DNA from: Bdellovibrio bacteriovorus
Lineage (GTDB): Bacteria > Bdellovibrionota > Bdellovibrionia > Bdellovibrionales > Bdellovibrionaceae
NCBI RefSeq assembly: GCF_002208115.1
Contig: NZ_CP020946.1
Coordinates: 3,162,001 to 3,226,000, forward strand
Direction of reading: 5' to 3'
DNA length: 64,000 nucleotides
This document shows positions 1 to 64,000 of the stretch, one piece after another (position 1 is the first letter of the stretch; each line of letters starts with the position of its first letter). Under the pieces are notes generated by a model. The model had not been told where the DNA came from, ran no database searches, and worked only from the letters and a program-made list of their open reading frames with translations. Both the position numbers and the translations under genes were made by a program.

Positions 1-460
1 ACAGGATCGCAAAAGAAGCCCGGCCAAATTCGGTGTTCAGAACCTTTCTTTCAGACAAGCTTTGCAACGCAAACGCCGTCGAAGACAATGACAGAGCAAA
101 ACCCACAACAGCCGCGCTGGCCCAAGAGATGCCCAACTGGTGCCCGGCGAAAGTGAACACCACGGTACAGAACAGAATCTGCAACCCACCGAAGCCCAGC
201 AGGGTTTTTCTTAAACCCCACAGTTTTTTGGGCTGTAGCTCAAGGCCGATGATAAAGAGCAGGAAGACCACGCCGAATTCAGCGATGGTTTGCACGAACT
301 GAAAGTCGGAAATCAAACCCCAACCCAGGGGACCAATCAATATCCCGGCCGCCAGGTAACCCAGAATGGTTCCCAGGCCCAGCTTTTGAAACAGGGAAAC
401 AAGAACGACAGAAAAACCCAGGAACGCAAGAATCTGCAGAAGCTGCTCATGTAAAATCAT
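1..460 (-). CDS. CPA2-type cation/proton antiporter, N-terminal part
   Basis: An open frame runs from an ATG at 460 to the left edge without a stop, so only the first 153 codons are present. The translation is strongly hydrophobic, with segments such as LGTILGYLAAGILIGP and FGVVFLLFIIGLEL, followed by LSSTAFALQSL. These match the N-terminal membrane domain of CPA2 (KefB/KefC/NapA-like) monovalent cation:proton antiporters of the inner membrane. The regulatory C-terminus is outside the window, so K+ versus Na+ specificity cannot be judged. It is divergent from the MFS gene that starts at 540. Confidence 0.85.
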   Translation of the reverse strand, partial: MILHEQLLQILAFLGFSVVLVSLFQKLGLGTILGYLAAGILIGPLGWGLISDFQFVQTIAEFGVVFLLFIIGLELQPKKLWGLRKTLLGFGGLQILFCTVVFTFAGHQLGISWASAAVVGFALSLSSTAFALQSLSERKVLNTEFGRASFAIL

Positions 461-539
461 GTTAACGAAGGTATCAAGCTGTCTTGATCCGGGCAAGATT
501 CCTGTGACAACCATGGAACGATCTTTTAGTCTGGGGCCT

Positions 540-1739
540 ATGACAAAGAAAACTGCAGGCATCTGGTTTATTTTTATCACCGTGACTTTGGACATGATCG
601 GACTGGGTTTGGTGATCCCGTCCCTTCCGGACATCATGCGCCGTTTTGTTTCCAGCGAAACTTCGGTCACGGAGTACTTCGGCTATTTCATTTCCATTTA
701 TGCGCTGATGCAGTTTTTAGCGTCCCCGCTTTTAGGGGCCCTGTCGGACCGTTTCGGTCGACGCTCCGTCCTTTTGATTTCACTGCTGGTCGCGGGCTTT
801 GACTACATCCTGATGGCTTATGCGCCAACGCTTGAGATCCTTTTTGCCGGGCGAATCATCGCGGGCCTGACTGGTGCCAACATCACCGTGGCGATGGCCT
901 ATATTGCTGACGTCAGCAATGATGAAAACCGTTCGGCGAACTTTGGCATGGTGGGCGCTGCCTTCGGCCTGGGCTTTATTATCGGGCCGGCGATCGGGGG
1001 ACTGCTGGGACACCTGGGACCTGAGTACCCGTTCTTGGTGGCAGCAGGTCTGAACCTGCTGAATTTTTTATTTGGTTTGTTCATTCTGCCGGAATCGCTG
1101 CCAAAGAACCTGCGACGCAAAATCGATTTGCGCCGAACCAATCCGCTGTATTCGCTGTTGGGGGTTTTGCGTTCCAAACACCTGCTGGCTCTGTTGCTGG
1201 TTTATTTTTTCTTCCAGTTGGCGGGTCAGACTCACCCATCCATCTGGACGCTGTACACTGAAACACGTTACGGGTGGACAACAGCGCAGGTCGGCCTGTC
1301 GTTGGCTGTGGTCGGACTGCTTTCTGCTGTGGCCCAAGGTTGGCTGACAAGGCTGGTGATTCCGAAGTTTGGCGAACATCGCACTGTGGTGATCGGGGCC
1401 TTTGGTTATGCGGTTTCATTCATTTTCTATGGCATGGCCACAGAAGGCTGGATGATGTATGCGATTCTGATTTTGTCAGCGGTGTTCTGGACTTCACCTC
1501 CGGCACTGCAGTCCTTGATCAGTCACAAAACACCTCCTCAGGAACAGGGTGAATTGCAGGGCTCCCTGGTCAGTCTGTCCAGCCTGGCCGCGATCATCAC
1601 CCCGCTGGTTACAACCAAACTGTTCGCACATTTTTCTTCAGGAAATCCGGCAACTCTCTACCTCCCGGGGGCACCTTACTATTTCGGCGCGCTGATCTGC
1701 TTCATTTCCTGGGCGATAATGTACCGTCGTAAAGTGTAA
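540..1739 (+). CDS. TetA-like MFS efflux transporter
   Basis: This encodes a roughly 400-residue inner-membrane protein of the major facilitator superfamily, closest in pattern to the Tet/Bmr proton-coupled drug efflux group. The N-terminal helix carries LDMIGLGLVIPSLP, and the loop after TM2 has motif A, GALSDRFGRR. Twelve hydrophobic segments fit the length. The frame is open upstream to 459 and has another ATG at 513. I chose the ATG at 540 because it is preceded by a GGGG Shine-Dalgarno-like run and begins just before the first helix. Substrate is unknown; tetracycline resistance should not be assumed from family resemblance. Confidence 0.85.
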   Translation: MTKKTAGIWFIFITVTLDMIGLGLVIPSLPDIMRRFVSSETSVTEYFGYFISIYALMQFLASPLLGALSDRFGRRSVLLISLLVAGFDYILMAYAPTLEILFAGRIIAGLTGANITVAMAYIADVSNDENRSANFGMVGAAFGLGFIIGPAIGGLLGHLGPEYPFLVAAGLNLLNFLFGLFILPESLPKNLRRKIDLRRTNPLYSLLGVLRSKHLLALLLVYFFFQLAGQTHPSIWTLYTETRYGWTTAQVGLSLAVVGLLSAVAQGWLTRLVIPKFGEHRTVVIGAFGYAVSFIFYGMATEGWMMYAILILSAVFWTSPPALQSLISHKTPPQEQGELQGSLVSLSSLAAIITPLVTTKLFAHFSSGNPATLYLPGAPYYFGALICFISWAIMYRRKV

Positions 1740-1805
1740 CCAGAGAATTGCTAACTTTCTCGTTCGGCTTTCATCAAATCTTGACCTCTCGTTTTTTCGG
1801 CGTCC

Positions 1806-2453
1806 ATGTTATGCTTAAAAAAACGGGAGGTGGTTATCTATCACGGCGAACGCTTTAACAGCATCACTCACCTGATCGGTGCCGCCTTGTCGGTGGCAGG
1901 ATCTTCTGTGCTGATCACGCTGGCGACCGTGACCGGTGACTTTTGGAAAATTGTCGCGACCAGTGTTTATGGCGGCATGCTGGTTCTGCTCTACACCATC
2001 TCGACGCTGTATCACAGTTTTCAAGGCCGCTCGAAACAGATCTTTCAAAAGCTCGATCACATCGCCATCTATCTTTTGATTGCCGGAACCTACACACCCT
2101 TCACCCTGATCACTTTGCGTGGTCCCTGGGGCTGGTGGCTGTTCGGTATCAACTGGACGCTGGCGCTTTTGGGAATCATCTATGAACTGACGCTGTCACA
2201 CCGCACGCGCATCCCGTCGATGATTATCTATGTGCTGATGGGATGGCTGGTTGTTGTCGCCCTGAAACCTTTGACGGCCGCGCTCCCCACTTCCGGCATT
2301 TTCTGGCTGACACTGGGGGGACTGCTGTACACCGGCGGCATCGGATTCTTTTTGTATGATGAAAAGGTCAAACACTTCCATGGCATTTGGCATCTGTTTG
2401 TACTTGGTGGAAGTGCGTGTCAGTACTTCTGCATTCTCTTCTATCTGATTTAA
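1806..2453 (+). CDS. Hemolysin III / PAQR family membrane protein
   Basis: A seven-TM protein of the hemolysin III (TrhA/YqfA, PAQR-like) family. The family signature near the N-terminus, YHGERFNSITHLIGA, and the pattern STLYHSF...KLDHIAIYLLIAGTYTP are clear, and the conserved C-terminal histidine region is present as HFHGIWHLFVLGG. Family members sit in the cytoplasmic membrane and have conserved metal-binding Asp/His residues. Despite the name, cytolysis is not established for most members. Start choice is uncertain: the ATG at 1806 gives a normal N-terminus but has no good ribosome-binding site; a GTG at 1830 is in frame. Confidence 0.85.
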   Translation: MLCLKKREVVIYHGERFNSITHLIGAALSVAGSSVLITLATVTGDFWKIVATSVYGGMLVLLYTISTLYHSFQGRSKQIFQKLDHIAIYLLIAGTYTPFTLITLRGPWGWWLFGINWTLALLGIIYELTLSHRTRIPSMIIYVLMGWLVVVALKPLTAALPTSGIFWLTLGGLLYTGGIGFFLYDEKVKHFHGIWHLFVLGGSACQYFCILFYLI

Positions 2454-2527
2454 GTGTCACATTGACCCTGATCGGGCTGGCACTGTCTTTGAAATATTTT
2501 CCTGCGTGATCCAACAACGGAGGGAAA

Positions 2528-2947
2528 ATGAAACCACTAATGACTTTTGCAATGATCTGTTTGTTCTCGATGAACGTGTTTGCCGCCAATATCTTTGACT
2601 GGGTGAAACCCGACCGTCCTGGAGACCGTCCTGGTTATGGCCGCCCGCAAGTCAGTTGTTCTGCCAGCGACGACGGTTGGGAGGAGCACTGGAGCGGCCA
2701 CCGTGATTGCCGCGAGTGCTTGAAAAAGCACGGCAACTGTATCGAAACCTGTTCTGCCAAATACTATGCCTGTACGGCGGAAGGTGTCGACTATCGTGGT
2801 TACCGCATGACAATCGAAAGCCGTGGCAACACTCAGTACGCTGCTGAACGCGAGGCCATTGACCGCTGCCACTACCGCTACAGCAACTGCCGCATCACCT
2901 CCTGCAACGAAAAGAACGAAACCGTCTCGCGCAGATCTTGCCGCTAG
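2528..2947 (+). CDS. Small secreted cysteine-rich protein
   Basis: A 139-residue protein of no family I recognise. It has a typical signal peptide (MKPLMTFAMICLFSMNVFAA) and the mature part is basic and contains ten cysteines, for example CRECLKKHGNC and RCHYRYSNC. The even number suggests five disulfides after export to periplasm or outside. The start is fixed by a GGAGGG Shine-Dalgarno just upstream. The downstream Nudix gene begins 30 bp later, so the two may be cotranscribed. Function unknown. Confidence 0.75.
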   Translation: MKPLMTFAMICLFSMNVFAANIFDWVKPDRPGDRPGYGRPQVSCSASDDGWEEHWSGHRDCRECLKKHGNCIETCSAKYYACTAEGVDYRGYRMTIESRGNTQYAAEREAIDRCHYRYSNCRITSCNEKNETVSRRSCR

Positions 2948-2977
2948 TTCGTATTTCCGGTTATCTTTGAGGGAGTC

Positions 2978-3574
2978 ATGAGCTCCCTCAAAGAATCTCT
3001 TTATTCCGCCATCAATGTGACCATGCCCGTGGACCTTTCCACGCAGCTGGATCGTCATGCCTGCGTGGCCCTGATCCTGCGCGGAGATTCCTGGGACAAT
3101 CTGGAGCTGGGATATATCCAGCGCGCCTTCAGCGAATCCGACCGCTGGTCAGGACAACTGGCTTTCCCCGGCGGTAAACGCGAAGAGACCGACAAAACCG
3201 ATCTGGACGCTGCCCTTCGTGAGACGCGGGAAGAAATCGGCATTGAGCTGACAAATCCGGAACTGCTGGGACGTCTGAATGATATTCAGGCCCGCAAAGC
3301 CGGAACCATGCTGGATTTTTACATCCGCCCGTTCGTGTTTTTCATCGAGCGCGATTTCAATATTGTGCTGGATCCAAATGAAGTGGCGGATTTTTTCTGG
3401 ATTCGACTTAAAGAAATTCAAAATCCCCACAGAGTGACGACCTATCGCCTGCAAAGGGACAACATCTCTCTGGAGCTTCCGGCCGTGTATCTGGATCGTG
3501 AGCCGCCTTTGTGGGGTTTGTCGTACATGATGACCCTGAATCTGCTTGAAGTTCTGGCAGCGGCGAACAAATAA
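2978..3574 (+). CDS. Nudix hydrolase, CoA pyrophosphatase-like
   Basis: A 198-residue Nudix protein. The stretch SGQLAFPGGKREE corresponds to the CoA-pyrophosphatase signature that precedes the Nudix helix, and the metal-binding part RETREEIGIEL follows after the insertion usual for this subfamily. Members (NudL/YeaB) hydrolyse CoA and its derivatives to 4'-phosphopantetheine and 3',5'-ADP in the cytoplasm. Length agrees with the family. It lies 30 bp after the cysteine-rich protein gene. Assignment to Nudix is secure; CoA as substrate is inferred. Confidence 0.85.
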   Translation: MSSLKESLYSAINVTMPVDLSTQLDRHACVALILRGDSWDNLELGYIQRAFSESDRWSGQLAFPGGKREETDKTDLDAALRETREEIGIELTNPELLGRLNDIQARKAGTMLDFYIRPFVFFIERDFNIVLDPNEVADFFWIRLKEIQNPHRVTTYRLQRDNISLELPAVYLDREPPLWGLSYMMTLNLLEVLAAANK

Positions 3575-3700
3575 CCATCAAATTGTCTCACCACTGATCG
3601 TCAAAAAGAACGACACCCCTTTTTTATCGCTGTTCGCAGCGAGCTTTACGTCTCACGCTTGGACGACGTTCATTTTTTTCCAGAATTTAAAAAAAGTCGC

Positions 3701-3727
3701 TCAACTATCCAAAGGTCTGGCCGATAA
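3701..3727 (+). promoter_or_regulatory. FliA (sigma-28)-like promoter
   Basis: TCAAC at 3701-3705 and GCCGATAA at 3720-3727 are separated by 14 bases. GCCGATAA is exactly the sigma-28 -10 consensus, and the spacing equals that of the enterobacterial TAAAG-N14-GCCGATAA arrangement. The -35 box is imperfect. The predicted start near 3735 leads into a short unit with one tiny ORF and a terminator. Confidence 0.6.
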
Positions 3728-3769
3728 GTTTTATGAACCTCAGGTTAGGTTCTGCGAAAGGAGCCTTGA

Positions 3770-3859
3770 ATGGCTAAAATGCATGCAGTACGTAAGGAAT
3801 ATATCTGGAACCGGGAGATTCGTGAATTGGCTCTCCTGACAGAGACGGGTCCACCTTAA
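3770..3859 (+). CDS. Candidate 29-aa small protein
   Basis: An ATG at 3770 is preceded by GAAAGGAG, a near-perfect Shine-Dalgarno at good spacing. The frame encodes MAKMHAVRKEYIWNREIREL plus nine more residues before TAA. It lies downstream of a FliA-like promoter and upstream of a strong terminator, so the whole unit is about 200 nt. No family is recognised. The transcript could instead be a small RNA, with the ORF a by-product. This stretch between the Nudix and outer-membrane genes holds no other credible gene. Confidence 0.45.
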   Translation: MAKMHAVRKEYIWNREIRELALLTETGPP

Positions 3860-3895
3860 CTACTCCAGCAGATTTAAGATTGGTGATTAAATAAA

Positions 3896-3931
3896 AAAAC
3901 CAGAGCGAATAAGGCGCCCTGGTTTTTTTAT
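3896..3931. terminator. Bidirectional rho-independent terminator
   Basis: The arms AAAAAACCAGAGCG and CGCCCTGGTTTTTT pair around a short loop and are flanked by A and T runs. It can end the small unit on the plus strand and the convergent outer-membrane protein gene on the minus strand. Confidence 0.85.
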
Positions 3932-3951
3932 TTTTATAATGCGGTCTGAAA

Positions 3952-4890
3952 CTACAGGATCGAGAAGATCGTGGAGAAGCTCAGAGTCGTGGACTCGGTA
4001 CGAGCATCTTTAGGGTAATAGTTCAGATAAGGCGCGAAGTAGATATCACGAGAGAACGCATAGCCCATGCCCACGCGGCCGCTCAGGGTTTTGTTCAGCA
4101 AATCCATCTCGCCATCACGGTAACGTGGATTCCAGAAGTTCATCGCCAGGGACGTGTAAACGTTCAACTTGTCAGAGAAGTTGTATTTCACCTGTGGATA
4201 GAAACCCAGGTGGTAACGGGATGCTTTACCGTCTTTTGGTTCATAACCGCGCTCATACAGGAAGACGCTCAAGCCTGTGTCCAGGCCCACCGCAAAACCG
4301 GAAGCCCCGATGTTGTAAACCAGAGAGTTATCGTAAGAAAGAGAAGAGTACTGACCCACATCGCGGAAGTTCGGAACCGTCGTCAGGGAGGCACCGTAAG
4401 AGTTGCGAACCTGAACATCACCCAAACGCGCATTGCGATCATAGCTGATGAATGGAGTTTTCACATCCGTGCGCTCTGCCCCCTGGAAGGGAGTCAGAAC
4501 GTTGATGCCCGTCCCCGCGCTGATCGCCGCTTTGGAATCCAAACGGTAACGACCGCTGATGGAGCCGCTCAGGGAAACCTGATTCACACCGATGGAACCA
4601 TCCGGATTCGGCTGAAGTTTGCTGTCAAGGTCGCCCACAGGAGGACCAAAGTAAGAAAGAGAGAATTTCAAAGAGTAACGGGACAAGGAACCGGATTCCG
4701 CTTTCAACTTGGAATCAGTGATGTCTTTGTCGTCTTCGAATTTTTTGTTTTTCAGAACATCACCCACGGAAGTGGTTGTTTTCTGAGTTCCGGATTCCAC
4801 AGATGGAGTGGAAAGAGTGGTAGAAGAAGTCTGAGCGTTGGCTGCCAACGAAAGACCCAGCACTGCCGCGAACAAAAGCCCTTTAGTCAT
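3952..4890 (-). CDS. Predicted outer-membrane beta-barrel protein
   Basis: A 312-residue exported protein. The ATG at 4890 follows a GGGGGA Shine-Dalgarno and opens a signal peptide, MTKGLLFAAVLGLSLAANAQ. After a Ser/Thr-rich linker and a charged stretch (KNKKFEDDKDITDSKL), the rest alternates polar and hydrophobic residues with many Gly, Tyr and Phe (SGRYRLDSKAAISAGTGI, RVGMGYAFSRDIYFAPYL). That pattern, and an end in hydrophobic SFSTIFSIL, fit a transmembrane beta barrel. I do not recognise a specific porin family. It ends at a bidirectional terminator. Confidence 0.7.
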   Translation of the reverse strand: MTKGLLFAAVLGLSLAANAQTSSTTLSTPSVESGTQKTTTSVGDVLKNKKFEDDKDITDSKLKAESGSLSRYSLKFSLSYFGPPVGDLDSKLQPNPDGSIGVNQVSLSGSISGRYRLDSKAAISAGTGINVLTPFQGAERTDVKTPFISYDRNARLGDVQVRNSYGASLTTVPNFRDVGQYSSLSYDNSLVYNIGASGFAVGLDTGLSVFLYERGYEPKDGKASRYHLGFYPQVKYNFSDKLNVYTSLAMNFWNPRYRDGEMDLLNKTLSGRVGMGYAFSRDIYFAPYLNYYPKDARTESTTLSFSTIFSIL

Positions 4891-4980
4891 TAAATCCCCC
4901 AAAGTTTCGGCAGGTTGTACCTGCCCAAGAGGGAAAAGGAAAGTCATGCTTTTGTTATGGAACGGGGCGGGTAGTTTTTT

Positions 4981-5829
4981 CTAAAATCCCTCACGTAATT
5001 TATAGAGCACCTGGGGCAGAGATTCGACCACGTCGGACGCCGTCATGCTTAAAAGATCGCGCTTTCGGGACTTCCACAGATTCGCCGTGGCTCCGTGAAC
5101 GTAGGCCCCCAGCAGGGCTGCCCTTAAAGCAGGCACCTTTTGTGCCCTCAAAGCCGTTATAATCCCCGCCAGCACATCCCCGGTTCCGGATTTCGCCAAA
5201 GCGGCGTTTCCGGTGGAAATTCCAAAAACCCGGTTGGGGCCGGCCACCAAAGTCTGCGGGCCTTTCAGCAAAACCACACAACCCATCATCTCCTGAGCAA
5301 TGCGAACAAATCCATAGCGGTTGGCGGCGATTTCTTCGGCCTCCACCCCCAGGCAGCGCGCAAGCTCTCCGGTGTGAGGTGTGACGATCCAGGTTGGGGG
5401 TAACGGAAACAGATCCTGTTCCGCACAGACCGTCAGCGCATCGGCATCGAGCACCACCCGTTCGATCTTGCGGGCTTTCAGTTCACGAATCACCTCCGCT
5501 GTGAACGGAGTGACTCCAAATCCCGGTCCGCACAAGAGCGCATCAAACTTTTGATCCTGCCATTTGTTTTTCTTAAGATCCAAAACCAAAAAATCCGGAT
5601 TTCCCAACGATGAAACCGCCATCCCTTGCGGGGCCAGCATCACATAGCCACTGCCCATGCGCAAAGCCCCGCGGGCCGCCAATATCCCGGCCCCTGGGTA
5701 CTGGGAACTGCCCGCCAGCAAAAGACTGCGGCCCCTAGTGGCTTTATTATCATGGGTGCCGACAGCAGGTAAAAGTTTCCGCGCCGTTGATTTCTTAAGG
5801 ATGCGAACGGGATCATTGGCTTTTTCCAT
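4981..5829 (-). CDS. nnrD: ADP-dependent (S)-NAD(P)H-hydrate dehydratase
   Basis: A ribokinase-like enzyme of the NnrD/YjeF C-terminal (CARKD) family, which uses ADP to dehydrate the S form of damaged NAD(P)HX back to NAD(P)H. Key patterns are RGRSLLLAGSSQYPGA near the N-terminus, VLDADAL, WIVTPHTGELARCLG, and the ATP/ADP-site sequence NAALAKSGTGDVLAGII. The N-terminal epimerase domain (NnrE) found in many fused versions is absent. Start chosen at 5829 (MEKANDP); an in-frame ATG at 5856 would overlap the divergent map gene. Confidence 0.9.
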   Translation of the reverse strand: MEKANDPVRILKKSTARKLLPAVGTHDNKATRGRSLLLAGSSQYPGAGILAARGALRMGSGYVMLAPQGMAVSSLGNPDFLVLDLKKNKWQDQKFDALLCGPGFGVTPFTAEVIRELKARKIERVVLDADALTVCAEQDLFPLPPTWIVTPHTGELARCLGVEAEEIAANRYGFVRIAQEMMGCVVLLKGPQTLVAGPNRVFGISTGNAALAKSGTGDVLAGIITALRAQKVPALRAALLGAYVHGATANLWKSRKRDLLSMTASDVVESLPQVLYKLREGF

Positions 5830-5854
5830 AAACCTTAGTGTATAAACCAAATCC

Positions 5855-6613
5855 ATGATCGTAAAGACAGAAGCCGACCTGGAAGGTCTAAAAAAAATCG
5901 GGAAAATCGTCGCCAACTGCCTGCAGTACATGGCTCGTAAAATGGAACCCGGCATGAGCACCAAAGAGCTGGACAACCTCGGTGGCCAGTATCTGGAGCT
6001 TCATGGCGCCAAGTCCGGCCCCATGGCAACGTACAACTTCCCCGGCTACAACTGCATCAGCCTGAATCACGAAGTCGCCCACGGCGTGCCCTCTGACAAG
6101 AAGATCATCAAAGCCGGTGACCTGATCAACATCGACGTGTCGGCGGAATTCGGCGGCTACTTTGCGGATAACGGCGGATCCTTCATCGTGCCTCCGGCAA
6201 AGAAAACGGACGAAGAGCTTTTGAAAGTCACCCGTCTGGCGCTCGACACAGCGATCAAGGCCGTGAAAGCCGGAGAGCTGATCAATGTGATCGGCTACAA
6301 TATCGAAAAAGTCGCCAAGTCCCACGGTTACACCGTTATTGAAAACCTGGGCAGTCATGGTGTGGGCCGCGGCCTGCACGAAGAACCAAAATTCATCGCG
6401 GGTTATTACGACAAAACCGACAAACGCAAACTGAAAGACGGCCATGTCATCACCATCGAGCCTTTTGTTTCCACCGGCGCAAGATTCGTCGATGAAGAAC
6501 CCGACAACTGGACACTGGTGGCCGGCAAAGAACATCGCACCGCTCAGTTCGAACACACGATGGTGGTTCTGAAGGACCGCGCCCTGATCGTGACCATTCC
6601 TGATTCTGTTTAA
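5855..6613 (+). CDS. map: Methionine aminopeptidase, type I
   Basis: A 252-residue pita-bread metallopeptidase that removes the initiator Met from nascent proteins. Landmarks are NHEVAHGVPSDKK, the first metal-ligand stretch INIDVSAEFGGYFADNGGSF with both aspartates, SHGVGRGLHEEP with the ligand His, TIEPF with the ligand Glu, and QFEHTMVV with the last Glu. Length matches type I enzymes without a zinc-finger N-terminal extension. It is divergent from nnrD, with the start codons about 25 bp apart. Confidence 0.95.
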   Translation: MIVKTEADLEGLKKIGKIVANCLQYMARKMEPGMSTKELDNLGGQYLELHGAKSGPMATYNFPGYNCISLNHEVAHGVPSDKKIIKAGDLINIDVSAEFGGYFADNGGSFIVPPAKKTDEELLKVTRLALDTAIKAVKAGELINVIGYNIEKVAKSHGYTVIENLGSHGVGRGLHEEPKFIAGYYDKTDKRKLKDGHVITIEPFVSTGARFVDEEPDNWTLVAGKEHRTAQFEHTMVVLKDRALIVTIPDSV

Positions 6614-6685
6614 ATACACGAGGGCTTTCTTTGCAGAGGGCCTTTTAAAAGTTCTAAGATTTTCTCCTCACCCTTAGGAGACCTT

Positions 6686-7189
6686 ATGAACAAACGCATC
6701 GCCGCTCTGACCGTGGCTTTGATGGCCAGCCCCATCGCGCAAGCCGCATCCCCTTCCGCCGGATTCAAAATAGAATCCAACATCACTCTGGCTTTGGCTG
6801 AAGAGGCCGCCAAAGAAGCTGTCGCCAACTGCGCAACCAAGGGCTATCAAGTGGCCGCTACCGTCGTCGATAAGGCAGGCGACGTTAAAGCGATGTTTCG
6901 CGCCGATGGCGCGGGCCCTCATACCGTCGATGCCAGTCGCCGCAAAGCCTACACCTCCGCTTCAGCCAAGAACGGAACCTCCGCAATGCTTGCAACATCT
7001 CAAAGCAATCCTGCCGCTCAGAATCTTGGCGCCATTGACGGATTCCTATTGCTCGGCGGGGGCCTTCCCATTCGAGCTGGCAGTATCGTCATTGGTGCTA
7101 TTGGCGTGGGTGGTGCTCCAGGCGGTCCTTTGGACGACCAGTGCGCTCAAGCTGGAATCGACAAAATCAAGGATCGACTAGGAAATTGA
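6686..7189 (+). CDS. Exported GlcG/HbpS-like protein (DUF336)
   Basis: A 167-residue protein with a cleavable signal peptide (MNKRIAALTVALMASPIAQA) followed by a full GlcG/HbpS domain: LALAEEAAKEAVANC, VATVVDKAGDVKAMFRADGA, and the glycine-rich end GGGLPIR...IGAIGVGGAPGG. Family members bind haem or small ligands and form oligomers; the Streptomyces HbpS member is extracellular. The ATG follows TAGGAG. A periplasmic small-ligand or haem-binding role is inferred. Confidence 0.8.
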   Translation: MNKRIAALTVALMASPIAQAASPSAGFKIESNITLALAEEAAKEAVANCATKGYQVAATVVDKAGDVKAMFRADGAGPHTVDASRRKAYTSASAKNGTSAMLATSQSNPAAQNLGAIDGFLLLGGGLPIRAGSIVIGAIGVGGAPGGPLDDQCAQAGIDKIKDRLGN

Positions 7190-7281
7190 AACACTAGATT
7201 CCCCGACACGCTGCCTAAAGGCTTTAAGCCGGAAGAAAAAGGTGAAAGGCTGTTTACGTTCCTAAAATAACCGGAGGATTT

Positions 7282-7677
7282 ATGAAACTGTTTTTTGCTA
7301 TCGCTTCTTTGCTAGTGGCTTTCTCTGCGCAAGCTTCTGACCGTAAAGTCGGAAACATCATCGCGGTTGAAAGAGAAATCTCCAACCTTTACAACACGTG
7401 CTTGAAGAACGTATCTGGTGCGACAGACAAACCTCAAAGCTTCTTCTCTTGCGCTATCAAGTTCACAACTGATGGTGAGCTTCCGGTGACGAAGGGCCGC
7501 GTTCTGAAACTGATGGATGACCGCTGTCAGGTTGTGGGTGAAGCGATGAATGGTGTTGTGCTGATCACTTTCTCTGGCACAAAATCTCCGTCCACTTTCG
7601 AAACTTCCCGCGCGTGCCTTGAAAGATCTCTGAGCGATAAAGACTTCGTAAAAGTGATCGTTTACACTCTGGAATAA
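7282..7677 (+). CDS. Exported protein of unknown function
   Basis: A 131-residue protein with signal peptide MKLFFAIASLLVAFSAQAS. The mature part has four cysteines (NTCLKNV, FSCAIKF, DDRCQVV, RACLERS) that could form two disulfides. A GGAGG Shine-Dalgarno precedes the ATG and a strong terminator follows at 7708. No family recognised. Confidence 0.7.
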   Translation: MKLFFAIASLLVAFSAQASDRKVGNIIAVEREISNLYNTCLKNVSGATDKPQSFFSCAIKFTTDGELPVTKGRVLKLMDDRCQVVGEAMNGVVLITFSGTKSPSTFETSRACLERSLSDKDFVKVIVYTLE

Positions 7678-7707
7678 TTGCTCCACGCGATTATCAATTC
7701 ATTTGCA

Positions 7708-7741
7708 GGAAGAAGTGCTTCAACACTTCTTCCTTTTTTTT
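7708..7741 (+). terminator. Rho-independent terminator
   Basis: GGAAGAAGTG and CACTTCTTCC pair perfectly around a 6-base loop and are followed by a run of eight T. Confidence 0.9.
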
Positions 7742-7891
7742 GCTTTCGCTCATCTCGAATGAGAACGATCTCACCTAAAAAGGCGAGAGACCTTTTTGTT
7801 TTTCTGCGTCCTTTTACTTGCCTCATCTTAGCCCCCTAATTAAAATGATAAGGAAGCTTTAATATGCTTGCTGACAGTTCTAGGAGATCCT

Positions 7892-8404
7892 ATGGCAAAG
7901 CTGTTTCTAACTGAAATTCCCTCCCGTGAAGCCATTCAAGAAGAGGCTGGTGTTCTTTATCCCCAGGTGAACCCAGAGGCGTGGTACTCGCATATTCTTT
8001 TGCGCAAAATCACCACGGAGTTTGAAATCAATCTGGACAAATTTTTCACTCAGTACAATTTGTCCTCAGGTCGTTTCACGCTGATGATTTTGCTGAACAA
8101 ATATGTGGACGGCCTGATGCCTTCTGAATTGGCCCATATGGTGGGTGTGACCCAAGCCACAATCTCGGGGCTGATCAACAGTCTTGAAAAAGCCGAGATC
8201 GTGCAAAGAACCACGCACGAAAAAGACGGCCGCTCGTACGTGATCAAGCTGACTGAAAAAGGAAAAAAACAAACCGGCGAGATCCTTCCAGAGTACCAAA
8301 CCCGCATCAATAGATTCTGGAGTGAGTTCCCATCCCAGGAAAAAGATCAGATCAACGGTTACTTTGAAAGACTGCTCAAACAAATGAAAGGCTCAAACAA
8401 ATGA
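7892..8404 (+). CDS. MarR family transcriptional regulator
   Basis: A 170-residue winged-helix regulator. The recognition part LMPSELAHMVGVTQATISGL is followed by INSLEKAEIVQRTTHEKDGRSYVIKLTEKG, where the DGRS wing motif is the MarR signature. Terminal helices would form the dimer interface. The ATG at 7892 follows TAGGAG; an in-frame TTG at 7868 lacks this. It stands alone between two terminators, so target genes cannot be inferred from context. Confidence 0.9.
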   Translation: MAKLFLTEIPSREAIQEEAGVLYPQVNPEAWYSHILLRKITTEFEINLDKFFTQYNLSSGRFTLMILLNKYVDGLMPSELAHMVGVTQATISGLINSLEKAEIVQRTTHEKDGRSYVIKLTEKGKKQTGEILPEYQTRINRFWSEFPSQEKDQINGYFERLLKQMKGSNK

Positions 8405-8440
8405 AAGAAATCGGACAAAAACCCGCTGCCGAATAAATAA

Positions 8441-8477
8441 AAAAAAGCCCGCTTACAAAGCGGGCTTTTTCTTTTTC
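8441..8477. terminator. Bidirectional rho-independent terminator
   Basis: AAAGCCCGCTT and AAGCGGGCTTT pair around ACA, with an A run before and a T-rich run after. It sits between the MarR gene and the convergent secreted-protein gene. Confidence 0.9.
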
Positions 8478-8511
8478 AAATTTCCAATTTCCAATCTCTA
8501 ATTTCCAATAA

Positions 8512-9753
8512 CTATTCGCCTGCCATAGTACAACTGATGATGTTGTCCAGAGTAAAGCCCGATGTATTCTGGAATGGACCGAAGTGGTTGTAAGATCTGC
8601 CCACGGACATGTGCGGGCTTACACAACGCTCTGCCGGAGCTTTCAAGGAACCGTTGGAGTTCACGTTGTACGGGTGCGTGTTCTTGGAGCTTGTCGCATT
8701 CACCTGAACTGCGAAGCTGCCAGTGACTTTCGCTGCCGCACAGAAGGCGTTGAAGGTCTGCAAAGAGCTTCCCAGCACACGGATCAATTCAGACTGGGAT
8801 GCATTCGTTTTGATGCCGCACTTTGGATACAGTTGATTCCATTCACGGATACAAGCCTGGATATTACCACCAGCGTCCGGAGTGAACTGGAACAGACCGA
8901 TGTTCAGACGGGATTCCGCAGGCTGGTTTGGATCTTCATAGAAGTTCACACCCGCTGGACGGCGATAACCGGATGGAGCATATTTATCCGCCACTCTTTG
9001 CGCTTTCGCCGTATCTGCCGTCGTCAAAGACTCCATGTAAGACAGACACATCATGAACTTGGACCACAATTTAGAGGCTTTCACGTAACCTTCGCGGTTG
9101 CCGGACAAAGCCTCACGGCGATAACCATTCATCAGATTTGTGAAGTCATTGATTTTTTTGATCGTTGCCGCACTTGGAATATTTTTACCCGCAAAGGTCG
9201 TGTTCAAAGTCGAGGACGTCACGTTACACAGTGGATGTGAAATCAAACTGTTTGGCAGATACGTGTTCACGTCTTTATTCAGATTGAAGTAAGAAGCCAC
9301 ATAGCCCAGTTGCGCTTTGCTTGGCTGCATTTTCAGTTCAACTGCGTAAGCGATACGATCTGCAAAACGGTCGTTGGAATCCAGGTTCGTGTCACATTTA
9401 TCTGTGGCATGAGCTTCCTGGGCGTTACGAACCGGCAAAAGCTCGCGGTAAGTGCTGTATTTGGCATCCACCACACCGCCGACCGGGTAAGCCACTTCTG
9501 TAAAGACGTTGAAACCTTCCGGAGTGATAGAGTCTGTCACCGCCGCAGGTTCACGCACCGGAGGGGTTGTTGTTGGTGGAGTCGTGGTTGGCGGAGTTGT
9601 TGTCGGAGGTTTCGTAGAACCAGTGGATCCGGAGCTGCTGCTGCCACCGCCGGAGTTCACCGGCTTCTTCGCCATGGCGAAGGTCGTGGAGGAAAGAGTT
9701 GTCGTAACGATAAGGCCCATCAGGATGTTGGTTGTGCTTTTTTGTGTTTTCAT
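8512..9753 (-). CDS. Secreted protein, possibly lysozyme-like
   Basis: A 413-residue protein with an N-terminal signal sequence, a Gly/Ser stretch, then a tandem PPTTT linker (residues about 48-66). The rest is a cysteine-containing globular part. A segment around residues 235-300 (KFMMCLSYMESL ... RLNIGLFQFTP ... CIREWNQLYP) resembles the Glu-plus-GLFQ pattern of lytic transglycosylase or lysozyme folds, but this is a pattern impression only. The ATG follows a strong AGGAGGT. The upstream region contains the CTGGACC/GGTCCAG motif discussed in the findings. Confidence 0.7.
   Translation of the reverse strand: MKTQKSTTNILMGLIVTTTLSSTTFAMAKKPVNSGGGSSSSGSTGSTKPPTTTPPTTTPPTTTPPVREPAAVTDSITPEGFNVFTEVAYPVGGVVDAKYSTYRELLPVRNAQEAHATDKCDTNLDSNDRFADRIAYAVELKMQPSKAQLGYVASYFNLNKDVNTYLPNSLISHPLCNVTSSTLNTTFAGKNIPSAATIKKINDFTNLMNGYRREALSGNREGYVKASKLWSKFMMCLSYMESLTTADTAKAQRVADKYAPSGYRRPAGVNFYEDPNQPAESRLNIGLFQFTPDAGGNIQACIREWNQLYPKCGIKTNASQSELIRVLGSSLQTFNAFCAAAKVTGSFAVQVNATSSKNTHPYNVNSNGSLKAPAERCVSPHMSVGRSYNHFGPFQNTSGFTLDNIISCTMAGE
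9561..9610 (-). repeat. 15-bp tandem repeat encoding PPTTT units
   Basis: About three imperfect copies of a 15-base unit encode the Pro/Thr linker of the secreted protein. Such in-frame repeats can change copy number without a frameshift. Confidence 0.75.
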
Positions 9754-9793
9754 ACCTCCTAGATCGGAGATAGGTCGCGCGACTAAAGGCGTT

Positions 9794-9814
9794 CTGGACC
9801 ATTTTAAGGTCCAG
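9794..9814. repeat. CTGGACC-N7-GGTCCAG inverted repeat
   Basis: Perfect 7-bp arms are separated by 7 bp, between the secreted-protein gene and the divergent small-protein operon. A related copy, CTGGACCTTGG, lies at 9871-9881, and GGACCGT (9880) pairs with ACGGTCC (9909). All belong to the GGTCC motif family seen near the flagellin genes. Confidence 0.7.
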
Positions 9815-9896
9815 TTTTCAGGATCTTGGTAAAGTCCGGGAAAACTGAAAAATTAATAAACAGAAACCCTCTGGACCTTGGACCGTACTTTGGGTT

Positions 9897-9923
9897 TAAG
9901 AACTGCCAACGGTCCACCGATAA
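9897..9923 (+). promoter_or_regulatory. FliA-like promoter for the 9961 operon
   Basis: TAAGA at 9897-9901 and ACCGATAA at 9916-9923 are separated by 14 bases, each one or two bases from sigma-28 consensus. The start would fall near 9931, about 30 nt before the ATG at 9961 with its AAAGGGAG Shine-Dalgarno. A GGTCC half-site lies inside the spacer. Confidence 0.5.
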
Positions 9924-9960
9924 TAAAGGGGTAGGTAAACAACAAAAAGGGAGTCTCAAT

Positions 9961-10263
9961 ATGAGTCAAAAATATGATGTACCGAACCTCTTTAATTTCC
10001 TTCTACATACTCCAGAGGGCGGTCTCAGAAAAATGCTCGTGGACAACAAACCGTTCACTGAAGCGCACTTTAATCTGATGATGAAAGTGGTTCGCGCGTG
10101 CAACGAATCCCAGTTCACTGAACACTTTGAAAAACAGGATTTCCCAAAAGTAAAAATGGGCCCTGCGGATATGAAACTAAAAGAGAAGTTCTGGGCTGAC
10201 TGCATGGTTGTATGGGATAACCGTGGACTTCTGACTCCGGCTGTGGCAACTAAGGCGGCATGA
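9961..10263 (+). CDS. Conserved small protein of unknown function
   Basis: A 100-residue soluble protein with no signal peptide. The ATG at 9961 follows AAAGGGAGTCTC. Its stop overlaps the start of the methyltransferase gene (ATGA), so the two are translationally coupled and form an operon with the PilZ protein. No family recognised; the FliA-like promoter upstream suggests expression with motility genes. Confidence 0.75.
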   Translation: MSQKYDVPNLFNFLLHTPEGGLRKMLVDNKPFTEAHFNLMMKVVRACNESQFTEHFEKQDFPKVKMGPADMKLKEKFWADCMVVWDNRGLLTPAVATKAA

Positions 10264-11162
10264 TCGCATATCTTGCCCCGGAAAAATTTCTGCCTGATCT
10301 TCTGGAAGAACTTAAATACGTAAAATCAGTTCACGGAAATCTGGTACTCACTGATGGGCCCCTGCAGAATCCTGTATGGGCCCAAAATATTTGGCTTGAT
10401 GCCGAAATCATTCCTTTTGAATCCATCACCCAGGCTGCCAAGGCCTTAAAGTCCCGCGGTAAACTGTGGGCCCCCTACACCATTGAAAATCACCGCCGTG
10501 CCCAGTTGATTCAGGACCAACTGCCGAAACTGCGCCCACGGGTGATCAACTTTCTGGATCCGCTTCCGGAAAACAATCTGGGTGCCTGGATGCTGCTGGA
10601 TAAAAACACGCTGCTGGCATCGCCGACGACGAACTCCCCGTTTCCATTGGGGGACATTCAGTTCAATGAAGATAAAAAGAATCCTCCGTCACGGGCCTAC
10701 CTGAAACTGTGGGAGCTATTCACTGTCTATGGCATTCGTCCCGACAAAGGGCAAAGGGTTGTGGACTTTGGCAGCTGCCCCGGCGGATGGACTTGGGTGC
10801 TGCAGACCGTGGGTTGTGAGGTCGTCAGTATCGACCGCGCCCCGCTGGAACCACATATCGCCGCCTTGCCCGGCGTGAAGTTCATGAAGACCAATGCCTT
10901 TAACGTGAAGCCCGAGGACATTGGGGCCATTGATTGGTTCTTCTCGGACATCATCTGTTATCCCGAGAAATTGCTCGAGTTGGTTCAAAATTGGCAAGCT
11001 TCAGGACTTTGCTCAAACTTCGTTTGCACGATAAAATTCCAAGGTAAGACCGACTATGAAACTTTGAAAAAGTTTCTGGCGCTCGATAATGTACGTATAC
11101 AGCACTTGCACCACAACAAGCACGAGGTCACGGTATGGATCAAAGCACCTTCAAGCTCATAG
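10260..11162 (+). CDS. FtsJ-fold methyltransferase, RlmM-like
   Basis: A 300-residue protein. The C-terminal half has a Rossmann methyltransferase domain with the SAM-binding motif VVDFGSCPGGWTWVLQ (about residue 160), then EVVSIDRAPL and IDWFFSDIICYPEKLLELV. This matches the RrmJ/FtsJ group, and the N-terminal half fits RlmM, which 2'-O-methylates C2498 of 23S rRNA. The product name is by family; the exact nucleotide is inferred. The start overlaps the previous stop by 4 bp and the stop overlaps the PilZ start by 28 bp. Confidence 0.8.
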   Translation: MIAYLAPEKFLPDLLEELKYVKSVHGNLVLTDGPLQNPVWAQNIWLDAEIIPFESITQAAKALKSRGKLWAPYTIENHRRAQLIQDQLPKLRPRVINFLDPLPENNLGAWMLLDKNTLLASPTTNSPFPLGDIQFNEDKKNPPSRAYLKLWELFTVYGIRPDKGQRVVDFGSCPGGWTWVLQTVGCEVVSIDRAPLEPHIAALPGVKFMKTNAFNVKPEDIGAIDWFFSDIICYPEKLLELVQNWQASGLCSNFVCTIKFQGKTDYETLKKFLALDNVRIQHLHHNKHEVTVWIKAPSSS

Positions 11163-11812
11163 CGCGCGCTGATGAAAGAGCGAAACTTTGGGATGATATG
11201 GCCAAAGCTCGCGGCGAATTCCTGTGCAAGGGCACGGACGATTCTATCTGTAAGTTGCGTGTGGTGCTGTTCAATTCCAAACACCAGGCTTTAGAGTGCA
11301 CGTTTGAATCGCCAACCCAAATGAAGGATCAGGAAGAATACCTGGGGCATTTCTTTTTGGGTGGTGAAAAGTACTACTTCCAAAGCAAGGCCCAGGTCAT
11401 CAACGGCAAAGTGCTGATCCCCGTCCCTCAGGAACTGTATCACCTGCAACGCCGCCAAAACTATCGCGTGCGCATCCCGGATGGATACCAGGCTTTCTAT
11501 AATATTATTCTGGTGAATGATAAACCCCAGAAGATCACAGGCCAGTTGGCGGATCTCAGCAGCCAGGGCTGTCGTGTGGTGTACCGCTTGGATGCCCCTT
11601 TGATGAAAACCGGCGACAAAGTCACAGGTCACCTCCTGATCGGCAAAAGAAGCCCGATCGAAGTTCAAGGCGAAGTCCGCCACATCAAAGTCGACGACGG
11701 CAACAAGGTCATCCAAACCTTCGGCATTGAGTTCACCCCCCTGCCAACAATCCTGGAAAACAAACTCTTCGCCATCACCCTAGAAATCCACAAAGAAGTC
11801 TTCCGCCGCTAA
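11135..11812 (+). CDS. PilZ domain protein, probable c-di-GMP receptor
   Basis: A 225-residue protein. The C-terminal part has the two c-di-GMP contact motifs of PilZ domains: RRQNYRVR (RxxxR, about residue 108) and DLSSQGCRV (D/NxSxxG, about residue 147). The N-terminal half resembles the YcgR-type domain that docks to partners. Such proteins link c-di-GMP to motility or secretion. It is the third gene of an operon behind a FliA-like promoter. Its stop codon is immediately followed by, and overlaps, a REP copy. Confidence 0.9.
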   Translation: MDQSTFKLIARADERAKLWDDMAKARGEFLCKGTDDSICKLRVVLFNSKHQALECTFESPTQMKDQEEYLGHFFLGGEKYYFQSKAQVINGKVLIPVPQELYHLQRRQNYRVRIPDGYQAFYNIILVNDKPQKITGQLADLSSQGCRVVYRLDAPLMKTGDKVTGHLLIGKRSPIEVQGEVRHIKVDDGNKVIQTFGIEFTPLPTILENKLFAITLEIHKEVFRR

Positions 11813-11840
11813 AAGGTGCCTGGTGACTTTTTACACCTAC
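11811..11840 (+). repeat. REP element, copy 1
   Basis: Begins AAAAGGTGCCTGGTGACT and ends TTTTTACACCTAC. The outer AGGTG and CACCT are self-complementary. The same sequence recurs at 39061, 45156 and, inverted, 45906, where two copies flank a REP-associated transposase gene. Confidence 0.9.
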
Positions 11841-11846
11841 GGCGCG

Positions 11847-12635
11847 TTATTCGCCGGCAGGTCCGAGGATCGTCGGATCCTGCTTGCGGATCGCTTCGTA
11901 TTCTTTTTCCAGATCCTGCTGCTGTTGTTTCTTTTTTAGCTCGGCTTGTTTTTTCTGATCTGCCAGGGCTTTTTTGTTTTCATCAAAGCGCTTGGTATAG
12001 TCGCGATGAAGCTGATTGAACTCGTCCGTCTTTGAGCGGATGTAGTCGTCGAAGTTTTTACGTTTGTCGCGCATGTCGGCTTCGAACTGGTCGCGCTTCT
12101 CTTTTTGGTTTTCGTAGAAGTCCTTGCGCTTGGATTCGTGTTCGTCATAGAACTCTTTGCGCTCGTCAGAGGTGGACTTGGTTTTTGCAAAAGCCTTGCG
12201 CTTGTCGGCCAGCTCTTTCGTGAATTCATCACGCTCTTTTTTCTGGATCTTGCCGAACTGTTCACGCGCCTTGGTCATGTCTTTATTAAACAGATCGCGC
12301 TTCTTGTTCACGATCGAGCTGAACTTGCCGCGAACTTCAGACGGTGTGCGGGATAAATCAGAGACCAGCCCATCCATGAAGGCCTTTTCATCGTTGTCCT
12401 TTTTTACGTTGGCCGGGATGTTCTTGCGAAGTTCTTCAAACGCCTCACGGTCGGCCTTCAAAGAGTAATTTTCATCCACCAAAGTGGTTGATTCAGGACC
12501 TTCGTTCTGAGCGCGGGATTCGATCGCAGACAGCAGGACGACCAAAGTAAAGAATAGAACCTTGATCAAAGACTTTGGTCTTAATGTATCTTGCAGCTTG
12601 GACCCCGCAGTTGCGAAAGCCGGTGATAAACTCAT
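11847..12635 (-). CDS. Exported coiled-coil protein, Lys/Glu-rich
   Basis: A 262-residue protein. After a basic N-terminus and a hydrophobic signal or anchor (about 25-42) ending in SRAQ, nearly all the rest is highly charged and helical, with heptad-like runs of KxxRDxF units (KKRDLFNKDM, KERDEFTKEL, EKRDQFEADM), about one every 20 residues. This predicts a long periplasmic rod or coiled coil. The ATG at 12635 follows GGAGGAC. No family recognised; a structural or envelope-spanning role is only a guess. Confidence 0.75.
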   Translation of the reverse strand: MSLSPAFATAGSKLQDTLRPKSLIKVLFFTLVVLLSAIESRAQNEGPESTTLVDENYSLKADREAFEELRKNIPANVKKDNDEKAFMDGLVSDLSRTPSEVRGKFSSIVNKKRDLFNKDMTKAREQFGKIQKKERDEFTKELADKRKAFAKTKSTSDERKEFYDEHESKRKDFYENQKEKRDQFEADMRDKRKNFDDYIRSKTDEFNQLHRDYTKRFDENKKALADQKKQAELKKKQQQQDLEKEYEAIRKQDPTILGPAGE

Positions 12636-12677
12636 GCTGTCCTCCGTGATTTTGCTTCTTTTTGAGAATAATTGGAC

Positions 12678-12704
12678 TCTACACAAAACACAACCCGCCG
12701 ATAA
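12678..12704 (+). promoter_or_regulatory. FliA-like promoter, near-leaderless
   Basis: TCTAC at 12678-12682 and GCCGATAA at 12697-12704 are separated by 14 bases. The -10 box is perfect and ends nine bases before the ATG at 12714, so the transcript would start at or within a few bases of the start codon. The -35 box is weak. Confidence 0.5.
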
Positions 12705-12713
12705 GTGGGACAT

Positions 12714-13373
12714 ATGTTGTATGGAAGAAGAGTGATCGAACCTCAACGCGTGCCTCAGGGACAGGGTCCCCGCCGCTTCATATTGAATAAAGCCTTCCAG
12801 TACAAGTATTGCTGGTACATGATCACGGCCGTTGCGGGCGGCGCTATTTTGTTCCTGCTTCCGGCTTATTACTTCATCAATCAGAACTATGAACTGTTCA
12901 AAAGTCTTGCTTACGACACGCACCCCACGCTGGTTCAGCATCTGGAGCGTGAGATCACCTGGCTGCAAGTGTTCCTGGCGGCAAGCTTTGTGTTCCTGAC
13001 CGGAGTGACTTTGTTCCTGGTGATCCGCATGACGAAAAATCTGCTGTCCCCGCTGGTGGCAATGGAAAAGCACATGCACCAGTTGATGCTGGGTCAGTGG
13101 CATATCCCGGACTATCACCTGCCGGAAGAAGACGACTTCCGTGATCTGTCGATGACTTATGACTATTTCTATCGCGCTTTGAAAGCCAACACAGAGACGG
13201 AACTGAAGCTTTTGGAAAAGCTCAGCATTGACCCACAAAACCGCGAGGCCTATGCCGCGTGGAAACACCTTTTGTCTGAAAAACGTGCCCGCCTGGGCAT
13301 CAAAGAGGAATTTATCCTTAACGAGAACGTCGTAGAGATGAACGAATTTGATCAGAAACGTCGCGTTTCATAA
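12714..13373 (+). CDS. Two-TM membrane protein with HAMP-like region
   Basis: A 219-residue protein with TM helices at about residues 30-52 and 83-106, a short external loop, and a following region (RMTKNLLSPLVAMEKHMHQL...EEDDFRDLSMTYDYF) that resembles a HAMP linker with DExG-like spacing, then a helical tail. There is no kinase or methyl-accepting domain. It could be a stand-alone sensor or adaptor. Its last 15 codons lie in a 45-bp sequence that recurs exactly at the 3' end of smpB. No Shine-Dalgarno is evident; see the FliA-like promoter just upstream. Confidence 0.8.
   Translation: MLYGRRVIEPQRVPQGQGPRRFILNKAFQYKYCWYMITAVAGGAILFLLPAYYFINQNYELFKSLAYDTHPTLVQHLEREITWLQVFLAASFVFLTGVTLFLVIRMTKNLLSPLVAMEKHMHQLMLGQWHIPDYHLPEEDDFRDLSMTYDYFYRALKANTETELKLLEKLSIDPQNREAYAAWKHLLSEKRARLGIKEEFILNENVVEMNEFDQKRRVS
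13325..13369. repeat. 45-bp direct repeat, left copy
   Basis: Identical over 45 bp to 14509-14553, in the same orientation. It starts GAACGTCGTAGAGATG and ends ACGTCGCGTTTC. It codes the C-terminus of the HAMP-like protein here and, read on the other strand in the right copy, the C-terminus of SmpB. It bounds a 1,184-bp segment. Confidence 0.95.
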
Positions 13374-13399
13374 AAAAAGCCCTCCGAAGAGGGCTTTTT
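13372..13399. terminator. Rho-independent terminator
   Basis: AAAAAAGCCCTC, loop CGAA, GAGGGCTTTTT. It can act in both directions between the HAMP-like protein gene and the convergent 87-aa gene, and lies just inside the inserted segment. Confidence 0.9.
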
Positions 13400-13403
13400 C
13401 AAT

Positions 13404-13667
13404 TTACTTTCCGATGTAAAGACTCCAGGCAAGTCCGAATACCCATAGGCCACCCAGAATCAATCGCAGCGCCCAATTCACTTTAGCAAGTGATGGACTG
13501 ACACCTTCCGTGCGCAAAAACTGGCAAGTGATTACAAGGAAGATCAACGAATGCCCATACCTGCTGGCATACGAAGGCAGAACCACTCCCATTAACACAC
13601 CAACTAGTACAACCCAAATCGGAACCTGAACGTTTTGGAGCAACCAAGCTCGAACATTGGAATTCAT
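13404..13667 (-). CDS. Small membrane protein, unknown function
   Basis: An 87-residue protein with about three hydrophobic segments (VPIWVVLVGVLMGVVLP, HSLIFLVITCQFL, LILGGLWVFGLAWSLYIG). The ATG at 13667 follows GGAGGATTC. The upstream glycine-zipper gene ends two bases before it, so the two are coupled. Both lie inside the 45-bp-bounded segment. No family recognised. Confidence 0.7.
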   Translation of the reverse strand: MNSNVRAWLLQNVQVPIWVVLVGVLMGVVLPSYASRYGHSLIFLVITCQFLRTEGVSPSLAKVNWALRLILGGLWVFGLAWSLYIGK

Positions 13668-13668
13668 A

Positions 13669-14355
13669 CTAGAATCCTCCTGGAATTCGATGACCATTGT
13701 TCACTACAATCTTCATCTTCTTTTGCATGTTGCCCTCTACAGTAAAGTAGATGCGCGCGCGGTCTGGAGCGAACGTGGAAATGCGTTTATTTGATCCATC
13801 ATCCTTGCATTCAGGCTTAGTTGAACACTGCACGCCACCCAAGGCACCGCCAATTACGGCACCTCCTGCGGCTCCGGCAGCTCCAACATGAGGTCCTCCA
13901 CCTGCCCCAATTGCACCACCAATTACGGCACCTTTTTGTGCCCCATCTAAAACGTCATCAATACAGGTAGAGACGCACTTGTCTCTATCGACTACCAAAT
14001 GTTGATTATTGCGATGGTGCCTATCTGATTGATCCTGAGTAGCAGACTCCTCTTCCACCTCAATATTGATTCCCGACAAAACAGCCTTCAAATTCCGACG
14101 GGCAGCGGGGTCTTTTTCCATCAAATAGAACTTCCCAATTGGAATAGCCAAGCCTTCGACGACACCCTTTTCTTCAGTGTTCTCCAAGATCTTTCTATAC
14201 ATAACACCAGCATTGAAAGAGTCGTCCTTTTGCTGAACGTACTTCGAGAGGCTTTCAATCGCACTATACACCTCGGGACTCGCAACTACGTCTGCCTTAG
14301 CGAAAACAGGAAGTGCACAAGCTACGAATACAATTTTCAGACAATGGTTTTTCAT
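13669..14355 (-). CDS. Exported glycine-zipper protein
   Basis: A 228-residue protein with signal peptide (MKNHCLKIVFVACALPVFAKA). A glycine-zipper stretch around residues 150-185 reads GAVIGGAIGAG and AAGGAVIGGALGGVQ, a pattern found in membrane-associated or pore-like segments of outer-membrane lipoproteins and in some toxins. The C-terminus is basic. ATG at 14355 follows AAAGGAG. It is the first gene of the two in the inserted segment. Role unknown. Confidence 0.7.
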   Translation of the reverse strand: MKNHCLKIVFVACALPVFAKADVVASPEVYSAIESLSKYVQQKDDSFNAGVMYRKILENTEEKGVVEGLAIPIGKFYLMEKDPAARRNLKAVLSGINIEVEEESATQDQSDRHHRNNQHLVVDRDKCVSTCIDDVLDGAQKGAVIGGAIGAGGGPHVGAAGAAGGAVIGGALGGVQCSTKPECKDDGSNKRISTFAPDRARIYFTVEGNMQKKMKIVVNNGHRIPGGF

Positions 14356-14501
14356 AAACAGTCTCCTTTGCATCGGTACTAATGCAGAGACGGTGCTAAG
14401 AAAATCAGGCCTCAAATCCATTTAAACAGGGAATGACGGCGATAAATCCATTTTTTGAGTTTTTTACAGTCCGATTTATTGGATTTCGGACATTCCGGAC
14501 A

Positions 14502-14960
14502 CTATCTCGAACGTCGTAGAGATGAACGAATTTGATCAGAAACGTCGCGTTTCTTGATCGCCTCACGCTTGTCGTGGGTCTTTTTACCCTTCACCAAAGC
14601 GATCTGCAATTTGGCGCGGCCGTTTTTGAAGTAGATCTTCAGCGGCACACAAGAATAACCCTTTTCACGCAAAGCCTCGAAAATTTCATCAAGCTCACTT
14701 CTGTGCATCAGAAGTTTGCGATGTCTTTCAGGAACGTGATTGTTATAACTGGAAGCCTTGTATTCCGCGATGTGCGCGTTTTGCAGATACGCTTCATCCC
14801 CTTTGAAAGAGATGTAGGAATCCTTCAACTGAACATCCTTGTTGCGCAGGGATTTCACCTCGCTGCCCATAAGCTGCAGACCCGCCTCGTAGGTTTCCAC
14901 GATCGTGTAGTCAAAGCGTGCTTTTTTGTTCTCATGAACAATCAGGATGTTTTCGCTCAT
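14502..14960 (-). CDS. smpB: SsrA-binding protein SmpB
   Basis: A 152-residue protein that binds tmRNA and brings it to stalled ribosomes. Conserved parts are ENKKARFDYTIVETYEAGLQLMGSEVKSLR, the AYLQNAHIAEY segment, and the basic tail KGKKTHDKREAIKKRD. The last 15 codons fall in the 45-bp direct repeat. The stop is one codon outside it. The start abuts the rsmA stop, so it ends the tsaD-rsmA-smpB operon. Confidence 0.95.
   Translation of the reverse strand: MSENILIVHENKKARFDYTIVETYEAGLQLMGSEVKSLRNKDVQLKDSYISFKGDEAYLQNAHIAEYKASSYNNHVPERHRKLLMHRSELDEIFEALREKGYSCVPLKIYFKNGRAKLQIALVKGKKTHDKREAIKKRDVSDQIRSSLRRSR
14509..14553. repeat. 45-bp direct repeat, right copy
   Basis: Exact copy of 13325-13369, 1,184 bp away, located within the 3' end of smpB. 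Confidence 0.95.
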
Positions 14961-15785
14961 TTACTCAAATCCAAAATGCTTATACAGGGCCACAAACTGC
15001 TTCGGAGAAAGCTCCTCCGCGCGGGCCGTTTCTTTAAAGCCCAGCTCGGCCAACCAGCCGACCAGTTGCTCTTCAGTTAGCTTCTTTTGACTTAAAAGAC
15101 CAGACAAATTTTTCTTCAAAAGCTTACGTCTTTGCGCGAAGGCACACTTCACAAATGTCAGGAAAGCCTTGCGGTTTTTAACGTCAGACTCAATACGCTC
15201 AAAGGACAGCACCCGGCTGGCCACCTTGGGAGGCGGCTGGAAATCCCTTGGCCCCGCATCGGTCACGGTTTCAATCTTCCAGAAAGCCTGTGCAAAGACA
15301 CTTAAAAGACCGTACAGGTCGCTATCCACGGTTCCGCGAATCTTCTGGGCGACTTCCTTTTGGAACATCAGCACCATGGCTGCCACACCGTCTTCTTCCA
15401 ATGAACGCTCAATCACGATACTGGAAGAAATCTGATAAGGCAGGTTGCTGACAAAGACCACGCGCTTGCCGGTATAGAACTGCTTCCAGTCCAAGCGAAG
15501 GGCGTCTTTTTCGATCACCGTCAGGCCTTTTTCGCGCCAGTAAGCCGCGATGGCAGAATCCAGCTCAATCACCTGCATGGGCAGATTCAGCTCTAACAAC
15601 AGATCCGTCAAAGCACCTGGGCCGGGGCCCACTTCAACCAGTTCTTCCGGCGCAAAGGCCTTCACCTGATCGATGATGCGATTGATGACCGTGTCGCTGA
15701 CCAGAAAGTTCTGGCCCAATGATTTTTTCGCGGCAATGCCCATGGCCTCTTGCGCGCGCTGCAGACGTTCGCGTGAATAACTCAT
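14961..15785 (-). CDS. rsmA: 16S rRNA dimethyladenosine transferase
   Basis: A 274-residue enzyme that dimethylates A1518 and A1519 of 16S rRNA. Signatures: KKSLGQNFLVSDTVINRI at the N-terminus, the SAM motif LVEVGPGPGALTDLLLE, and the catalytic NLPYQISSSIVI. It overlaps the tsaD stop by 4 bp and is followed directly by smpB, giving a translation-related operon. Confidence 0.95.
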   Translation of the reverse strand: MSYSRERLQRAQEAMGIAAKKSLGQNFLVSDTVINRIIDQVKAFAPEELVEVGPGPGALTDLLLELNLPMQVIELDSAIAAYWREKGLTVIEKDALRLDWKQFYTGKRVVFVSNLPYQISSSIVIERSLEEDGVAAMVLMFQKEVAQKIRGTVDSDLYGLLSVFAQAFWKIETVTDAGPRDFQPPPKVASRVLSFERIESDVKNRKAFLTFVKCAFAQRRKLLKKNLSGLLSQKKLTEEQLVGWLAELGFKETARAEELSPKQFVALYKHFGFE

Positions 15786-16819
15786 TTAAAATCCGATGCA
15801 AGAGCTTGAGGGGACGGTCCCAGATCCAAAGCCGACACTTCACCGCGAGCCATACGCAAAGCGCCGACGTAACCAATCATCGCGGCGTTATCAGTGCAGT
15901 AACGCAGAGGTGGAATCACCAAAGTATAACCTTTTTTATCGGCCCATTCCTGAGCCCGCTGACGAAGACGTGAATTCGCACTGACCCCGCCAGTCAGAAT
16001 CACACGTTTGGAGCGGAAGACTTTCGCCGCCCGATCCAGTTTCGCGATCAGGACATCCACGATGGCTTCCTGGAACGAGGCGCACAGATCCGGCAGACGC
16101 TCCTGCACAAGTTCTGGTCCCAGTTGTTCAATCATGCGCTGGCCGGAAGATTTTAGTCCCGAGAAGCTCATGTCGAAAGTGTCATCATGGATCATGCTGC
16201 GGGGGAATTCGAACGCCTGCGGATTTCCCGTCTTGGCCATTTGATCGACGCGCACGCCACCCGGGAATCCCAGGCCTGCCATCTTTGCAAATTTATCGAA
16301 ACACTCCCCGGCCGCATCATCCTTGGTAGCACCCAAGATACGATAATCGCCCAGTCCTTTAATTTGATACAAACTTGTGTGCCCACCGCTGATCGCCAAA
16401 CCCACATACGGGTATCCGAAATCTTCCGGTGGAGCATATTTATCATCGCGCAAGAAAGGCGCCAGCAGATGCCCTTCAAGGTGATTCACACCCAAAAACG
16501 GCAGATGTTTTGCCTGCGACAGGGATTTCGCTGTCACCAGCCCCACGATCAAAGCGCCGATCAAACCCGGACGATTGGTGACGGCAATTCCCTGCACGTC
16601 AGACCAATTCATGTTGGCTTTCTTGAAGGCTTCTTCGATCAGTGGAATGAGGGCGATGGAATGGTTGCGGGCGGCTATTTCAGGAACGATGCCACCATAG
16701 ATTTCGTGATCCAGATCCTGAGAGGCCGCCACCACAGAGTGAACCCAACCGGTACGATCAACGATCGCGACGGAGGTGTCATCACAGCTGGTTTCAATGG
16801 CGAGAACTCTTTCAATCAC
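15782..16819 (-). CDS. tsaD: tRNA N6-threonylcarbamoyladenosine synthase subunit
   Basis: A 345-residue ASKHA-fold protein needed for t6A37 modification of ANN-decoding tRNAs. Motifs: LAIETSCDDTSVAIVD, IYGGIVPEIAARNH, GVNHLEGHLLAPF with the metal-binding histidines, and AISGGHTSLY. Start ATG at 16819. First gene of the tsaD-rsmA-smpB operon, following the cpoB-like gene by only 4 bp. Confidence 0.95.
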   Translation of the reverse strand: MIERVLAIETSCDDTSVAIVDRTGWVHSVVAASQDLDHEIYGGIVPEIAARNHSIALIPLIEEAFKKANMNWSDVQGIAVTNRPGLIGALIVGLVTAKSLSQAKHLPFLGVNHLEGHLLAPFLRDDKYAPPEDFGYPYVGLAISGGHTSLYQIKGLGDYRILGATKDDAAGECFDKFAKMAGLGFPGGVRVDQMAKTGNPQAFEFPRSMIHDDTFDMSFSGLKSSGQRMIEQLGPELVQERLPDLCASFQEAIVDVLIAKLDRAAKVFRSKRVILTGGVSANSRLRQRAQEWADKKGYTLVIPPLRYCTDNAAMIGYVGALRMARGEVSALDLGPSPQALASDFK

Positions 16820-16823
16820 AGTA

Positions 16824-17495
16824 TTACTTTTTTAAACCCTTCAAACGGATCTTAGCACGACGAGCCTCTTCTGACTTCGGAAACTTGCTGACCACCTCGT
16901 CATAGAAGGTTTTTGCCTCGTCTTTCATGCCCAATTCCTGGAAGGACACCCCGATTTTATAGGTCGCATCGGCAAACTTAGGACCTTTCGGGTTTTCATC
17001 ACGGTACTTTTGATAGTTCAGGATGGACTGTTTCCAGTCTTTCTTGGCAAAAAAGTCCTGAGCCGCTTCAAAAGCGTCCCTTTTAGCCTGTTTTGCGGAT
17101 TTTTCGGCCTGAGCCGCGGCTTTTTCAGCGCGCAGGGCATTTACTTCCGCGTTCAGCGCATAGATTTGTTTTTCCATGGTTGTGAGGGCTTCTTGCATTA
17201 TAGCCACTTTGCCGCTCAGATCCTGGTTCTGCTGCTGAGAGTTTCTCAGGGCGTTTTCCACACCTGAGTGGCTGGAACCCAGCTTGTTTTCAACCACATC
17301 CACGCGGCCGTTCAGCTCACGCATTTGCTCTTCAAGGTCGGCCACACGGCCGGACGCATCCGCATTGGTCTTTTGCAAAGTCACAACCTGTTGCTGCATC
17401 ACCTGGCGCTGTTCATTTTCACGAACATCGGTGCGGGTTTTCAAACAGCCCGTCAGCAAAGTCGCGGCGGCGACAACAAGAATGATCAACTTCAT
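16824..17495 (-). CDS. CpoB/YbgF-like TPR lipoprotein
   Basis: A 223-residue protein. The lipobox LLTGC (Cys17) predicts lipid attachment. Next comes a coiled coil (about 30-110), then an Ala/Lys-rich helical part and C-terminal TPR-like repeats (FFAKKDWKQSILNYQKYRDENP, YKIGVSFQELGMKDEAKTFYDEVVSKFP). This is the layout of CpoB, which links Tol-Pal with peptidoglycan synthesis in the periplasm, and pal lies two genes upstream. In E. coli CpoB is not a lipoprotein, so lipidation is a difference. TolQRAB are not in this window. Confidence 0.8.
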   Translation of the reverse strand: MKLIILVVAAATLLTGCLKTRTDVRENEQRQVMQQQVVTLQKTNADASGRVADLEEQMRELNGRVDVVENKLGSSHSGVENALRNSQQQNQDLSGKVAIMQEALTTMEKQIYALNAEVNALRAEKAAAQAEKSAKQAKRDAFEAAQDFFAKKDWKQSILNYQKYRDENPKGPKFADATYKIGVSFQELGMKDEAKTFYDEVVSKFPKSEEARRAKIRLKGLKK

Positions 17496-17803
17496 AAGAC
17501 ATCTCCAGTTTTTTGACGAATCAGACGGGCCGAGTTCTCAGCTTTTTCAGCTGCCATACGGGCACGGATGAATTGTTCTTTGGCTTTGCCGTAATCACGG
17601 TCTTCGAAATAGATGCGGCCTTTACGATAGGCTTCTTCCGCCTGATGCCAGTATCCGGGAGAATGGCGGGCCGCTTGAACAGAACGAGCCGCATCCAGTG
17701 CGGCTCGAGCTAAGGAATAGTCATCCAGGGGAACAGGCGCAGTCTGACAGCTGACGATCACCGTGAAAAGTAAAACTCCGATGAAAAGTCTCTGTATGTT
17801 CAC
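17492..17803 (-). CDS. DUF4398-type lipoprotein
   Basis: A 103-residue exported protein with lipobox VIVSCQ (Cys19). The mature part is helical (ARAALDAARSVQAARHSPGYW, AYRKGRIYFEDRDYGKAKEQF), which fits the DUF4398 family often found beside OmpA/Pal-like genes. Its stop overlaps the start of the cpoB-like gene by 4 bp. A support role in the Tol-Pal envelope system is inferred from position. Confidence 0.75.
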   Translation of the reverse strand: MNIQRLFIGVLLFTVIVSCQTAPVPLDDYSLARAALDAARSVQAARHSPGYWHQAEEAYRKGRIYFEDRDYGKAKEQFIRARMAAEKAENSARLIRQKTGDVL

Positions 17804-17825
17804 TCTGCGCCTTTCTTAGGTGATC

Positions 17826-18332
17826 TTACTGAGCAGGTACGAAGTTCGCACGGCGGTTTTTCGCCCATGCAGCTTCAGTATCGCCAGTCTCAAGTGGTTT
17901 TTCTTTACCGTAGCTGATAGTGCTCAAACGGTCAGCCGCGATACCCAAAGATACCATGTAAGCTTTAACCGCGTTGGCACGTCTTTCACCCAAAGCCACG
18001 TTGTACTCGATAGTACCACGATTATCACAGTGACCTTCGATTTGTACGCGAACAGAAGGATTTGCCTTCATCCACTCGACGTTAGTCGCGATATCTTTTT
18101 TGGAAGAAGCATCCAGGCTGGATTTGTCATAACCGAAGTGAACAGTTACCAAACCAGAAATCTTGCCGGAATCAGAACCCATTGGATCAAAATTCAGCGG
18201 AGTGGAGTCAATCGCTGTAGACTGACCGCCAGTAGGCAAAGTCTCAATAGACTGATCAGACTGAGTTTGTTTTCCTTTACAACCTGCTACGAATGCGATG
18301 GCAACAAGACCTAGAGCCAATTTACGAACCAT
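17826..18332 (-). CDS. pal: Peptidoglycan-associated lipoprotein Pal
   Basis: A 168-residue outer-membrane lipoprotein. Lipobox FVAGCK (Cys18), short linker, then a C-terminal OmpA-like domain with VHFGYDKSSLD, VQIEGHCDNRGTIEYN and LGERRANAVKAYMVSLGI, the diaminopimelate-binding region. It anchors the outer membrane to peptidoglycan. A good Shine-Dalgarno (AGGAGGACATC) precedes the ATG. It heads the pal-DUF4398-cpoB group. Confidence 0.92.
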   Translation of the reverse strand: MVRKLALGLVAIAFVAGCKGKQTQSDQSIETLPTGGQSTAIDSTPLNFDPMGSDSGKISGLVTVHFGYDKSSLDASSKKDIATNVEWMKANPSVRVQIEGHCDNRGTIEYNVALGERRANAVKAYMVSLGIAADRLSTISYGKEKPLETGDTEAAWAKNRRANFVPAQ

Positions 18333-18360
18333 GATGTCCTCCTATGAACTTTGAGTCGTT

Positions 18361-18389
18361 ATTATAACTTATAACACTAAAAACTTTAA
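18361..18389 (-). promoter_or_regulatory. Sigma-70-like promoter for pal
   Basis: On the minus strand TTAAAG and a perfect TATAAT are separated by 17 bases, in an AT-rich region about 30 bp before the pal start. Confidence 0.6.
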
Positions 18390-18470
18390 TTTATAGCAGC
18401 TCATTGTCAAACCTTAGATTTCCTAAATTGATGTTGCGTTGCTGTACAGCCGGACCACGAGCAAAGATTT

Positions 18471-21425
18471 ATGCAAAAATACTCCGCAGTTTACAGCTTG
18501 GCGTCTCTATTTCTGACAATTTTACTTTCAGTGTCCCAAGCCAAGGCACAGCTTGAAGTGCCTCCGCAGCTAAAATGGAAAACTCTCAAGACCGCCCACT
18601 TCGAAGTCATTTTTAATGCCGAGCAGCAGGACCTAGGCTATCTGTATGCGGAAAAATTAGAGAAAGCCTATTCAGAACTTCGCTCTTACTTTCATTCCCG
18701 ACCTGACAAAACAATCGTCATTATCAACGACAAAACCGATGTCACAAATGGATACGCCACAAGAATCCCATATCCACACATCATGGCCTACCCCGTGCTC
18801 CCCGGCCCCGAAGAAAGTCTTTCTGATACAGGCGACTGGGCGTTTGAGCTTTTGGCCCACGAATACACCCACATCCTGACGTTCGAACCCGCCAACGGGA
18901 TCATGAAACCTCTGCGCGCGGTTTTTGGAACCATCATCGCGCCGAACATTCTGATGCCCCAGTGGTGGAAAGAGGGCGTGGCCGTCGAAATGGAAACCCG
19001 CCTGTCCGATCACGGCCGCTTGCGCTCGCACTATCAGGACGCCACCGTTCGGGCGATGGTCGACGCCAAAACCCTGCGTGATTTTGATATCGCCGAAGCC
19101 AATGAAAACATCTACACCTGGCCTCAAGGAGCAAGACCTTATCTTTTTGGCTCTTTAATGTGGAGTCAGATGATCGCAGACAAAGGCACCAAAGTTGTCG
19201 GCGAACTGCATGAACGCCAGGGCGGCCGGGTTCCGTACTTTATTGAAACCCCGGCTCGGGACTATTTGGGGGCCAGCTACAGCTCTGAATACGACAGCAT
19301 GATGAAAGAAACCGAACTGCGCGCCCTGGAGCAGCTAAAAACCCTGCGCGAAATTTCTCCGACTGCCACGATCACCCCACAAAACAACTTCCAATCGGTC
19401 AGTGCACCGGCGATTTCACCTGACGGAAAACATCTGGCCCTGATCACCGAAGATGACGGCAACTCCCGCGCGGTGAAAATCCTGACCAAAGAAAAAGACG
19501 GTCAAAGCTTCCTGGATTCGCGCATGACCGACACCATCGAACGCTTCAATGAAAGCTTTATCCCGGCCACCCAAAAAGACGGCCCACCAACCGGAAGCAT
19601 TCAGCGCATTAGCTGGTTCCCGGATTCCAAACGCCTGATTTACGACAAGATCGACTACACCAATCGCATTCAAAGATATTCCGACCTGTTCGTGTATGAG
19701 CTTGGCGAAAGAAAAGCCAAGGCCCTGACCAAGGGACTTCGTGGACGTGAACCTGCCGTGTCCCCGTCCGGCAACCAGGTGGTGTTCGTTAAACTCGATG
19801 GCAATCGCACTCACCTGGGGCTGATTCATCTGGCAACAGAAAACAATCCCCCGGCAGAACTGCTTTTCTCGCCCCCTATGCAACAGCGGGTGTCCTATCC
19901 GACATTCCTTGATGAAGACACGATCGTGTTTTCCCTGCGCACCGAAGACGGCCGCGAAAATCTGCACCGCTATTCCATCTCCTCCAAAACTTCCGAAGCC
20001 GTGCTGACGGACTATCCCAACGCCCGCTTTGCGCGAAAAACGACGGAAGGCGTGATCTTTGCTTCGGCCAAAAACGGCGTGCCGAATCTTTATTTGTCAG
20101 ACGTGGAATTTAAAAACGTCCGCCCGATTTCTCACACGCTGACGGCTCTGTTCACCGCAGACATGGATCCTTTGAATAAAGAAATCTTCGCCACCGAGAT
20201 GACCTCCCAAGGTTTGCGTGTTTCGGCGATCAAGCCCGATGAATGGCAAAAAACACCGAACACTCTGCCTCAGGTCAGTTCTTTGATGGGCGATCGTTAC
20301 GCTAAAGCCGAACGCAATCCCCAGGCTGAAGAAGAAGCCAGGAATGCCGTGAAAGCTTCCGAGCTTGATGACTATTCTCCGTATGGTTATCTGCTGCCGC
20401 GGTATTGGATGCCGTTTATCTCGGGGTCTTCCAGCGAAACCGGTCTGGTGATCGAAGCGCAGACCTCGGGCTTTGATCCACTGAAAAAACATATGTATGA
20501 AATTGCCGCGTCCTGGGATACCGGCATCAACAAAGGCAGCATCCTTGGAAGTTACATCAACCAGACAACCCCATGGCCGTTTGCGGTTTTAAGTTATAAG
20601 CGCAGTTATTATCTGGGAACGGTGTCGAACGAAATTGAGGACTTTGGCGCACAACTGTCCGTCCTTCCTGACACGCACTGGGCCTCGATCTATTCAAACC
20701 TGCAAGTGGGCTGGCAATATCTGGAAAGAACCACCCTGACGACTGAAGTGAAGCGCACGGGGCCTTATGCGTATTTGAGCTATGCGAACTATTCCCAGTC
20801 CGGCGCGCAGATTTCGCCTGAATCCGGGGGCGGAGCTTACTTGGGAGCTTACAACTATATCGCGCAGGAAGGTTACCTGAACCATTCGCAGTTCTTAGCG
20901 GGTGGTGAAATCTATCTTTCCCGCTTCTTGCCGAAACACCATGCGATCATGCTAAGACTGAACGGCGTGTACACTCCGGAAAAGGTGTCGCCGATTTACG
21001 GGGTTTCCACCGAATCCATGGTCTTTATCCCCAACAGCCCCCTGCCTCAGTATATTTTGCGTGGCTACAAACGCGGGCAGTTGTTTGGCCGAAATCTGGT
21101 GACCGTCAATGCCGAGTACCGCCTGCCGCTGAAGGATCTATATCGCGGCTCGGGCACGGATGCCCTGTTCTTGCGCCGCCTATCTGCCGCCGTGGTGGGT
21201 GATGCCGCTGCTGCCGAGGGCCGCTTCGTGAACGACGTGGATCTGGTTTATGAAGTTACCAGCATGAACAAGCCCTATTACAGCGCCGGAGTCGAAGCCA
21301 AACTGGAAACCACTTTGGGTTACGTGATCCCGGTGAATGTGGTCCTTGGTTACTATGTCGCCTTCCAAGCGCCGAAGGGACCCGAGGGCGTTCTGGCGAC
21401 GGCATTGCAAATAACGGGGTTCTAG
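18471..21425 (+). CDS. Metallopeptidase-propeller-barrel protein (predicted)
   Basis: A 984-residue protein starting with a signal peptide (ends SQAKAQ). At about residue 129 it has AHEYTHIL, an HExxH zinc motif, and about 35 residues later WWKEGVAVEME, which supplies the downstream Glu of gluzincins; this resembles the peptidase MA-like domain. From about 300 to 600 there are TolB-type propeller blades (APAISPDGKHLALI, REPAVSPSGNQVVFV, ISWFPDSKRLIYD). The last 300 residues alternate in beta-barrel fashion and include LRGYKRGQLFGRNLVTVNAEYRLPL, like a surface-antigen (D15) barrel. An outer-membrane-anchored protease is inferred. The Pal operon is divergent. Confidence 0.75.
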   Translation: MQKYSAVYSLASLFLTILLSVSQAKAQLEVPPQLKWKTLKTAHFEVIFNAEQQDLGYLYAEKLEKAYSELRSYFHSRPDKTIVIINDKTDVTNGYATRIPYPHIMAYPVLPGPEESLSDTGDWAFELLAHEYTHILTFEPANGIMKPLRAVFGTIIAPNILMPQWWKEGVAVEMETRLSDHGRLRSHYQDATVRAMVDAKTLRDFDIAEANENIYTWPQGARPYLFGSLMWSQMIADKGTKVVGELHERQGGRVPYFIETPARDYLGASYSSEYDSMMKETELRALEQLKTLREISPTATITPQNNFQSVSAPAISPDGKHLALITEDDGNSRAVKILTKEKDGQSFLDSRMTDTIERFNESFIPATQKDGPPTGSIQRISWFPDSKRLIYDKIDYTNRIQRYSDLFVYELGERKAKALTKGLRGREPAVSPSGNQVVFVKLDGNRTHLGLIHLATENNPPAELLFSPPMQQRVSYPTFLDEDTIVFSLRTEDGRENLHRYSISSKTSEAVLTDYPNARFARKTTEGVIFASAKNGVPNLYLSDVEFKNVRPISHTLTALFTADMDPLNKEIFATEMTSQGLRVSAIKPDEWQKTPNTLPQVSSLMGDRYAKAERNPQAEEEARNAVKASELDDYSPYGYLLPRYWMPFISGSSSETGLVIEAQTSGFDPLKKHMYEIAASWDTGINKGSILGSYINQTTPWPFAVLSYKRSYYLGTVSNEIEDFGAQLSVLPDTHWASIYSNLQVGWQYLERTTLTTEVKRTGPYAYLSYANYSQSGAQISPESGGGAYLGAYNYIAQEGYLNHSQFLAGGEIYLSRFLPKHHAIMLRLNGVYTPEKVSPIYGVSTESMVFIPNSPLPQYILRGYKRGQLFGRNLVTVNAEYRLPLKDLYRGSGTDALFLRRLSAAVVGDAAAAEGRFVNDVDLVYEVTSMNKPYYSAGVEAKLETTLGYVIPVNVVLGYYVAFQAPKGPEGVLATALQITGF

Positions 21426-21543
21426 ACCCTGTTATTGCGGTGAGCCAAACCGCTCCATCTTGACAAAGACACAGCCCCTCGAAATTATTGAGAATATCGA
21501 CAACTAGCGGCGAGGATGCTGCGCTGTCATTTTGGGGGGATTC

Positions 21544-22053
21544 ATGGAAAAAATCAGCTGGATTAAAGAACTTGTGAAGGCTGAACAACAGATGGAAGAG
21601 TCCGGTCTTGTGGACATGAGTTTCGGCTTTGATGCTGAAAAGATTCTGATCAACGAGACGATTCAGTTCCTGCTGGCTATGAAAACTGAGTTCGTGGATG
21701 CATCCACATCCTTCAACGAACTGAAACCTTCGGCTCTGGGCCGTATCAAAATCTACGGCATCGCCAAAACCCACGCCGACTTCATGCTTTTCCGTAACGG
21801 CTTTAAGATGATCTTCTCTTTGAAAGCTCCGGGCCAGATCAGCATTCGTTTTAACTTTATCGGAACCAACTACATCCCGACTCCGGGCGCGGAAGCGACT
21901 CAAACGGCGACCAACGTGATGGACGAACACATCATCGAAGCCAAATGGGGTGCCTTCGGCGAAGTCATCTGGACATACCAGAACCAGCCGGCAAAGCTGG
22001 AATACATGGTTCGCCACTATCTGACTCTCTTCATCAAAGAGAGCTCCAAATAA
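21544..22053 (+). CDS. Soluble protein of unknown function
   Basis: A 169-residue protein with no signal peptide. The ATG at 21544 follows GGGGGATTC; an in-frame codon at 21532 is less likely. The central part is predicted mixed alpha/beta (FLLAMKTEFVDA, LGRIKIYGIAKTHADFMLF). No family recognised. It ends at a strong terminator. Confidence 0.7.
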   Translation: MEKISWIKELVKAEQQMEESGLVDMSFGFDAEKILINETIQFLLAMKTEFVDASTSFNELKPSALGRIKIYGIAKTHADFMLFRNGFKMIFSLKAPGQISIRFNFIGTNYIPTPGAEATQTATNVMDEHIIEAKWGAFGEVIWTYQNQPAKLEYMVRHYLTLFIKESSK

Positions 22054-22056
22054 GAA

Positions 22057-22085
22057 AGGCCCCGGAAGGGGCCTGTTTCTTTTTC
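22057..22085 (+). terminator. Rho-independent terminator
   Basis: AGGCCCC, loop GGA, GGGGCCT followed by a T-rich run, four bases after the preceding stop. Confidence 0.85.
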
Positions 22086-22101
22086 TGAATGTGAAATTGA
22101 A

Positions 22102-22491
22102 TTAGCGAATCGCCGCCACACCCAGAGTGTGATCATGGCGAATTTCAATGCGCACTTTACCGGCGCCCGCATTCACCTGCTCTTGAATTCCAGAAAGATG
22201 CTGAACACAAGTTTCCATGTTTTCAACCGGACTGGAAAGCTGGGTCGACATCATCGAACCCTTCAAAAACACCATCAGCTTCGTGTCCCCAAAACCCTGA
22301 TGGCACTTCAGACTGAAGCTCTGACCACCGCCGGTGTTAAAGCGAAGGAAAGATCCACCGTTCAGTTTAGAGGTGGTCATTTCCATCTTGTCGGCAGAAA
22401 CCGGAACCTCCAGGGCGGATTCAATCTGCGCCTGAGCCGTGACTGCACCTGCCAACACTGTCAGAACCAAAAGGGATTTCGCGAACTTCAT
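22102..22491 (-). CDS. Small exported protein, unknown function
   Basis: A 129-residue protein with signal peptide MKFAKSLLVLTVLAGAVTAQ. The mature part has two cysteines (SLKCHQG, METCVQH) likely to pair. No family recognised. It is convergent with the 21544 gene across a terminator. Confidence 0.7.
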   Translation of the reverse strand: MKFAKSLLVLTVLAGAVTAQAQIESALEVPVSADKMEMTTSKLNGGSFLRFNTGGGQSFSLKCHQGFGDTKLMVFLKGSMMSTQLSSPVENMETCVQHLSGIQEQVNAGAGKVRIEIRHDHTLGVAAIR

Positions 22492-22630
22492 AGTCTTCTC
22501 TCCATAAGGGTTTTAATTTACAGATCCCTATGGTGCAGTTCCCGTTCCCGGTTTTGCCGGGGTCCCGTTCAACCAATGCGTTTCCAGCACTGTTCCACGG
22601 GCGTTCCGGCATCAAAATGAGTCTCAGCGA

Positions 22631-23431
22631 TTAAAACTTAGACAACTCTACGATCGCATCTTGAATGAATGTCTGGTGAGCATCCACGCGAGTGAATACT
22701 GAGAACAGCATACACTTGGGAGTCAATAGACCTGGCAAAGAGTCTCCACGACTTGCCACGCCCCACACATGCAGACGGCCGTTGATTTCAAGGTAAGCCG
22801 GGCCACCGGAGTCACCACTGCAGATGCCTTTGCGCAAGGACTGACCCAGCATCACTTCGGTTCTGGAGAAGTTGATATCGTCGATGGAAAGCTTTGTTGT
22901 GCGCAGAGTGCCCGCACCTTTGCTCATCACGATTGTCCAGTTCAAGCCATAACCGGCAACGATGGTCTTAACGTCATTATTCAGGTGACCTTGTTCAAAC
23001 AAGATTGGCGCCACCGTGTAACCCGCTGGAGCTTCGCCTTCAAAACGCAGAACCGCGATGTCGTTGGTGTCTTTGGTTTGAACCGCACCCGTGTAACCGT
23101 CATGCACAACCTGACCGGTCACGCGGCGGATTTGTTCTTTGCTGGCTTTCTTCATTTCAGAAGTAAAGTAGATCGCCAGATCTTTCGCGTTTGGATCCAC
23201 ACAGTGAGCCGCTGTCAGAACCAGATTTTTTGCAATCAAAGTTCCAGAGCAGATGTAACCGATTTTGGATTCATAGATGCCCACGGTGCTGCGACCGATG
23301 TTGCTGGCAGCTTCAACCTTGTCACCACCTACGATAGCTGTGTTATCAGCTACGGTCAGATTCGGGGAATTCTGTGGCGCACAAGCAGCCATCAGGAAAA
23401 GGGAAGAAACCAATAGTAATGCTTTGTTCAT
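22631..23431 (-). CDS. Trypsin-like serine protease lipoprotein
   Basis: A 266-residue S1 family protease. Lipobox LMAACAP (Cys17) predicts membrane anchoring. The activation-site-like IVGGDKVEA, His motif LTAAHC, Asp motif TNDIAVLRF and Ser motif GDSGGPAY form a complete catalytic triad, and cysteines around His and Ser would form the usual disulfides. It is probably active in the periplasm or at the surface, in line with the protease-rich secretome of predatory bacteria. Confidence 0.92.
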   Translation of the reverse strand: MNKALLLVSSLFLMAACAPQNSPNLTVADNTAIVGGDKVEAASNIGRSTVGIYESKIGYICSGTLIAKNLVLTAAHCVDPNAKDLAIYFTSEMKKASKEQIRRVTGQVVHDGYTGAVQTKDTNDIAVLRFEGEAPAGYTVAPILFEQGHLNNDVKTIVAGYGLNWTIVMSKGAGTLRTTKLSIDDINFSRTEVMLGQSLRKGICSGDSGGPAYLEINGRLHVWGVASRGDSLPGLLTPKCMLFSVFTRVDAHQTFIQDAIVELSKF

Positions 23432-23539
23432 AAAGCCTCCGTTTGTATGGGCGGAGGTTTATTACACACAGACTGGATACTCCAGCGTATTGGTTGACAC
23501 TTTTGTGGGGTTTTTGTCTGAAAGGGTGGATTTACCTAA

Positions 23540-23782
23540 TTACACAACCCGCTGAAACTTGGGGCTGGAGGGCGAAAACACCTGAAATCTCAGGGGATTG
23601 ATACTGAGGACCTGCAAGGAAATAGGGTCGTTCTTTTTAAAACTGCTGCCCGTGTGATTAAAGATAAGAAGCAGCTCCCCTTGAAAGTTACACAGAACTT
23701 CGGTGGGGGATGTGACCTCTTCCACCTGGGCGCGCAGGATCTGGCCTTTCTCCAAAGATTTAAGAAAGGCCCCGGATGCCAT
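23540..23782 (-). CDS. Small protein of unknown function
   Basis: An 80-residue protein predicted to be mostly beta (GQILRAQVEEV, VLCNFQGELLLIFNHTG, ISLQVLSINPLRFQVF), suggesting a small OB- or SH3-like barrel. Its ATG immediately follows the stop of the DUF2802 gene, so both are in one operon. No family recognised. Confidence 0.65.
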   Translation of the reverse strand: MASGAFLKSLEKGQILRAQVEEVTSPTEVLCNFQGELLLIFNHTGSSFKKNDPISLQVLSINPLRFQVFSPSSPKFQRVV

Positions 23783-24691
23783 TTAGTCCAAGTCCTTCGC
23801 CAGATCAATGCGGCGGAACTGAACCGGACGGATCTCTGGCTCACCGATATGCAGGACCGGTCTTTTCTTTTCCACCGGAGCCGCGGTCGGCGCCGCCGGA
23901 GTCGGCTTTTCGCTCAAGAAAGTTTGCGCGATATTCTGGGTCACGTTGAACAAGGCAGATACGTTGTTCGCCGTCTGCTGAGCAGCTTCTTCTTCAGCCT
24001 TCACTTCATTGCAGGCGGCTTTAAAGGCATCACCCAGTTTTTTCAGTGCTTCCTGATCGGCTTTGGGGACTTCGAAAGCGGTGCTGATTTCGATAGGGAT
24101 TTCTCTTTGCAGCGGGGTCATAAAGCTGATGTTATCCACGTCGCTCAAGTCGGATTGAGTGGATTCCTCCATCTCTTCGTTGGCCCATTCTGGCAGGCTG
24201 TCTTCGCAGAACATCAACTGATCGCGATTCACTTTGGCGATGAATTCAATTTCACCGCGGGACAGATCCACTTCACGGGCGATTTCATCCACGGATGAAC
24301 CCTGATGGGCCATGCGCGCGGCTTTCACATATTTAACTGTGTTCTGGCGTTCAATGATTTCAGTGTGAGGAATGCGATCCTGGAAGATCTTGGCCACTTC
24401 CATGCTCTTTTGCATGTTCTGTTCGATCTTGCCGATTTGTTTGTCAGCGGCCTGAATCTTGGCCTGGATGTCTTTTACTTTTTGCTCCAGCAGCGCGGTC
24501 AGCTGATTGACTTGGGTTTCCGTGCGATCGGAAAGGTCTTCCAAAACGGCGATCTTGGATTGCAGCAACTGCAAACCTTTGCTCAGTCTTGGATCGTCTT
24601 TAGGAGGTCGGTTCAAGCGCACCCACATACCCACAACGCCCGCCAACAAAATCAAATTCACAAGTACTTGAAGCAAGACCCAAAAGCTCAC
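23783..24691 (-). CDS. Membrane-anchored DUF2802 protein
   Basis: A 302-residue protein with one N-terminal TM helix (about 4-24), a coiled coil (about 40-100), a helix-turn-helix-like DUF2802 segment (KAARMAHQGSSVDEIAREVD, LSRGEIEFIAKV) and a long acidic, proline-containing tail. DUF2802 genes often sit near flagellar and chemotaxis loci. Function is not established. The upstream region holds two copies of CCAAGGTCC. Confidence 0.75.
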   Translation of the reverse strand: MSFWVLLQVLVNLILLAGVVGMWVRLNRPPKDDPRLSKGLQLLQSKIAVLEDLSDRTETQVNQLTALLEQKVKDIQAKIQAADKQIGKIEQNMQKSMEVAKIFQDRIPHTEIIERQNTVKYVKAARMAHQGSSVDEIAREVDLSRGEIEFIAKVNRDQLMFCEDSLPEWANEEMEESTQSDLSDVDNISFMTPLQREIPIEISTAFEVPKADQEALKKLGDAFKAACNEVKAEEEAAQQTANNVSALFNVTQNIAQTFLSEKPTPAAPTAAPVEKKRPVLHIGEPEIRPVQFRRIDLAKDLD

Positions 24692-24730
24692 CCATGGCCT
24701 CCCCGGCTATTCTGTTATTTATTTTAGACT

Positions 24731-24791
24731 GGCCAAGGTCCGTCTCACAATGAGACCAAGGTCCTAAATGTATCAAAGCAGGACCTAGACC
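24731..24791. promoter_or_regulatory. GGTCC-type repeat cluster
   Basis: CCAAGGTCC occurs at 24733 and 24756, with a GTCTCA/TGAGAC inverted repeat between them, followed by GGACCTAGACC at 24781. The cluster lies between the divergent DUF2802 and vWA-like lipoprotein genes, so it could serve either. Confidence 0.55.
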
Positions 24792-24852
24792 CTAACTCGC
24801 TTTGGGACAGAAAAACCGGTGTGTTATTATGCAACAAAGGGGAGTGTGGATT

Positions 24853-26073
24853 ATGTCGTTGAAAAAATGGCAAGGGGCGCGTTGGGCCTCTGTGTTGCTG
24901 GTGTTGGCTTTGAGTGCCTGTGGACCTGTAAAATTTTCTGCCCCTTCCAACGACGATGTCGGTACGGATGGAAAAACTCCCGATCCGGTTCCAACTCCGG
25001 GCGCCACCCTTCGCGATGTTCACTACAACAACACCGTTCAAGCCTCTGACAATAAGCTTGATATCATTCTGGTGATCGACGATTCCAACTCCATGCTTCC
25101 GGACAACCGCAAACTGGCGGCGAATCTTTCAGCCTTCATCACTAAACTGCAAAGCTCTAACATTGACTGGCAGATGTGTGCGACAGTGACCCGTGCGCTT
25201 CCTGTGACGGCAACGGATTCCGCTTGGGGTGCTTCCATCTACTGGCAGAAAAACGCCACGGCCTCCACTTCCCTGGGCATGGTGCTTAAAAAATCCAGCA
25301 ACGTGGATTTGAACGCGGTCTTTGCCCACACTATTGAATATATCGGCGCCGGTTACAAAAACTCTGACGACGAGCGTGCGATCAAAGCCGCTTATCACCA
25401 CGTTTATAACGGTGACTATCACTACAATCCAAACAACGGCTGCTACCGAGCAGATGCCGGGATCGCCTATATCATTATCTCTGACGAAGACGAGCGCAGC
25501 ATCGGTGGCGATGCTTCACAGCAGGTTTACGCGGGTGAATTGAAAGCTCTTGAAAACGAAGACAAGCCACAAGTGTTTGTCGACTATGTTCGCTCCACTT
25601 TCGGGGCTACTCAGCGTTTCACGGTGAATTCCATCATCGTAAAACCGGGTGATTCTTCCTGCAAGGCATCCCAGGACGCTGGCGGCGCGAAAAGCCATTA
25701 CGGCTTTAAGTACGCGGAACTGTCCCAGCTGACTGGTGGTGGGATCGGCAGTATCTGTGACAGTGACTATTCCACGAACTTGAATCTGTTCATTGATAAG
25801 ATCAAAGACTCTTTAAGCTCTGTGCCTTTGGAGTGCACTCCGGTGGGTACTGTGAATGTGACCATCACACCAAGTATCGGGACTGTTGAATCCCGCGTGG
25901 AAGGTCAAAGCATCGTCTTTAGCACAGCGGTTCCTGCAGGCCGCACCATCGACATCACTTATAAGTGTGCCGATGACAGCCGCAGCCCAAGCTCTGTAGG
26001 CGGCAAAGTGACCCCGCTGAAAGAAGAAGGCTTCTTAAGCCGAATGCTGAGCTTCTTCCGTAACTTGTTCTAA
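24853..26073 (+). CDS. vWA-like lipoprotein
   Basis: A 406-residue exported protein. The lipobox LALSACG gives a lipidated Cys. The mature part starts with a disordered Pro-rich stretch, then a von Willebrand factor A-like domain with MIDAS motif VIDDSNSM (DxSxS), followed by YIIISDEDERS. Further C-terminal is a beta-sandwich-like region (VNVTITPSIGTVESRVEG). This suggests a surface adhesion or protein-binding lipoprotein. The ATG at 24853 follows GGGGAGTG. Confidence 0.75.
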   Translation: MSLKKWQGARWASVLLVLALSACGPVKFSAPSNDDVGTDGKTPDPVPTPGATLRDVHYNNTVQASDNKLDIILVIDDSNSMLPDNRKLAANLSAFITKLQSSNIDWQMCATVTRALPVTATDSAWGASIYWQKNATASTSLGMVLKKSSNVDLNAVFAHTIEYIGAGYKNSDDERAIKAAYHHVYNGDYHYNPNNGCYRADAGIAYIIISDEDERSIGGDASQQVYAGELKALENEDKPQVFVDYVRSTFGATQRFTVNSIIVKPGDSSCKASQDAGGAKSHYGFKYAELSQLTGGGIGSICDSDYSTNLNLFIDKIKDSLSSVPLECTPVGTVNVTITPSIGTVESRVEGQSIVFSTAVPAGRTIDITYKCADDSRSPSSVGGKVTPLKEEGFLSRMLSFFRNLF

Positions 26074-26095
26074 TCCGCGATAATAAATGAAAATA

Positions 26096-26130
26096 AAAAA
26101 GGCCTTGAGCGATCAAGGCCTTTTCTTTTT
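26096..26130. terminator. Bidirectional rho-independent terminator
   Basis: AAAAGGCCTTGA, loop GCGA, TCAAGGCCTTTT, between two convergent genes. Confidence 0.9.
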
Positions 26131-26134
26131 AGTC

Positions 26135-27337
26135 TTAAACAAGCTGGCTGACCAGATCTTTCATGCGGGCCACTCCCCGCTTCATGGTCTCTTCTGAAAC
26201 CGCAAAGCTCAAACGCATGAACCCTTCGGTTCCGCATTCAGCCCCCGGCACGGTCGCCACAAAGAATTTTTCCAGCAGCACATCACAGAAGTCTTTTGAA
26301 GTTCGGATCACGCGGTCTTGATGGGACTTACCCAGGTGCGCACGGATGTCGACCCAGAAATAGAAAGCCCCTTGCGGTTCCGCGGTTTTAAAACCCGGCA
26401 CGGTTTCAAGCTCTTTCAAACCTGAATTCTTGCGGGCCACGAGTTTATCCACGACACCTTTGATGTCCGCTTCTGAAGTCTTGATCGCCGCCAGCAGGGC
26501 ATGCTGGGAAATACTGGAAGGAGACCCCGTGCTTTGACTTTGATAGTCCGCCATCGCCGTGATCAGGCGCTCAGGACCCGAAGCCCAGCCAATGCGCCAG
26601 CCGGTCATGGAATAAGCCTTAGAGCCCCCATTCACCAGCACCGTGCGATCCTTCAGATCCGGAGCCACCGTCAAAATGTGCGGCGCCACCTTACTGCCAT
26701 CAAAGACCAGGCGGTTATAAATGTCGTCAGAAATAATCACCACATGCGGATGTTTGCGCAAAACTTCAGCCAGGGCCTTTAGTTCATCCGCAGAATACTG
26801 CAAGCCCGTCGGATTGCTTGGCGAACAGAACAGGAAGCCTTTGGTTTTGGCGTTGATCGCCGCTTCCAGTTTTTCCGGCGTGATCTTGAAGTTTTCCATT
26901 TCTCCGCATTCAACGATGTGGGGCACACCGTCCGCCAGCTCCACCATCGCGGGATAACTGACCCAGTAAGGCGTCGCAATCACCACCTCATCCCCCGGCG
27001 AGCAGATCATCTGCAGCGCCGAAAAGATGATGTACTTCGCACCGGAAGCCACCGTGATTTCTTTCGGGGAATATTCAAACCCCAGTTCGGACTTCAATTT
27101 TTCTGAAATGGATTTTCTAAGCTCCACCGTGCCGTTGGCCGGTGTGTATTTGGTGATGCCTTTTTGAATAGCCTCAATACCTGCGTCGGAAGCCCCCTTG
27201 AAAGTGGGCCAATCGGGCTCTCCAACAGTCAGGGAGATCACATCGTGCCCCTGGGCCGCCAGCTCTTTGGCCTTTGCCACCAGAAACAGAGTTGGAGAAG
27301 GCTTCAGATTTTGCGCTCGTTTGGAAAGCTGGATCAA
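26135..27337 (-). CDS. Pyridoxal-phosphate aspartate-type aminotransferase
   Basis: A 400-residue class I aminotransferase, subgroup I-gamma by pattern. Landmarks: VGEPDWPTF, SGAKYIIFSALQ, the CSPSNPTGLQY substrate loop, SDDIYNRLVF, and the PLP lysine in NGGSKAYSMTGWRIGW. It would interconvert aspartate and oxaloacetate in the cytoplasm, possibly also prephenate in this subgroup. It is the last gene of the long minus-strand run, 10 bp after coaD. Confidence 0.9.
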   Translation of the reverse strand: MIQLSKRAQNLKPSPTLFLVAKAKELAAQGHDVISLTVGEPDWPTFKGASDAGIEAIQKGITKYTPANGTVELRKSISEKLKSELGFEYSPKEITVASGAKYIIFSALQMICSPGDEVVIATPYWVSYPAMVELADGVPHIVECGEMENFKITPEKLEAAINAKTKGFLFCSPSNPTGLQYSADELKALAEVLRKHPHVVIISDDIYNRLVFDGSKVAPHILTVAPDLKDRTVLVNGGSKAYSMTGWRIGWASGPERLITAMADYQSQSTGSPSSISQHALLAAIKTSEADIKGVVDKLVARKNSGLKELETVPGFKTAEPQGAFYFWVDIRAHLGKSHQDRVIRTSKDFCDVLLEKFFVATVPGAECGTEGFMRLSFAVSEETMKRGVARMKDLVSQLV

Positions 27338-27347
27338 GATTCGCTCC

Positions 27348-27830
27348 TTACTTTCTGATTTTTTTCTCCATCGCTTCGACCACCACGTCCGGAACCAGGC
27401 CTTTCAAGGCGCCACCGTTGATGGCAACCTCTTTCACCCCGCGCGAAGAAATATAATAGAACTCGGGGCTGGCAAAGACCAAAAGGGTTTCAAAGTCCGG
27501 CGCCAACTTGCGATTCATGTTCGCCATGGTCATCTCGTACTCGAAATCCGAAACCGCACGCAAGCCCCGTACGATCACCTGGGCTTTGGCTTTTTTCATG
27601 TACTCCACCGTCAGGCCGCCAAAGATATCGACTTTGACGTTTTTCAGATGGGACAAGGCTTTTTCGATCAAAGTCTTTCGTTCTTCAACAGAAAACATGC
27701 TTTGCTTCTGTGAAGATTGTGCAACCAAAACGATGACTTCGTCATACAAAGGGGAAATACGGTTGATGATATCCACATGCCCCATTGTGATGGGGTCAAA
27801 GCTTCCTGGGTAAACGGCAATTTTACTCAT
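27348..27830 (-). CDS. coaD: Phosphopantetheine adenylyltransferase
   Basis: A 160-residue nucleotidyltransferase of the CoA pathway. It has the N-terminal PGSFDPITMGHVDII with the TxGH motif, RGLRAVSDFEYE and the C-terminal FVSS-like YYISSRGVKE. The ATG at 27830 lies 8 bp inside the end of rsmD, a pairing common in bacteria. Confidence 0.95.
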   Translation of the reverse strand: MSKIAVYPGSFDPITMGHVDIINRISPLYDEVIVLVAQSSQKQSMFSVEERKTLIEKALSHLKNVKVDIFGGLTVEYMKKAKAQVIVRGLRAVSDFEYEMTMANMNRKLAPDFETLLVFASPEFYYISSRGVKEVAINGGALKGLVPDVVVEAMEKKIRK

Positions 27831-28422
27831 GTTGTTCCTCTTCGGGTGCCGGTTCTTCATCCTGCTCCAAAGCACTTTCGTGGCAGAACAGACTTAGGAT
27901 TTTATCGCCATATTCTTTTTTGCTGTAACGAACCACACAGCCGTAACGGTCTTCCATGCGTTCTTTGGCCTGGGATTCAATCGCCAGCAGGGTCGTTTTG
28001 CCAAACGCTGCACTGGTGCTGGCGGCTTCCATCACGAAGTGGGCCATCTTTTCTGTGAACGGAGGATCGGCAAAGATAATATTGAACGGTTCGCCCTCAT
28101 AGGATTTCAAATAAGCGATCACGTCCATATTGACGATCTTGTAATCCGAAGCCGGCACACGCAGCTTTTCAAAATTCTTGCGCGTGATGACCAGGGACTT
28201 GGGGTTCTTTTCAACGAAGGTGCAGAACTCCGCCCCGCGGGACAAAGCCTCAATACCCAGATTGCCGGTGCCGCAGAACAAATCCACCACACGGGCGCCG
28301 TCGATATCAAATTGCAATTTATTGAACAGGGTTTCTTTCACCCGGTCCGTTGTGGGGCGGATGTGGTCGGCATCAAATGCCACCAACTGGTGTCCACGAT
28401 ATTTCCCCGCAATAATTCTCAT
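27823..28422 (-). CDS. rsmD: 16S rRNA guanine-966 N2-methyltransferase
   Basis: A 199-residue methyltransferase. N-terminal MRIIAGKYRGHQL and RPTTDRVKETLFN, SAM motif VVDLFCGTGNLGIEALSRGA, and catalytic FADPPF are diagnostic. It has a Glu-rich tail. It starts two bases after the response-regulator stop and overlaps coaD. Confidence 0.93.
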   Translation of the reverse strand: MRIIAGKYRGHQLVAFDADHIRPTTDRVKETLFNKLQFDIDGARVVDLFCGTGNLGIEALSRGAEFCTFVEKNPKSLVITRKNFEKLRVPASDYKIVNMDVIAYLKSYEGEPFNIIFADPPFTEKMAHFVMEAASTSAAFGKTTLLAIESQAKERMEDRYGCVVRYSKKEYGDKILSLFCHESALEQDEEPAPEEEQHE

Positions 28423-28424
28423 GA

Positions 28425-28772
28425 CTACAAATCCTCTGCCATTTTCACAACGGCAAAAATATCTTCAAAAGGCTTCGGCACAAAAAGATTCGCACCCATC
28501 TGCTGAGCGGTTTCCATGTTGTGTTCACCGGCGAAAGCCGACATCAAAATCACCTTGGCTTTGGATTGATCGCGCATTTCCTTCAAAACTTCAGGACCGG
28601 TACGACCCGGCATCAGCACGTCCAAAAACACCAGATCGGGATTTGAAGTCTGCCACAGTTGCAGGCCTTCATTGCCGTCACCGGCCTCCAGCACGTCATG
28701 ACCCTTGCCTTTCAAGGCACGGCTCAAAGAGCGGCGGACCAGAGCTTCATCATCAACAATTAAAATCTTCAA
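28425..28772 (-). CDS. Single-domain response regulator
   Basis: A 116-residue CheY-like receiver without output domain. It has the acidic pair ILIVDDEALV, phosphoacceptor LVFLDVLMPG, MSAFAG and the conserved Lys in VPKPF. The start is a TTG at 28772 that overlaps the kinase stop (TTGA) and follows AAAGGA at proper spacing. An upstream ATG in frame would add residues that do not fit the domain. It is the likely partner of the adjacent kinase. Confidence 0.88.
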   Translation of the reverse strand: MKILIVDDEALVRRSLSRALKGKGHDVLEAGDGNEGLQLWQTSNPDLVFLDVLMPGRTGPEVLKEMRDQSKAKVILMSAFAGEHNMETAQQMGANLFVPKPFEDIFAVVKMAEDL

Positions 28773-30805
28773 GGCGCATTCCTTTGCGGAAGCACGATCG
28801 TGAAACAAGACCCGTGGGGATCCACGTTTCGGAATTCGATGGTGCCTCCGAATTTTTCAATGACTGACTTAGACATACTTAACCCAAGACCCGTACCAAG
28901 TCCCTCTTTTTTTGTCGTAAAGAAGGGTTCAAAGATGCGGCGGCGGATCTCTTCCGGAATGCCCGGTCCGGTGTCCTCAATCTCCAGCACGACCGAGCCA
29001 TTCACCAAACTGGTGCGCAAGCTCAAGCGGCCCGGATCTTTCATGGCCTGACAGGCATTGTTAATCAGATTAAAGACCACCTGTTGCAGCAAATGCGGCT
29101 CCACATAAACCGTGGAGCCCAAAGTTTGTAAATCCACCTCCAGGCGGTGGGTGCGCAACGCCGACTTCAACATCGGCAAAGTGCGCTCAACGACCTCGTC
29201 CACACTGATATATTCAGATGGCTGGTCTTCCCCTTTCGAAAAATCGAGCAGGTTTTTAATAATGCGCTGAGACCTGGCCGTGGCCTTTTCAATCTCAACC
29301 AGATCAGAATGCAGATTGCTGCCCTCTTCGGCTTCCTGCAGCAGCACTTGGGACAACGAACGAAGCCCCGTCAGAGGATTGTTCAGCTCATGGGCGATGT
29401 TTCCGGCCAGTAAACCAATGGCTCCCATTTTTTCACTTTGCAACATGCGCAGGTAAAGTTCGCGGGACTGCGTGATATCCACATACTGGTTCACAATATT
29501 CGTGGGCCGACTGCCCTGATCCAAAAGCACCGGATAGCTGTGCACCTGATAAATACGCCCATCCACTTGGATCTGCCCTGCGGCCGGAGCGCCTTCTTTC
29601 AAAGCCTGCGGCACCGGGCAGCCTTCACAAGCAGCCTTGCGATGGGCAAAACTTTCGTAACATTTGTGGTGCATGAAACGATCGCTGAATTTGCGATTGG
29701 CGCGAACCACATTGTAATCGATGTCCACAATCGCGATAGGATCGCGCATGCCATCGAAGGTTTTCTCCCAGCGATAAGAGAAAATGGAAAGCTGGTTTTC
29801 CAAAAGAACACGGTCCAAGGCCATACTTAGCGGACGAACCCGGTCATTCATGAAATCCATGAACGGGCCCATCTCTTTGTCGTTCAGCGAGTTTTCAATG
29901 CACAAAATCGCTTCACCTTCACCGCTGGTCAGGTGACTGGTCATGCGCAGTTCAAAAGGCACAACATAGGCTTTAACAAACGGACGGCCAAAGTGATTGG
30001 CAAACGAGCGAATCAGCTCAGCACTGGGCACCTGCGCGGTCTTGGGAAATTCAAAATAACTTGAGGATTCGGTCTGAGTGAAATGCCCGGATTGAAAGCT
30101 TAAAAAGAAGGTTTTGGATCCGCCCAAGCGAAAGGACAAAATCGGGTCCCCCATCTTATGGAACTTGCGCAGTTCCTTGCGCAGAATCGCCAGGATGTCT
30201 TCAAACGAGGTCTGCGTCGCCAGATCCTTGATGAAACGAATCAACTGACGTTCCCGGGTCAGCTTTTCGCTTTCCTCGTGGTGGGACATTTCAATGTACT
30301 GGGTGCGCTCTTCGACCATGCCCTCCAGGGAATGGGTCAGGGCTTCAAGCTGTTTATTCTGGTGCGAGGATTCTTTCAGCAGCAAAGAACGGGACAGGAA
30401 CATCGCGTGCTTTTGCAAAGCGTTTTCAAGCTGTTCCCAAATCTCATGCTCCGTCAAAGGCCAGCGCATGAAGCGATACACCTGGGCTTTGTTGATGCCT
30501 TCGCGGACTTCCTGTTCGTTAAGCTCTTCTGCGATCAAAATACGCGGAGCCATCGGCTGCAACAGGCGGGCTTGGTACAGGAACTCCAACGCATCGGAGT
30601 TGCCAACTTCCTGGACTAAGATCGAGGAAAAGCGCTGATTCTGCAAAAGCAAAAGGGCCTCAGCAATAGAGGCCCTGAAAATGATCTCCACTTCCCGCTT
30701 TTGAAACGGGAAAAAGTGCGGAAGTCTAATTGGCGATACGTTTCCGACCCATAGAATGGGATCGAGCTTGTTCGGAATCGAACTGATTTCCTGTGTATTC
30801 GCCAT
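28769..30805 (-). CDS. Sensor histidine kinase with pseudo-receiver and PAS
   Basis: A 678-residue soluble kinase. Residues about 14-125 form a receiver-like domain in which the usual phospho-Asp motif is replaced (SILVQEVGNSD), so it is probably a pseudo-receiver. A coiled coil (150-190), a GAF-like region, a PAS domain (about 350-450, with a CEGCPVPQAL cysteine motif), HisKA (IAHELNNPLTGLRS, His near 471) and HATPase (NLINNACQAM, EDTGPGIPE, GTGLGLSM) follow. It has no TM helix, so it senses a cytoplasmic cue. Its start overlaps the preceding gene by 80 bp. Confidence 0.88.
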   Translation of the reverse strand: MANTQEISSIPNKLDPILWVGNVSPIRLPHFFPFQKREVEIIFRASIAEALLLLQNQRFSSILVQEVGNSDALEFLYQARLLQPMAPRILIAEELNEQEVREGINKAQVYRFMRWPLTEHEIWEQLENALQKHAMFLSRSLLLKESSHQNKQLEALTHSLEGMVEERTQYIEMSHHEESEKLTRERQLIRFIKDLATQTSFEDILAILRKELRKFHKMGDPILSFRLGGSKTFFLSFQSGHFTQTESSSYFEFPKTAQVPSAELIRSFANHFGRPFVKAYVVPFELRMTSHLTSGEGEAILCIENSLNDKEMGPFMDFMNDRVRPLSMALDRVLLENQLSIFSYRWEKTFDGMRDPIAIVDIDYNVVRANRKFSDRFMHHKCYESFAHRKAACEGCPVPQALKEGAPAAGQIQVDGRIYQVHSYPVLLDQGSRPTNIVNQYVDITQSRELYLRMLQSEKMGAIGLLAGNIAHELNNPLTGLRSLSQVLLQEAEEGSNLHSDLVEIEKATARSQRIIKNLLDFSKGEDQPSEYISVDEVVERTLPMLKSALRTHRLEVDLQTLGSTVYVEPHLLQQVVFNLINNACQAMKDPGRLSLRTSLVNGSVVLEIEDTGPGIPEEIRRRIFEPFFTTKKEGLGTGLGLSMSKSVIEKFGGTIEFRNVDPHGSCFTIVLPQRNAP

Positions 30806-31409
30806 TAAGTGATTTCTCCAACACCTTCAGGTGGTCCAGCCACATCTGAAGAACATTGTTTAAATCATACTCCAGGACATCCGCTAAAAGAACAAAATCC
30901 TTATTTTCCAGAGCGCGCAAAGCCTCAAGAACTGTTCTTTTGCTCTCAGCTTCGGTTTTGCCCCAGTCCAGAGGCGTGGCGCCAAAGAACTGATCCCCCA
31001 TGGTTTCTTTGATCGTCATGGCACTGTCGATCAGGAACTCACAATTGTGAACCAGATCGTGAATGGATTTTAAAAGACCGCTCAACCCCTGAGCACGCAT
31101 GCGCTTGGCCAGGTTTTCGGTCTGTTGAATCAGTTCCGGCATCGCCTCAATCCAGCCGCGCAAAACAATGCCCGTCAGATCGCGGCTGTTTTCAGTCAGG
31201 TACTCCAAGGTTTCAATCTGTTCCAAGGTCACCGTTGAAAAACGCGCCTCATCGGCTTCAGCCACTTCCAGACCGTTGACGATGTAGCGGCAAACAACCT
31301 GGTTGGTATGGCGCAAGTCCGATTCGATATCGCTGAACACACGCGCTAAGGGAATATTCTCATTATAGAAATTGCGAAGATCGTCTCCGCTGACTTTAAA
31401 CCGCTCCAT
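30726..31409 (-). CDS. Helical protein of unknown function
   Basis: A 227-residue soluble, mostly alpha-helical protein (LTLEQIETLEYL-like runs, IVLRGWIEAMPELIQQTENL). The ATG at 31409 overlaps the upstream GT9 stop by 14 bp. The 3' end overlaps the kinase gene by 80 bp, of which at least 40 bp code for conserved kinase sequence. The tight packing suggests a functional link to the flagellar and kinase genes. No family recognised. Confidence 0.72.
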   Translation of the reverse strand: MERFKVSGDDLRNFYNENIPLARVFSDIESDLRHTNQVVCRYIVNGLEVAEADEARFSTVTLEQIETLEYLTENSRDLTGIVLRGWIEAMPELIQQTENLAKRMRAQGLSGLLKSIHDLVHNCEFLIDSAMTIKETMGDQFFGATPLDWGKTEAESKRTVLEALRALENKDFVLLADVLEYDLNNVLQMWLDHLKVLEKSLNGEYTGNQFDSEQARSHSMGRKRIAN

Positions 31410-32850
31410 TGCCTGCCTCTTCCTTGAGTGCCTCATGCGGAATGTATACATGAAGGTAGCGTTTGAATCGCTCATGCACATTCAATGTTGCGGTACGGAT
31501 TTCCTCGAGCGAGCCGGGTGCAATGCGGATTCTTTCCGCGTGATACCAGCTTACTAGAGGACTCAATTCCGGAACCATTCGGCTAATGTTGTTGATAACT
31601 TCTTCGGCGCTGTCCAGAAAAGGAGCCACCTTGGCCACCCCCAACTCGGGAATCAACGCCAACTGCTCCATAGCAAAAGTATTGATATCATTCAGCTTCA
31701 TCGCCCCCTGCAGGATCTCCATGCGGTCGGCGATCGGGAAATTGCCGCCCATATAAAGGGCTTCCACCAACTGCCACTGGAAGCTTTCAGCGGGTGCCTC
31801 TTCGCGAGCATAGCTCACAAGGCCACCCGTTCTGACGATCAGTCCTTCGCGCACCTGACCATCCAAAAGATCCCCCAGCACCGAACCCAGGTCCTCGCCC
31901 ACCACTTCGGCTTCGCTTTCGCGGCGATAGATAAAGGACAGACTTGCCTTCGGACCGGTCTCCCAGAAATTCACCGGCCCCACACTGACATTTAAAGTCG
32001 GTGTGTCCGTCAAAGAGGCAATATGAATAGGCGCACTGTCGCAACCCACCAGCACTTCGGCTTTTTTGATGATCGCAGGCAGTTCTGAAACCTGCGTACG
32101 CCCCGCCAGATTCACAAAAGTCATATCCGGCACCTGAGATTCAATCTGCAGCGCCAGTGGAGCTTCGGCAGCGGAACCAATCAGCACCACCGGAAGATGC
32201 GCATATCTGAGCGAAGTGACTTTCAAAGCACGCACCCACGTGTCCGGGGTCAAAGCTTTTTGAGGATCACTGGCTCCGACATGCAAAACCAGATAGCGCT
32301 CTGGCAAAGTCACAGACGTTTCCTGATAAGTCGATATGCTCCAGTCCTCTTCCGTGTACTGCACATCCACCATCGAAGCCAGTATGTCAGCCACGTGAAC
32401 ACGATTGGGCTTATCAAGTCCCACCTGGGCATAGAAGTAAGCACTGACGTCATCAGCAAAACACAAACTGCCGTCGGCATTACGGGTGTACCCGTTCACC
32501 ACGGTCTTCGCGTCAGACAACGCGTGGGTCAGATAGCTGGAAAATGGTGAGAATGTGAAATTGATGATGCGGTCGAATTGTTCGGACTTCAAAGTCGTCA
32601 CGAATTCATCCATGTGCTGGAGGGACGCTTCCAGATCCGGCTCGGCCTGAATCAGCGGCGTCAGAATATGACTTGAAGGCAGTGACCAATGGCGATCCAC
32701 CGCCTGCAACCCTTCAAGGGCGCTTTCAAAGCGCGGACGAGTCAGAATATGAATCTCTGCCGTGGGATAAGTACGACGCAGGCCCTGCAAAACAGGCCAG
32801 GTCATATAAATATCGCCGAGCCTAGCGAGTTGCAGGATGAGTATTTTCAT
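31396..32850 (-). CDS. GT9-family glycosyltransferase with C-terminal extension
   Basis: A 484-residue protein. The first 350 residues match heptosyltransferases: ILILQLARLGDIYMTWPVLQGLR at the start, LVLHVGASDPQKALTPDTWVRAL, and VGCDSAPIHIASLTDTPTL, the nucleotide-sugar-binding region. The last 130 residues are an additional helical part not usual for GT9. It is one of two GT9 genes in the fliD/fliS cluster. A role in glycosylating flagellin or LPS is inferred from neighbours only. Confidence 0.85.
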   Translation of the reverse strand: MKILILQLARLGDIYMTWPVLQGLRRTYPTAEIHILTRPRFESALEGLQAVDRHWSLPSSHILTPLIQAEPDLEASLQHMDEFVTTLKSEQFDRIINFTFSPFSSYLTHALSDAKTVVNGYTRNADGSLCFADDVSAYFYAQVGLDKPNRVHVADILASMVDVQYTEEDWSISTYQETSVTLPERYLVLHVGASDPQKALTPDTWVRALKVTSLRYAHLPVVLIGSAAEAPLALQIESQVPDMTFVNLAGRTQVSELPAIIKKAEVLVGCDSAPIHIASLTDTPTLNVSVGPVNFWETGPKASLSFIYRRESEAEVVGEDLGSVLGDLLDGQVREGLIVRTGGLVSYAREEAPAESFQWQLVEALYMGGNFPIADRMEILQGAMKLNDINTFAMEQLALIPELGVAKVAPFLDSAEEVINNISRMVPELSPLVSWYHAERIRIAPGSLEEIRTATLNVHERFKRYLHVYIPHEALKEEAGNGAV

Positions 32851-32995
32851 TTTTAATCTGTTCCTTGACGAGTTCTTTCAACAACTGAACTTTTTCAGCT
32901 TCCTTGCTATAACTTTGCGTCTTCAAGATCTCGCTGTAGGCTTTTTCCAGTCTCTTCAAAGCCACTGATAGATAGTTGTCCAATTCCTTTTGCAT
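32822..32995 (-). CDS. 57-aa helical small protein, overlapping two genes
   Basis: An ATG at 32995 is preceded by AAGGAG with a six-base spacer, the best ribosome-binding site in this cluster. The frame encodes MQKELDNYLSVALKRLEKAY followed by 37 more residues, charged and helical. It overlaps 89 bp of the upstream GT9 gene and 29 bp of the downstream one, and fills the otherwise empty 56-bp gap. No family recognised. A small accessory or chaperone-like protein is possible. Confidence 0.6.
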   Translation of the reverse strand: MQKELDNYLSVALKRLEKAYSEILKTQSYSKEAEKVQLLKELVKEQIKNENTHPATR

Positions 32996-34415
32996 AGTAC
33001 GCTCCTTCCATGGAGAGAGATTGCAAATGACGAGTCAATGTTTCACGAATTGCCAGAAGCTCGGCTTGATCTTCCAGGTCCGCCTGCACACGATCCAGAA
33101 TCTGGGTCGCCTGAGAATAGCGGGCCAACAGGGATTCCACGAACCCCTGGAAGTAACCGGCCTCATCTTTTTTACTTTTAATAATATCCTGAGCCACTAA
33201 TATCAGTTCCGCCACATCCGAGGCTGAAACCGTCTTGCGGCTGGCCAGAACTTCCCGCGAAGGCAGGGCTGCGATAATGCGTCTTTGCCACGCCAGATAA
33301 ATTTGCGTCTTTTCCTGATAACCGGCCAAAGCCTGCACCAGGTTCTTTTCCGGATGAGAATCCAAAAGCTGCTTCAGAGCCGCGACATAGGCCGGCTCTG
33401 CATCGCGAGAGGCTTTATCCAGATAAAGCTTCCAAGTCGCCCGCTCCAAAGAGCCTGCGGTGTTTTCAATGTTTTTGGATTCACCACTGAGTTCATCCCA
33501 GACTTCACCAAACACCCGTTCCACTGTGATGTCTTCAGTCAGGATTCGTGCGTTTTCAGAAAATGCACCGGTTTTCACCGCATCGCTGGTGCCCAAAACC
33601 AGTTCCACCAACGGAACCCCCATCTGGGCCGCCAGATGCTTGATACTCGTGTCGCCCGTGACCAGCAAAGCACAGTCTTGCAGATGCTTGCGAGCCTCGG
33701 AAAGATCACAGATCAAAAGGTCTCGTTCAGAAAATGCAGTTAACAAAGTCTCACGTTCAAACGGAGCCCCCAGGATCTGAACCTTGTAATCAACAAGGGC
33801 CATTTCAATGGTTCGCTTCAGTTGAACGAAATTATCCAGACCCCAGTTCTTCGCAGTCTGACTGGTCAGGCACTGGAACAGAATGGATTTGCTTTTCTTG
33901 CGAACCCCTGCCGCCTGAGGGCGAACCGGAAGATCAAAGGAACTCCCCAAAAGCTCCACATAATGGAACAAAGACTTTTGAGTCCCTGAAAAGCGATCGT
34001 TAAAGTACTTAATCCAGCGGTTGTCCATGCCACGGAAGCGGCCATCTTGCTGATGCAGACCGCGCTTTTCGGGAATCTCCAACGCCCCCAACAGATAAGC
34101 ACTGAGTTTATTATGCGTAAAATTATAAGCCAGATCATAGCGCTCGCCATTCAGCGACTGCACCAGTTCCTCCAGCAGGGAATAGGAATAAAGAATGTTA
34201 AAGCCGCTCTCGCCCAAGCCCCGTTGCAATGTTTCCCGGTCAAAATGGATGTACTTATCCACCACACCGTGAAGGATGCGTTCGACATTTGCAAACTGAC
34301 GGTTCATCAGCAGATGAATCTCGGCGGTGGGATGTTTTTCCCGCAATCCGCGCAGCAAGGGTTCCTGCTGGATGATGTCACCAAGCCTCAGAAGAGAGAC
34401 AACCAGAATCTTCAT
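32907..34415 (-). CDS. GT9-family glycosyltransferase, second copy
   Basis: A 502-residue protein paralogous in layout to the gene at 31396. N-terminal ILVVSLLRLGDIIQQEPLLRGLR, mid-region LFQCLTSQTAKNWGLDNFVQL, and LLVTGDTSIKHLAAQMGVPLVELVLG correspond to the heptosyltransferase domains. A C-terminal helical extension of about 150 residues follows. Start ATG at 34415 overlaps nothing and abuts the methyltransferase-like gene stop (34416). Substrate unknown; flagellin or LPS modification inferred from context. Confidence 0.85.
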   Translation of the reverse strand: MKILVVSLLRLGDIIQQEPLLRGLREKHPTAEIHLLMNRQFANVERILHGVVDKYIHFDRETLQRGLGESGFNILYSYSLLEELVQSLNGERYDLAYNFTHNKLSAYLLGALEIPEKRGLHQQDGRFRGMDNRWIKYFNDRFSGTQKSLFHYVELLGSSFDLPVRPQAAGVRKKSKSILFQCLTSQTAKNWGLDNFVQLKRTIEMALVDYKVQILGAPFERETLLTAFSERDLLICDLSEARKHLQDCALLVTGDTSIKHLAAQMGVPLVELVLGTSDAVKTGAFSENARILTEDITVERVFGEVWDELSGESKNIENTAGSLERATWKLYLDKASRDAEPAYVAALKQLLDSHPEKNLVQALAGYQEKTQIYLAWQRRIIAALPSREVLASRKTVSASDVAELILVAQDIIKSKKDEAGYFQGFVESLLARYSQATQILDRVQADLEDQAELLAIRETLTRHLQSLSMEGAYYAKGIGQLSISGFEETGKSLQRDLEDAKL

Positions 34416-35027
34416 TTATTTCACCAATTCACCGAGCACGCGGAAAATTTGTTTATTAGTTTCAGGCATTGCAGAGGCCTCAATCACCGGAATCACGTCA
34501 TTGATGGACAACAACTGATTTGGCTTCAGGTAAAGGGCCTTCATATTGATCCCGAACTCTTCGAAATGATAGCGAACGGATTCCACCGAACGACCGGTTA
34601 GGTGCGCAAAACATTCAGTAAAGAACTGAGCCTGCGCGCCCCAGCATTCGTGGAAGGAAAGAACGAAAGAGCGATGATTCAGCACTTCCTGGAAAAGTTC
34701 CGACTTGAACAGATCCTGAGCCGTTTGCACCACACGAATCTCGACGCGGTCCTCAAGATCCGGAAACTGGGAGCGGAACACCGGAATTAGGGATTCGCGG
34801 GATTCAATCACCGTGATACGCACATCAGGATCCACATCCGCCAGAGCCGCCACATGGAATCCGGCACCAAGGCCCACGACGACAACATGCTCAGCCGGCA
34901 GAACTCCCAGGGAATAAGCCCACTTCAAACCTTCACCGCGCGGATCGCGCAAAGAAGCCAGGGCCTGACCCTCTTCAAAAGCAACCAAAGATGATTCGTG
35001 ATTTTCAGAGAATGTGATCATAGGCAT
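34416..35027 (-). CDS. Rossmann methyltransferase-like protein, flagellar cluster
   Basis: A 203-residue protein. HVVVVGLGAGFHVAALADVD and ITVIESRESLIPVF are the glycine-rich and acidic motifs of a Rossmann fold. The pattern also resembles the first half of motility accessory factor (MAF_flag10/DUF115) proteins, which add nonulosonic acids to flagellin. It is too short for a full MAF. Start at 35027, two bases after the TPR gene stop. Enzymatic role uncertain. Confidence 0.65.
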   Translation of the reverse strand: MPMITFSENHESSLVAFEEGQALASLRDPRGEGLKWAYSLGVLPAEHVVVVGLGAGFHVAALADVDPDVRITVIESRESLIPVFRSQFPDLEDRVEIRVVQTAQDLFKSELFQEVLNHRSFVLSFHECWGAQAQFFTECFAHLTGRSVESVRYHFEEFGINMKALYLKPNQLLSINDVIPVIEASAMPETNKQIFRVLGELVK

Positions 35028-35028
35028 T

Positions 35029-36075
35029 TTAAGCAACCTTCTGTGATGCAATGATTTTCTTTTTAAGACTTCTGACTTCCGCGTGATCTGGATTCCAAAG
35101 AAGAACACGTTCAATTTCCAGCATCGCCTGATCCACCTGACCGGCACTGCACAGCAGGTTGATCAAAACCAGGGACATGTCTTCGTCTTCTTCCACACTT
35201 GCAAGATAACCCTGAAGAGCTTCGATGGCTTTTTGTAACTTACCATCACGCAAACCCCAGTTTGCCGCCAGATGAACGGCTGTACGGTTTTGTGGATTGA
35301 TATCGATTGCCGTTTCAATATTGGCCCAGGCCAGCTCCATATCACCGAACTGACTGTGTACCATGGCAAGACCAACCCAGGCTTTGTCATTCTCCGGATT
35401 GATTTCAACGGCTTTACGGAAGCAATAAAGGGACTTGTCATAGTCACCGCGCTGAACTTCCAAAGTACCAAAATTCACCAGCAGCACATCGGACTGCGGG
35501 TTCATGGTGTAGGCTTTATTATAGTATTCTTCCGCTCCGTCGAAGTCGCCCTGACGCACGAAAATGTTACCCATGTTTTTGTAGGTCTCAAACAAAGTGC
35601 CGGTTTCATCCGTCAGAACCGCCAAAGCTTCAAAATACTTGTCCAAAGCTTCCTGATCGCGACCGGACTTATATAAAGACGTGGCATAACCGTGCAGGCT
35701 TTCAAAGCCATAGTCCACTTGTGCCAGAGTCTTTCTGACGATCAAAGCCTCGGAGCTGCGGGACATCTTGTCCAGGCAGTTTGCGAGCATGTTCAACGTT
35801 GCTGGGTTCTTGGAATCTTTATTACTGGCTTCGCGCAACAGATTCATCGCCAAAGGGTATTCGCGATGTTTCATCAACACTTGGGCATGACGGATGAAGT
35901 TGGCTACACGAGGGTCCGTGATTCTTTCTTCTTTGACTTCCGGCACTTCCGCGTCGAAATCGGCAATAGCCTGTTGCGGATCAAAATAAATTTTAGTGGA
36001 TTCCTGAACGAACTCAGGACCTGAATGGTCACCGGAAATTTCACTGGACTTTTGAACGATCTGATTTTCCAACAT
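35029..36075 (-). CDS. TPR repeat protein of the flagellar cluster
   Basis: A 348-residue soluble protein with at least six TPR units from about residue 70 on, e.g. YKNMGNIFVRQGDFDGAEEYYNKAY-type and AWVGLAMVHSQFGDMELAWA. The N-terminal 60 residues are disordered. TPR arrays mediate protein contacts; in this place they could hold a glycosyltransferase to flagellin, but that is inference. ATG at 36075 follows GAGGAGA. Confidence 0.82.
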   Translation of the reverse strand: MLENQIVQKSSEISGDHSGPEFVQESTKIYFDPQQAIADFDAEVPEVKEERITDPRVANFIRHAQVLMKHREYPLAMNLLREASNKDSKNPATLNMLANCLDKMSRSSEALIVRKTLAQVDYGFESLHGYATSLYKSGRDQEALDKYFEALAVLTDETGTLFETYKNMGNIFVRQGDFDGAEEYYNKAYTMNPQSDVLLVNFGTLEVQRGDYDKSLYCFRKAVEINPENDKAWVGLAMVHSQFGDMELAWANIETAIDINPQNRTAVHLAANWGLRDGKLQKAIEALQGYLASVEEDEDMSLVLINLLCSAGQVDQAMLEIERVLLWNPDHAEVRSLKKKIIASQKVA

Positions 36076-36221
36076 CTGTTGTGCTCTCCTCGCGAAGACT
36101 TGATGGAGCAACACAGATGCCAATGGGTCGTTTGTGATTTAATTGAATCTGAGGCAAGTTCAGCCAGTTGTTTGACTCTTTGGCCAAACTCGCCGTCATG
36201 TTTTTGTCAGGAAAATTTTTC

Positions 36222-36647
36222 CTAGACCTCTTCATCCAGACGCTGATTGAAGGTCTTGGTCTTGTAACCACCCACAGCCTTGCGGTTGCGGCGAACCTCC
36301 TGCAGTTCACGGATAATGGAGTTCTTGGCCATTTCAATGCAAGCCAACACCTGAATATCCTGCTCGATAATGCGGGCAACATATTCATCCTTGATGGACA
36401 AAGCCTCTTTCACCTCGCGGCGTTCGTTTTCGGCGATCACACTTTCAGCCCCGATTTCGGAGTGAGCCTTTTCAATCTGGGCATCCACGTATTTCAGGAC
36501 ATCCAGAATGCGGTCGCGGGTCTGATAGAAGTACTCCAGATTGTCAAACTGCCCTTGGGCGAAGTTTGCCAGTTCCACTTCATTCAGTGCATAGAACTTT
36601 TCGAGGTAATGATTCTTTTCGTTCAACAAGGTGATAATTCTGGTCAT
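36222..36647 (-). CDS. FliT/FlgN-like flagellar chaperone (tentative)
   Basis: A 141-residue all-helical protein directly after fliS. Length, helical heptads (ITLLNEKNHYLEKFYALNE, FDNLEYFYQTRDRILDVLKY) and position suggest a FliT- or FlgN-type export chaperone, but sequence similarity is too weak for a firm name. The start codon at 36647 is preceded by GAGGGG. A 146-bp gap without a gene separates it from the TPR gene. Confidence 0.6.
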   Translation of the reverse strand: MTRIITLLNEKNHYLEKFYALNEVELANFAQGQFDNLEYFYQTRDRILDVLKYVDAQIEKAHSEIGAESVIAENERREVKEALSIKDEYVARIIEQDIQVLACIEMAKNSIIRELQEVRRNRKAVGGYKTKTFNQRLDEEV

Positions 36648-36670
36648 GTCCCCTCCACAGTGACTCATTC

Positions 36671-37081
36671 TTAGCCCGCTTTTTTGTCTGGTGAATTATT
36701 GGTTTCCTGCTTCAACTTTTCCACAGCCTGAACCCAGCCATCATACAGCGTGTTCAGAAGTTTCAAGTTTTCCTTCAATGGCTCAGGACTGCCTGTGATA
36801 TTGGCTTTGGTGTACTGCTCCATCATGAACATATAAAGCTGTTCAAGCTGGTTCGCGACATCGCCACCGACTTTGTGATCCAGAGTGTTGTTAAGTTCCA
36901 TAATGATATCGAAAGCGCGCCCGATATTCATACCGCGGTCCGCGATCTTCTTTTCCTCAGCGGCCTTGATCGCCAGCTTCGTGAATTTAATGGCACCTTC
37001 GTACAGCATCAGCAGGATTTTTTCGCGGCTGGCGCTTTGTACCGAAGTCGTTTTGTACTTCTGATATGCATTTTTATTCAT
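36671..37081 (-). CDS. fliS: Flagellin export chaperone FliS
   Basis: A 136-residue helical protein: AYQKYKTTSVQSASREKILLMLYEGAIKFTK-like N-terminus and LNNTLDHKVGGDVANQLEQLY are typical FliS. It binds the C-terminus of unfolded flagellin in the cytoplasm and delivers it to the export gate. Located 36 bp after fliD as in most flagellar operons. Confidence 0.95.
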   Translation of the reverse strand: MNKNAYQKYKTTSVQSASREKILLMLYEGAIKFTKLAIKAAEEKKIADRGMNIGRAFDIIMELNNTLDHKVGGDVANQLEQLYMFMMEQYTKANITGSPEPLKENLKLLNTLYDGWVQAVEKLKQETNNSPDKKAG

Positions 37082-37117
37082 AGACCCCTCACTCCATCCT
37101 TCACTTATTCAACGTTC

Positions 37118-38482
37118 TTATGCCTTGGGTGCCATCGCTGCGAAGCGTGCCTGCTGCGCATTGAGGTCCGACATCTTCTGTTCCAGATCCGCGAATTTGC
37201 GTCGCAGACTGTCTTCTTTTCTTTCCAACTGGCGTTCTTTCGTTTCAATGCGGTTGTTCACCTGCTTGATACGATCCTCCAGACCACGCTTACGGTTGGA
37301 GATGGTGCCGAACTGCCCGTTCACCAGATTCCCGATCTCACGCTTGACGGTGGCCACAAAGCCGGTGTTAAACCCGTCACCGCGCAGGAACGCCGCCACA
37401 CCCTGTGGGTTGGCCTGCAGCACCTTGTTGAACTTGTCTTGCGAGAAGTTCAAAGTACCGTTTCTGTTGAACTCAATTCCCAGCTCACCCACACGGCGAA
37501 TTGGTGATTCCACACCCATCTGCGGATTCAAAATCACACGGCGCAGACTGTTTTCAATCGAACGCAGCATGCCGTCACCGCCCAATGGGCCCAGGGACGG
37601 ATTCTTGCCGTTACCGGCCTGCAGCTTGCTCTGCTTCTGGATAAAATCCAAAGCCCCATTGTAAGCATCCACAAAGCTTTTAATCTTGCCGCTGATGACC
37701 TCGAGATTTTCTTTCACGGAAAGACGAATCTCGCGTCCCGGCGCAGCCGATTTAAAATCCAATGTCACGCCCGGTACCAAATCCGTGGATTTGTTGTCGG
37801 GAAGTTCAATCTCAAAGCCGTCGACTTTGACCTTCGCGTTCTGCGCCTTGCGCGACTCTTCGAAGTACATGTCCTGATCCCCGTCCAGAAGATATATCTT
37901 CGGGAAAGTCACCTGACTGTCGTTACCGGTGGAAAGACCCGACACCAAAAGTTTGAACGGGTTTTCCTGATCCTTGCGATCTTCCAGCACCTGGGCTTTC
38001 AATCCCACATTGGCAGCGTTGATCTGTTTCATCACGCCTTCCAAAGTCGAATTGGATCCGTTGATGTAAACCTCTTTTGTTCCTTCCGGTGTTTCGAACT
38101 TGATATAACCAACACCGATCTGAGTCTGATCCTTGTCCGGGAAGCCGTTGGACATGGCCGCAGGCTTTTGCGCCAACTGCACCACTTCCACAGAGTATTC
38201 ACCCGGAATGGCCATTTGCGGGTCGACTTGGCCTTCCACTACATTCGGATCGCCACTCAGAAACTTTTTGTCGACAAAACCGCTGGAAGAAGTCAGTTCA
38301 CCCAGATTCTTGGTGATATCATTCACCTTTGATTCCAGATCCTGCACAAGCTTGAGTTTGTCCTCTTGCTTGGCGCGACCAGCTTCCATTTGTTTCACGG
38401 GAATCCGCTCAGCATCCATCAGCTGCTCAACGATATTTGGTGGTAGCCCAGAGGCCATGCCGGTTATACGAATCCCTGCCAT
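37118..38482 (-). CDS. fliD: Flagellar filament cap protein FliD
   Basis: A 454-residue protein. N-terminal MAGIRITGMASGLPPNIVEQ and a C-terminal coiled coil (ISNRKRGLEDRIKQVNNRIETKERQLERKE) match FliD N and C domains. It caps the filament tip and promotes flagellin polymerisation. It lies between flaG and fliS in one orientation. Confidence 0.95.
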   Translation of the reverse strand: MAGIRITGMASGLPPNIVEQLMDAERIPVKQMEAGRAKQEDKLKLVQDLESKVNDITKNLGELTSSSGFVDKKFLSGDPNVVEGQVDPQMAIPGEYSVEVVQLAQKPAAMSNGFPDKDQTQIGVGYIKFETPEGTKEVYINGSNSTLEGVMKQINAANVGLKAQVLEDRKDQENPFKLLVSGLSTGNDSQVTFPKIYLLDGDQDMYFEESRKAQNAKVKVDGFEIELPDNKSTDLVPGVTLDFKSAAPGREIRLSVKENLEVISGKIKSFVDAYNGALDFIQKQSKLQAGNGKNPSLGPLGGDGMLRSIENSLRRVILNPQMGVESPIRRVGELGIEFNRNGTLNFSQDKFNKVLQANPQGVAAFLRGDGFNTGFVATVKREIGNLVNGQFGTISNRKRGLEDRIKQVNNRIETKERQLERKEDSLRRKFADLEQKMSDLNAQQARFAAMAPKA

Positions 38483-38654
38483 GAATTCATTGTGTCAAAA
38501 TGATTCAGTGACCGTGAGTCAATTAAATGTCTCTAGGAAAGGCCAGTGGAGAGGCTTTCAGGGCTCTAATGAAAATAAACCCACAGGGATTTTGACAGGG
38601 TCCTGATTTGCTGGACCTCCTGCCGGGAATCTTATGCTCTTTTGAAATTAAAAC

Positions 38655-39029
38655 TTAAGCCGAACGCTTAAGTAGCTGTCCTCGAGGAGAGTTATCCGAC
38701 GGCAAAGTCCATAATTCCAATTCAGGAATTCGACGGATGATCGTGCCCAGATTGTCTTTCACAACAACAAAGCGTCCATCGCCTTCATCTTCAAGCTCCA
38801 CAGTCCACTTGTGTTCTTTCATTGCCGGCAGACTGCGCAGATGATCCATGGCTTTTTCAAGCTGCTCTTCCGTCATCGGCTCGTGCTGTTGCTGCTGATT
38901 CTGATACTGCTCTTGCCCGTTGGCATCACGATCGTGTGCAGAGTCGGACTGAATCGTCTTTCCGATCGAATCAACATGGCGAACTTCATTGTTCGGTATA
39001 ATGTTGGAAATCAGTCCCTTAATATTCAT
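38655..39029 (-). CDS. flaG: FlaG-like flagellar protein
   Basis: A 124-residue protein with a disordered Gln-rich N-terminus and a C-terminal FlaG domain (LEDEGDGRFVVVKDNLGTII then RRIPELELW). FlaG proteins affect filament length. The ATG at 39029 lies seven bases after a GCCGATAA box, suggesting a leaderless or near-leaderless FliA-dependent mRNA. The next gene downstream is fliD, after 172 bp containing GGTCC and GGACC half-sites at 38599 and 38613. Confidence 0.82.
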   Translation of the reverse strand: MNIKGLISNIIPNNEVRHVDSIGKTIQSDSAHDRDANGQEQYQNQQQQHEPMTEEQLEKAMDHLRSLPAMKEHKWTVELEDEGDGRFVVVKDNLGTIIRRIPELELWTLPSDNSPRGQLLKRSA

Positions 39030-39036
39030 GCCCAAC

Positions 39037-39044
39037 TTATCGGC
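39037..39044 (-). promoter_or_regulatory. FliA -10-like box upstream of flaG
   Basis: GCCGATAA on the minus strand, perfect for sigma-28. No matching -35 is seen 14 bases upstream; that position is at the edge of REP copy 2. Whether the promoter is active is unclear. Confidence 0.35.
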
Positions 39045-39060
39045 ACATTCCCCCCTCCCC

Positions 39061-39098
39061 AAAAGGTGCCTGGTGACTTTTTACACCTACACCGCATC
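39061..39098 (+). repeat. REP element, copy 2
   Basis: Same core as copy 1 (AAAAGGTGCCTGGTGACT to TTTTTACACCTAC) with the longer shared tail ACCGCATCA found also in copy 3. It lies between the divergent flaG and PEP carboxylase genes. Confidence 0.9.
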
Positions 39099-39182
39099 AT
39101 AACCAGACAGAAGTCGTCCCAATATACGACTTCCCTCGACGAAGGAAAGGGTCCTAAACTATTCCAACGGATAGGAGCAAGC

Positions 39183-41531
39183 ATGAAAAAAGCTCTGGCA
39201 AAGGAATTAACCTCACTTGTGAACTGGGCCGTGACGGAACTCGGACACGTTATCAAAGCAGAACTGGGCGCCCAGCAATTTCAACGAATTGAAAACATCC
39301 GTCGCTTTGTGAAATCCAAATCCGGCGGGCAGCTTGCGAGCTTGTTAAAACTAAAGAGCGACATGGAAATTCTTTCGCCCCCTCAGCGCTTTGAAATTGC
39401 ACATTCCTTTGCCCTGATGCTGGAACTGATCAACGCCTGCGAGTCCGCCTATCGCACTCACCGTCTGCTGGAGGAAAAGACCGCGCCGCTCAGTGAAGAA
39501 ACCCACGCCTATGGGCGCATCATCCACGTCCTGACGGCCCATCCAACAGAATCCCGCAATAGCGACATCATTTTCTACTTCCGCAAAATTCATCAGTTGC
39601 TTCTGCAGCGCCTGACCGCGGAAAGACATGATCAGACGCCAGAACTGCATGCGCTGCTTCGTATGGCCTGGCAGCTTCCCATGTCCAAGCAGCGAAAACC
39701 TTCGGTCATGGACGAGGCCGAGTACATTTATTCACTGGTCCTTCAAGACGACATTATCGAAATCTATCTGCAACAACGCCATGCCCGGATTCCCTTTTAC
39801 ATCCGCACCTGGGTGGGTGGCGACAAGGACGGACACCCTGGCGTGAACGAAAAGACCATGCTGGGAAGTCTTGGCATGTCCCGGACCCGCCTGCACAACT
39901 GGGTGAAAAAACAATTCGCCGCCTATCTTGCGGACCTGGCTCCGTTGTCCCGATCTGGGTTGCAGCAAAAAAATGACATTCGAAAACTGCAAAGGCATGC
40001 TGTGGCTGTAAAAAGAAACCTGACAAGAACCCGTCGTATTTCCTCCGGCGATGCCACGCGGGTTCACGCCTTAAGCAAATCAGTCCATGACCTTGCGATG
40101 GAACAGCAGCGCATTTTTGGAGCTGAGTCCCCGACTCTGAATCGCATCCGCTATTTGCTGAAAATCTTCCCGGGTCTGGTGGTGCCGCTTGAAATTCGCG
40201 AAGACAGCAGCCTGGTGCATGAGGCTTTGACCGATTCAAGATCCCGAATGAACATCAGCCGCATGCTAAAAACCCTGGCAAACCTAAGCCCCGAACACAG
40301 CCCGCGAAACTATGTGCGTGGCTTTATCTTAAGTCAGTGTGAATCGGCCAGGGACATCGAGGCGGGCATCCGGCTGAGCTCACGCCTGTTAAAGGGTCCC
40401 CGACTGCCAGTGGTGCCCTTGTTTGAAAGTTCGCATTCATTAAAAAATGGCACGGACATCATCAGCGCATTTCTTTCCGTGAAAAAGAACAAAGCACTAA
40501 TCAAAAAACACTGGTCGTCTCAGTTGGAGGTGATGCTCGGGTATTCGGATTCAGCCAAGGAAAACGGCTCTTTCCCGTCACGCTTCCTGATCCAGTCGGC
40601 CATGCTGGGGCTTGAGTCCGTCATTGAAAAGCACGGACTGGTCCCGATCTTCTTCCACGGATCCGGCGGCAGCATCGAACGCGGTGGCGGTTCGATTCAA
40701 GAGCAGACGGAGTGGTGGCCGCTTTCGGCTCTGAAGAATGTGAAGATGACGGTTCAAGGGGAAATGATCTATCGCAGTTACAATTCCCCGGCCATTTTGC
40801 AGCGGCAACTTAATTTGCTGACTCAAAATCGCGATGCCCGCAAGCAGGCGCCGGCCACGCGCACCTCGGCCGTCAACCGCAAGGCCCTGCAGAGGCTGTC
40901 GGACTCTGTTCAGCAAAGCTATCAGCAGATTTTGCAACAGCCGGACTTTCTGGAGTTGATAGAAAAAGCAACGCCCTATTCTTTCATGAAGGACCTGCGC
41001 ATGGGTTCACGTCCCTCCAAACGGCAAGGACCCGTGCAACTCAAGAGCTTGCGCGCCATCCCGTGGGTTTTGTGCTGGACCCAAACCCGCGCCCTGTTCC
41101 CGACGTGGTGGGGCTTGGGAAGTCATTGGAAAAGTCTCACGGCTTCAGAGAAAAGCCGGTATCGCAAAGCCCTTAAAGAATCCGCGATGTTCCGCAGCTA
41201 CATTAAAGCCGTGGGCTTTACCTTGGAAAAAATCGAGATGGACGTGTTCTTTATGTACTTGCGCTCTTCACGCTTAAGCAAAGATACGGTCGCTAAATAC
41301 GAAAAAAGCTTCCGCAAAGAGTATGCGGAAGCTTCCAAGTGCATCCGGGAACTCACCCGGGAGAAAAGTCTTTTATGGTACCGCCCGTGGCTTGAAACCA
41401 GCATCGGTCTGCGCTCTCCGCTGATTCATCCTTTGAACGTCCTGCAGCTTGTCGCCCTTGAAACCAAAGACATCAAGCTGCTGCGGGAAACAGTCACCGG
41501 TGTTGCCAGTGGGATGCTGACTACCGGTTAG
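39183..41531 (+). CDS. Phosphoenolpyruvate carboxylase, divergent
   Basis: A 782-residue protein, about 100 shorter than typical bacterial PEPC. The catalytic His motif HVLTAHPTESRN (about 115), WVGGDKDGHPGV, VVPLEIREDSS, GYSDSAKENGSF and the glycine loop FHGSGGSIERGGG are in order, then TVQGEMI. In E. coli PEPC the loop is FHGRGGSIGRGG; the first Arg (R581) is Ser here while the second (R587) is kept. The family call is firm, but full activity is uncertain. Start at 39183 follows AGGAG. Its 3' end overlaps the convergent protease gene by 11 bp. Confidence 0.85.
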   Translation: MKKALAKELTSLVNWAVTELGHVIKAELGAQQFQRIENIRRFVKSKSGGQLASLLKLKSDMEILSPPQRFEIAHSFALMLELINACESAYRTHRLLEEKTAPLSEETHAYGRIIHVLTAHPTESRNSDIIFYFRKIHQLLLQRLTAERHDQTPELHALLRMAWQLPMSKQRKPSVMDEAEYIYSLVLQDDIIEIYLQQRHARIPFYIRTWVGGDKDGHPGVNEKTMLGSLGMSRTRLHNWVKKQFAAYLADLAPLSRSGLQQKNDIRKLQRHAVAVKRNLTRTRRISSGDATRVHALSKSVHDLAMEQQRIFGAESPTLNRIRYLLKIFPGLVVPLEIREDSSLVHEALTDSRSRMNISRMLKTLANLSPEHSPRNYVRGFILSQCESARDIEAGIRLSSRLLKGPRLPVVPLFESSHSLKNGTDIISAFLSVKKNKALIKKHWSSQLEVMLGYSDSAKENGSFPSRFLIQSAMLGLESVIEKHGLVPIFFHGSGGSIERGGGSIQEQTEWWPLSALKNVKMTVQGEMIYRSYNSPAILQRQLNLLTQNRDARKQAPATRTSAVNRKALQRLSDSVQQSYQQILQQPDFLELIEKATPYSFMKDLRMGSRPSKRQGPVQLKSLRAIPWVLCWTQTRALFPTWWGLGSHWKSLTASEKSRYRKALKESAMFRSYIKAVGFTLEKIEMDVFFMYLRSSRLSKDTVAKYEKSFRKEYAEASKCIRELTREKSLLWYRPWLETSIGLRSPLIHPLNVLQLVALETKDIKLLRETVTGVASGMLTTG

Positions 41532-43668
41532 TGATGGTGTCGCGAAGCTTGTTAACGTCGATGGCTTTCATGGCAAGGTCTGTGGCTTCGGCGTCAAGTT
41601 TCGCCGAATTTTCCAACAGACCTTCTTTAACCACGACAAGCTCTTCAGGGGTCAAACCGATCTTGTCGAACTTGCCCGCCGCCAGGGCTTCCTTGGCAAG
41701 ATTCTGGAAGAATTCAGGATCATTCACCGTCGGGCTTAAGCTCTTCAGATAAGCCGTCAATCCGCCCACTTCTTTCAACTGCTCGCTGATCTCAGCATCC
41801 CCGGTCGTACTGCCACTGTTAAAGTCTTTCCCATTGTAGCCCCAACGCATGTACGGAGTAATGTAGTCCTCCACCACATCGGCAATTGTCAAAAGAGGAT
41901 TTTTCTTGTCGCTTTTGTAAAGGAGTTCTGCAATCTCCAATGACGGATTGAAGGTAACCTGAACATAGGCTTTGTGCTCGATCTTGTACCCGGCCTTCTT
42001 CATGTACTCCAAAGAAGAAATGGTGCCATTCAAACTGTCCTTCGCACTGCTGAGAATCTTTTCGCGCTCTGCAAAGAAGACATTGCGGTACTTGTCCTGA
42101 CGATCACAACCAATGATAGTTCTTCCGCCAGTTCCTGCTTCCAGAATATGTTCGTCCGAACAATACATGCCTTTGCTTTTCACGGACTCGATGCCCTTAT
42201 AAGCCCAGTCGATGGCTTTTTGGTCATAAGGCATGATCTTGTCTTTGATGAAGGCTCCGGAAGCCAAGGACGCGGCATTGTCCGTATAGTCCATCACAGT
42301 GGTAACAACAGCCTTTTCAATAACAAGATTTCCCTTCGCTCGCTGCTCCAGCGTTTCCTTGATCTCTTCGTCCGTGTGATCGACGGACGAACTGCCTGCG
42401 AAGTTATGGCGAAGCCCCAGAACGTGACCCATTTCATGGGCTATCACCGCACGCACATTATCTTCCTGATCCGGCTGATTCATATCGACTCTCATCCCGC
42501 ACAGATCGCCATGTTTGAACGAGAACAGATCGTTCTGTCCACCGCCCGTCATGTCTTCTTTTTTGGTGAAAGAGGACGTCATATAAACAAAGCCCCGGAA
42601 GGCCTCACCCGTCAGAGGATCCACCTGGGTATTGGCGTAAGCACCAAACCCGTTATCCCAGTGAATCCAGCGAATCACGATTGAACGGTCTGTTTGCGGA
42701 TCGGAATCCTTGTAGCCGGTTTCAATCTTCAGAACGTCACGCCCTAGAACGCGGTTCCAGTATGTCACGCCCTCTCTGACTGCTGCCTCCATTTTTTTCG
42801 GAACGTTGGCGTCGATCAATACGCGGATGTCACCTGCTTTTTCGTCGGTGTTCCAGCGGATGATCTGGGTTTTCATGTTGTCTTCATCCTTCTTGAAGGT
42901 GTTATTGACGAAGAACCCAAAACGATTCTGCGCATCCATGGGCTTGGACTTAAACTCATCGTTCTGCAGGTAAGGTTTGATCTCGAAGAAAAGAGTTTTG
43001 CTGGTTTCAAACTTTTCAGGCTTTTTCATCCCGATCTGCTTCATCTTTTCTTCGGCTTCCTTGTTTGCTTCGCCCGCTTCACGGGACTTTTCGACAACAC
43101 GGATCACCTGCTTCATAAAGATCGAGTTGTTACGCAGGGACAAAGAACTCACGTAAGAATCCTTGATATCCAGATGAGATTCCAGCTTGCGTTCGCCACG
43201 TTCGATCACGTCGGAATACGTGTACGGCAAAACGATTTCCATCGATTCCTGCAAATTCATGGACAGGAAGCCCTGCCCCATGTCGAACACCACCTGGTCG
43301 GCAGTTTCATCGACAATTGCAAAACTCTGGATCAGTTGGTCAGCGGTGACCGTCTCGACGACGTCTTTGACGGTCTGATTGAAAATCGCAATGCGATCTC
43401 CGTTTCTTTCAAAAGAAATCAACTGAGGGCGGAAGAAACTGGGCGCAGCGGACCGGGACGACTCGATAACCGTCGGAACCAGCATGAACAGCTTTCCTAA
43501 AGAGGACTTTTCAAAGGTCACATGATTTTTACTGACCTTGGCGGACGCCTCGATTTTCCCGGGAGGCAGAGAGTCCTTGACGATGATTTTTTCTGTCTCT
43601 TTACTACAGGCTACCAGCATGGACGAGCAAAGAAGCATGGCAAATGTTGAACGGCTCCAGGACAGCAT
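41521..43668 (-). CDS. Zinc metalloprotease lipoprotein
   Basis: A 715-residue exported protein. Lipobox MLVACSK follows a short hydrophobic segment. At about residue 410 is HEMGHVLGLRHNFAG, the extended HExxHxxGxxH zinc motif of metzincins, and the Met-turn-like TTVMDYTDNAAS follows. The N-terminal 250 residues are a beta-rich domain. It is probably a surface or periplasmic protease useful in prey digestion; that role is inferred. The start at 43668 is preceded by GGGAG. Confidence 0.88.
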   Translation of the reverse strand: MLSWSRSTFAMLLCSSMLVACSKETEKIIVKDSLPPGKIEASAKVSKNHVTFEKSSLGKLFMLVPTVIESSRSAAPSFFRPQLISFERNGDRIAIFNQTVKDVVETVTADQLIQSFAIVDETADQVVFDMGQGFLSMNLQESMEIVLPYTYSDVIERGERKLESHLDIKDSYVSSLSLRNNSIFMKQVIRVVEKSREAGEANKEAEEKMKQIGMKKPEKFETSKTLFFEIKPYLQNDEFKSKPMDAQNRFGFFVNNTFKKDEDNMKTQIIRWNTDEKAGDIRVLIDANVPKKMEAAVREGVTYWNRVLGRDVLKIETGYKDSDPQTDRSIVIRWIHWDNGFGAYANTQVDPLTGEAFRGFVYMTSSFTKKEDMTGGGQNDLFSFKHGDLCGMRVDMNQPDQEDNVRAVIAHEMGHVLGLRHNFAGSSSVDHTDEEIKETLEQRAKGNLVIEKAVVTTVMDYTDNAASLASGAFIKDKIMPYDQKAIDWAYKGIESVKSKGMYCSDEHILEAGTGGRTIIGCDRQDKYRNVFFAEREKILSSAKDSLNGTISSLEYMKKAGYKIEHKAYVQVTFNPSLEIAELLYKSDKKNPLLTIADVVEDYITPYMRWGYNGKDFNSGSTTGDAEISEQLKEVGGLTAYLKSLSPTVNDPEFFQNLAKEALAAGKFDKIGLTPEELVVVKEGLLENSAKLDAEATDLAMKAIDVNKLRDTITNR

Positions 43669-43833
43669 ACGTACTCCCAAATCGCTTTAAACCGTCTGCC
43701 GCCGTCAAAAAACGAGACAGCGGACCCAAAAAAGGGCCAAGCCGGACACCATATCCAACTTAAGCGGCTTAAACTTTCAGGAATTACAGCAAAGCAAGAA
43801 CTGCTCCACTGCTTGGATTGACAGGCGAAACGC

Positions 43834-43856
43834 AAAAAACCCCGAGAACCGAGGCA
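43834..43856 (-). terminator. Terminator downstream of flagellin 1
   Basis: On the minus strand CCTCG, loop GTTCT, CGGGG (one T-G pair) is followed by six T. It lies 140 bp after the flagellin stop, in a 328-bp gap to the protease gene that otherwise holds only the hairpins listed next. Confidence 0.65.
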
Positions 43857-43906
43857 ACCGTATTATCCTAATTATGTTGCGAGGAGTCCCAACCCCTTAA
43901 GTACCC

Positions 43907-43968
43907 CAGGAAGACCCATGTCTTCCTGGGTAGGTTGGTACCGAGAGGAAACGGAGGTATCCTCTCAG
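43907..43968 (-). repeat. Two hairpins in flagellin 1 3' region
   Basis: CCAGGAAGAC and GTCTTCCTGG (43907-43930) form a perfect 10-bp stem, and GAGAGGA with TCCTCTC (43943-43966) a 7-bp stem. They lie between the flagellin stop and the terminator, where they could stabilise the mRNA. Confidence 0.6.
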
Positions 43969-43996
43969 GTCAAATCCTTATAAAACAATTCTGATA

Positions 43997-44830
43997 TTAA
44001 CCAATCAATCTTAGTGCAGAGTTTGGCATCGCGTTGGCTTGAGACAACACAGATGTATTCGCCTGCAAAAGAACCTGGTTACGAGTCGTCTCTGCAGTTG
44101 CTGCTGCTACGTCTGTATCGCGGATACGAGAGTTAGCAGAAGAGATGTTCTCGTGTTGCACACCCAAGTTATCAACTGTGGACTGCAATCTGTTCTGAAG
44201 GGCACCGAGATTTGCGCGGTAACCATTCACTTGAGACTGAGCCGTGTCGATCGCTGCAAGTGCGTCTTGTGCGCCCGTTTTGGAAGAGAAGTCGAAACCA
44301 TCAATTCCCAAAGAGGACGTTGTTGCATTCGTTTCACCGGCGTTGAAGGAGATTCTATCTGCTTCAGGGTCATTGTTGATACCTACCTGGAAGTCGAACG
44401 AGTCGCCGGAACCATCCAGAAGTTTTGTTGTACCGAATCTAGTAGTCTGAGTGATACGTTGTGCCTCAGATTTAAGTTGCTGAACCTCTTTATCAAGGAA
44501 GCCACGCTCTGTATCACCGATAGTGTCAGAAGATGCCTGTACACCCAGTTCTCTCATACGAGTCAGGATGTTGGAGATCTCAGACAAACCACCCTCTGCA
44601 GTTTGAACCATGGAGATACCATCGTTCGCATTTCGGGAAGCCTGGCCCAGAGAGCGAATTTGTGATTTCAAGTTTTCACTGATCGCCAAACCTGCTGCGT
44701 CGTCTGCCGCTTTATTGATGCGGGAGCCGGATGCAAGTTGTGACATTGATTTGCCGATTTCACGCTGAGAGTTCACCATTGTTCTCTGTGCGTTGATAGC
44801 GGATACGTTCGTAGAAATTCTCATTCCCAT
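43997..44830 (-). CDS. fliC: Flagellin 1
   Basis: A 277-residue flagellin. N-terminal [20 protein letters not shown] and C-terminal [20 protein letters not shown] with ending [12 protein letters not shown] are the D0/D1 polymerisation parts; the variable middle is short (about 90 residues). Exported by the flagellar type III system and assembled in the filament. GGAGGT lies just before the ATG. A possible FliA promoter (CTAAG, N13, GCCGAATT) is at 44845-44870 on the minus strand. It shares the locus with a second flagellin. Confidence 0.95.
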
Positions 44831-45030
44831 TTGGGACCTCCATTAATTCGGCCGCCTTATACCTACTTAGGCTGACCAAGTTGTACACGTTGTTGACTCA
44901 AACTTTTGTCTGGCTCTCTCAAGCGAATCTTCGTAAGGCAATCACTCCTTGCGGGTTCCTCGAGAGCTTCGACTTGGTTTGCGTCGTTGCTTCTGACATA
45001 CCTTTCGGCGAGGTCTTGAAAGGCTTTAGT

Positions 45031-45126
45031 CGGGTCCTGTAGTTCTGGACCATGATCCAGTAAAACCTGGACTAACATCCTGAAAAACAGACCAAAAACC
45101 GGCATTTTTCAATACCAAGGTCCAGT
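45031..45126. promoter_or_regulatory. GGTCC-type repeats upstream of flagellin 1
   Basis: GGTCC (45033), CTGGACC with a degenerate partner GATCCAG (45045-45060), CCTGGAC (45066) and a full CCAAGGTCCAG (45115-45125) lie 200-300 bp upstream of flagellin 1. The 420-bp gap between flagellin 1 and the transposase gene contains these and REP copy 3 and no convincing gene. Confidence 0.55.
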
Positions 45127-45155
45127 CCCACCCAACGTCCAACCCGACCAAAAGA

Positions 45156-45192
45156 AAGGTGCCTGGTGACTTTTTACACCTACACCGCATCA
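45156..45192 (+). repeat. REP element, copy 3, left of transposase
   Basis: AAAGGTGCCTGGTGACT to TTTTTACACCTAC with tail ACCGCATCA; 60 bp before the transposase gene. It is in inverted orientation to copy 4 on the other side. Confidence 0.92.
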
Positions 45193-45251
45193 AAAAGTCA
45201 GAATCCGGATCTAAAACGAAGGTCTGAAAGGCTTTGATCTAGGAATTTCAT

Positions 45252-45908
45252 TTGAATGACTACTTATGTATGGGAAGAAACAGATTCATTTGTCATACGG
45301 AATTGCCATATCACATCACTGCTAGATGCATTAATCGCGATTGGTTTTCTGTCGAGCCAGAGAATGTCTGGAGAGTGATGACCACGCATCTGCACTTCAT
45401 ACATCTGGCATTTGGAATTCGAATTCATGCATTTGTTTTGATGAGCAACCACTTCCATCTGATAGCTTCAGCACCCAATGGCAATTTAAGTGAAGCAATG
45501 CGCTTCTTCATGTCGGAATCCGGAAGAGACCTTCGGACATTCAGCGAGCGAATCAACGTCACCTATGGATCAAGGTTTCACCGAAGTCTGCTGTCGAACC
45601 AGCTCTACTATCAACATGCCTATAAATACTTATATAGAAATCCGGTCATGGCGGGGCTTTGCGAAAGAGTCGAAGACTATCGATACTCGACACTAAGAAG
45701 TCTTCTTGGATTGGAAAAGATGGAGGTTCCCGTATGTGATGACACTCACTGGGAAACCTGGGGCTCACGGTTTGCCACCTTGGAGTGGCTAAATACGGAT
45801 CCCGGACACGAAGATTGGGAAAAGATTCAAAAAGGTCTAAGAAGAAGTGTTTTTAAAATCAGCCCCTATAAAAGTCGTCCATCCCATTTAGAAGTTGACG
45901 CGCTGTAG
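45252..45908 (+). CDS. REP-associated tyrosine transposase (RAYT)
   Basis: A 218-residue Y1/HUH nuclease of the TnpA_REP family. It has FVLMSNHFHLIA with the HxH metal site (about 66-69) and the tyrosine region YKYLYRNPVMAG (about 124-132). The frame begins with TTG at 45252; an ATG at 45270 is an alternative. REP sequences in opposite orientation lie on both sides, the arrangement of a RAYT-REP unit. It sits between the two flagellin genes. The enzyme nicks single-stranded REP DNA; most RAYTs are single copy and domesticated. Confidence 0.92.
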   Translation: MNDYLCMGRNRFICHTELPYHITARCINRDWFSVEPENVWRVMTTHLHFIHLAFGIRIHAFVLMSNHFHLIASAPNGNLSEAMRFFMSESGRDLRTFSERINVTYGSRFHRSLLSNQLYYQHAYKYLYRNPVMAGLCERVEDYRYSTLRSLLGLEKMEVPVCDDTHWETWGSRFATLEWLNTDPGHEDWEKIQKGLRRSVFKISPYKSRPSHLEVDAL

Positions 45909-45932
45909 GTGTAAAAAATCACCAGGCACCTT
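45906..45932 (-). repeat. REP element, copy 4, right of transposase
   Basis: Inverted copy, read on the minus strand as AAGGTGCCTGGTGATTTT then TTACACCTAC, with one substitution from the other copies. It overlaps the RAYT stop codon. Confidence 0.9.
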
Positions 45933-45933
45933 C

Positions 45934-45964
45934 TAAAAATCCCTGGGGGCGGATGCCCCCAGGG
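45934..45964 (-). terminator. Terminator downstream of flagellin 2
   Basis: On the minus strand CCCTGGGGGC, loop ATCC, GCCCCCAGGG, then ATTTTTA. A perfect 10-bp GC-rich stem, 125 bp after the flagellin stop. Confidence 0.75.
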
Positions 45965-46089
45965 TGGGCTTAAGACGAGGAGTATATGTGGGCGACCCCT
46001 CTTCCCGAGAGAAGCCTTATCCCAGAACAGGCTTCCCCCGACATTCCGTAATCGCGAATGTGAATCTTAAATATTTACGCTGATATTAA

Positions 46090-46914
46090 TTAGACCAACT
46101 TCATTGCAACTTGTGGCAACTGGTTGGCTTGAGCCAGAACCGACACCGCTGTATTTTGCAGAATACTTGCAGATGTCATTTCGGCCGTTTCTTTCGCCAC
46201 GTCGGTGTCGCGGATTCGAGAGTTCGCCGCAGACAAGTTTTCATAGGACACGTCAAGGTTACTCACAGCGGACTCCATTCGCGACTGCATCGCACCGAAG
46301 TTCGCTCGCATACCCGAGACTTTTTCAATTGCCTGGTCGACCTGCTCCAGAGACGCACGCGCATCCCCCCTGTCCGCCATGGCAATCGAATCGATTCCCA
46401 AAGCCGAGGCCGTCGAGTCGGCATCAAATTCAAATTTAATAACGTTGTTCTCATCCGAGTAGGCACCCACCTGGAACTCCATCGCTCCGGCGGTTCCATC
46501 AAGCATTTTCTTCGTACCGAAGACCGTGGTCTTGGCAATACGATCCGCCTCTTGGATAAGCTGTTGGGTTTCTTTATTTAGGAACTCCCTCTCTGTGTCA
46601 CTCACAGTATCGGAAGCCGCCTGTACGCCCAGCTCACGCAGACGCACCAGAATGTTGGAGACCTCATTCAAGCCCCCCTCACTGACCTGAACAAATGAGA
46701 TGGCATTGTTGGCGTTGTTTCGCGCCTGACCGATACCTTTCAATTGTCCTTTGAAGTTCTCAGAAATCGCCAAGCCGGCGGCGTCGTCGGCCGCATTTAC
46801 GATACGGCTACCAGAAGCCAATGCCTGTGCGGCATGCTCTGCGCGTTTCTGTTGTTTGGATAGCACGCGTTGTGCTGCGATAGATGCGGTGTTTGTTGCG
46901 ATTCTTAAGCCCAT
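46090..46914 (-). CDS. fliC: Flagellin 2
   Basis: A 274-residue flagellin, clearly paralogous to the 43997 gene but diverged. N-terminal MGLRIATNTASIAAQRVLSK and [20 protein letters not shown]-terminal [20 protein letters not shown] and ending NQLPQVAMKLV. The middle domain is likewise short. The ATG follows AAGGGGGG. Several flagellins per genome are known for bdellovibrios, where individual flagellins differ in their importance to motility. Confidence 0.95.
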   Translation of the reverse strand: MGLRIATNTASIAAQRVLSKQQKRAEHAAQALASGSRIVNAADDAAGLAISENFKGQLKGIGQARNNANNAISFVQVSEGGLNEVSNILVRLRELGVQAASDTVSDTEREFLNKETQQLIQEADRIAKTTVFGTKKMLDGTAGAMEFQVGAYSDENNVIKFEFDADSTASALGIDSIAMADRGDARASLEQVDQAIEKVSGMRANFGAMQSRMESAVSNLDVSYENLSAANSRIRDTDVAKETAEMTSASILQNTAVSVLAQANQLPQVAMKLV

Positions 46915-47383
46915 AGAACCCCCCTTGGGATTAGAGATCCGAGCCGCTGGTTTTTGATGGAATCTAAAATGATCTAAGGTAGCACCACTTACCCTTTGAA
47001 CACCCGAAATCCGCCTACGTCCCGTGATCTGTTTGTTTAAATTTTACTTTTCAAAAAACTTTTAAAATTTAATTCAAGGTTGGAGCCGCCCCTCTAAGAA
47101 ACGGTGATTGGACGTTTCTTTCGAGGAGCTTTAGCTTCGAGAGGAGGTATCCTGATTTGATCTGGAGATCCTTTTTAGCTTGCCCAACGTGTACAACAAA
47201 CTCTTCGGACCTAGGTCCAGAAAACTTTAGCCCAAGGTCCAGGATTTTTTTTGGTGGTTTTGCTAGTACTTGATTTTACTGGATATTAAGGACTCAAAAA
47301 TTTTTGACCAAGGTCCAGTTGAGGCCAGACCAAGGGCTAAAAAACGATGTTTTATCGAAGACTTATGTTACACGCCAAAAACG
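46915..47383. promoter_or_regulatory. 469-bp leader/promoter region of flagellin 2
   Basis: No gene is seen. It contains an AAGAAACG/CGTTTCTT inverted repeat (47097-47120), a hairpin around GAGCTTTAGCTTC (47122-47140), a GGAGGTATCCT also present at 43953, a perfect palindrome GGACCTAGGTCC (47207-47218), and CCAAGGTCCAG twice (47232 and 47308). Confidence 0.5.
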
Positions 47384-48283
47384 CTACGGTGTTTTTCGCA
47401 CAGCCAGAATGTTGATCCCCGCGGTGCTCGGCGAAGCCATCATCACGCGTTCGACATAGCTGTAAAGGGACTCTTTCTTCACACGTTTATCGTCGTCACT
47501 GCCATCACGGGAAGCCCCATTGCTTGCGTGCACCATGTACAGCACACCCTTTTCGCGAATCAAAAAGCCCATGTGCGAAACATCCAGGCGCGTGCCGATG
47601 GCTTTGCGCAGATCCCAGTTCGGGCGCACCACATGGAAGATCGTTCCCGACGGAATCTTATCCATCAGCTCGGGGGTTTTCAGCAGATCCTCTTTGGCGA
47701 TGTAAGGAAGCTGGCCCAGTTCCGGCTTGAAATCGCGGCTCATGCCCACGAAAGCCTCACCCTTTTTCGCAAACCACAGGTCTTTTTCAATCCACGTCTG
47801 AGACCACTTGGTCTTCGCCCCCGCGATGGAGCCAGTGATGTCTTTTACAAAACCATTTTCAATATTGTTGGGAATCCAGTCGACGCTCGGGAAATGATTG
47901 CGGGTCTCGTACGACACCACTGCTTTTTCATAGCGAATCTGATTCATACGCACACGGAACTGTTCAGGACTTGATGACAGCGATAACGCCAGCACAGTTT
48001 CCACAAACGTCGTGCAGTCAAAACCATCAAAGCGATAAAGCGGTCCATGGCTGATGTCGCCTTCCGGGCCCTCGCCCAACGGATCCACGATGTACGGGCT
48101 TTTTTCAGAAAGGAACTGCAGCGCAAAAGCCGACACACGGTCTTTGCCCTGCAATTGTGCGGATGAGGTGTAAAGGCTTTGCAGACGCTGCTCCGTCCCC
48201 GTTACTTCGGCCAACGCATAAGCCGGCACCATCCCCATCACCAGGGAGGAAACAAGCAGTGATTGAAGCAAAGAACGTTTCAT
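47384..48283 (-). CDS. DUF1460 NlpC/P60-fold amidase-like exported protein
   Basis: A 299-residue protein with a signal peptide ending AYALAE. The core has FDGFDCTTFVETVLALS with a candidate catalytic Cys and LDVSHMGFLIREKG with the following His. This matches the DUF1460 family, N-acetylmuramoyl-L-alanine amidase-like proteins of the papain-like NlpC/P60 group. Periplasmic peptidoglycan cleavage is inferred. ATG at 48283 follows AGGTGA. Confidence 0.85.
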   Translation of the reverse strand: MKRSLLQSLLVSSLVMGMVPAYALAEVTGTEQRLQSLYTSSAQLQGKDRVSAFALQFLSEKSPYIVDPLGEGPEGDISHGPLYRFDGFDCTTFVETVLALSLSSSPEQFRVRMNQIRYEKAVVSYETRNHFPSVDWIPNNIENGFVKDITGSIAGAKTKWSQTWIEKDLWFAKKGEAFVGMSRDFKPELGQLPYIAKEDLLKTPELMDKIPSGTIFHVVRPNWDLRKAIGTRLDVSHMGFLIREKGVLYMVHASNGASRDGSDDDKRVKKESLYSYVERVMMASPSTAGINILAVRKTP

Positions 48284-48321
48284 AGTCACCTCATGAAAAT
48301 CCAGCATTCCTTTACAAAGCA

Positions 48322-48350
48322 AAACGGGGGCTCAAAGAGCCCCCGTTTAA
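48322..48350 (-). terminator. Rho-independent terminator
   Basis: AAACGGGGGCTC, 3-base loop, GAGCCCCCGTTT, located after the 48407 gene on the minus strand. The perfect 12-bp stem lies about 40 bp before the start of the DUF1460 gene, separating the two. Confidence 0.85.
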
Positions 48351-48406
48351 TTCATTCTCACTGCAAAAAACTGTGTATCACTTTGACACAGCGACATTTA
48401 AAGCCG

Positions 48407-49444
48407 CTATTTCACGATCCCATCCATCCAAGCTTCCAATTCCGAAGCCCCCTGCCACTGGGCCTTGTGAACATCCTGAGCCTTGCGCACAACCATAAAA
48501 GACACCCCCGCAGACGCAGGCTCCTGCGCGAGCAATCCAATCGCCGCCGCATACACTGACGGGGATTCCGACGGCAGCACATGCCCTGCATTCGCCACCA
48601 CGATCACCCGCACCGGCTTTCCCGAACGCAAATAATTTTTCAACGCCAGAATCTGATTTTTCAGGCGTTCGGAATTCTCTTCCCCCGCCAGAATAAAATC
48701 ACGAGTCACCGCGTTCGCTTTATAGTCCACTTTCGTCAGATCAAAATCTTCTGCTGCGCGGACAATCGTCACATATCCGGCTTTAATATCCCCCGCGCGC
48801 GGATTTGCCCCATAATAGTCCGGATCACTGGAAAGGTTCGCATCCACCACCGCACCCCAGTGCTTGCTGTAAGCCTGATCACGGAACTGACGAATCCAGA
48901 ACGGAGCCATCAGCGGATTCAGCTTCAACCAGCCCTCCCACAACTCGGCGTTCTTCGCCGCATCAGGATTGGTTTCAGTGGGAATTCCCAAAGGGACTGT
49001 TTCAATCACATGTGGGAATTTTTTGGGACTCAGGAACGCACCCACAGTCGAAGTGTATGACAGCGTCACCGGAACGGCGTCTTTGATTTTCAAAGCCGCA
49101 ACAAGCTGTTCAATATCAGAAGAAAAATCCGCAGAGCGAATGGTCGAGTCATACAGAAAGTACGGCGTTTCACTGGCAGAAAGACCTTCGATGGAAAGAG
49201 GATGCGCCGGCAATGAAGGCAGCAAAAGATTCCACCCTTGTTCTGCCAGCAGTTGCACTGAACGATCGCCCGCACTGAGTGCGCGGTTCACCCCGGGAAG
49301 TAAAATCAATGTCGAAGAGTTTTTGTTGGTTTGGATGTGCTCATAGGCAATTACCTTGCCGGTTCCCAAACGAAGATGCTGAACCTTTGCCGCGGCTGTC
49401 AGTGATACCAGAAGAACTGAAATGAACAGAGCGATTGTTTTCAT
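48407..49444 (-). CDS. Exported alpha/beta-hydrolase-like protein
   Basis: A 345-residue protein with a signal peptide (MKTIALFISVLLVSLTAAA). The pattern STLILLPGVNRALSAGD (oxyanion-strand region), VPVTLSYTSTVGAFL (nucleophile elbow, though GxSxG is degenerate) and VIVVANAGHVLPSE (catalytic His) fits an alpha/beta hydrolase. The imperfect elbow leaves activity uncertain. Substrate unknown. Confidence 0.7.
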   Translation of the reverse strand: MKTIALFISVLLVSLTAAAKVQHLRLGTGKVIAYEHIQTNKNSSTLILLPGVNRALSAGDRSVQLLAEQGWNLLLPSLPAHPLSIEGLSASETPYFLYDSTIRSADFSSDIEQLVAALKIKDAVPVTLSYTSTVGAFLSPKKFPHVIETVPLGIPTETNPDAAKNAELWEGWLKLNPLMAPFWIRQFRDQAYSKHWGAVVDANLSSDPDYYGANPRAGDIKAGYVTIVRAAEDFDLTKVDYKANAVTRDFILAGEENSERLKNQILALKNYLRSGKPVRVIVVANAGHVLPSESPSVYAAAIGLLAQEPASAGVSFMVVRKAQDVHKAQWQGASELEAWMDGIVK

Positions 49445-49504
49445 GAAGCTGGAAGTAACAAAGGCTCTGGGCCTTGGCAACAGCTAAAAAGTAGAGCTTT
49501 TGAC

Positions 49505-50218
49505 CTACTTTTCCTGTTCTTCCAGAATGGTTTTTTTAAGTCCTGGGAATCCCCGGCGTTCTCGTGCACTGGCCGCTTCTTCGCCGCGAACGACACGATA
49601 TTCAATGCGATTTTTGGGATCTCCGAAACCAAGGCGCGCCATGGTGTTTTTCTTGTTACGGTGATCCATAAAGCCCGTGAAAAAATCAAAACGGCCGGCA
49701 CCTTTGACGCCGCCCCCGGCATCGCGAATCACGATATAGCCATCATGAACTTCACCATTGGGCATCTTTGCACCCACCAAACGTGGAATGTAAAGAACAT
49801 CACCCAGCTTATAGATTTTCAAATCCGCCGCGGCCGAGAAGTAAGGATCCAGACACGCATTGCTCACTCCATATCCGAACGGACACGTCTTGGTGTCGGT
49901 CACGATAAAGCGAGCCACGCCTTCTTTGGTTGAATGATAGTTGTAAGAGGTCGACACTCCATCATCCTCAATCAGACAAGAACCCTGCAGCAGGCACTGG
50001 GCATAGTCAGAATCACAAAGCGTGGTCAGAATACGTCCGTCAGGGGAAAGCAGGTCGCGCAATGAAGCCGAAGAGCATTTGTTTTTATCAAGCTGAATTG
50101 TGGGCTTGTAGTAAATGGTGGGGATCAATCCGGAACCGTCGCTGGATTTTGAAGCCGCACAGGCATTCAATAAAACAACAGCGGCAAGAAGAGCAAAAAT
50201 CTGACTGAATACTTTCAT
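49505..50218 (-). CDS. 3D-domain lipoprotein
   Basis: A 237-residue lipoprotein, lipobox LLNACA. After a cysteine-rich middle (CDSDYAQCLLQGSC, CPFGYGVSNAC) comes a 3D (Asp-Asp-Asp) double-psi barrel: VLYIPRLVGAKMPNG, GYIVIRDAGGGVKGAGRFDFFTG. The 3D domain is shared with MltA lytic transglycosylases and Rpf/stationary-phase survival proteins, so a peptidoglycan role is probable. ATG at 50218 follows GAGGGTC. Confidence 0.82.
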   Translation of the reverse strand: MKVFSQIFALLAAVVLLNACAASKSSDGSGLIPTIYYKPTIQLDKNKCSSASLRDLLSPDGRILTTLCDSDYAQCLLQGSCLIEDDGVSTSYNYHSTKEGVARFIVTDTKTCPFGYGVSNACLDPYFSAAADLKIYKLGDVLYIPRLVGAKMPNGEVHDGYIVIRDAGGGVKGAGRFDFFTGFMDHRNKKNTMARLGFGDPKNRIEYRVVRGEEAASARERRGFPGLKKTILEEQEK

Positions 50219-50266
50219 CTTTTGACCCTCCTTCATTCCCGCTATTTATAGCAAACTTCAGAGGGG

Positions 50267-50287
50267 TTTTCCGGCCTGGCCGGAAAA
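50267..50287. repeat. Perfect 21-bp palindrome
   Basis: TTTTCCGGCC, one T, GGCCGGAAAA, between two minus-strand genes. No T-run follows, so it is not a standard terminator; it may be a protein-binding site or a weak hairpin. Confidence 0.55.
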
Positions 50288-50328
50288 ATACAGCGTGTGC
50301 ATGTAAGGCTTACACTGATGGCAAAAGT

Positions 50329-51069
50329 TTAATCAACGCGCAGCAGGTACTTCAGCAGATAATCATCCACCATGCGCTGATAGTTGACCTTTTCAAGGGC
50401 CTTTTTAAGCTTAGCCGCCTTATCACGATTGTGAGTGTTAAAGGCGAAGAACAAGTCCTTGTCCTCCAAGATACGCTGGTTCACTGAAACCCGTCCCGCA
50501 TACTGTGGATGAGTTTTCAATATCAGATAGCGGGCGTTGTTGATGTCCATCAGCGCACCGTCAATCTGCCCCAAAGCCACCCGGCGCACATTCGTGTCAT
50601 CGCTCAGGACAGACTCCACGGTCAGCACTTTCTCTTTCACCAGTCGATTGAACTCGGCCGTGTTGCTGTACCCATCTGTGATCCCAAGCTTTTTTCCCTT
50701 CAGATCCGGCAGCTTTGCCCAGACCAGGGGCTTGCTTCTTTGCTGAATAAATCCCAGCGGAGATTTAAACAACGCCTCGGAACGAGTAAAGCCGGGCAAC
50801 ACATCCTTCCAAGAAGGAAAATAGCCAACCACATCCGGCTGTTCAGCATTCTTTTGAGTTTGAGTCCAAGGGTGAAAGACAAATTCGACGCTAATGCCGG
50901 CTTTGTTGAGAGTGTCTTTCAAAGCCTTTGCCGCCGCTCCGTTTTCGGGACAACGAGAGCAGGTAAAAGGAGGCCATTCCAGTGTCATCACCACCCAACG
51001 TTCCGCATAGGACCGCGAGCTCGTGAGCAGCAGCACCGCCGTCAGAAAGATCGCCTTGATTACATTCAT
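50329..51069 (-). CDS. Periplasmic SBP3-type solute-binding protein
   Basis: A 246-residue protein with a signal peptide ending SRSYAE. It follows the bacterial extracellular solute-binding family 3 layout (WVVMTLEWPPFT, VVGYFPSWKDVLPGF, LKGKKLGITDGYSNT, GQIDGALMDINNARYLI). Such proteins bind amino acids or similar small molecules. No permease genes are adjacent; the divergent hybrid kinase gene suggests it could act as a sensing partner, which is inference. Confidence 0.82.
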   Translation of the reverse strand: MNVIKAIFLTAVLLLTSSRSYAERWVVMTLEWPPFTCSRCPENGAAAKALKDTLNKAGISVEFVFHPWTQTQKNAEQPDVVGYFPSWKDVLPGFTRSEALFKSPLGFIQQRSKPLVWAKLPDLKGKKLGITDGYSNTAEFNRLVKEKVLTVESVLSDDTNVRRVALGQIDGALMDINNARYLILKTHPQYAGRVSVNQRILEDKDLFFAFNTHNRDKAAKLKKALEKVNYQRMVDDYLLKYLLRVD

Positions 51070-51174
51070 TTAACCTCTACTCCCAAGCCTAGTTTCGCAC
51101 TTGTATTTCACTCGCTGATTGAACTAGGAACACGTATACGATATCACTAAAAATGCATAGGCTAATCAATAAGC

Positions 51175-53904
51175 ATGACATTACGTTTAAGAATTTTCTT
51201 ATTCAATTTAATCTCCGTCTTTCTTGCGACGTTTGTTGTTGCGCTTATTGGCCTCAAGATTGTCGAGTCTACGGTTATCGACAGCACCTATGAACGTCTG
51301 ACTCAGATCCGCATCAGCAAAACCAGCTCGATCGAAAATTACTTCCGTGACCTGCAGACCGCAATCAACCTGATCTCTTCTCATGAATTGACGGACGATT
51401 TGCTGCACGCAAAGAAAGTCGACAGCCTGCCCGAGTTCCGCCGTCTGCTGGATAACTATGTCCTGGACTTCAACATCTACGACATGGCTCTCATCAACAA
51501 TCAGGGCGTCGTCGTCTACACCACCCGCAAAGACATCGAAGACGGCTCGTCAGCGACCAGCGGACTGCCACCAGGATTAAAGCTGAAGGATATCTACACC
51601 TGGGGCGTGAAAGCTCAGGAAGGCTCGACTCTGTTCCTGGACTTCGACAAGGACAATCTGAATCCGAATTCCGCCACCGGGTTTGTCGCCTCACCGATTT
51701 ACCGCAACCTGCGCCCGGTGGGCGTACTGGTCCTGAAGATCTCCATCTCAGAAATTGATCGCATCACCAGTGACAACTTCGCGTGGCCGACTCACGGCAT
51801 GGGCCAGACGGGCGAAACCCTGATTTATGGCGAAGATTGGAGCCTGCGTAACACCGGCCGCTTCCGAGTTGAAGCCAGTCAGGCGGCACAAGGTGCGCTG
51901 GAAGCTGAAGTTCTTTCTTCCAACCGTGGCGACGAAGACATCAAAAAAATTGAAAACTTGAGTGAAGTGCGCGAACTGGGCACAGACTATCGCGGGCAAA
52001 AGGTCATTCGTTCCATCGGAAAGATCTATCTGCCCAACGGAGAGCTTTGGTACATCCAGACCAAAATTGATGAAAGCGAAGCCTTTGCGGTTTTGGACCG
52101 TATCGCGATTGCCTCCAGCGCCGCGGCGGTTTTGATCTTCATTCTGTTCTTCTTTGCGACCTTTGCCGCCACCGGAAAAGTCGTGGAACCCATCCAGCTT
52201 CTGACCGACCGTCTGGAAAAACTGGGAACAAGCAACCTGACCCAGAAGATCAACTACAACTCCAAAGACGAAATCGGTTTGCTGGTAAGCAAGTACAATC
52301 AACTGGCCGACCGTTTGGAAACCACCACCGTTTCCAAAGAGTTCCTGGACAGTGTCATTCAATCCATCAAAGCCTTCCTGTTCATCGTGAAGGTCAGCCA
52401 TCACGACGACTGGAGACAGGCGTCGTACATGATCTCGCAGGCCAACGAATCCGCGCTGAAGTTCCTGGGTTATTCCATGAACCAGATTTCCCACGTGGAT
52501 TTGAAACAACTGATCAGGACCCAGGAAGAATTCAACAACTACACCTGGCTGCTGCAGACCCGTCACAGTATCGAAGCCGAAATCACCGCCCAGGACGGAC
52601 GTCGCCTGCCGGTTCTTATGAACTGGGCCGCTCTTCCCAACCGCACCAGCAAAGATCTGACTTTCGTGTTCGTGTGCACCGACATCACCGACCGTATCAC
52701 GGCCGAGCAGGCTTTGATCGAAGCGCGGGAACAAGCGGTGAAGGCCTCCCAGGCCAAATCAGAATTCCTGGCTCGTATGAGTCACGAGATCCGCACCCCG
52801 CTGAACGCCATCATCGGCATCACCGACATTCTGGCGGAATCCGATTTGAAGCCGGAACAATCCCAGTTGGTGCGTGTGTGTGCGAATGCCGGGGAAAATC
52901 TGCTGGCGCTGATTAACGATATTCTGGATATTTCCAAAATCGAAGCCCGCGAAGTTCGTCTGGAAAAAATCGCATTCGATCTTGAGTCAACGACTACAAA
53001 TATCTGCGACATCCTGAAACAGAAGGCGACGGAAAAAGACCTGAAGTTCTCGTTAAGTGTGAATCTGCCAAAGAACCGCGCACCACTGGTCATCGGGGAC
53101 CCGACCCGTCTGCGCCAGATTCTGTTCAACCTGATCGGAAATGCGATCAAGTTCACGCAGGAAGGTGAAATTGCTGTGTCACTCGACTTTGACAGCAGCT
53201 CTCAAAAATTCGTGCGCTTCACGATTCGCGATACCGGGACCGGGATTCCCAAAGACAAACAACACCTGTTGTTCCAAAGCTTCGTTCAGGCCGACAGTTC
53301 CATCACCCGCAAATTCGGCGGCAGTGGCCTGGGTCTGACAATTTCAAAAAACCTGGTGGAGCTGATGGGCGGACGCATCTGGTTCCAGAGCGAAGAGGGC
53401 TCGGGAAGTTCGTTCTATTTCACAATTCCTTATGTTCCAACGGAAGCTCCGCGCGAACTGGCGGCACCTGAAAAAACACCGGTTACCGACACCACGCCTC
53501 GACCGCCGGTGAATGAACTGACCGTCACCCGCTCTGCGCGCATCCTGGTAGTGGATGACACCGAAGACAACCGCTTCCTGCTTTTGACTTATCTGAAAAA
53601 ACTGCCCTTTGAAGTTGTGCAGGCTGAAAACGGCAAAGAGGCGGTTGAAAAAGTTCTGGCCGAACCATTTGATCTGATCCTGATGGACATTCAAATGCCG
53701 GTGATGGATGGCTATGCGGCCACCCGCAAGATTCGTCAGTGGGAAAAAGATCAAGGCTTAAAGCCGATACCGATCATCGCAGTGAGCGCCAATGCCATGG
53801 CCGAAGACATGCAAAAGTCTTTGGATGTCGGCTGCAGCGAGCACGTCACAAAGCCCATCAAAAAATCAGCCCTGCTAGAAATGATTCAAAGATACCTAGG
53901 ATAA
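51175..53904 (+). CDS. Hybrid sensor histidine kinase
   Basis: A 909-residue inner-membrane sensor. TM1 (about 7-28), an extracytoplasmic Cache-like domain (30-300), TM2 (about 303-326), HAMP (326-380), PAS (390-510), HisKA with MSHEIRTPLNAIIG (His near 537), HATPase (LIGNAIKFTQ, IRDTGTGIPK, GGSGLGLTISK) and a C-terminal receiver (ILVVDDTEDN, LMDIQMPVMDGYAA with Asp near 837, HVTKPIKK). A phosphorelay output partner is not encoded nearby. The divergent neighbour is a solute-binding protein. Confidence 0.93.
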   Translation: MTLRLRIFLFNLISVFLATFVVALIGLKIVESTVIDSTYERLTQIRISKTSSIENYFRDLQTAINLISSHELTDDLLHAKKVDSLPEFRRLLDNYVLDFNIYDMALINNQGVVVYTTRKDIEDGSSATSGLPPGLKLKDIYTWGVKAQEGSTLFLDFDKDNLNPNSATGFVASPIYRNLRPVGVLVLKISISEIDRITSDNFAWPTHGMGQTGETLIYGEDWSLRNTGRFRVEASQAAQGALEAEVLSSNRGDEDIKKIENLSEVRELGTDYRGQKVIRSIGKIYLPNGELWYIQTKIDESEAFAVLDRIAIASSAAAVLIFILFFFATFAATGKVVEPIQLLTDRLEKLGTSNLTQKINYNSKDEIGLLVSKYNQLADRLETTTVSKEFLDSVIQSIKAFLFIVKVSHHDDWRQASYMISQANESALKFLGYSMNQISHVDLKQLIRTQEEFNNYTWLLQTRHSIEAEITAQDGRRLPVLMNWAALPNRTSKDLTFVFVCTDITDRITAEQALIEAREQAVKASQAKSEFLARMSHEIRTPLNAIIGITDILAESDLKPEQSQLVRVCANAGENLLALINDILDISKIEAREVRLEKIAFDLESTTTNICDILKQKATEKDLKFSLSVNLPKNRAPLVIGDPTRLRQILFNLIGNAIKFTQEGEIAVSLDFDSSSQKFVRFTIRDTGTGIPKDKQHLLFQSFVQADSSITRKFGGSGLGLTISKNLVELMGGRIWFQSEEGSGSSFYFTIPYVPTEAPRELAAPEKTPVTDTTPRPPVNELTVTRSARILVVDDTEDNRFLLLTYLKKLPFEVVQAENGKEAVEKVLAEPFDLILMDIQMPVMDGYAATRKIRQWEKDQGLKPIPIIAVSANAMAEDMQKSLDVGCSEHVTKPIKKSALLEMIQRYLG

Positions 53905-53922
53905 CAGCCTACCAAAAATTTA

Positions 53923-54045
53923 AGGCTGGTCAAAAAGGTTCAGATGCAAGGCGGAGTAGGCCCTCGCAGCGCAGGCGTGCTCCAAGCACGTCGGAGCGAG
54001 AAGGCCGCCCGACAACGCAGCAGATGGGCCTTTTTCACCAGCCGG
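53923..54045. repeat. Long imperfect inverted repeat between convergent genes
   Basis: GGCTGGT plus AAAAAGG at 53924-53937 pairs with CCTTTTT plus ACCAGCC at 54029-54043, and the GC-rich interior (AAGGCGGAGTAGGCC, GGCGTGCTCCAAGCACGTC) can fold further. It fills the gap between the kinase and thiQ-like stops. The general pattern resembles palindromic intergenic repeats common in deltaproteobacterial genomes. A smaller CAGCCT/AGGCTG repeat precedes it. Confidence 0.6.
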
Positions 54046-54678
54046 TTAAGCGAGGCGGCCGTTGCGGATGGTGGTGACCTTGTTCCCAAGGATCTCCACA
54101 TCACGCTGGTCATGGGTTACAAGCAACGTCGGAATTTTTTCGGTTTCAATGACACTTTTCACCAGTTTGCGACTTTCATCACGCAGTTCCTGATCCAAAG
54201 CGGAAAACGGCTCATCCAACAACAACAAACGAGGCTCACCCATCAGCGCCCGCGCAATGGCCACACGCTGCTTTTCACCGCCCGAAAGCACCGCGGCCGG
54301 TCTTTGCAGGAAGGAATCCATTTTTAGAATTGAAGACAGCTCTTTCAGGCGAGCACGGGCTTTGGCCGGATCCACTTTGCGTGCCCGCGCGGCAAACATC
54401 ATGTTTTCTTCCGCACTCAGGTGCGGGAAAAGATCCAAAGTCTGAAACACCACGCCCAAATGACGATCCGGTGTTTTTAGTTTCGCCAGATCCGTGCCCT
54501 GATAAGTCCACTTGAATCCCGGGCAGCTTTCAAGACCCAGCAGAATACGAAACACAGAAGTCTTGCCCGAACCCGAAGGTCCCCACAACACAGTGACACC
54601 TTCATCCAGGATTTCCCAGGAATCGATGTCTAACTTGAAGTCTCCGTAATCACGGTGCAAATTTTCGACCAAGGACAC
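54046..54678 (-). CDS. thiQ: Thiamine ABC transporter ATP-binding protein
   Basis: A 210-residue ABC ATPase: Walker A WGPSGSGKTSV, Q-loop VVFQTLDLFPHLS, signature VLSGGEKQRVAIARAL, Walker B LLLLDEPFSALD, and VTHDQRDVE. The short length without C-terminal regulatory domain fits ThiQ. The start is probably a GTG at 54678, preceded by GGGAGG, overlapping the permease gene end by 29 bp. Thiamine specificity is inferred from the binding protein two genes upstream. Confidence 0.85.
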   Translation of the reverse strand: MSLVENLHRDYGDFKLDIDSWEILDEGVTVLWGPSGSGKTSVFRILLGLESCPGFKWTYQGTDLAKLKTPDRHLGVVFQTLDLFPHLSAEENMMFAARARKVDPAKARARLKELSSILKMDSFLQRPAAVLSGGEKQRVAIARALMGEPRLLLLDEPFSALDQELRDESRKLVKSVIETEKIPTLLVTHDQRDVEILGNKVTTIRNGRLA

Positions 54679-56113
54679 GGCTGCCTCCCACACACAAAAC
54701 AAAACAAATCAAACCGGCGACAATAATCAAACTGCTTAAAACGATGGCCTGATTCAGGCGATAACCTGACATCAAGGTTTCCGTCATCATCGCGATGCTC
54801 AGATCCCGGTGCGCCAGAATGCGCGACACCGCAAAATCACCCGCAGCCCAGATCGACGCAATTCCGGCCAGCAAACCCGCACGCCCTGAAAGCTGCGGGA
54901 ACAGGATTTCCTTAAAGATCTGAGATTTCGAAGCACCCATGGAATAGGCGACGGTCATCTGATTTTGCAAAGCATGCAGTTCGCTGTCCCAGCCCATGCG
55001 GAACAGACTGTTCAGACTGAGCAGCGTCAGTGCGACCGGAATCTTTATGAACGGATAAAACCCCTCATTCGGGCCCAGGATCAAAAGACAAAAACACGCC
55101 AAAGAAGTTGAAGGTGCCACATAGCCATTCAGGAATCTTTCAAACCACGCCTTTGGCCAGCAATAAGCAATCAGCATCAAACCCGCATAGGACAAAATCC
55201 CCACGCTCATTCCCAGTGTCAGACTGCCAATAAAGTTCCAGATCAAAGCAGACTGCAATTCATAGAAAGTGGAAACCTGCGAAAGCCCCGACAGGAATCC
55301 CTGCACATAACCAAACAGGTACAAAAACGAAAGACCGGCGATAACAAAGATCCCGGTCGGTGTCTTCAACAGACTTAAGTTCGCCGTGCGTGTGCTGTGC
55401 ATTCCTTTTCCGCGGCTGGCGACAAAGGACAGCGCAAAGATAAACACCGATTGCAGGAAGGCCAGCAGGACCGCATCCCCCCAATTGCTGGAAAGACGGA
55501 TTTTTTCATAAATCAGAACTTCCACGGTGGTGCCACGTCCCCCACCCACGATCAACGGCACAGCGAAGCTACCAAAGCAGATCACAAAAATAAACAGCCC
55601 CAGCAACCAGAAGTCCTTTTTCAGCATCGGGAAAAGCCCGCGCAGTAAAAACTGCCAGCGCCCGGCGCCTTCCACATAAGCCAGCTCGATCATGCCGCCC
55701 AGTTTGTTTTCAATGGTCGACGCCAAAAGAACGGCCACCAGGCCGAAATTCATTAATGTGTGCACGATCACAATCCCGGGAATCCCCATCGGGAACGGAT
55801 CAATCACATTCAGGGTGGAAAGCAGAATGAAGATTGGCGGCATAAAGTTGGGAAGCAGGCACAGAATTTCAAGGCCCCAGCGCACCTTGCGCCCGCGAGC
55901 CGAATGCAGGGTCAACAGCCCCAGCGCCACCCAAAAACCCATGATCAATGAAAAGACGGAAGAAAAGAATGCCTGAAGGAAGCTGTTCTTAAAGGCCCAG
56001 ACCAGCTCGCCCATGTCGGGCCAGCCGGAAAATCCAAACTGAGTCAGCAAAAACAGGAATGGAAAAATCAGAAACAGCACCAGGCCGATTCTGAGGCACT
56101 GGCGCAGGTTCAA
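54650..56113 (-). CDS. thiP: Thiamine ABC transporter permease, two fused domains
   Basis: A 487-residue inner-membrane protein with about 12 TM helices in two halves, each with an EAA-type loop (VEGAGRWQFLLRGLFPML; AYSMGASKSQIFKEILFPQL). This double-permease layout is shared by ThiP and iron FbpB proteins; the adjacent TbpA-like protein favours ThiP. It overlaps the binding-protein gene by 4 bp. Confidence 0.82.
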   Translation of the reverse strand: MNLRQCLRIGLVLFLIFPFLFLLTQFGFSGWPDMGELVWAFKNSFLQAFFSSVFSLIMGFWVALGLLTLHSARGRKVRWGLEILCLLPNFMPPIFILLSTLNVIDPFPMGIPGIVIVHTLMNFGLVAVLLASTIENKLGGMIELAYVEGAGRWQFLLRGLFPMLKKDFWLLGLFIFVICFGSFAVPLIVGGGRGTTVEVLIYEKIRLSSNWGDAVLLAFLQSVFIFALSFVASRGKGMHSTRTANLSLLKTPTGIFVIAGLSFLYLFGYVQGFLSGLSQVSTFYELQSALIWNFIGSLTLGMSVGILSYAGLMLIAYCWPKAWFERFLNGYVAPSTSLACFCLLILGPNEGFYPFIKIPVALTLLSLNSLFRMGWDSELHALQNQMTVAYSMGASKSQIFKEILFPQLSGRAGLLAGIASIWAAGDFAVSRILAHRDLSIAMMTETLMSGYRLNQAIVLSSLIIVAGLICFVLCVGGSRVLGRKFAP

Positions 56114-57150
56114 TTGAGATCGCCCCGGCGGATCTCAGTCCAGCGGCGAAGCAGTCGGTCCACTTCGGTGGAAGAAAGGATCTCTACCTGTTGCATGGTT
56201 TTGACATTCATCAGCGGCGCAAACGAAGTGTTTTCCATCACACCCTTCATGACCGGGAACATATAGTTCTTTTCCATGATGATCTTCTGACCTTCGTTGG
56301 AAAGCATCAAATTCACAAATTGCTCGGCCAGATCACAGTGGCGGCAGAATTCCGGGATACCAACAAATTCAAACTGCACCGGCAGGGCCTCATTAAACGG
56401 CAAAGCCACATAGTCTTTCTTTTTTTCCTCGATTTCATGATACAGAGGCGAAGTCACATAAGAATAAACCAGCTTGGTCTGTTTGTTGGTGAAAAGACCG
56501 TAAGCCGTGGACCATGTCGGGGAAAAACTGTGCACCTGACTCATCAGCTTTTGCAGATAGCGGAAGCCTTCTTCCTCGCCCTTGGCGCGAATCACCCAGT
56601 ACAGGAACTGCATTCCCGGGGAACTGGTGCGGGGATCTTGTAAGGCGATTTTCTTGGCCAGCTCTGGAGCCAGCAAATCATCCAAAGACGCGGGCATGCG
56701 CATCAGTTCATTTTTACGGGCCACGAAGGTCAAAGCACCCCAATCGTAAGGGACAAAGAAACTGTTGGCCAAGGCCGGTTTCACGGCATCATAGACATCC
56801 AGCTGCCCCAGGCTGAGCTTTCGCCAGCTTTGTTCGGACACGGCTTTGGAAAGATCAAACTGATCCAAACCCACCACAACATCCGCACCCAGGCTTTCGC
56901 CTTCGATTTTCAGACGCTGCAATAAAATGCCAGAATCGCTGCCTTCGATGAATTCAACCTTACATTTACAATTTTTTTCAAACAGATCCTTCAACGCCGG
57001 TCCCGGTCCCCAGCGACCGGTAAAGGACGCATAACCAAAGACACGCACTGTGGGAAGAGAGCTGTTCGGTGCGGTGGTGTCCGTGCGGTTTAGCACCGCC
57101 AGGAACAGACCCAGGAATACGACTGTCAGAAAAAGAACAAAGTGCTTCAC
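56110..57150 (-). CDS. thiB: Thiamine-binding periplasmic protein
   Basis: A 346-residue binding protein with an N-terminal membrane/signal helix (VLFLTVVFLGLFLAVL). The pattern GADVVVGLDQFDLSKA, VPYDWGALTFVARK, TSSPGMQFLYWVI, TWSTAYGLFTNKQTKLVYSY and TSPLYHEIEEKKKDY follows E. coli ThiB/TbpA closely. It delivers thiamine (and phosphates) to ThiPQ. No THI-box riboswitch was seen upstream: the preceding DoxX-like gene ends 4 bp away. Confidence 0.82.
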   Translation of the reverse strand: MKHFVLFLTVVFLGLFLAVLNRTDTTAPNSSLPTVRVFGYASFTGRWGPGPALKDLFEKNCKCKVEFIEGSDSGILLQRLKIEGESLGADVVVGLDQFDLSKAVSEQSWRKLSLGQLDVYDAVKPALANSFFVPYDWGALTFVARKNELMRMPASLDDLLAPELAKKIALQDPRTSSPGMQFLYWVIRAKGEEEGFRYLQKLMSQVHSFSPTWSTAYGLFTNKQTKLVYSYVTSPLYHEIEEKKKDYVALPFNEALPVQFEFVGIPEFCRHCDLAEQFVNLMLSNEGQKIIMEKNYMFPVMKGVMENTSFAPLMNVKTMQQVEILSSTEVDRLLRRWTEIRRGDLN

Positions 57151-57153
57151 GCT

Positions 57154-57636
57154 CTACCACCAAAGCCCGCGACGGCGCTTGTAGAAATAATAATCAAAGC
57201 CCAGACAGCGACCCGCACCGACCCAAGCCAGAATCAGGTGAATGGCCAGGAAGGTTTTATACAAATCCTCCATCGCCGGACCCGAGATAAAGAGCATCGT
57301 CACACACAACAGCACCCCCAACAATGCCACGGGACGAACCACGTAACCCACGATGTAGGAAATGGCCACGGCAAACTCCAGGCCCAGAATGATAAAGGCC
57401 ACAGTCTGCCAGTTCGGAATCATGGTGGAGCTTGCAAAAATCTTAAACCAGTTCGGTGCATGACTGGCCGGAAGCCATTCAGCCATTTGATCCGCAATGC
57501 GCGGACGGGTCAGGAAGTCGCCACGATATTTCATCAGGGCATGTTCCAGATAATAGTAACCCAAAAAGATTCTTAAAAAAGAGATCGGAAGAAGATGACC
57601 TACGTATTTAACGCTCTCAAAGAATGAAACTAACAT
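57154..57636 (-). CDS. DoxX-like membrane protein
   Basis: A 160-residue protein with four TM helices: PISFLRIFLGYYYLEHALMKY, VAFIILGLEFAVAISYIVGY, VALLGVLLCVTMLFI and LAIHLILAWVGAGRC. This matches the DoxX/DoxD-like superfamily, often linked with redox or thiol metabolism. It lies in the same run as the thiamine transporter genes and 14 bp after nth. Confidence 0.8.
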   Translation of the reverse strand: MLVSFFESVKYVGHLLPISFLRIFLGYYYLEHALMKYRGDFLTRPRIADQMAEWLPASHAPNWFKIFASSTMIPNWQTVAFIILGLEFAVAISYIVGYVVRPVALLGVLLCVTMLFISGPAMEDLYKTFLAIHLILAWVGAGRCLGFDYYFYKRRRGLWW

Positions 57637-57650
57637 GAAGCCATTGTGAA

Positions 57651-58316
57651 CTAGACACCCTTCTTAGGGCAAGTCTCCTCGAGAAAGCAATGACTGCACG
57701 CAGGTTTTCTCGCCTTACAGACAGCTCGACCATGAGAAATCAGCCAATGCGGCAACATGATCCAATCTTCAACCGGGACGAACTTTGACAATTGACGCTC
57801 AATCATCACCGCGTTGTCGGTCTTCACCCATCCAAAACGGTTGGCCAATCGGGTCACGTGGGTGTCCACGACGATCCCGCTTGGAATATTAAAGGCATTT
57901 CCCAGCACCACATTGGCGGTCTTGCGGCCTACGCCCCCCAGCTCGACCAAAGCCTCGAGATTTTGCGGGACTTCGCCCCCGTGCTTTTCCACCAGGGTGG
58001 TCGCACAGGCTTTCAGGTTTTTGGCTTTGTTTTTATAAAAACCGGTCGAGCGGATCAGCTCTTCCAAAGATTCGACCGGCGCTTTCGCCATGGCCTTCGG
58101 GGTTGGGTATTTCTTAAACAGCGCCGGGGTCACCATGTTGACTCGTTCATCCGTGCACTGGGCAGAAAGAACGGTGGCGACCAATAGTTCAAAGGGATTG
58201 GTGTAGTTCAGGGCGCAGTAAGCGTCAGGGTAATATCTCTTGAGAAGTTCAATAGTTGCAAGAGCCGCCGCCTCTTTGGCAGAGGGCTTTTTTGCCGGGG
58301 ACTTCTTACTCGCCAT
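57651..58316 (-). CDS. nth: Endonuclease III
   Basis: A 221-residue base-excision repair glycosylase/AP lyase. It has a basic Lys-rich tail at the N-terminus, LLVATVLSAQCTDERVN, the catalytic-Lys helix-hairpin-helix LVELGGVGRKTANVVLGNAF, VDTHVTRLANR with the catalytic Asp, and the [4Fe-4S] motif C-x6-C-x2-C-x5-C at the end. Start chosen at 58316, overlapping the ferredoxin stop by 11 bp. Confidence 0.93.
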   Translation of the reverse strand: MASKKSPAKKPSAKEAAALATIELLKRYYPDAYCALNYTNPFELLVATVLSAQCTDERVNMVTPALFKKYPTPKAMAKAPVESLEELIRSTGFYKNKAKNLKACATTLVEKHGGEVPQNLEALVELGGVGRKTANVVLGNAFNIPSGIVVDTHVTRLANRFGWVKTDNAVMIERQLSKFVPVEDWIMLPHWLISHGRAVCKARKPACSHCFLEETCPKKGV

Positions 58317-58539
58317 CGTTTCCGATTGCCTCAACCGGGCAACCTTCCATCGCTTCTTTGCACAGAGCTTCTTCTTCGGGAGTCTCTGGCTGGCGGGATA
58401 CGAATGCGTGGCCATCTTCCTCATGCATAGAGAAGTTCTTTGGCGCCGTCAGCACGCAGGCATCACAAGCAATGCAAGATTGATCCACGAACATCTTGCC
58501 GGGCTTATTTTCTTTCCAAGACTGACTCTTCTCTGCCAT
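58306..58539 (-). CDS. Ferredoxin, single 4Fe-4S cluster
   Basis: A 77-residue small iron-sulfur protein. CIACDAC gives three ligands (C-x2-C-x2-C), and EGCPVEAIG near the C-terminus gives the fourth. This fits single-cluster bacterial ferredoxins. The ATG at 58539 follows TAAGGAG. Coupling to nth, also an Fe-S protein, may be incidental. Confidence 0.85.
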   Translation of the reverse strand: MAEKSQSWKENKPGKMFVDQSCIACDACVLTAPKNFSMHEEDGHAFVSRQPETPEEEALCKEAMEGCPVEAIGNDGE

Positions 58540-58676
58540 CACAAACTCCTTAGGGGTGCCAAGCCGCCTTAATATAAGGCTTTTGCCCTTGATGTCAAAC
58601 CCCCTTCCCGACTTGGGTCGCATTTTTCAGGCCGTCCTATGTTACTCACTGGGTCCTCCCCCCGTCCCTCGTATAG

Positions 58677-58816
58677 TATCTATATATGAGCCCCAGAGGG
58701 CCTTTAGGAACAAACCGCAAGTTCCGCAGCAGTAGGTCCCGAAAGGGACCACGTCCGCGAGGATGTGTCCGAAGCGGTTTGGTCCTAAAGGCCCTCTGGG
58801 GCGCTCTATGTAGATA
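58677..58816 (+). ncRNA. Candidate structured RNA or leader with long inverted repeat
   Basis: Arms of 29 bp (58690-58718 and 58774-58802) match at 28 positions, and weaker pairing (TATCTA with TAGATA) extends outward to 58677 and 58816. Inside, two adjacent hairpins have GNRA tetraloops on the plus strand: GGTCCC-GAAA-GGGACC (58735-58750) and ACGTCC-GCGA-GGATGT (58751-58766). GGAAC (58707) and GTTCC (58721) could form a competing hairpin. It ends 12 bp before the GNAT start codon. It may be a regulatory leader, a free RNA or a DNA element. Confidence 0.55.
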
Positions 58817-58828
58817 TAAGGAGAGTTC

Positions 58829-59920
58829 ATGGAAGGACCTCGTTCCCCCCTGGAAGCTGAGCTTCCTCAGGTTCTGGATTTCCTCAATAAAAAGCTGCGC
58901 AATGATGCCTCTTGGTCCATTGCTGCGGAATATCCAACAGCCTTTTCCTCTAACAACTTGCATAATATGCGTATTATCGCCGATGAGGGCTCCGTACTAT
59001 CGCATGCGGTTATGAAACCTCTTATCATTAAAAGCCCCCATGTGATCTTCAAAGTGGGTGCGATTGGTTCTGTCGTCACCGACGATCAGCACCAGGGTCA
59101 GGGTTACAGCACCCAGATCATCAACGACTGTCTGAAATCCGCGACCGAGCAGTCCTGCGACATCGCGATTCTGTGGACGGACCTGTTTGATTTCTACCGC
59201 CGCATGGGCTTTGAATTGGCGGGATCAGAAGTCAGCTTTGTGATCGAGGAAAACTTTGATGTTCCGCCGATCAACCTGCGCTTCTCTACCGACAACAAAG
59301 TTTCCCCGGATGCGATTTACCGCCTGTACGCGGCTCATTCCGTCAACTCTGTGCGCACAATTGAAGAAACCAGAAAGTTCCTCTCAATCCCGCAAACCAA
59401 AGTATACACCGCCTGGGAACCAAGCGGTCAGTTGGCGGCTTATGCGATTGAAGGCAAAGGTGCTGATCTGGGTGGTTATATCCATGAATGGGGCGGCTCG
59501 GTTTCCAAACTGATGGCGCTGTTTGCATTTATCCGCGCGCAAAAAGATCAGCCTTACACGATCATCTGCCCACGCCATGCAACGAACCTGATTCAGGCTT
59601 TGCAAACCAAGGACGTGACGATGAATCACGGTTATCTGGGCATGATCAAGCTGGTGAACTTTGACCAGTTGGCGGCCAAGATCAAACGTGCGTTCCGCGC
59701 TGAAGGCATCGCCGACATCGTGCTGGAAAAACACCCCAACCACTTTGTCTTCGGAGTCGGTCAGGATCTTTACACCATCAACAACGAAACAGACATGGTG
59801 CGCCTGCTGTTTGGCCCGGTGGACTTCCGTGGTTTGGGCATCTTCAAGGAAGAAACCGCCATTAAACTTGAAAAAATTCTGCCACTGAATCTGTGGATCT
59901 GGGGATGGGACTCTATATGA
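58829..59920 (+). CDS. GNAT-family N-acetyltransferase
   Basis: A 363-residue protein. The N-terminal GNAT domain has IGSVVTDDQHQGQGYSTQII, the acetyl-CoA pyrophosphate loop (QxxGxG), and FYRRMGFELAG. The C-terminal 200 residues form a second domain, a layout reminiscent of Eis-like acetyltransferases. Substrate unknown. The AAGGAGAG ribosome-binding site lies just outside the long inverted repeat in the leader. Its stop overlaps the next start (ATGA). Confidence 0.85.
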   Translation: MEGPRSPLEAELPQVLDFLNKKLRNDASWSIAAEYPTAFSSNNLHNMRIIADEGSVLSHAVMKPLIIKSPHVIFKVGAIGSVVTDDQHQGQGYSTQIINDCLKSATEQSCDIAILWTDLFDFYRRMGFELAGSEVSFVIEENFDVPPINLRFSTDNKVSPDAIYRLYAAHSVNSVRTIEETRKFLSIPQTKVYTAWEPSGQLAAYAIEGKGADLGGYIHEWGGSVSKLMALFAFIRAQKDQPYTIICPRHATNLIQALQTKDVTMNHGYLGMIKLVNFDQLAAKIKRAFRAEGIADIVLEKHPNHFVFGVGQDLYTINNETDMVRLLFGPVDFRGLGIFKEETAIKLEKILPLNLWIWGWDSI

Positions 59921-60786
59921 ACCGATTTTTAAAACCCCTGTTGCCGCTGCTTCTGGCAGCGACCGCCGTTTCATGCATTAAAACTCCGGAACTGGAAGAG
60001 GAAGAAACTCCATCCACCATGGCGCAGGTTCAGGATTCCCTGTCCGAAGCCTGGGGCTCTGCTGATCCTTTGACCATGAGTCCGAATGATTTCCTGCTGC
60101 AGCAGACTTTCCGCAAAATTGAAACCGGCGAAGACCGCATGCTTTTGCAGGAAGGCATCACTATTTCCAAAAAAGAGGAACGCACCAACGACTGGCTTTA
60201 CACGTACCTTTATCAGACAGAAACCCTGTCTGCTGAAGGCAACACTCAGCAGTCCACCAAAGAAGATCACCGCTCGGTCACCAAAGCCGAACCGGCCATG
60301 GAAGTCTTCACTCGCGGTCAAAAGCTGAAGGGCGAAGTTTCGACGATGGCCGATGACCTGCAGATGTCCTTGGGCTTTGAGCGCCTGATCGGTTTGGCTT
60401 ACGCCTGCCAGCTGACAGACGATCAAAAGAAAGTCTGCACCGAAACCCTTGGCTATGACAGTTGCGAAGTGAAATGCTTCAACTTGCAGGTGTCTGAAGA
60501 GATGCGCCCGGCTCCGGATCTGATGAAAACTCAGGCCAATTGCGGTGGGCTTGCCAACTGCACCATGAAAGTGAAAACCGTTTCATTCGACTGGGCCGCT
60601 TACTACAAAAAAGGCGAAACCACCGAGAAGCAGAAGGTCAATTACAGCATCTCCATTACTCCGGACCTGCCGTTTTTCTCTCGCGTGACGGATTACTGCT
60701 ATCGTGCACTGGCGCAAGCCGGATCACAAAAAGCTCTCGTAACTGTCTGCACTCGTCTGAAAAATTATAAGCCGGGCGGCACCTAG
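59917..60786 (+). CDS. Lipoprotein of unknown function
   Basis: A 289-residue lipoprotein: ATG at 59917, hydrophobic PLLPLLLAATAVSCIK with a lipobox Cys, then a mature part with cysteines (CQLTDDQKKVCTETLGYDSC, CGGLANC). It is translationally coupled to the GNAT gene. No family recognised. Confidence 0.75.
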   Translation: MNRFLKPLLPLLLAATAVSCIKTPELEEEETPSTMAQVQDSLSEAWGSADPLTMSPNDFLLQQTFRKIETGEDRMLLQEGITISKKEERTNDWLYTYLYQTETLSAEGNTQQSTKEDHRSVTKAEPAMEVFTRGQKLKGEVSTMADDLQMSLGFERLIGLAYACQLTDDQKKVCTETLGYDSCEVKCFNLQVSEEMRPAPDLMKTQANCGGLANCTMKVKTVSFDWAAYYKKGETTEKQKVNYSISITPDLPFFSRVTDYCYRALAQAGSQKALVTVCTRLKNYKPGGT

Positions 60787-60854
60787 TCTGCGCCTTGCGA
60801 TTCGTTGCCAACACCTGACGAATCTTGTAGGCTAAAACCTCCTGTGGAGGTTTT

Positions 60855-61508
60855 ATGAAAAAAATTGCCGTTGTTCTTTCTGGCTGCGGTCACCGCGACG
60901 GAAGCGAAATCACTGAGTCCGTCAGTCTGCTGATCGGCCTTCACCAGGCCGGTGCCGAAGTTCAGTGCTTCGCTCCGGACATTCAGATTCCCATCACCAA
61001 TCACATCAATGGCGAAGCCGACGGCGAAAAACGCAGCCTGCTGATTGAAGCCGCACGCATCGCTCGCGGTCAGATCAAGAGCCTCGATAAACTTCATGCC
61101 AAAGATTTTGATGCCGTGGTTTTTCCGGGTGGCTATGGCGCCGCGAAGAACCTGAGCAACTGGGCCGAAAAAGGCGCTCAGTGCGAAGTGAATCCGGATG
61201 TAAAACGTGTGATCCTTGAATTCCATTCCGCCAGCAAGCCTATCGGAGCCCTTTGTATCGCTCCGGTTCTGGTGGCGAAAGTTCTGGGCGACAAAAAAGT
61301 CACCGTCACTATCGGTGACGACGCAGCGACGGCGGCTGAAATTCAAAAAACCGGCGCCATTCATGAAGAATGCCCGGTGGATGACTATATCACCGACCGC
61401 GAAAGCAAAGTGGTGACGACTCCGGCTTACATGTACGGAAATGCGAAACCCAATGAGGTCTTTACGGGCATCTTTGGGTTGGCCCATGAAATCGTGGAAT
61501 GGGCTTGA
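60855..61508 (+). CDS. elbB: ElbB-like DJ-1/PfpI protein
   Basis: A 217-residue protein: VVLSGCGHRDGSEITES at the start, FDAVVFPGGYGAAKNLSNWA, nucleophile Cys in GALCIAPVLVAKVL, and VTTPAYMYGNAK. This is the ElbB family (isoprenoid-biosynthesis-associated glyoxalase) of the DJ-1/PfpI fold. E. coli ElbB has glyoxalase activity in vitro; its physiological role is unclear. GGAGG precedes the ATG. Confidence 0.92.
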   Translation: MKKIAVVLSGCGHRDGSEITESVSLLIGLHQAGAEVQCFAPDIQIPITNHINGEADGEKRSLLIEAARIARGQIKSLDKLHAKDFDAVVFPGGYGAAKNLSNWAEKGAQCEVNPDVKRVILEFHSASKPIGALCIAPVLVAKVLGDKKVTVTIGDDAATAAEIQKTGAIHEECPVDDYITDRESKVVTTPAYMYGNAKPNEVFTGIFGLAHEIVEWA

Positions 61509-61580
61509 TGGACACTGGACAATAGAAAATTGGAAATCGGCGTAAGAAACAGGGCGTAGGACGTTAGAGGAAGTTTGGAT

Positions 61581-62672
61581 ATGAAAAAGATTGTGGCTTT
61601 GATTTTTGGTGGCAAGTCTGCAGAGCATGAAGTGTCTTTGCGTTCGGCGAAGAATGTGGCGGATGCTTTGGATAAAGATAAGTTTACGCCTGTTTTGATC
61701 GGAATCAGCAAGGAAGGCAGTTGGTATCGTTTCCCGGATATGGGTGTTTTCTCTGAGGCGACGAAGATTGTCGACCAGGCCCTTCCCTCCAAGGCCGAAC
61801 CTGTCGCTTTGATGTCTTTGCAGGGAAAGCCGGTTCTTTATTCTTTGAAAGATCAATCCAAAACTTCTGTGGACATAGCCTTCCCTATTCTGCACGGAAC
61901 TATGGGTGAAGATGGCACAATCCAGGGGCTGTTTAAAATGGTTCAGCTTCCATTTGTGGGTTGCGGAGTTTGGTCTTCTGCCGCCGGCATGGACAAAGAG
62001 ATCATGAAACGTCTTTTGGCCGTGGCCAAAATCCCCAATGCCCGCTATCTGCTGCTAACTCCGCATCAGAAAAACGATTACAACGAAATCGTGAAACAAC
62101 TGGGCTCCCCGTTCTTTATCAAACCGGCTAACGCGGGTTCTTCTGTCGGTGTTCACAAGATCAAAACAGCGGAAGATTTTGTCGTGAAGCTGAAAGACGC
62201 CTTCCAGTTTGACACCAAAGTTCTGGCGGAAGAATTCATCCAGGGCCGCGAGGTGGAGTGTTCCGTGATGGGTCACAACCACGCACCCAAAGCCTCTTTG
62301 CCGGGTGAAGTGATCCCGCAGCATGAATTCTATTCTTACGAGGCTAAGTATATTGATGACAACGGCGCTCTTTTGAAAATTCCGGCGGAGCTTTCTGCTG
62401 AAACCACCAAAGCCGTTCAAAAAATGGCCGAACAAACCTATCAGGCCATGGGCTGCGATGGTTTGACCCGTGTGGATTTCTTCATTCGCCCGAACGGAGA
62501 GTTGTACATCAACGAGATCAACACCATTCCAGGTTTTACCAAGATTTCAATGTATCCTAAAATGTGGGAGGCCTCGGGCCTGAACTACAAGGATTTGATT
62601 TCTCAACTGATCCAATTGGGCTTTGAGAAGTTCGAAGGCGAGCAAAGCCTCAAAACCAGCTACTTGGATTAA
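61581..62672 (+). CDS. ddl: D-alanine--D-alanine ligase
   Basis: A 363-residue ATP-grasp enzyme making D-Ala-D-Ala for peptidoglycan in the cytoplasm. Motifs: [64 protein letters not shown] and [21 protein letters not shown]. Start at ATG 61581. It ends before a clear terminator. Confidence 0.95.
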
Positions 62673-62693
62673 CTTTCTGCAATGATCGTGTTA

Positions 62694-62725
62694 AAGACCC
62701 TGAAAATTTTCAGGGTCTTCCTTCT
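62694..62725 (+). terminator. Rho-independent terminator
   Basis: GACCCTGAAAA and TTTTCAGGGTC form a long perfect inverted repeat, followed by a pyrimidine run, about 25 bp after the ddl stop. Confidence 0.8.
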
Positions 62726-62795
62726 TATGTCCTGAAGCGCCGTCAAAAAGCATTTTTGTTTATTTCATCGCCTATTTAGTCGATACACTACTCGC

Positions 62796-64000
62796 ATGGG
62801 CATCAGACGTTTCTGGAAATACCTTTCGGTCGCAAACAAGCTGTATATCGTTATCGGCGTCATGGCACTTCTCATTGCCCTGGAGCTTTTCACTTTGTAT
62901 TTCGCCATGAATTCTTTGTCTTCCGTTCGCGCCTTCGTGGCCGGCGAAAGCATGTGGTCGAAAGGTCAAAAAGACGCTGTTATTACTTTGCATAAGTATG
63001 CCCGCACCCGTGATCCGCAGTTCTACACCGTTTTCCAGGAAAACGTGCGAGTGCCTTTGGGCGACAGCAAAGCGCGTAATGCTTTGGAACAGGTTCCGCC
63101 AGACACAGCCAAGGCCAAAGAGGGCCTGCTGGAAGGAAAAGTTCATCCGGATGACATTCCCGGCGTGATTTCACTGGTGCTGAGATTTCATAATTTCAAA
63201 CACGTGAAAAAGGCCCTTGAGATCTGGCGCGAAGGTGACCAGATGACTCAAGAGCTGATTGTCATGGGTGAAAACCTGCACATGCTGATTCAAAAAAATG
63301 CGCCCGAATCAGAGATCTTCAAAGCCCTGAACAGTGTCGATGATCTGAATGACCGCCTGACAGTGCTGGAAGCCTCGTTTTCTTACACTCTGGGTGAAGG
63401 TTCCCGCTGGCTGGAAAACATGCTGATGGTCACGCTGATCTTTGCCGTGCTGATCGTGGAGGGAACAGGCCTTTTCCTGACGATCAGTTTCAGCCGCAAT
63501 CTTTCCAAAGGTCTGTCCGAACTGAACAACGCCGCCCACGAGGTGGGTGAAGGACGCTTTGATGTTCATGTGCCTGTTCGTTCCGGCGATGAACTGGGGC
63601 AGCTGGCCGAGTCCATTAACTTGATGGCCCACCATCTAAGCAGCAGCATCGGCGAACGACAGCAGGCCGAGCAGGCCAGTCAGTTAAAAAGTTTATTCCT
63701 GGCCAATATGTCCCACGAGATCCGCACTCCACTGGCGGCCATCATTGGCTTTTCTGATTTGCTGAAGGAATCGAATCTGGATGAAAGTGAACGACTGCAG
63801 TACGTGAACATCATTCACCGCACGGGCGAGCATCTGACCCGCATCATCAATGACATTCTGGATCTTTCCAAAGTGGAAGCGGGTCACTTGGAAATGCAAA
63901 GCCACCCGGTAAATCTGAATTCCCTGCTGGAGGACCTGCACATCCTGATGGTCGCCCGCGTGGGCGACAAGCCGGTGCATGTGGAGTTCAACCGCCGTGG
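62796..64000 (+). CDS. Sensor histidine kinase, 5' part
   Basis: An open frame runs from the ATG at 62796 to the right edge (401 codons). It has TM1 (about 14-36), an extracytoplasmic helical domain (about 40-205), TM2 (LMVTLIFAVLIVEGTGLFLT), HAMP (SGDELGQLAESINLMAHHL) and the start of HisKA (ANMSHEIRTPLAAIIGFSDL, His about 308). The HATPase lies outside the window. It is probably a hybrid or orthodox kinase sensing an envelope cue. Confidence 0.92.
   Translation, partial: MGIRRFWKYLSVANKLYIVIGVMALLIALELFTLYFAMNSLSSVRAFVAGESMWSKGQKDAVITLHKYARTRDPQFYTVFQENVRVPLGDSKARNALEQVPPDTAKAKEGLLEGKVHPDDIPGVISLVLRFHNFKHVKKALEIWREGDQMTQELIVMGENLHMLIQKNAPESEIFKALNSVDDLNDRLTVLEASFSYTLGEGSRWLENMLMVTLIFAVLIVEGTGLFLTISFSRNLSKGLSELNNAAHEVGEGRFDVHVPVRSGDELGQLAESINLMAHHLSSSIGERQQAEQASQLKSLFLANMSHEIRTPLAAIIGFSDLLKESNLDESERLQYVNIIHRTGEHLTRIINDILDLSKVEAGHLEMQSHPVNLNSLLEDLHILMVARVGDKPVHVEFNRR

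Follow-up and report, generated by a model that had tools for sequence, protein, structure and literature searches.

A dispersed family of long hairpins in Bdellovibrio and related genomes, with a conserved tip and stems that differ from site to site

Short intergenic multicopy hairpin repeats that are patchily distributed between species are represented in bacteria by the REP/BIME, ERIC, NEMIS/Correia and RPE sequences, some of which act as RNA. The attC sites of integrons, at which recombination takes place, are strand-asymmetric hairpins that vary in sequence but conserve certain unpaired features, and the skipping-rope motif is a structured non-coding RNA with a long closing stem. Template switching is known to create and maintain RNA hairpins, and hairpins maintained in this way in known RNA genes, with multi-base compensatory changes and inverted copies in their stems, were described by Monttinen and Loytynoja in 2022 (PMC8794818).

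Here we present the analysis of a very long hairpin from Bdellovibrio bacteriovorus, located in a 64-kb stretch of genomic DNA (in the following, the window). This hairpin is one copy of a real, uncatalogued and widely dispersed hairpin family. The best reading of the family is an unusual division of labour between a tip that is inherited and a stem that appears to be locally made and continually renewed.

The hairpin in the window

The window holds a single copy of the element, in the divergent intergenic region between a ferredoxin-like gene on the minus strand and a GNAT acetyltransferase gene on the plus strand. The features are, with coordinates of the window:

58677..58718, plus strand: 5' arm of the long stem, outer part AT-rich, inner part element-specific
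58677..58693, plus strand: outer part of the 5' arm, TATCTATATATGAGCCC, also found in the nearest empty site (kdesi)
58719..58729, plus strand: conserved 5' tip motif RAGUUCCRCAG; AGTTCC is exact in 123 of 125 elements
58735..58750, plus strand: variable apical hairpin GGUCCC-GAAA-GGGACC, compact class only
58751..58766, plus strand: second inner hairpin ACGUCC-GCGA-GGAUGU with a G.U pair; the hairpin is not conserved family-wide
58757..58773, plus strand: conserved 3' tip motif GCGAGGA(C/UG)UGUYYGAA, containing the family-wide GCGAGGA (58757-58763)
58774..58816, plus strand: 3' arm of the long stem, outer part resembling an inverted copy of the 5'-side promoter-proximal sequence
58829..59920, plus strand: GNAT acetyltransferase gene, the downstream neighbour, outside the element

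The initial annotation of this DNA, made from the sequence alone, had described an inverted repeat at 58677-58816 enclosing two adjacent hairpins with GAAA and GCGA loops, a possible G.U pair in the second, and ending 12 bp before the start of an acetyltransferase gene. This description holds in all parts: complementarity between the 29-nt arms (58690-58718 and 58774-58802) is 97%, weaker AT-rich pairing lengthens them to 58677-58718 and 58774-58816, both hairpins and the G.U pair are present at 58735-58766, and the ORF beginning with the ATG at 58829, 12 bp downstream of the element, encodes a GNAT protein (Pfam Acetyltransf_9, E 2.7e-13). Pairing of GCGAGGA(C) with GUUCCGC (58721-58727) competes against the second inner hairpin in this copy. 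The 171-nt plus-strand fold reaches -93.6 kcal/mol as compared to -50.1 +/- 4.1 kcal/mol for shuffles (z = -10.6), and the opposite strand also folds strongly (z = -10.45), so that folding energy alone does not choose between the strands.

When the genome was searched with the element, its arms matched nowhere else, whereas its tip recurred at several places, each time capping a long stem of differing sequence. A Y1 (RAYT-type) transposase domain is encoded within the window at 45297-45560 (G000:3207297-3207560), not near the element.

Extent of the family and anatomy of its members

A search with the tip pattern delivered long-armed elements at 11 more Bdellovibrio loci and on one Myxococcales contig; a Chloroflexi match (L019), in which long arms are absent, is probably due to chance. 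The initial annotation had proposed a covariance search of bdellovibrio genomes, and a model of the tip (R1) located copies in 23 of the 24 species of the genus Bdellovibrio. HD100 has roughly 20, among them those at 548259-548337 (minus), 1763002-1763079 (minus) and 2482052-2482129 (plus). The own genome of the window contains about 20 (20 with R1), every one verified individually as a long near-perfect hairpin; low-scoring matches there likewise turned out to be real when checked one by one. Two weaker matches obtained later are L136, a decayed copy without 5' arm in the own genome, and L137, probably a chance match. A broader model (R2) finds the family in at least 43 of 141 genomes of the order and at least 44 of 369 genomes of the phylum, both lower bounds because this survey used stricter filters; a Myxococcales MAG gave 11 matches to R2. 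The distribution across the phylum is patchy. The collected set comprises 125 distinct elements.

Rfam 15 returned nothing at the gathering threshold for these elements, and the miRNA and lncRNA matches far below it (searched to E 5 with the window and to E 1 with relatives) are attributable to chance, in agreement with the initial placement of the hairpin outside the known riboswitch and ribozyme classes. Phage, plasmid and viral collections contained nothing past chance-level matches of 23-25 nt, and an origin from phage, plasmid or virus is thus unsupported.

The family consensus is 5'-RAGUUCCRCAG-[variable]-GCGAGGACUGUYYGA-3', with a middle loop of greatly varying size. The heads fall into those with a 6-nt loop, compact heads with a small hairpin as in the window, heads with A-rich loops of up to about 70 nt (total head 65-100 nt) and a few multi-helix heads; the smallest measure about 30 nt (AGUUCCGCAGCAAAGCGAGGACUGUUCGAA). 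GNRA loops are no hallmark of the family: the GAAA loop is essentially unique to the window copy, and GUCC-GCGA-GGAC occurs in 33 of the 125 elements. For the conserved part the best fold pairs GUUCC(GC) with (GC)GAGGAC around a bulged A, so that the tip probably forms a short helix with an asymmetric internal loop beneath it. Because the tip positions hardly vary and give no covariation, this helix rests on modelling and on single variants, namely L160 (AGUCCC, U.G to C-G) and L246 (GUGAGGAC). The modelled helix keeps a T.G pair in nearly all copies.

A pseudoknot between RCAG and CUGY was rejected on account of counter-examples such as L111 (ACAG with CUGC). By eye, R-A opposite UGUYYGA is reminiscent of a kink-turn, in which tandem G.A pairs follow a three-nucleotide bulge; the loop of the elements is longer than that, and their second A is variable. 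On visual inspection alone, the tip also has some likeness to T-loops and to segments of 16S rRNA and RNase P. Two elements, L013 (7139-7250) and L024 (3113-3231), carry a structured insert of about 60 nt between GCGAGGA and CUGUYYGA, composed of a hairpin with an ATGATG loop, CCCGAAGGG and a third hairpin.

The arms are 15-69 nt long (median 34, 125 elements) and form a near-perfect stem which differs from site to site; stem pairs 11 to 27, counted from the tip, are almost all Watson-Crick. Within one Bdellovibrio genome the arms of different copies are unrelated past the innermost 1-2 bp. Copies in G076 and G066 have the tip and the innermost 8-16 bp in common while their outer arms are unrelated, so that the copied unit appears to be the tip plus inner stem. 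A simple MITE-like repeat with many exact copies, which the initial annotation had named as the outcome that would speak against its reading, is seen in half: the copies are many, but their common part is the tip only and their stems differ.

Concerted changes in the arms, strand asymmetry and genomic sites

Where orthologous sites have near-identical flanks, whole blocks of arm sequence have often been replaced without loss of pairing. Ortholog comparisons gave 1514 changes on both sides that still pair versus 98 one-sided changes and 217 broken pairs, counts from comparisons that share sequences and hence do not represent independent events; between L041 and L067 there are 17 paired double changes, 0 one-sided and 0 broken. 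An independent count over six orthologs lay above all 500 shuffles on every measure. The compensatory changes that had been named as support for a structured element are therefore present between orthologous sites, and the rod is conserved in its pairing and not in its sequence. Stepwise compensation via G.U should leave many more intermediates, and template switching that uses one arm as template for the other would explain the pattern.

The mismatches that do occur in the arms are unequally distributed. Across 106 elements, G.T outnumbers A.C by 80 to 20 and purine-purine outnumbers pyrimidine-pyrimidine by 126 to 22; when each orthologous site is represented by a single element, 26:6 (p = 5e-4) and 46:5 (p = 2e-9) remain, respectively. 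The surplus mismatches are tolerated on the motif strand and poor on the other, which shows that selection acts on the strand with the tip motif, the plus strand in the window. Plus-strand selection, initially read from the loops and the G.U pair, thereby gains family-wide support. Folded single-stranded DNA ranks mismatch stability similarly and tolerates the G-containing ones, so that the asymmetry alone is no proof of RNA; the selected molecule is likely RNA.

The GNAT leader was compared in 24 species. An element is present in the window genome, in HD100 (G001) and in G006, another one in opposite orientation is found in G021, and the leader is empty in the remaining 20. The HD100 copy has the same outer arm as the window copy with different inner arms and head. 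At the 3' end of pdxH, elements occur in G000, G001 and G006 and separately in G019, G014 and G008, while kdesi has an ordinary small terminator-like hairpin instead. Sites are thus gained independently and also lost. The region downstream of pdxH (L202-L225, from 24 Bdellovibrio species) is a hotspot of independent long hairpins. Two of these, L223 and L225, are equally long inverted repeats with quite different multi-helix heads, which suggests related families; L207 and L208 contain runs of N inside their palindromes, either assembly gaps at the hairpins or masked sequence.

Among 103 elements, 15 lie directly beside a tRNA gene, in every case tRNA-Leu or tRNA-Arg in convergent orientation, with the 3' arm entering the tRNA 3' end by 2-16 nt; several of the 15 are orthologous, so that the number of independent events is smaller. 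The adjoining tRNA end recurs, inverted and imperfectly copied, as the 5' arm of L130 and L083, and L253 enters the tmRNA gene by 24 nt and repeats the tmRNA 3' sequence GTTCAATTCCCACCG in its 5' arm. Since tRNA and tmRNA sequences are constrained, copying most likely proceeded from gene to arm. The elements adjoining RNA genes (L130, L083, L128, L257, L249, L253) were seen at the 3' ends of tRNA-Leu, tRNA-Arg and tmRNA only. The 3' ends of tRNA and tmRNA genes are classical integration sites.

For the window copy, kdesi is the nearest GNAT leader that lacks an element. Its sequence is similar to the outer 5' arm and, when inverted, to the outer 3' arm; kdesi may, however, have arisen by deletion and need not represent the ancestral state. 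The copies of flanking DNA seen at elements are inverted rather than direct, and these cases show that arms can hold inverted duplicates of the native DNA next to them.

In many copies the 3' arm comes to within about 20 nt of the point where an opposing gene, tRNA or tmRNA ends. In tandem contexts antisense orientation prevails by 28 to 10 (ORF-based, orthologs counted). Orientation against the leading strand amounts to about 15:5 in the own genome and about 14:6 in HD100, a hand tally that assumes an origin near position 1 and is inseparable from gene orientation. The elements are often preceded by 80-350 nt of mildly A/C-rich, G-poor DNA. A small separate repeat, AAAAAGGTGCCTGG.. or AGCAGGTACCTTTT, possibly REP-like, lies upstream of the elements L008, L064, L066 and L095, and a second, weaker inverted repeat, possibly a degraded element, is located 160-356 nt upstream of L118 (G000 about 1402246).

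Interpretation and comparison with known systems

The best explanation, to which we give about an even chance, is a dispersed strand-specific hairpin with selection on RNA of the motif strand, an inherited tip and a stem that template switching builds and renews. A tip carrying a short inner stem would found a new copy; template switching during replication would then build and repeatedly re-perfect the outer stem, with the other arm or the flank serving as template for an arm. The selected molecule would be RNA transcribed off the motif strand, a capped double-stranded rod that may act in cis at transcript boundaries, a role proposed because many copies come within about 20 nt of the place where an opposing gene, tRNA or tmRNA ends. 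More tentatively, and with clearly less than even confidence, the family can be seen as a new kind of minimal selfish or functional nucleic-acid element. In this view nothing but a tip of about 30-100 nt and its short inner stem would spread; each copy then builds a long stem from local DNA by template switching, keeps it perfect by arm-from-arm copying and is selected as RNA of one strand.

An RNA-strand cis element at transcript boundaries is favoured over a single-stranded DNA mobile element, which is a serious rival although we consider it rather unlikely. The motif strand would then fold as single-stranded DNA and serve as substrate of a recombinase, transposase or repair pathway, and the mismatch asymmetry would be that of folded DNA. 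Independent gains at the same places (the GNAT leader in opposite orientation, pdxH in several lineages), the preference for tRNA-Leu, tRNA-Arg and tmRNA 3' ends, the patchy distribution and the mostly antisense orientation (28 versus 10) all fit such an element, as does the result that sigma-70-like promoters are not enriched upstream on the motif strand. A mobilising enzyme does not emerge from the genomes: reverse transcriptase (RVT_1) is absent from the own genome and from 20 of the 24 genus genomes, and a retron or other RT-based element was rejected, as no association was seen among the genus genomes; Y1 transposases occur in the element-free G022 and are absent in the element-bearing G002, G011 and G014, and those of the own genome lie near none of its copies, so that a REP/RAYT system was rejected as well. 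The phage, plasmid and viral searches, the T.G pair that nearly all copies retain in the modelled helix and the larger multi-helix heads of several copies also argue against mobile DNA.

The elements could instead be trans-acting small RNAs, each with its own promoter and with the rod as a processing or stability handle. Motif-strand selection, the many copies per genome and the A/C-rich, G-poor DNA often found upstream agree with this, but the promoter signal just mentioned is absent, the copies differ upstream (no common sequence apart from paired elements and the one small separate repeat) and the rod sequence is different at every site. None of the eight tabulated HD100 attack-phase sRNAs (PMC3627812 Table 2) coincides with a copy found in HD100. 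We regard such sRNAs as improbable.

Still less probable are neutral palindromes, that is, existing hairpins which replication template switching keeps perfecting and extending without any selected function. Concerted arm replacement, the inverted copies of flanking tRNA and tmRNA DNA and the decayed copy L136 would follow directly, but neutral templating offers no reason for a strand asymmetry of the mismatches or for a near-invariant tip across families and in a second phylum. Least probable is the riboswitch-like leader of the acetyltransferase gene proposed initially: the window element does sit between a promoter-like region and the ATG, but 20 of 24 species have no element in that leader, the neighbours of other copies are unrelated genes, tRNAs and tmRNA, mostly in antisense orientation, and the suggested GGAAC/GUUCC switch is not conserved across the 125 elements, GGAAC being present in only two 5' arms.

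If the reading of a strand-specific hairpin with inherited head and locally made stem is true, the family provides a new natural example of a structured element that spreads while staying paired, and with more than 100 examples a natural system for direct measurement of concerted hairpin-arm evolution. It would add a widespread uncatalogued hairpin family to the predatory bacteria and could account for very long inverted repeats beside tRNA and tmRNA genes which annotation leaves unexplained.

Like REP/BIME, ERIC, NEMIS/Correia and RPE sequences, the elements are short, intergenic, multicopy, hairpin-forming and patchy between species. Those repeats conserve and copy their ends or stems, whereas the present family conserves the tip and has a stem that is largely local to each site; shared terminal inverted repeats of the MITE/NEMIS type were not found, the arms being unrelated past the innermost 1-2 bp (Bdellovibrio) or 8-16 bp (G076, G066). 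By general description the elements resemble attC sites in being hairpins of variable sequence with conserved unpaired features and strand asymmetry, but conservation in attC lies at the stem ends and here at the tip. A long variable stem combined with a conserved part recalls ncRNAs of the skipping-rope type, although the Rfam families gave no credible match. With the hairpins maintained by template switching in known RNA genes (PMC8794818) the family shares multi-base compensatory changes and inverted copies in the stems; it differs from them in that long rods are replaced between close relatives while the common tip stays.
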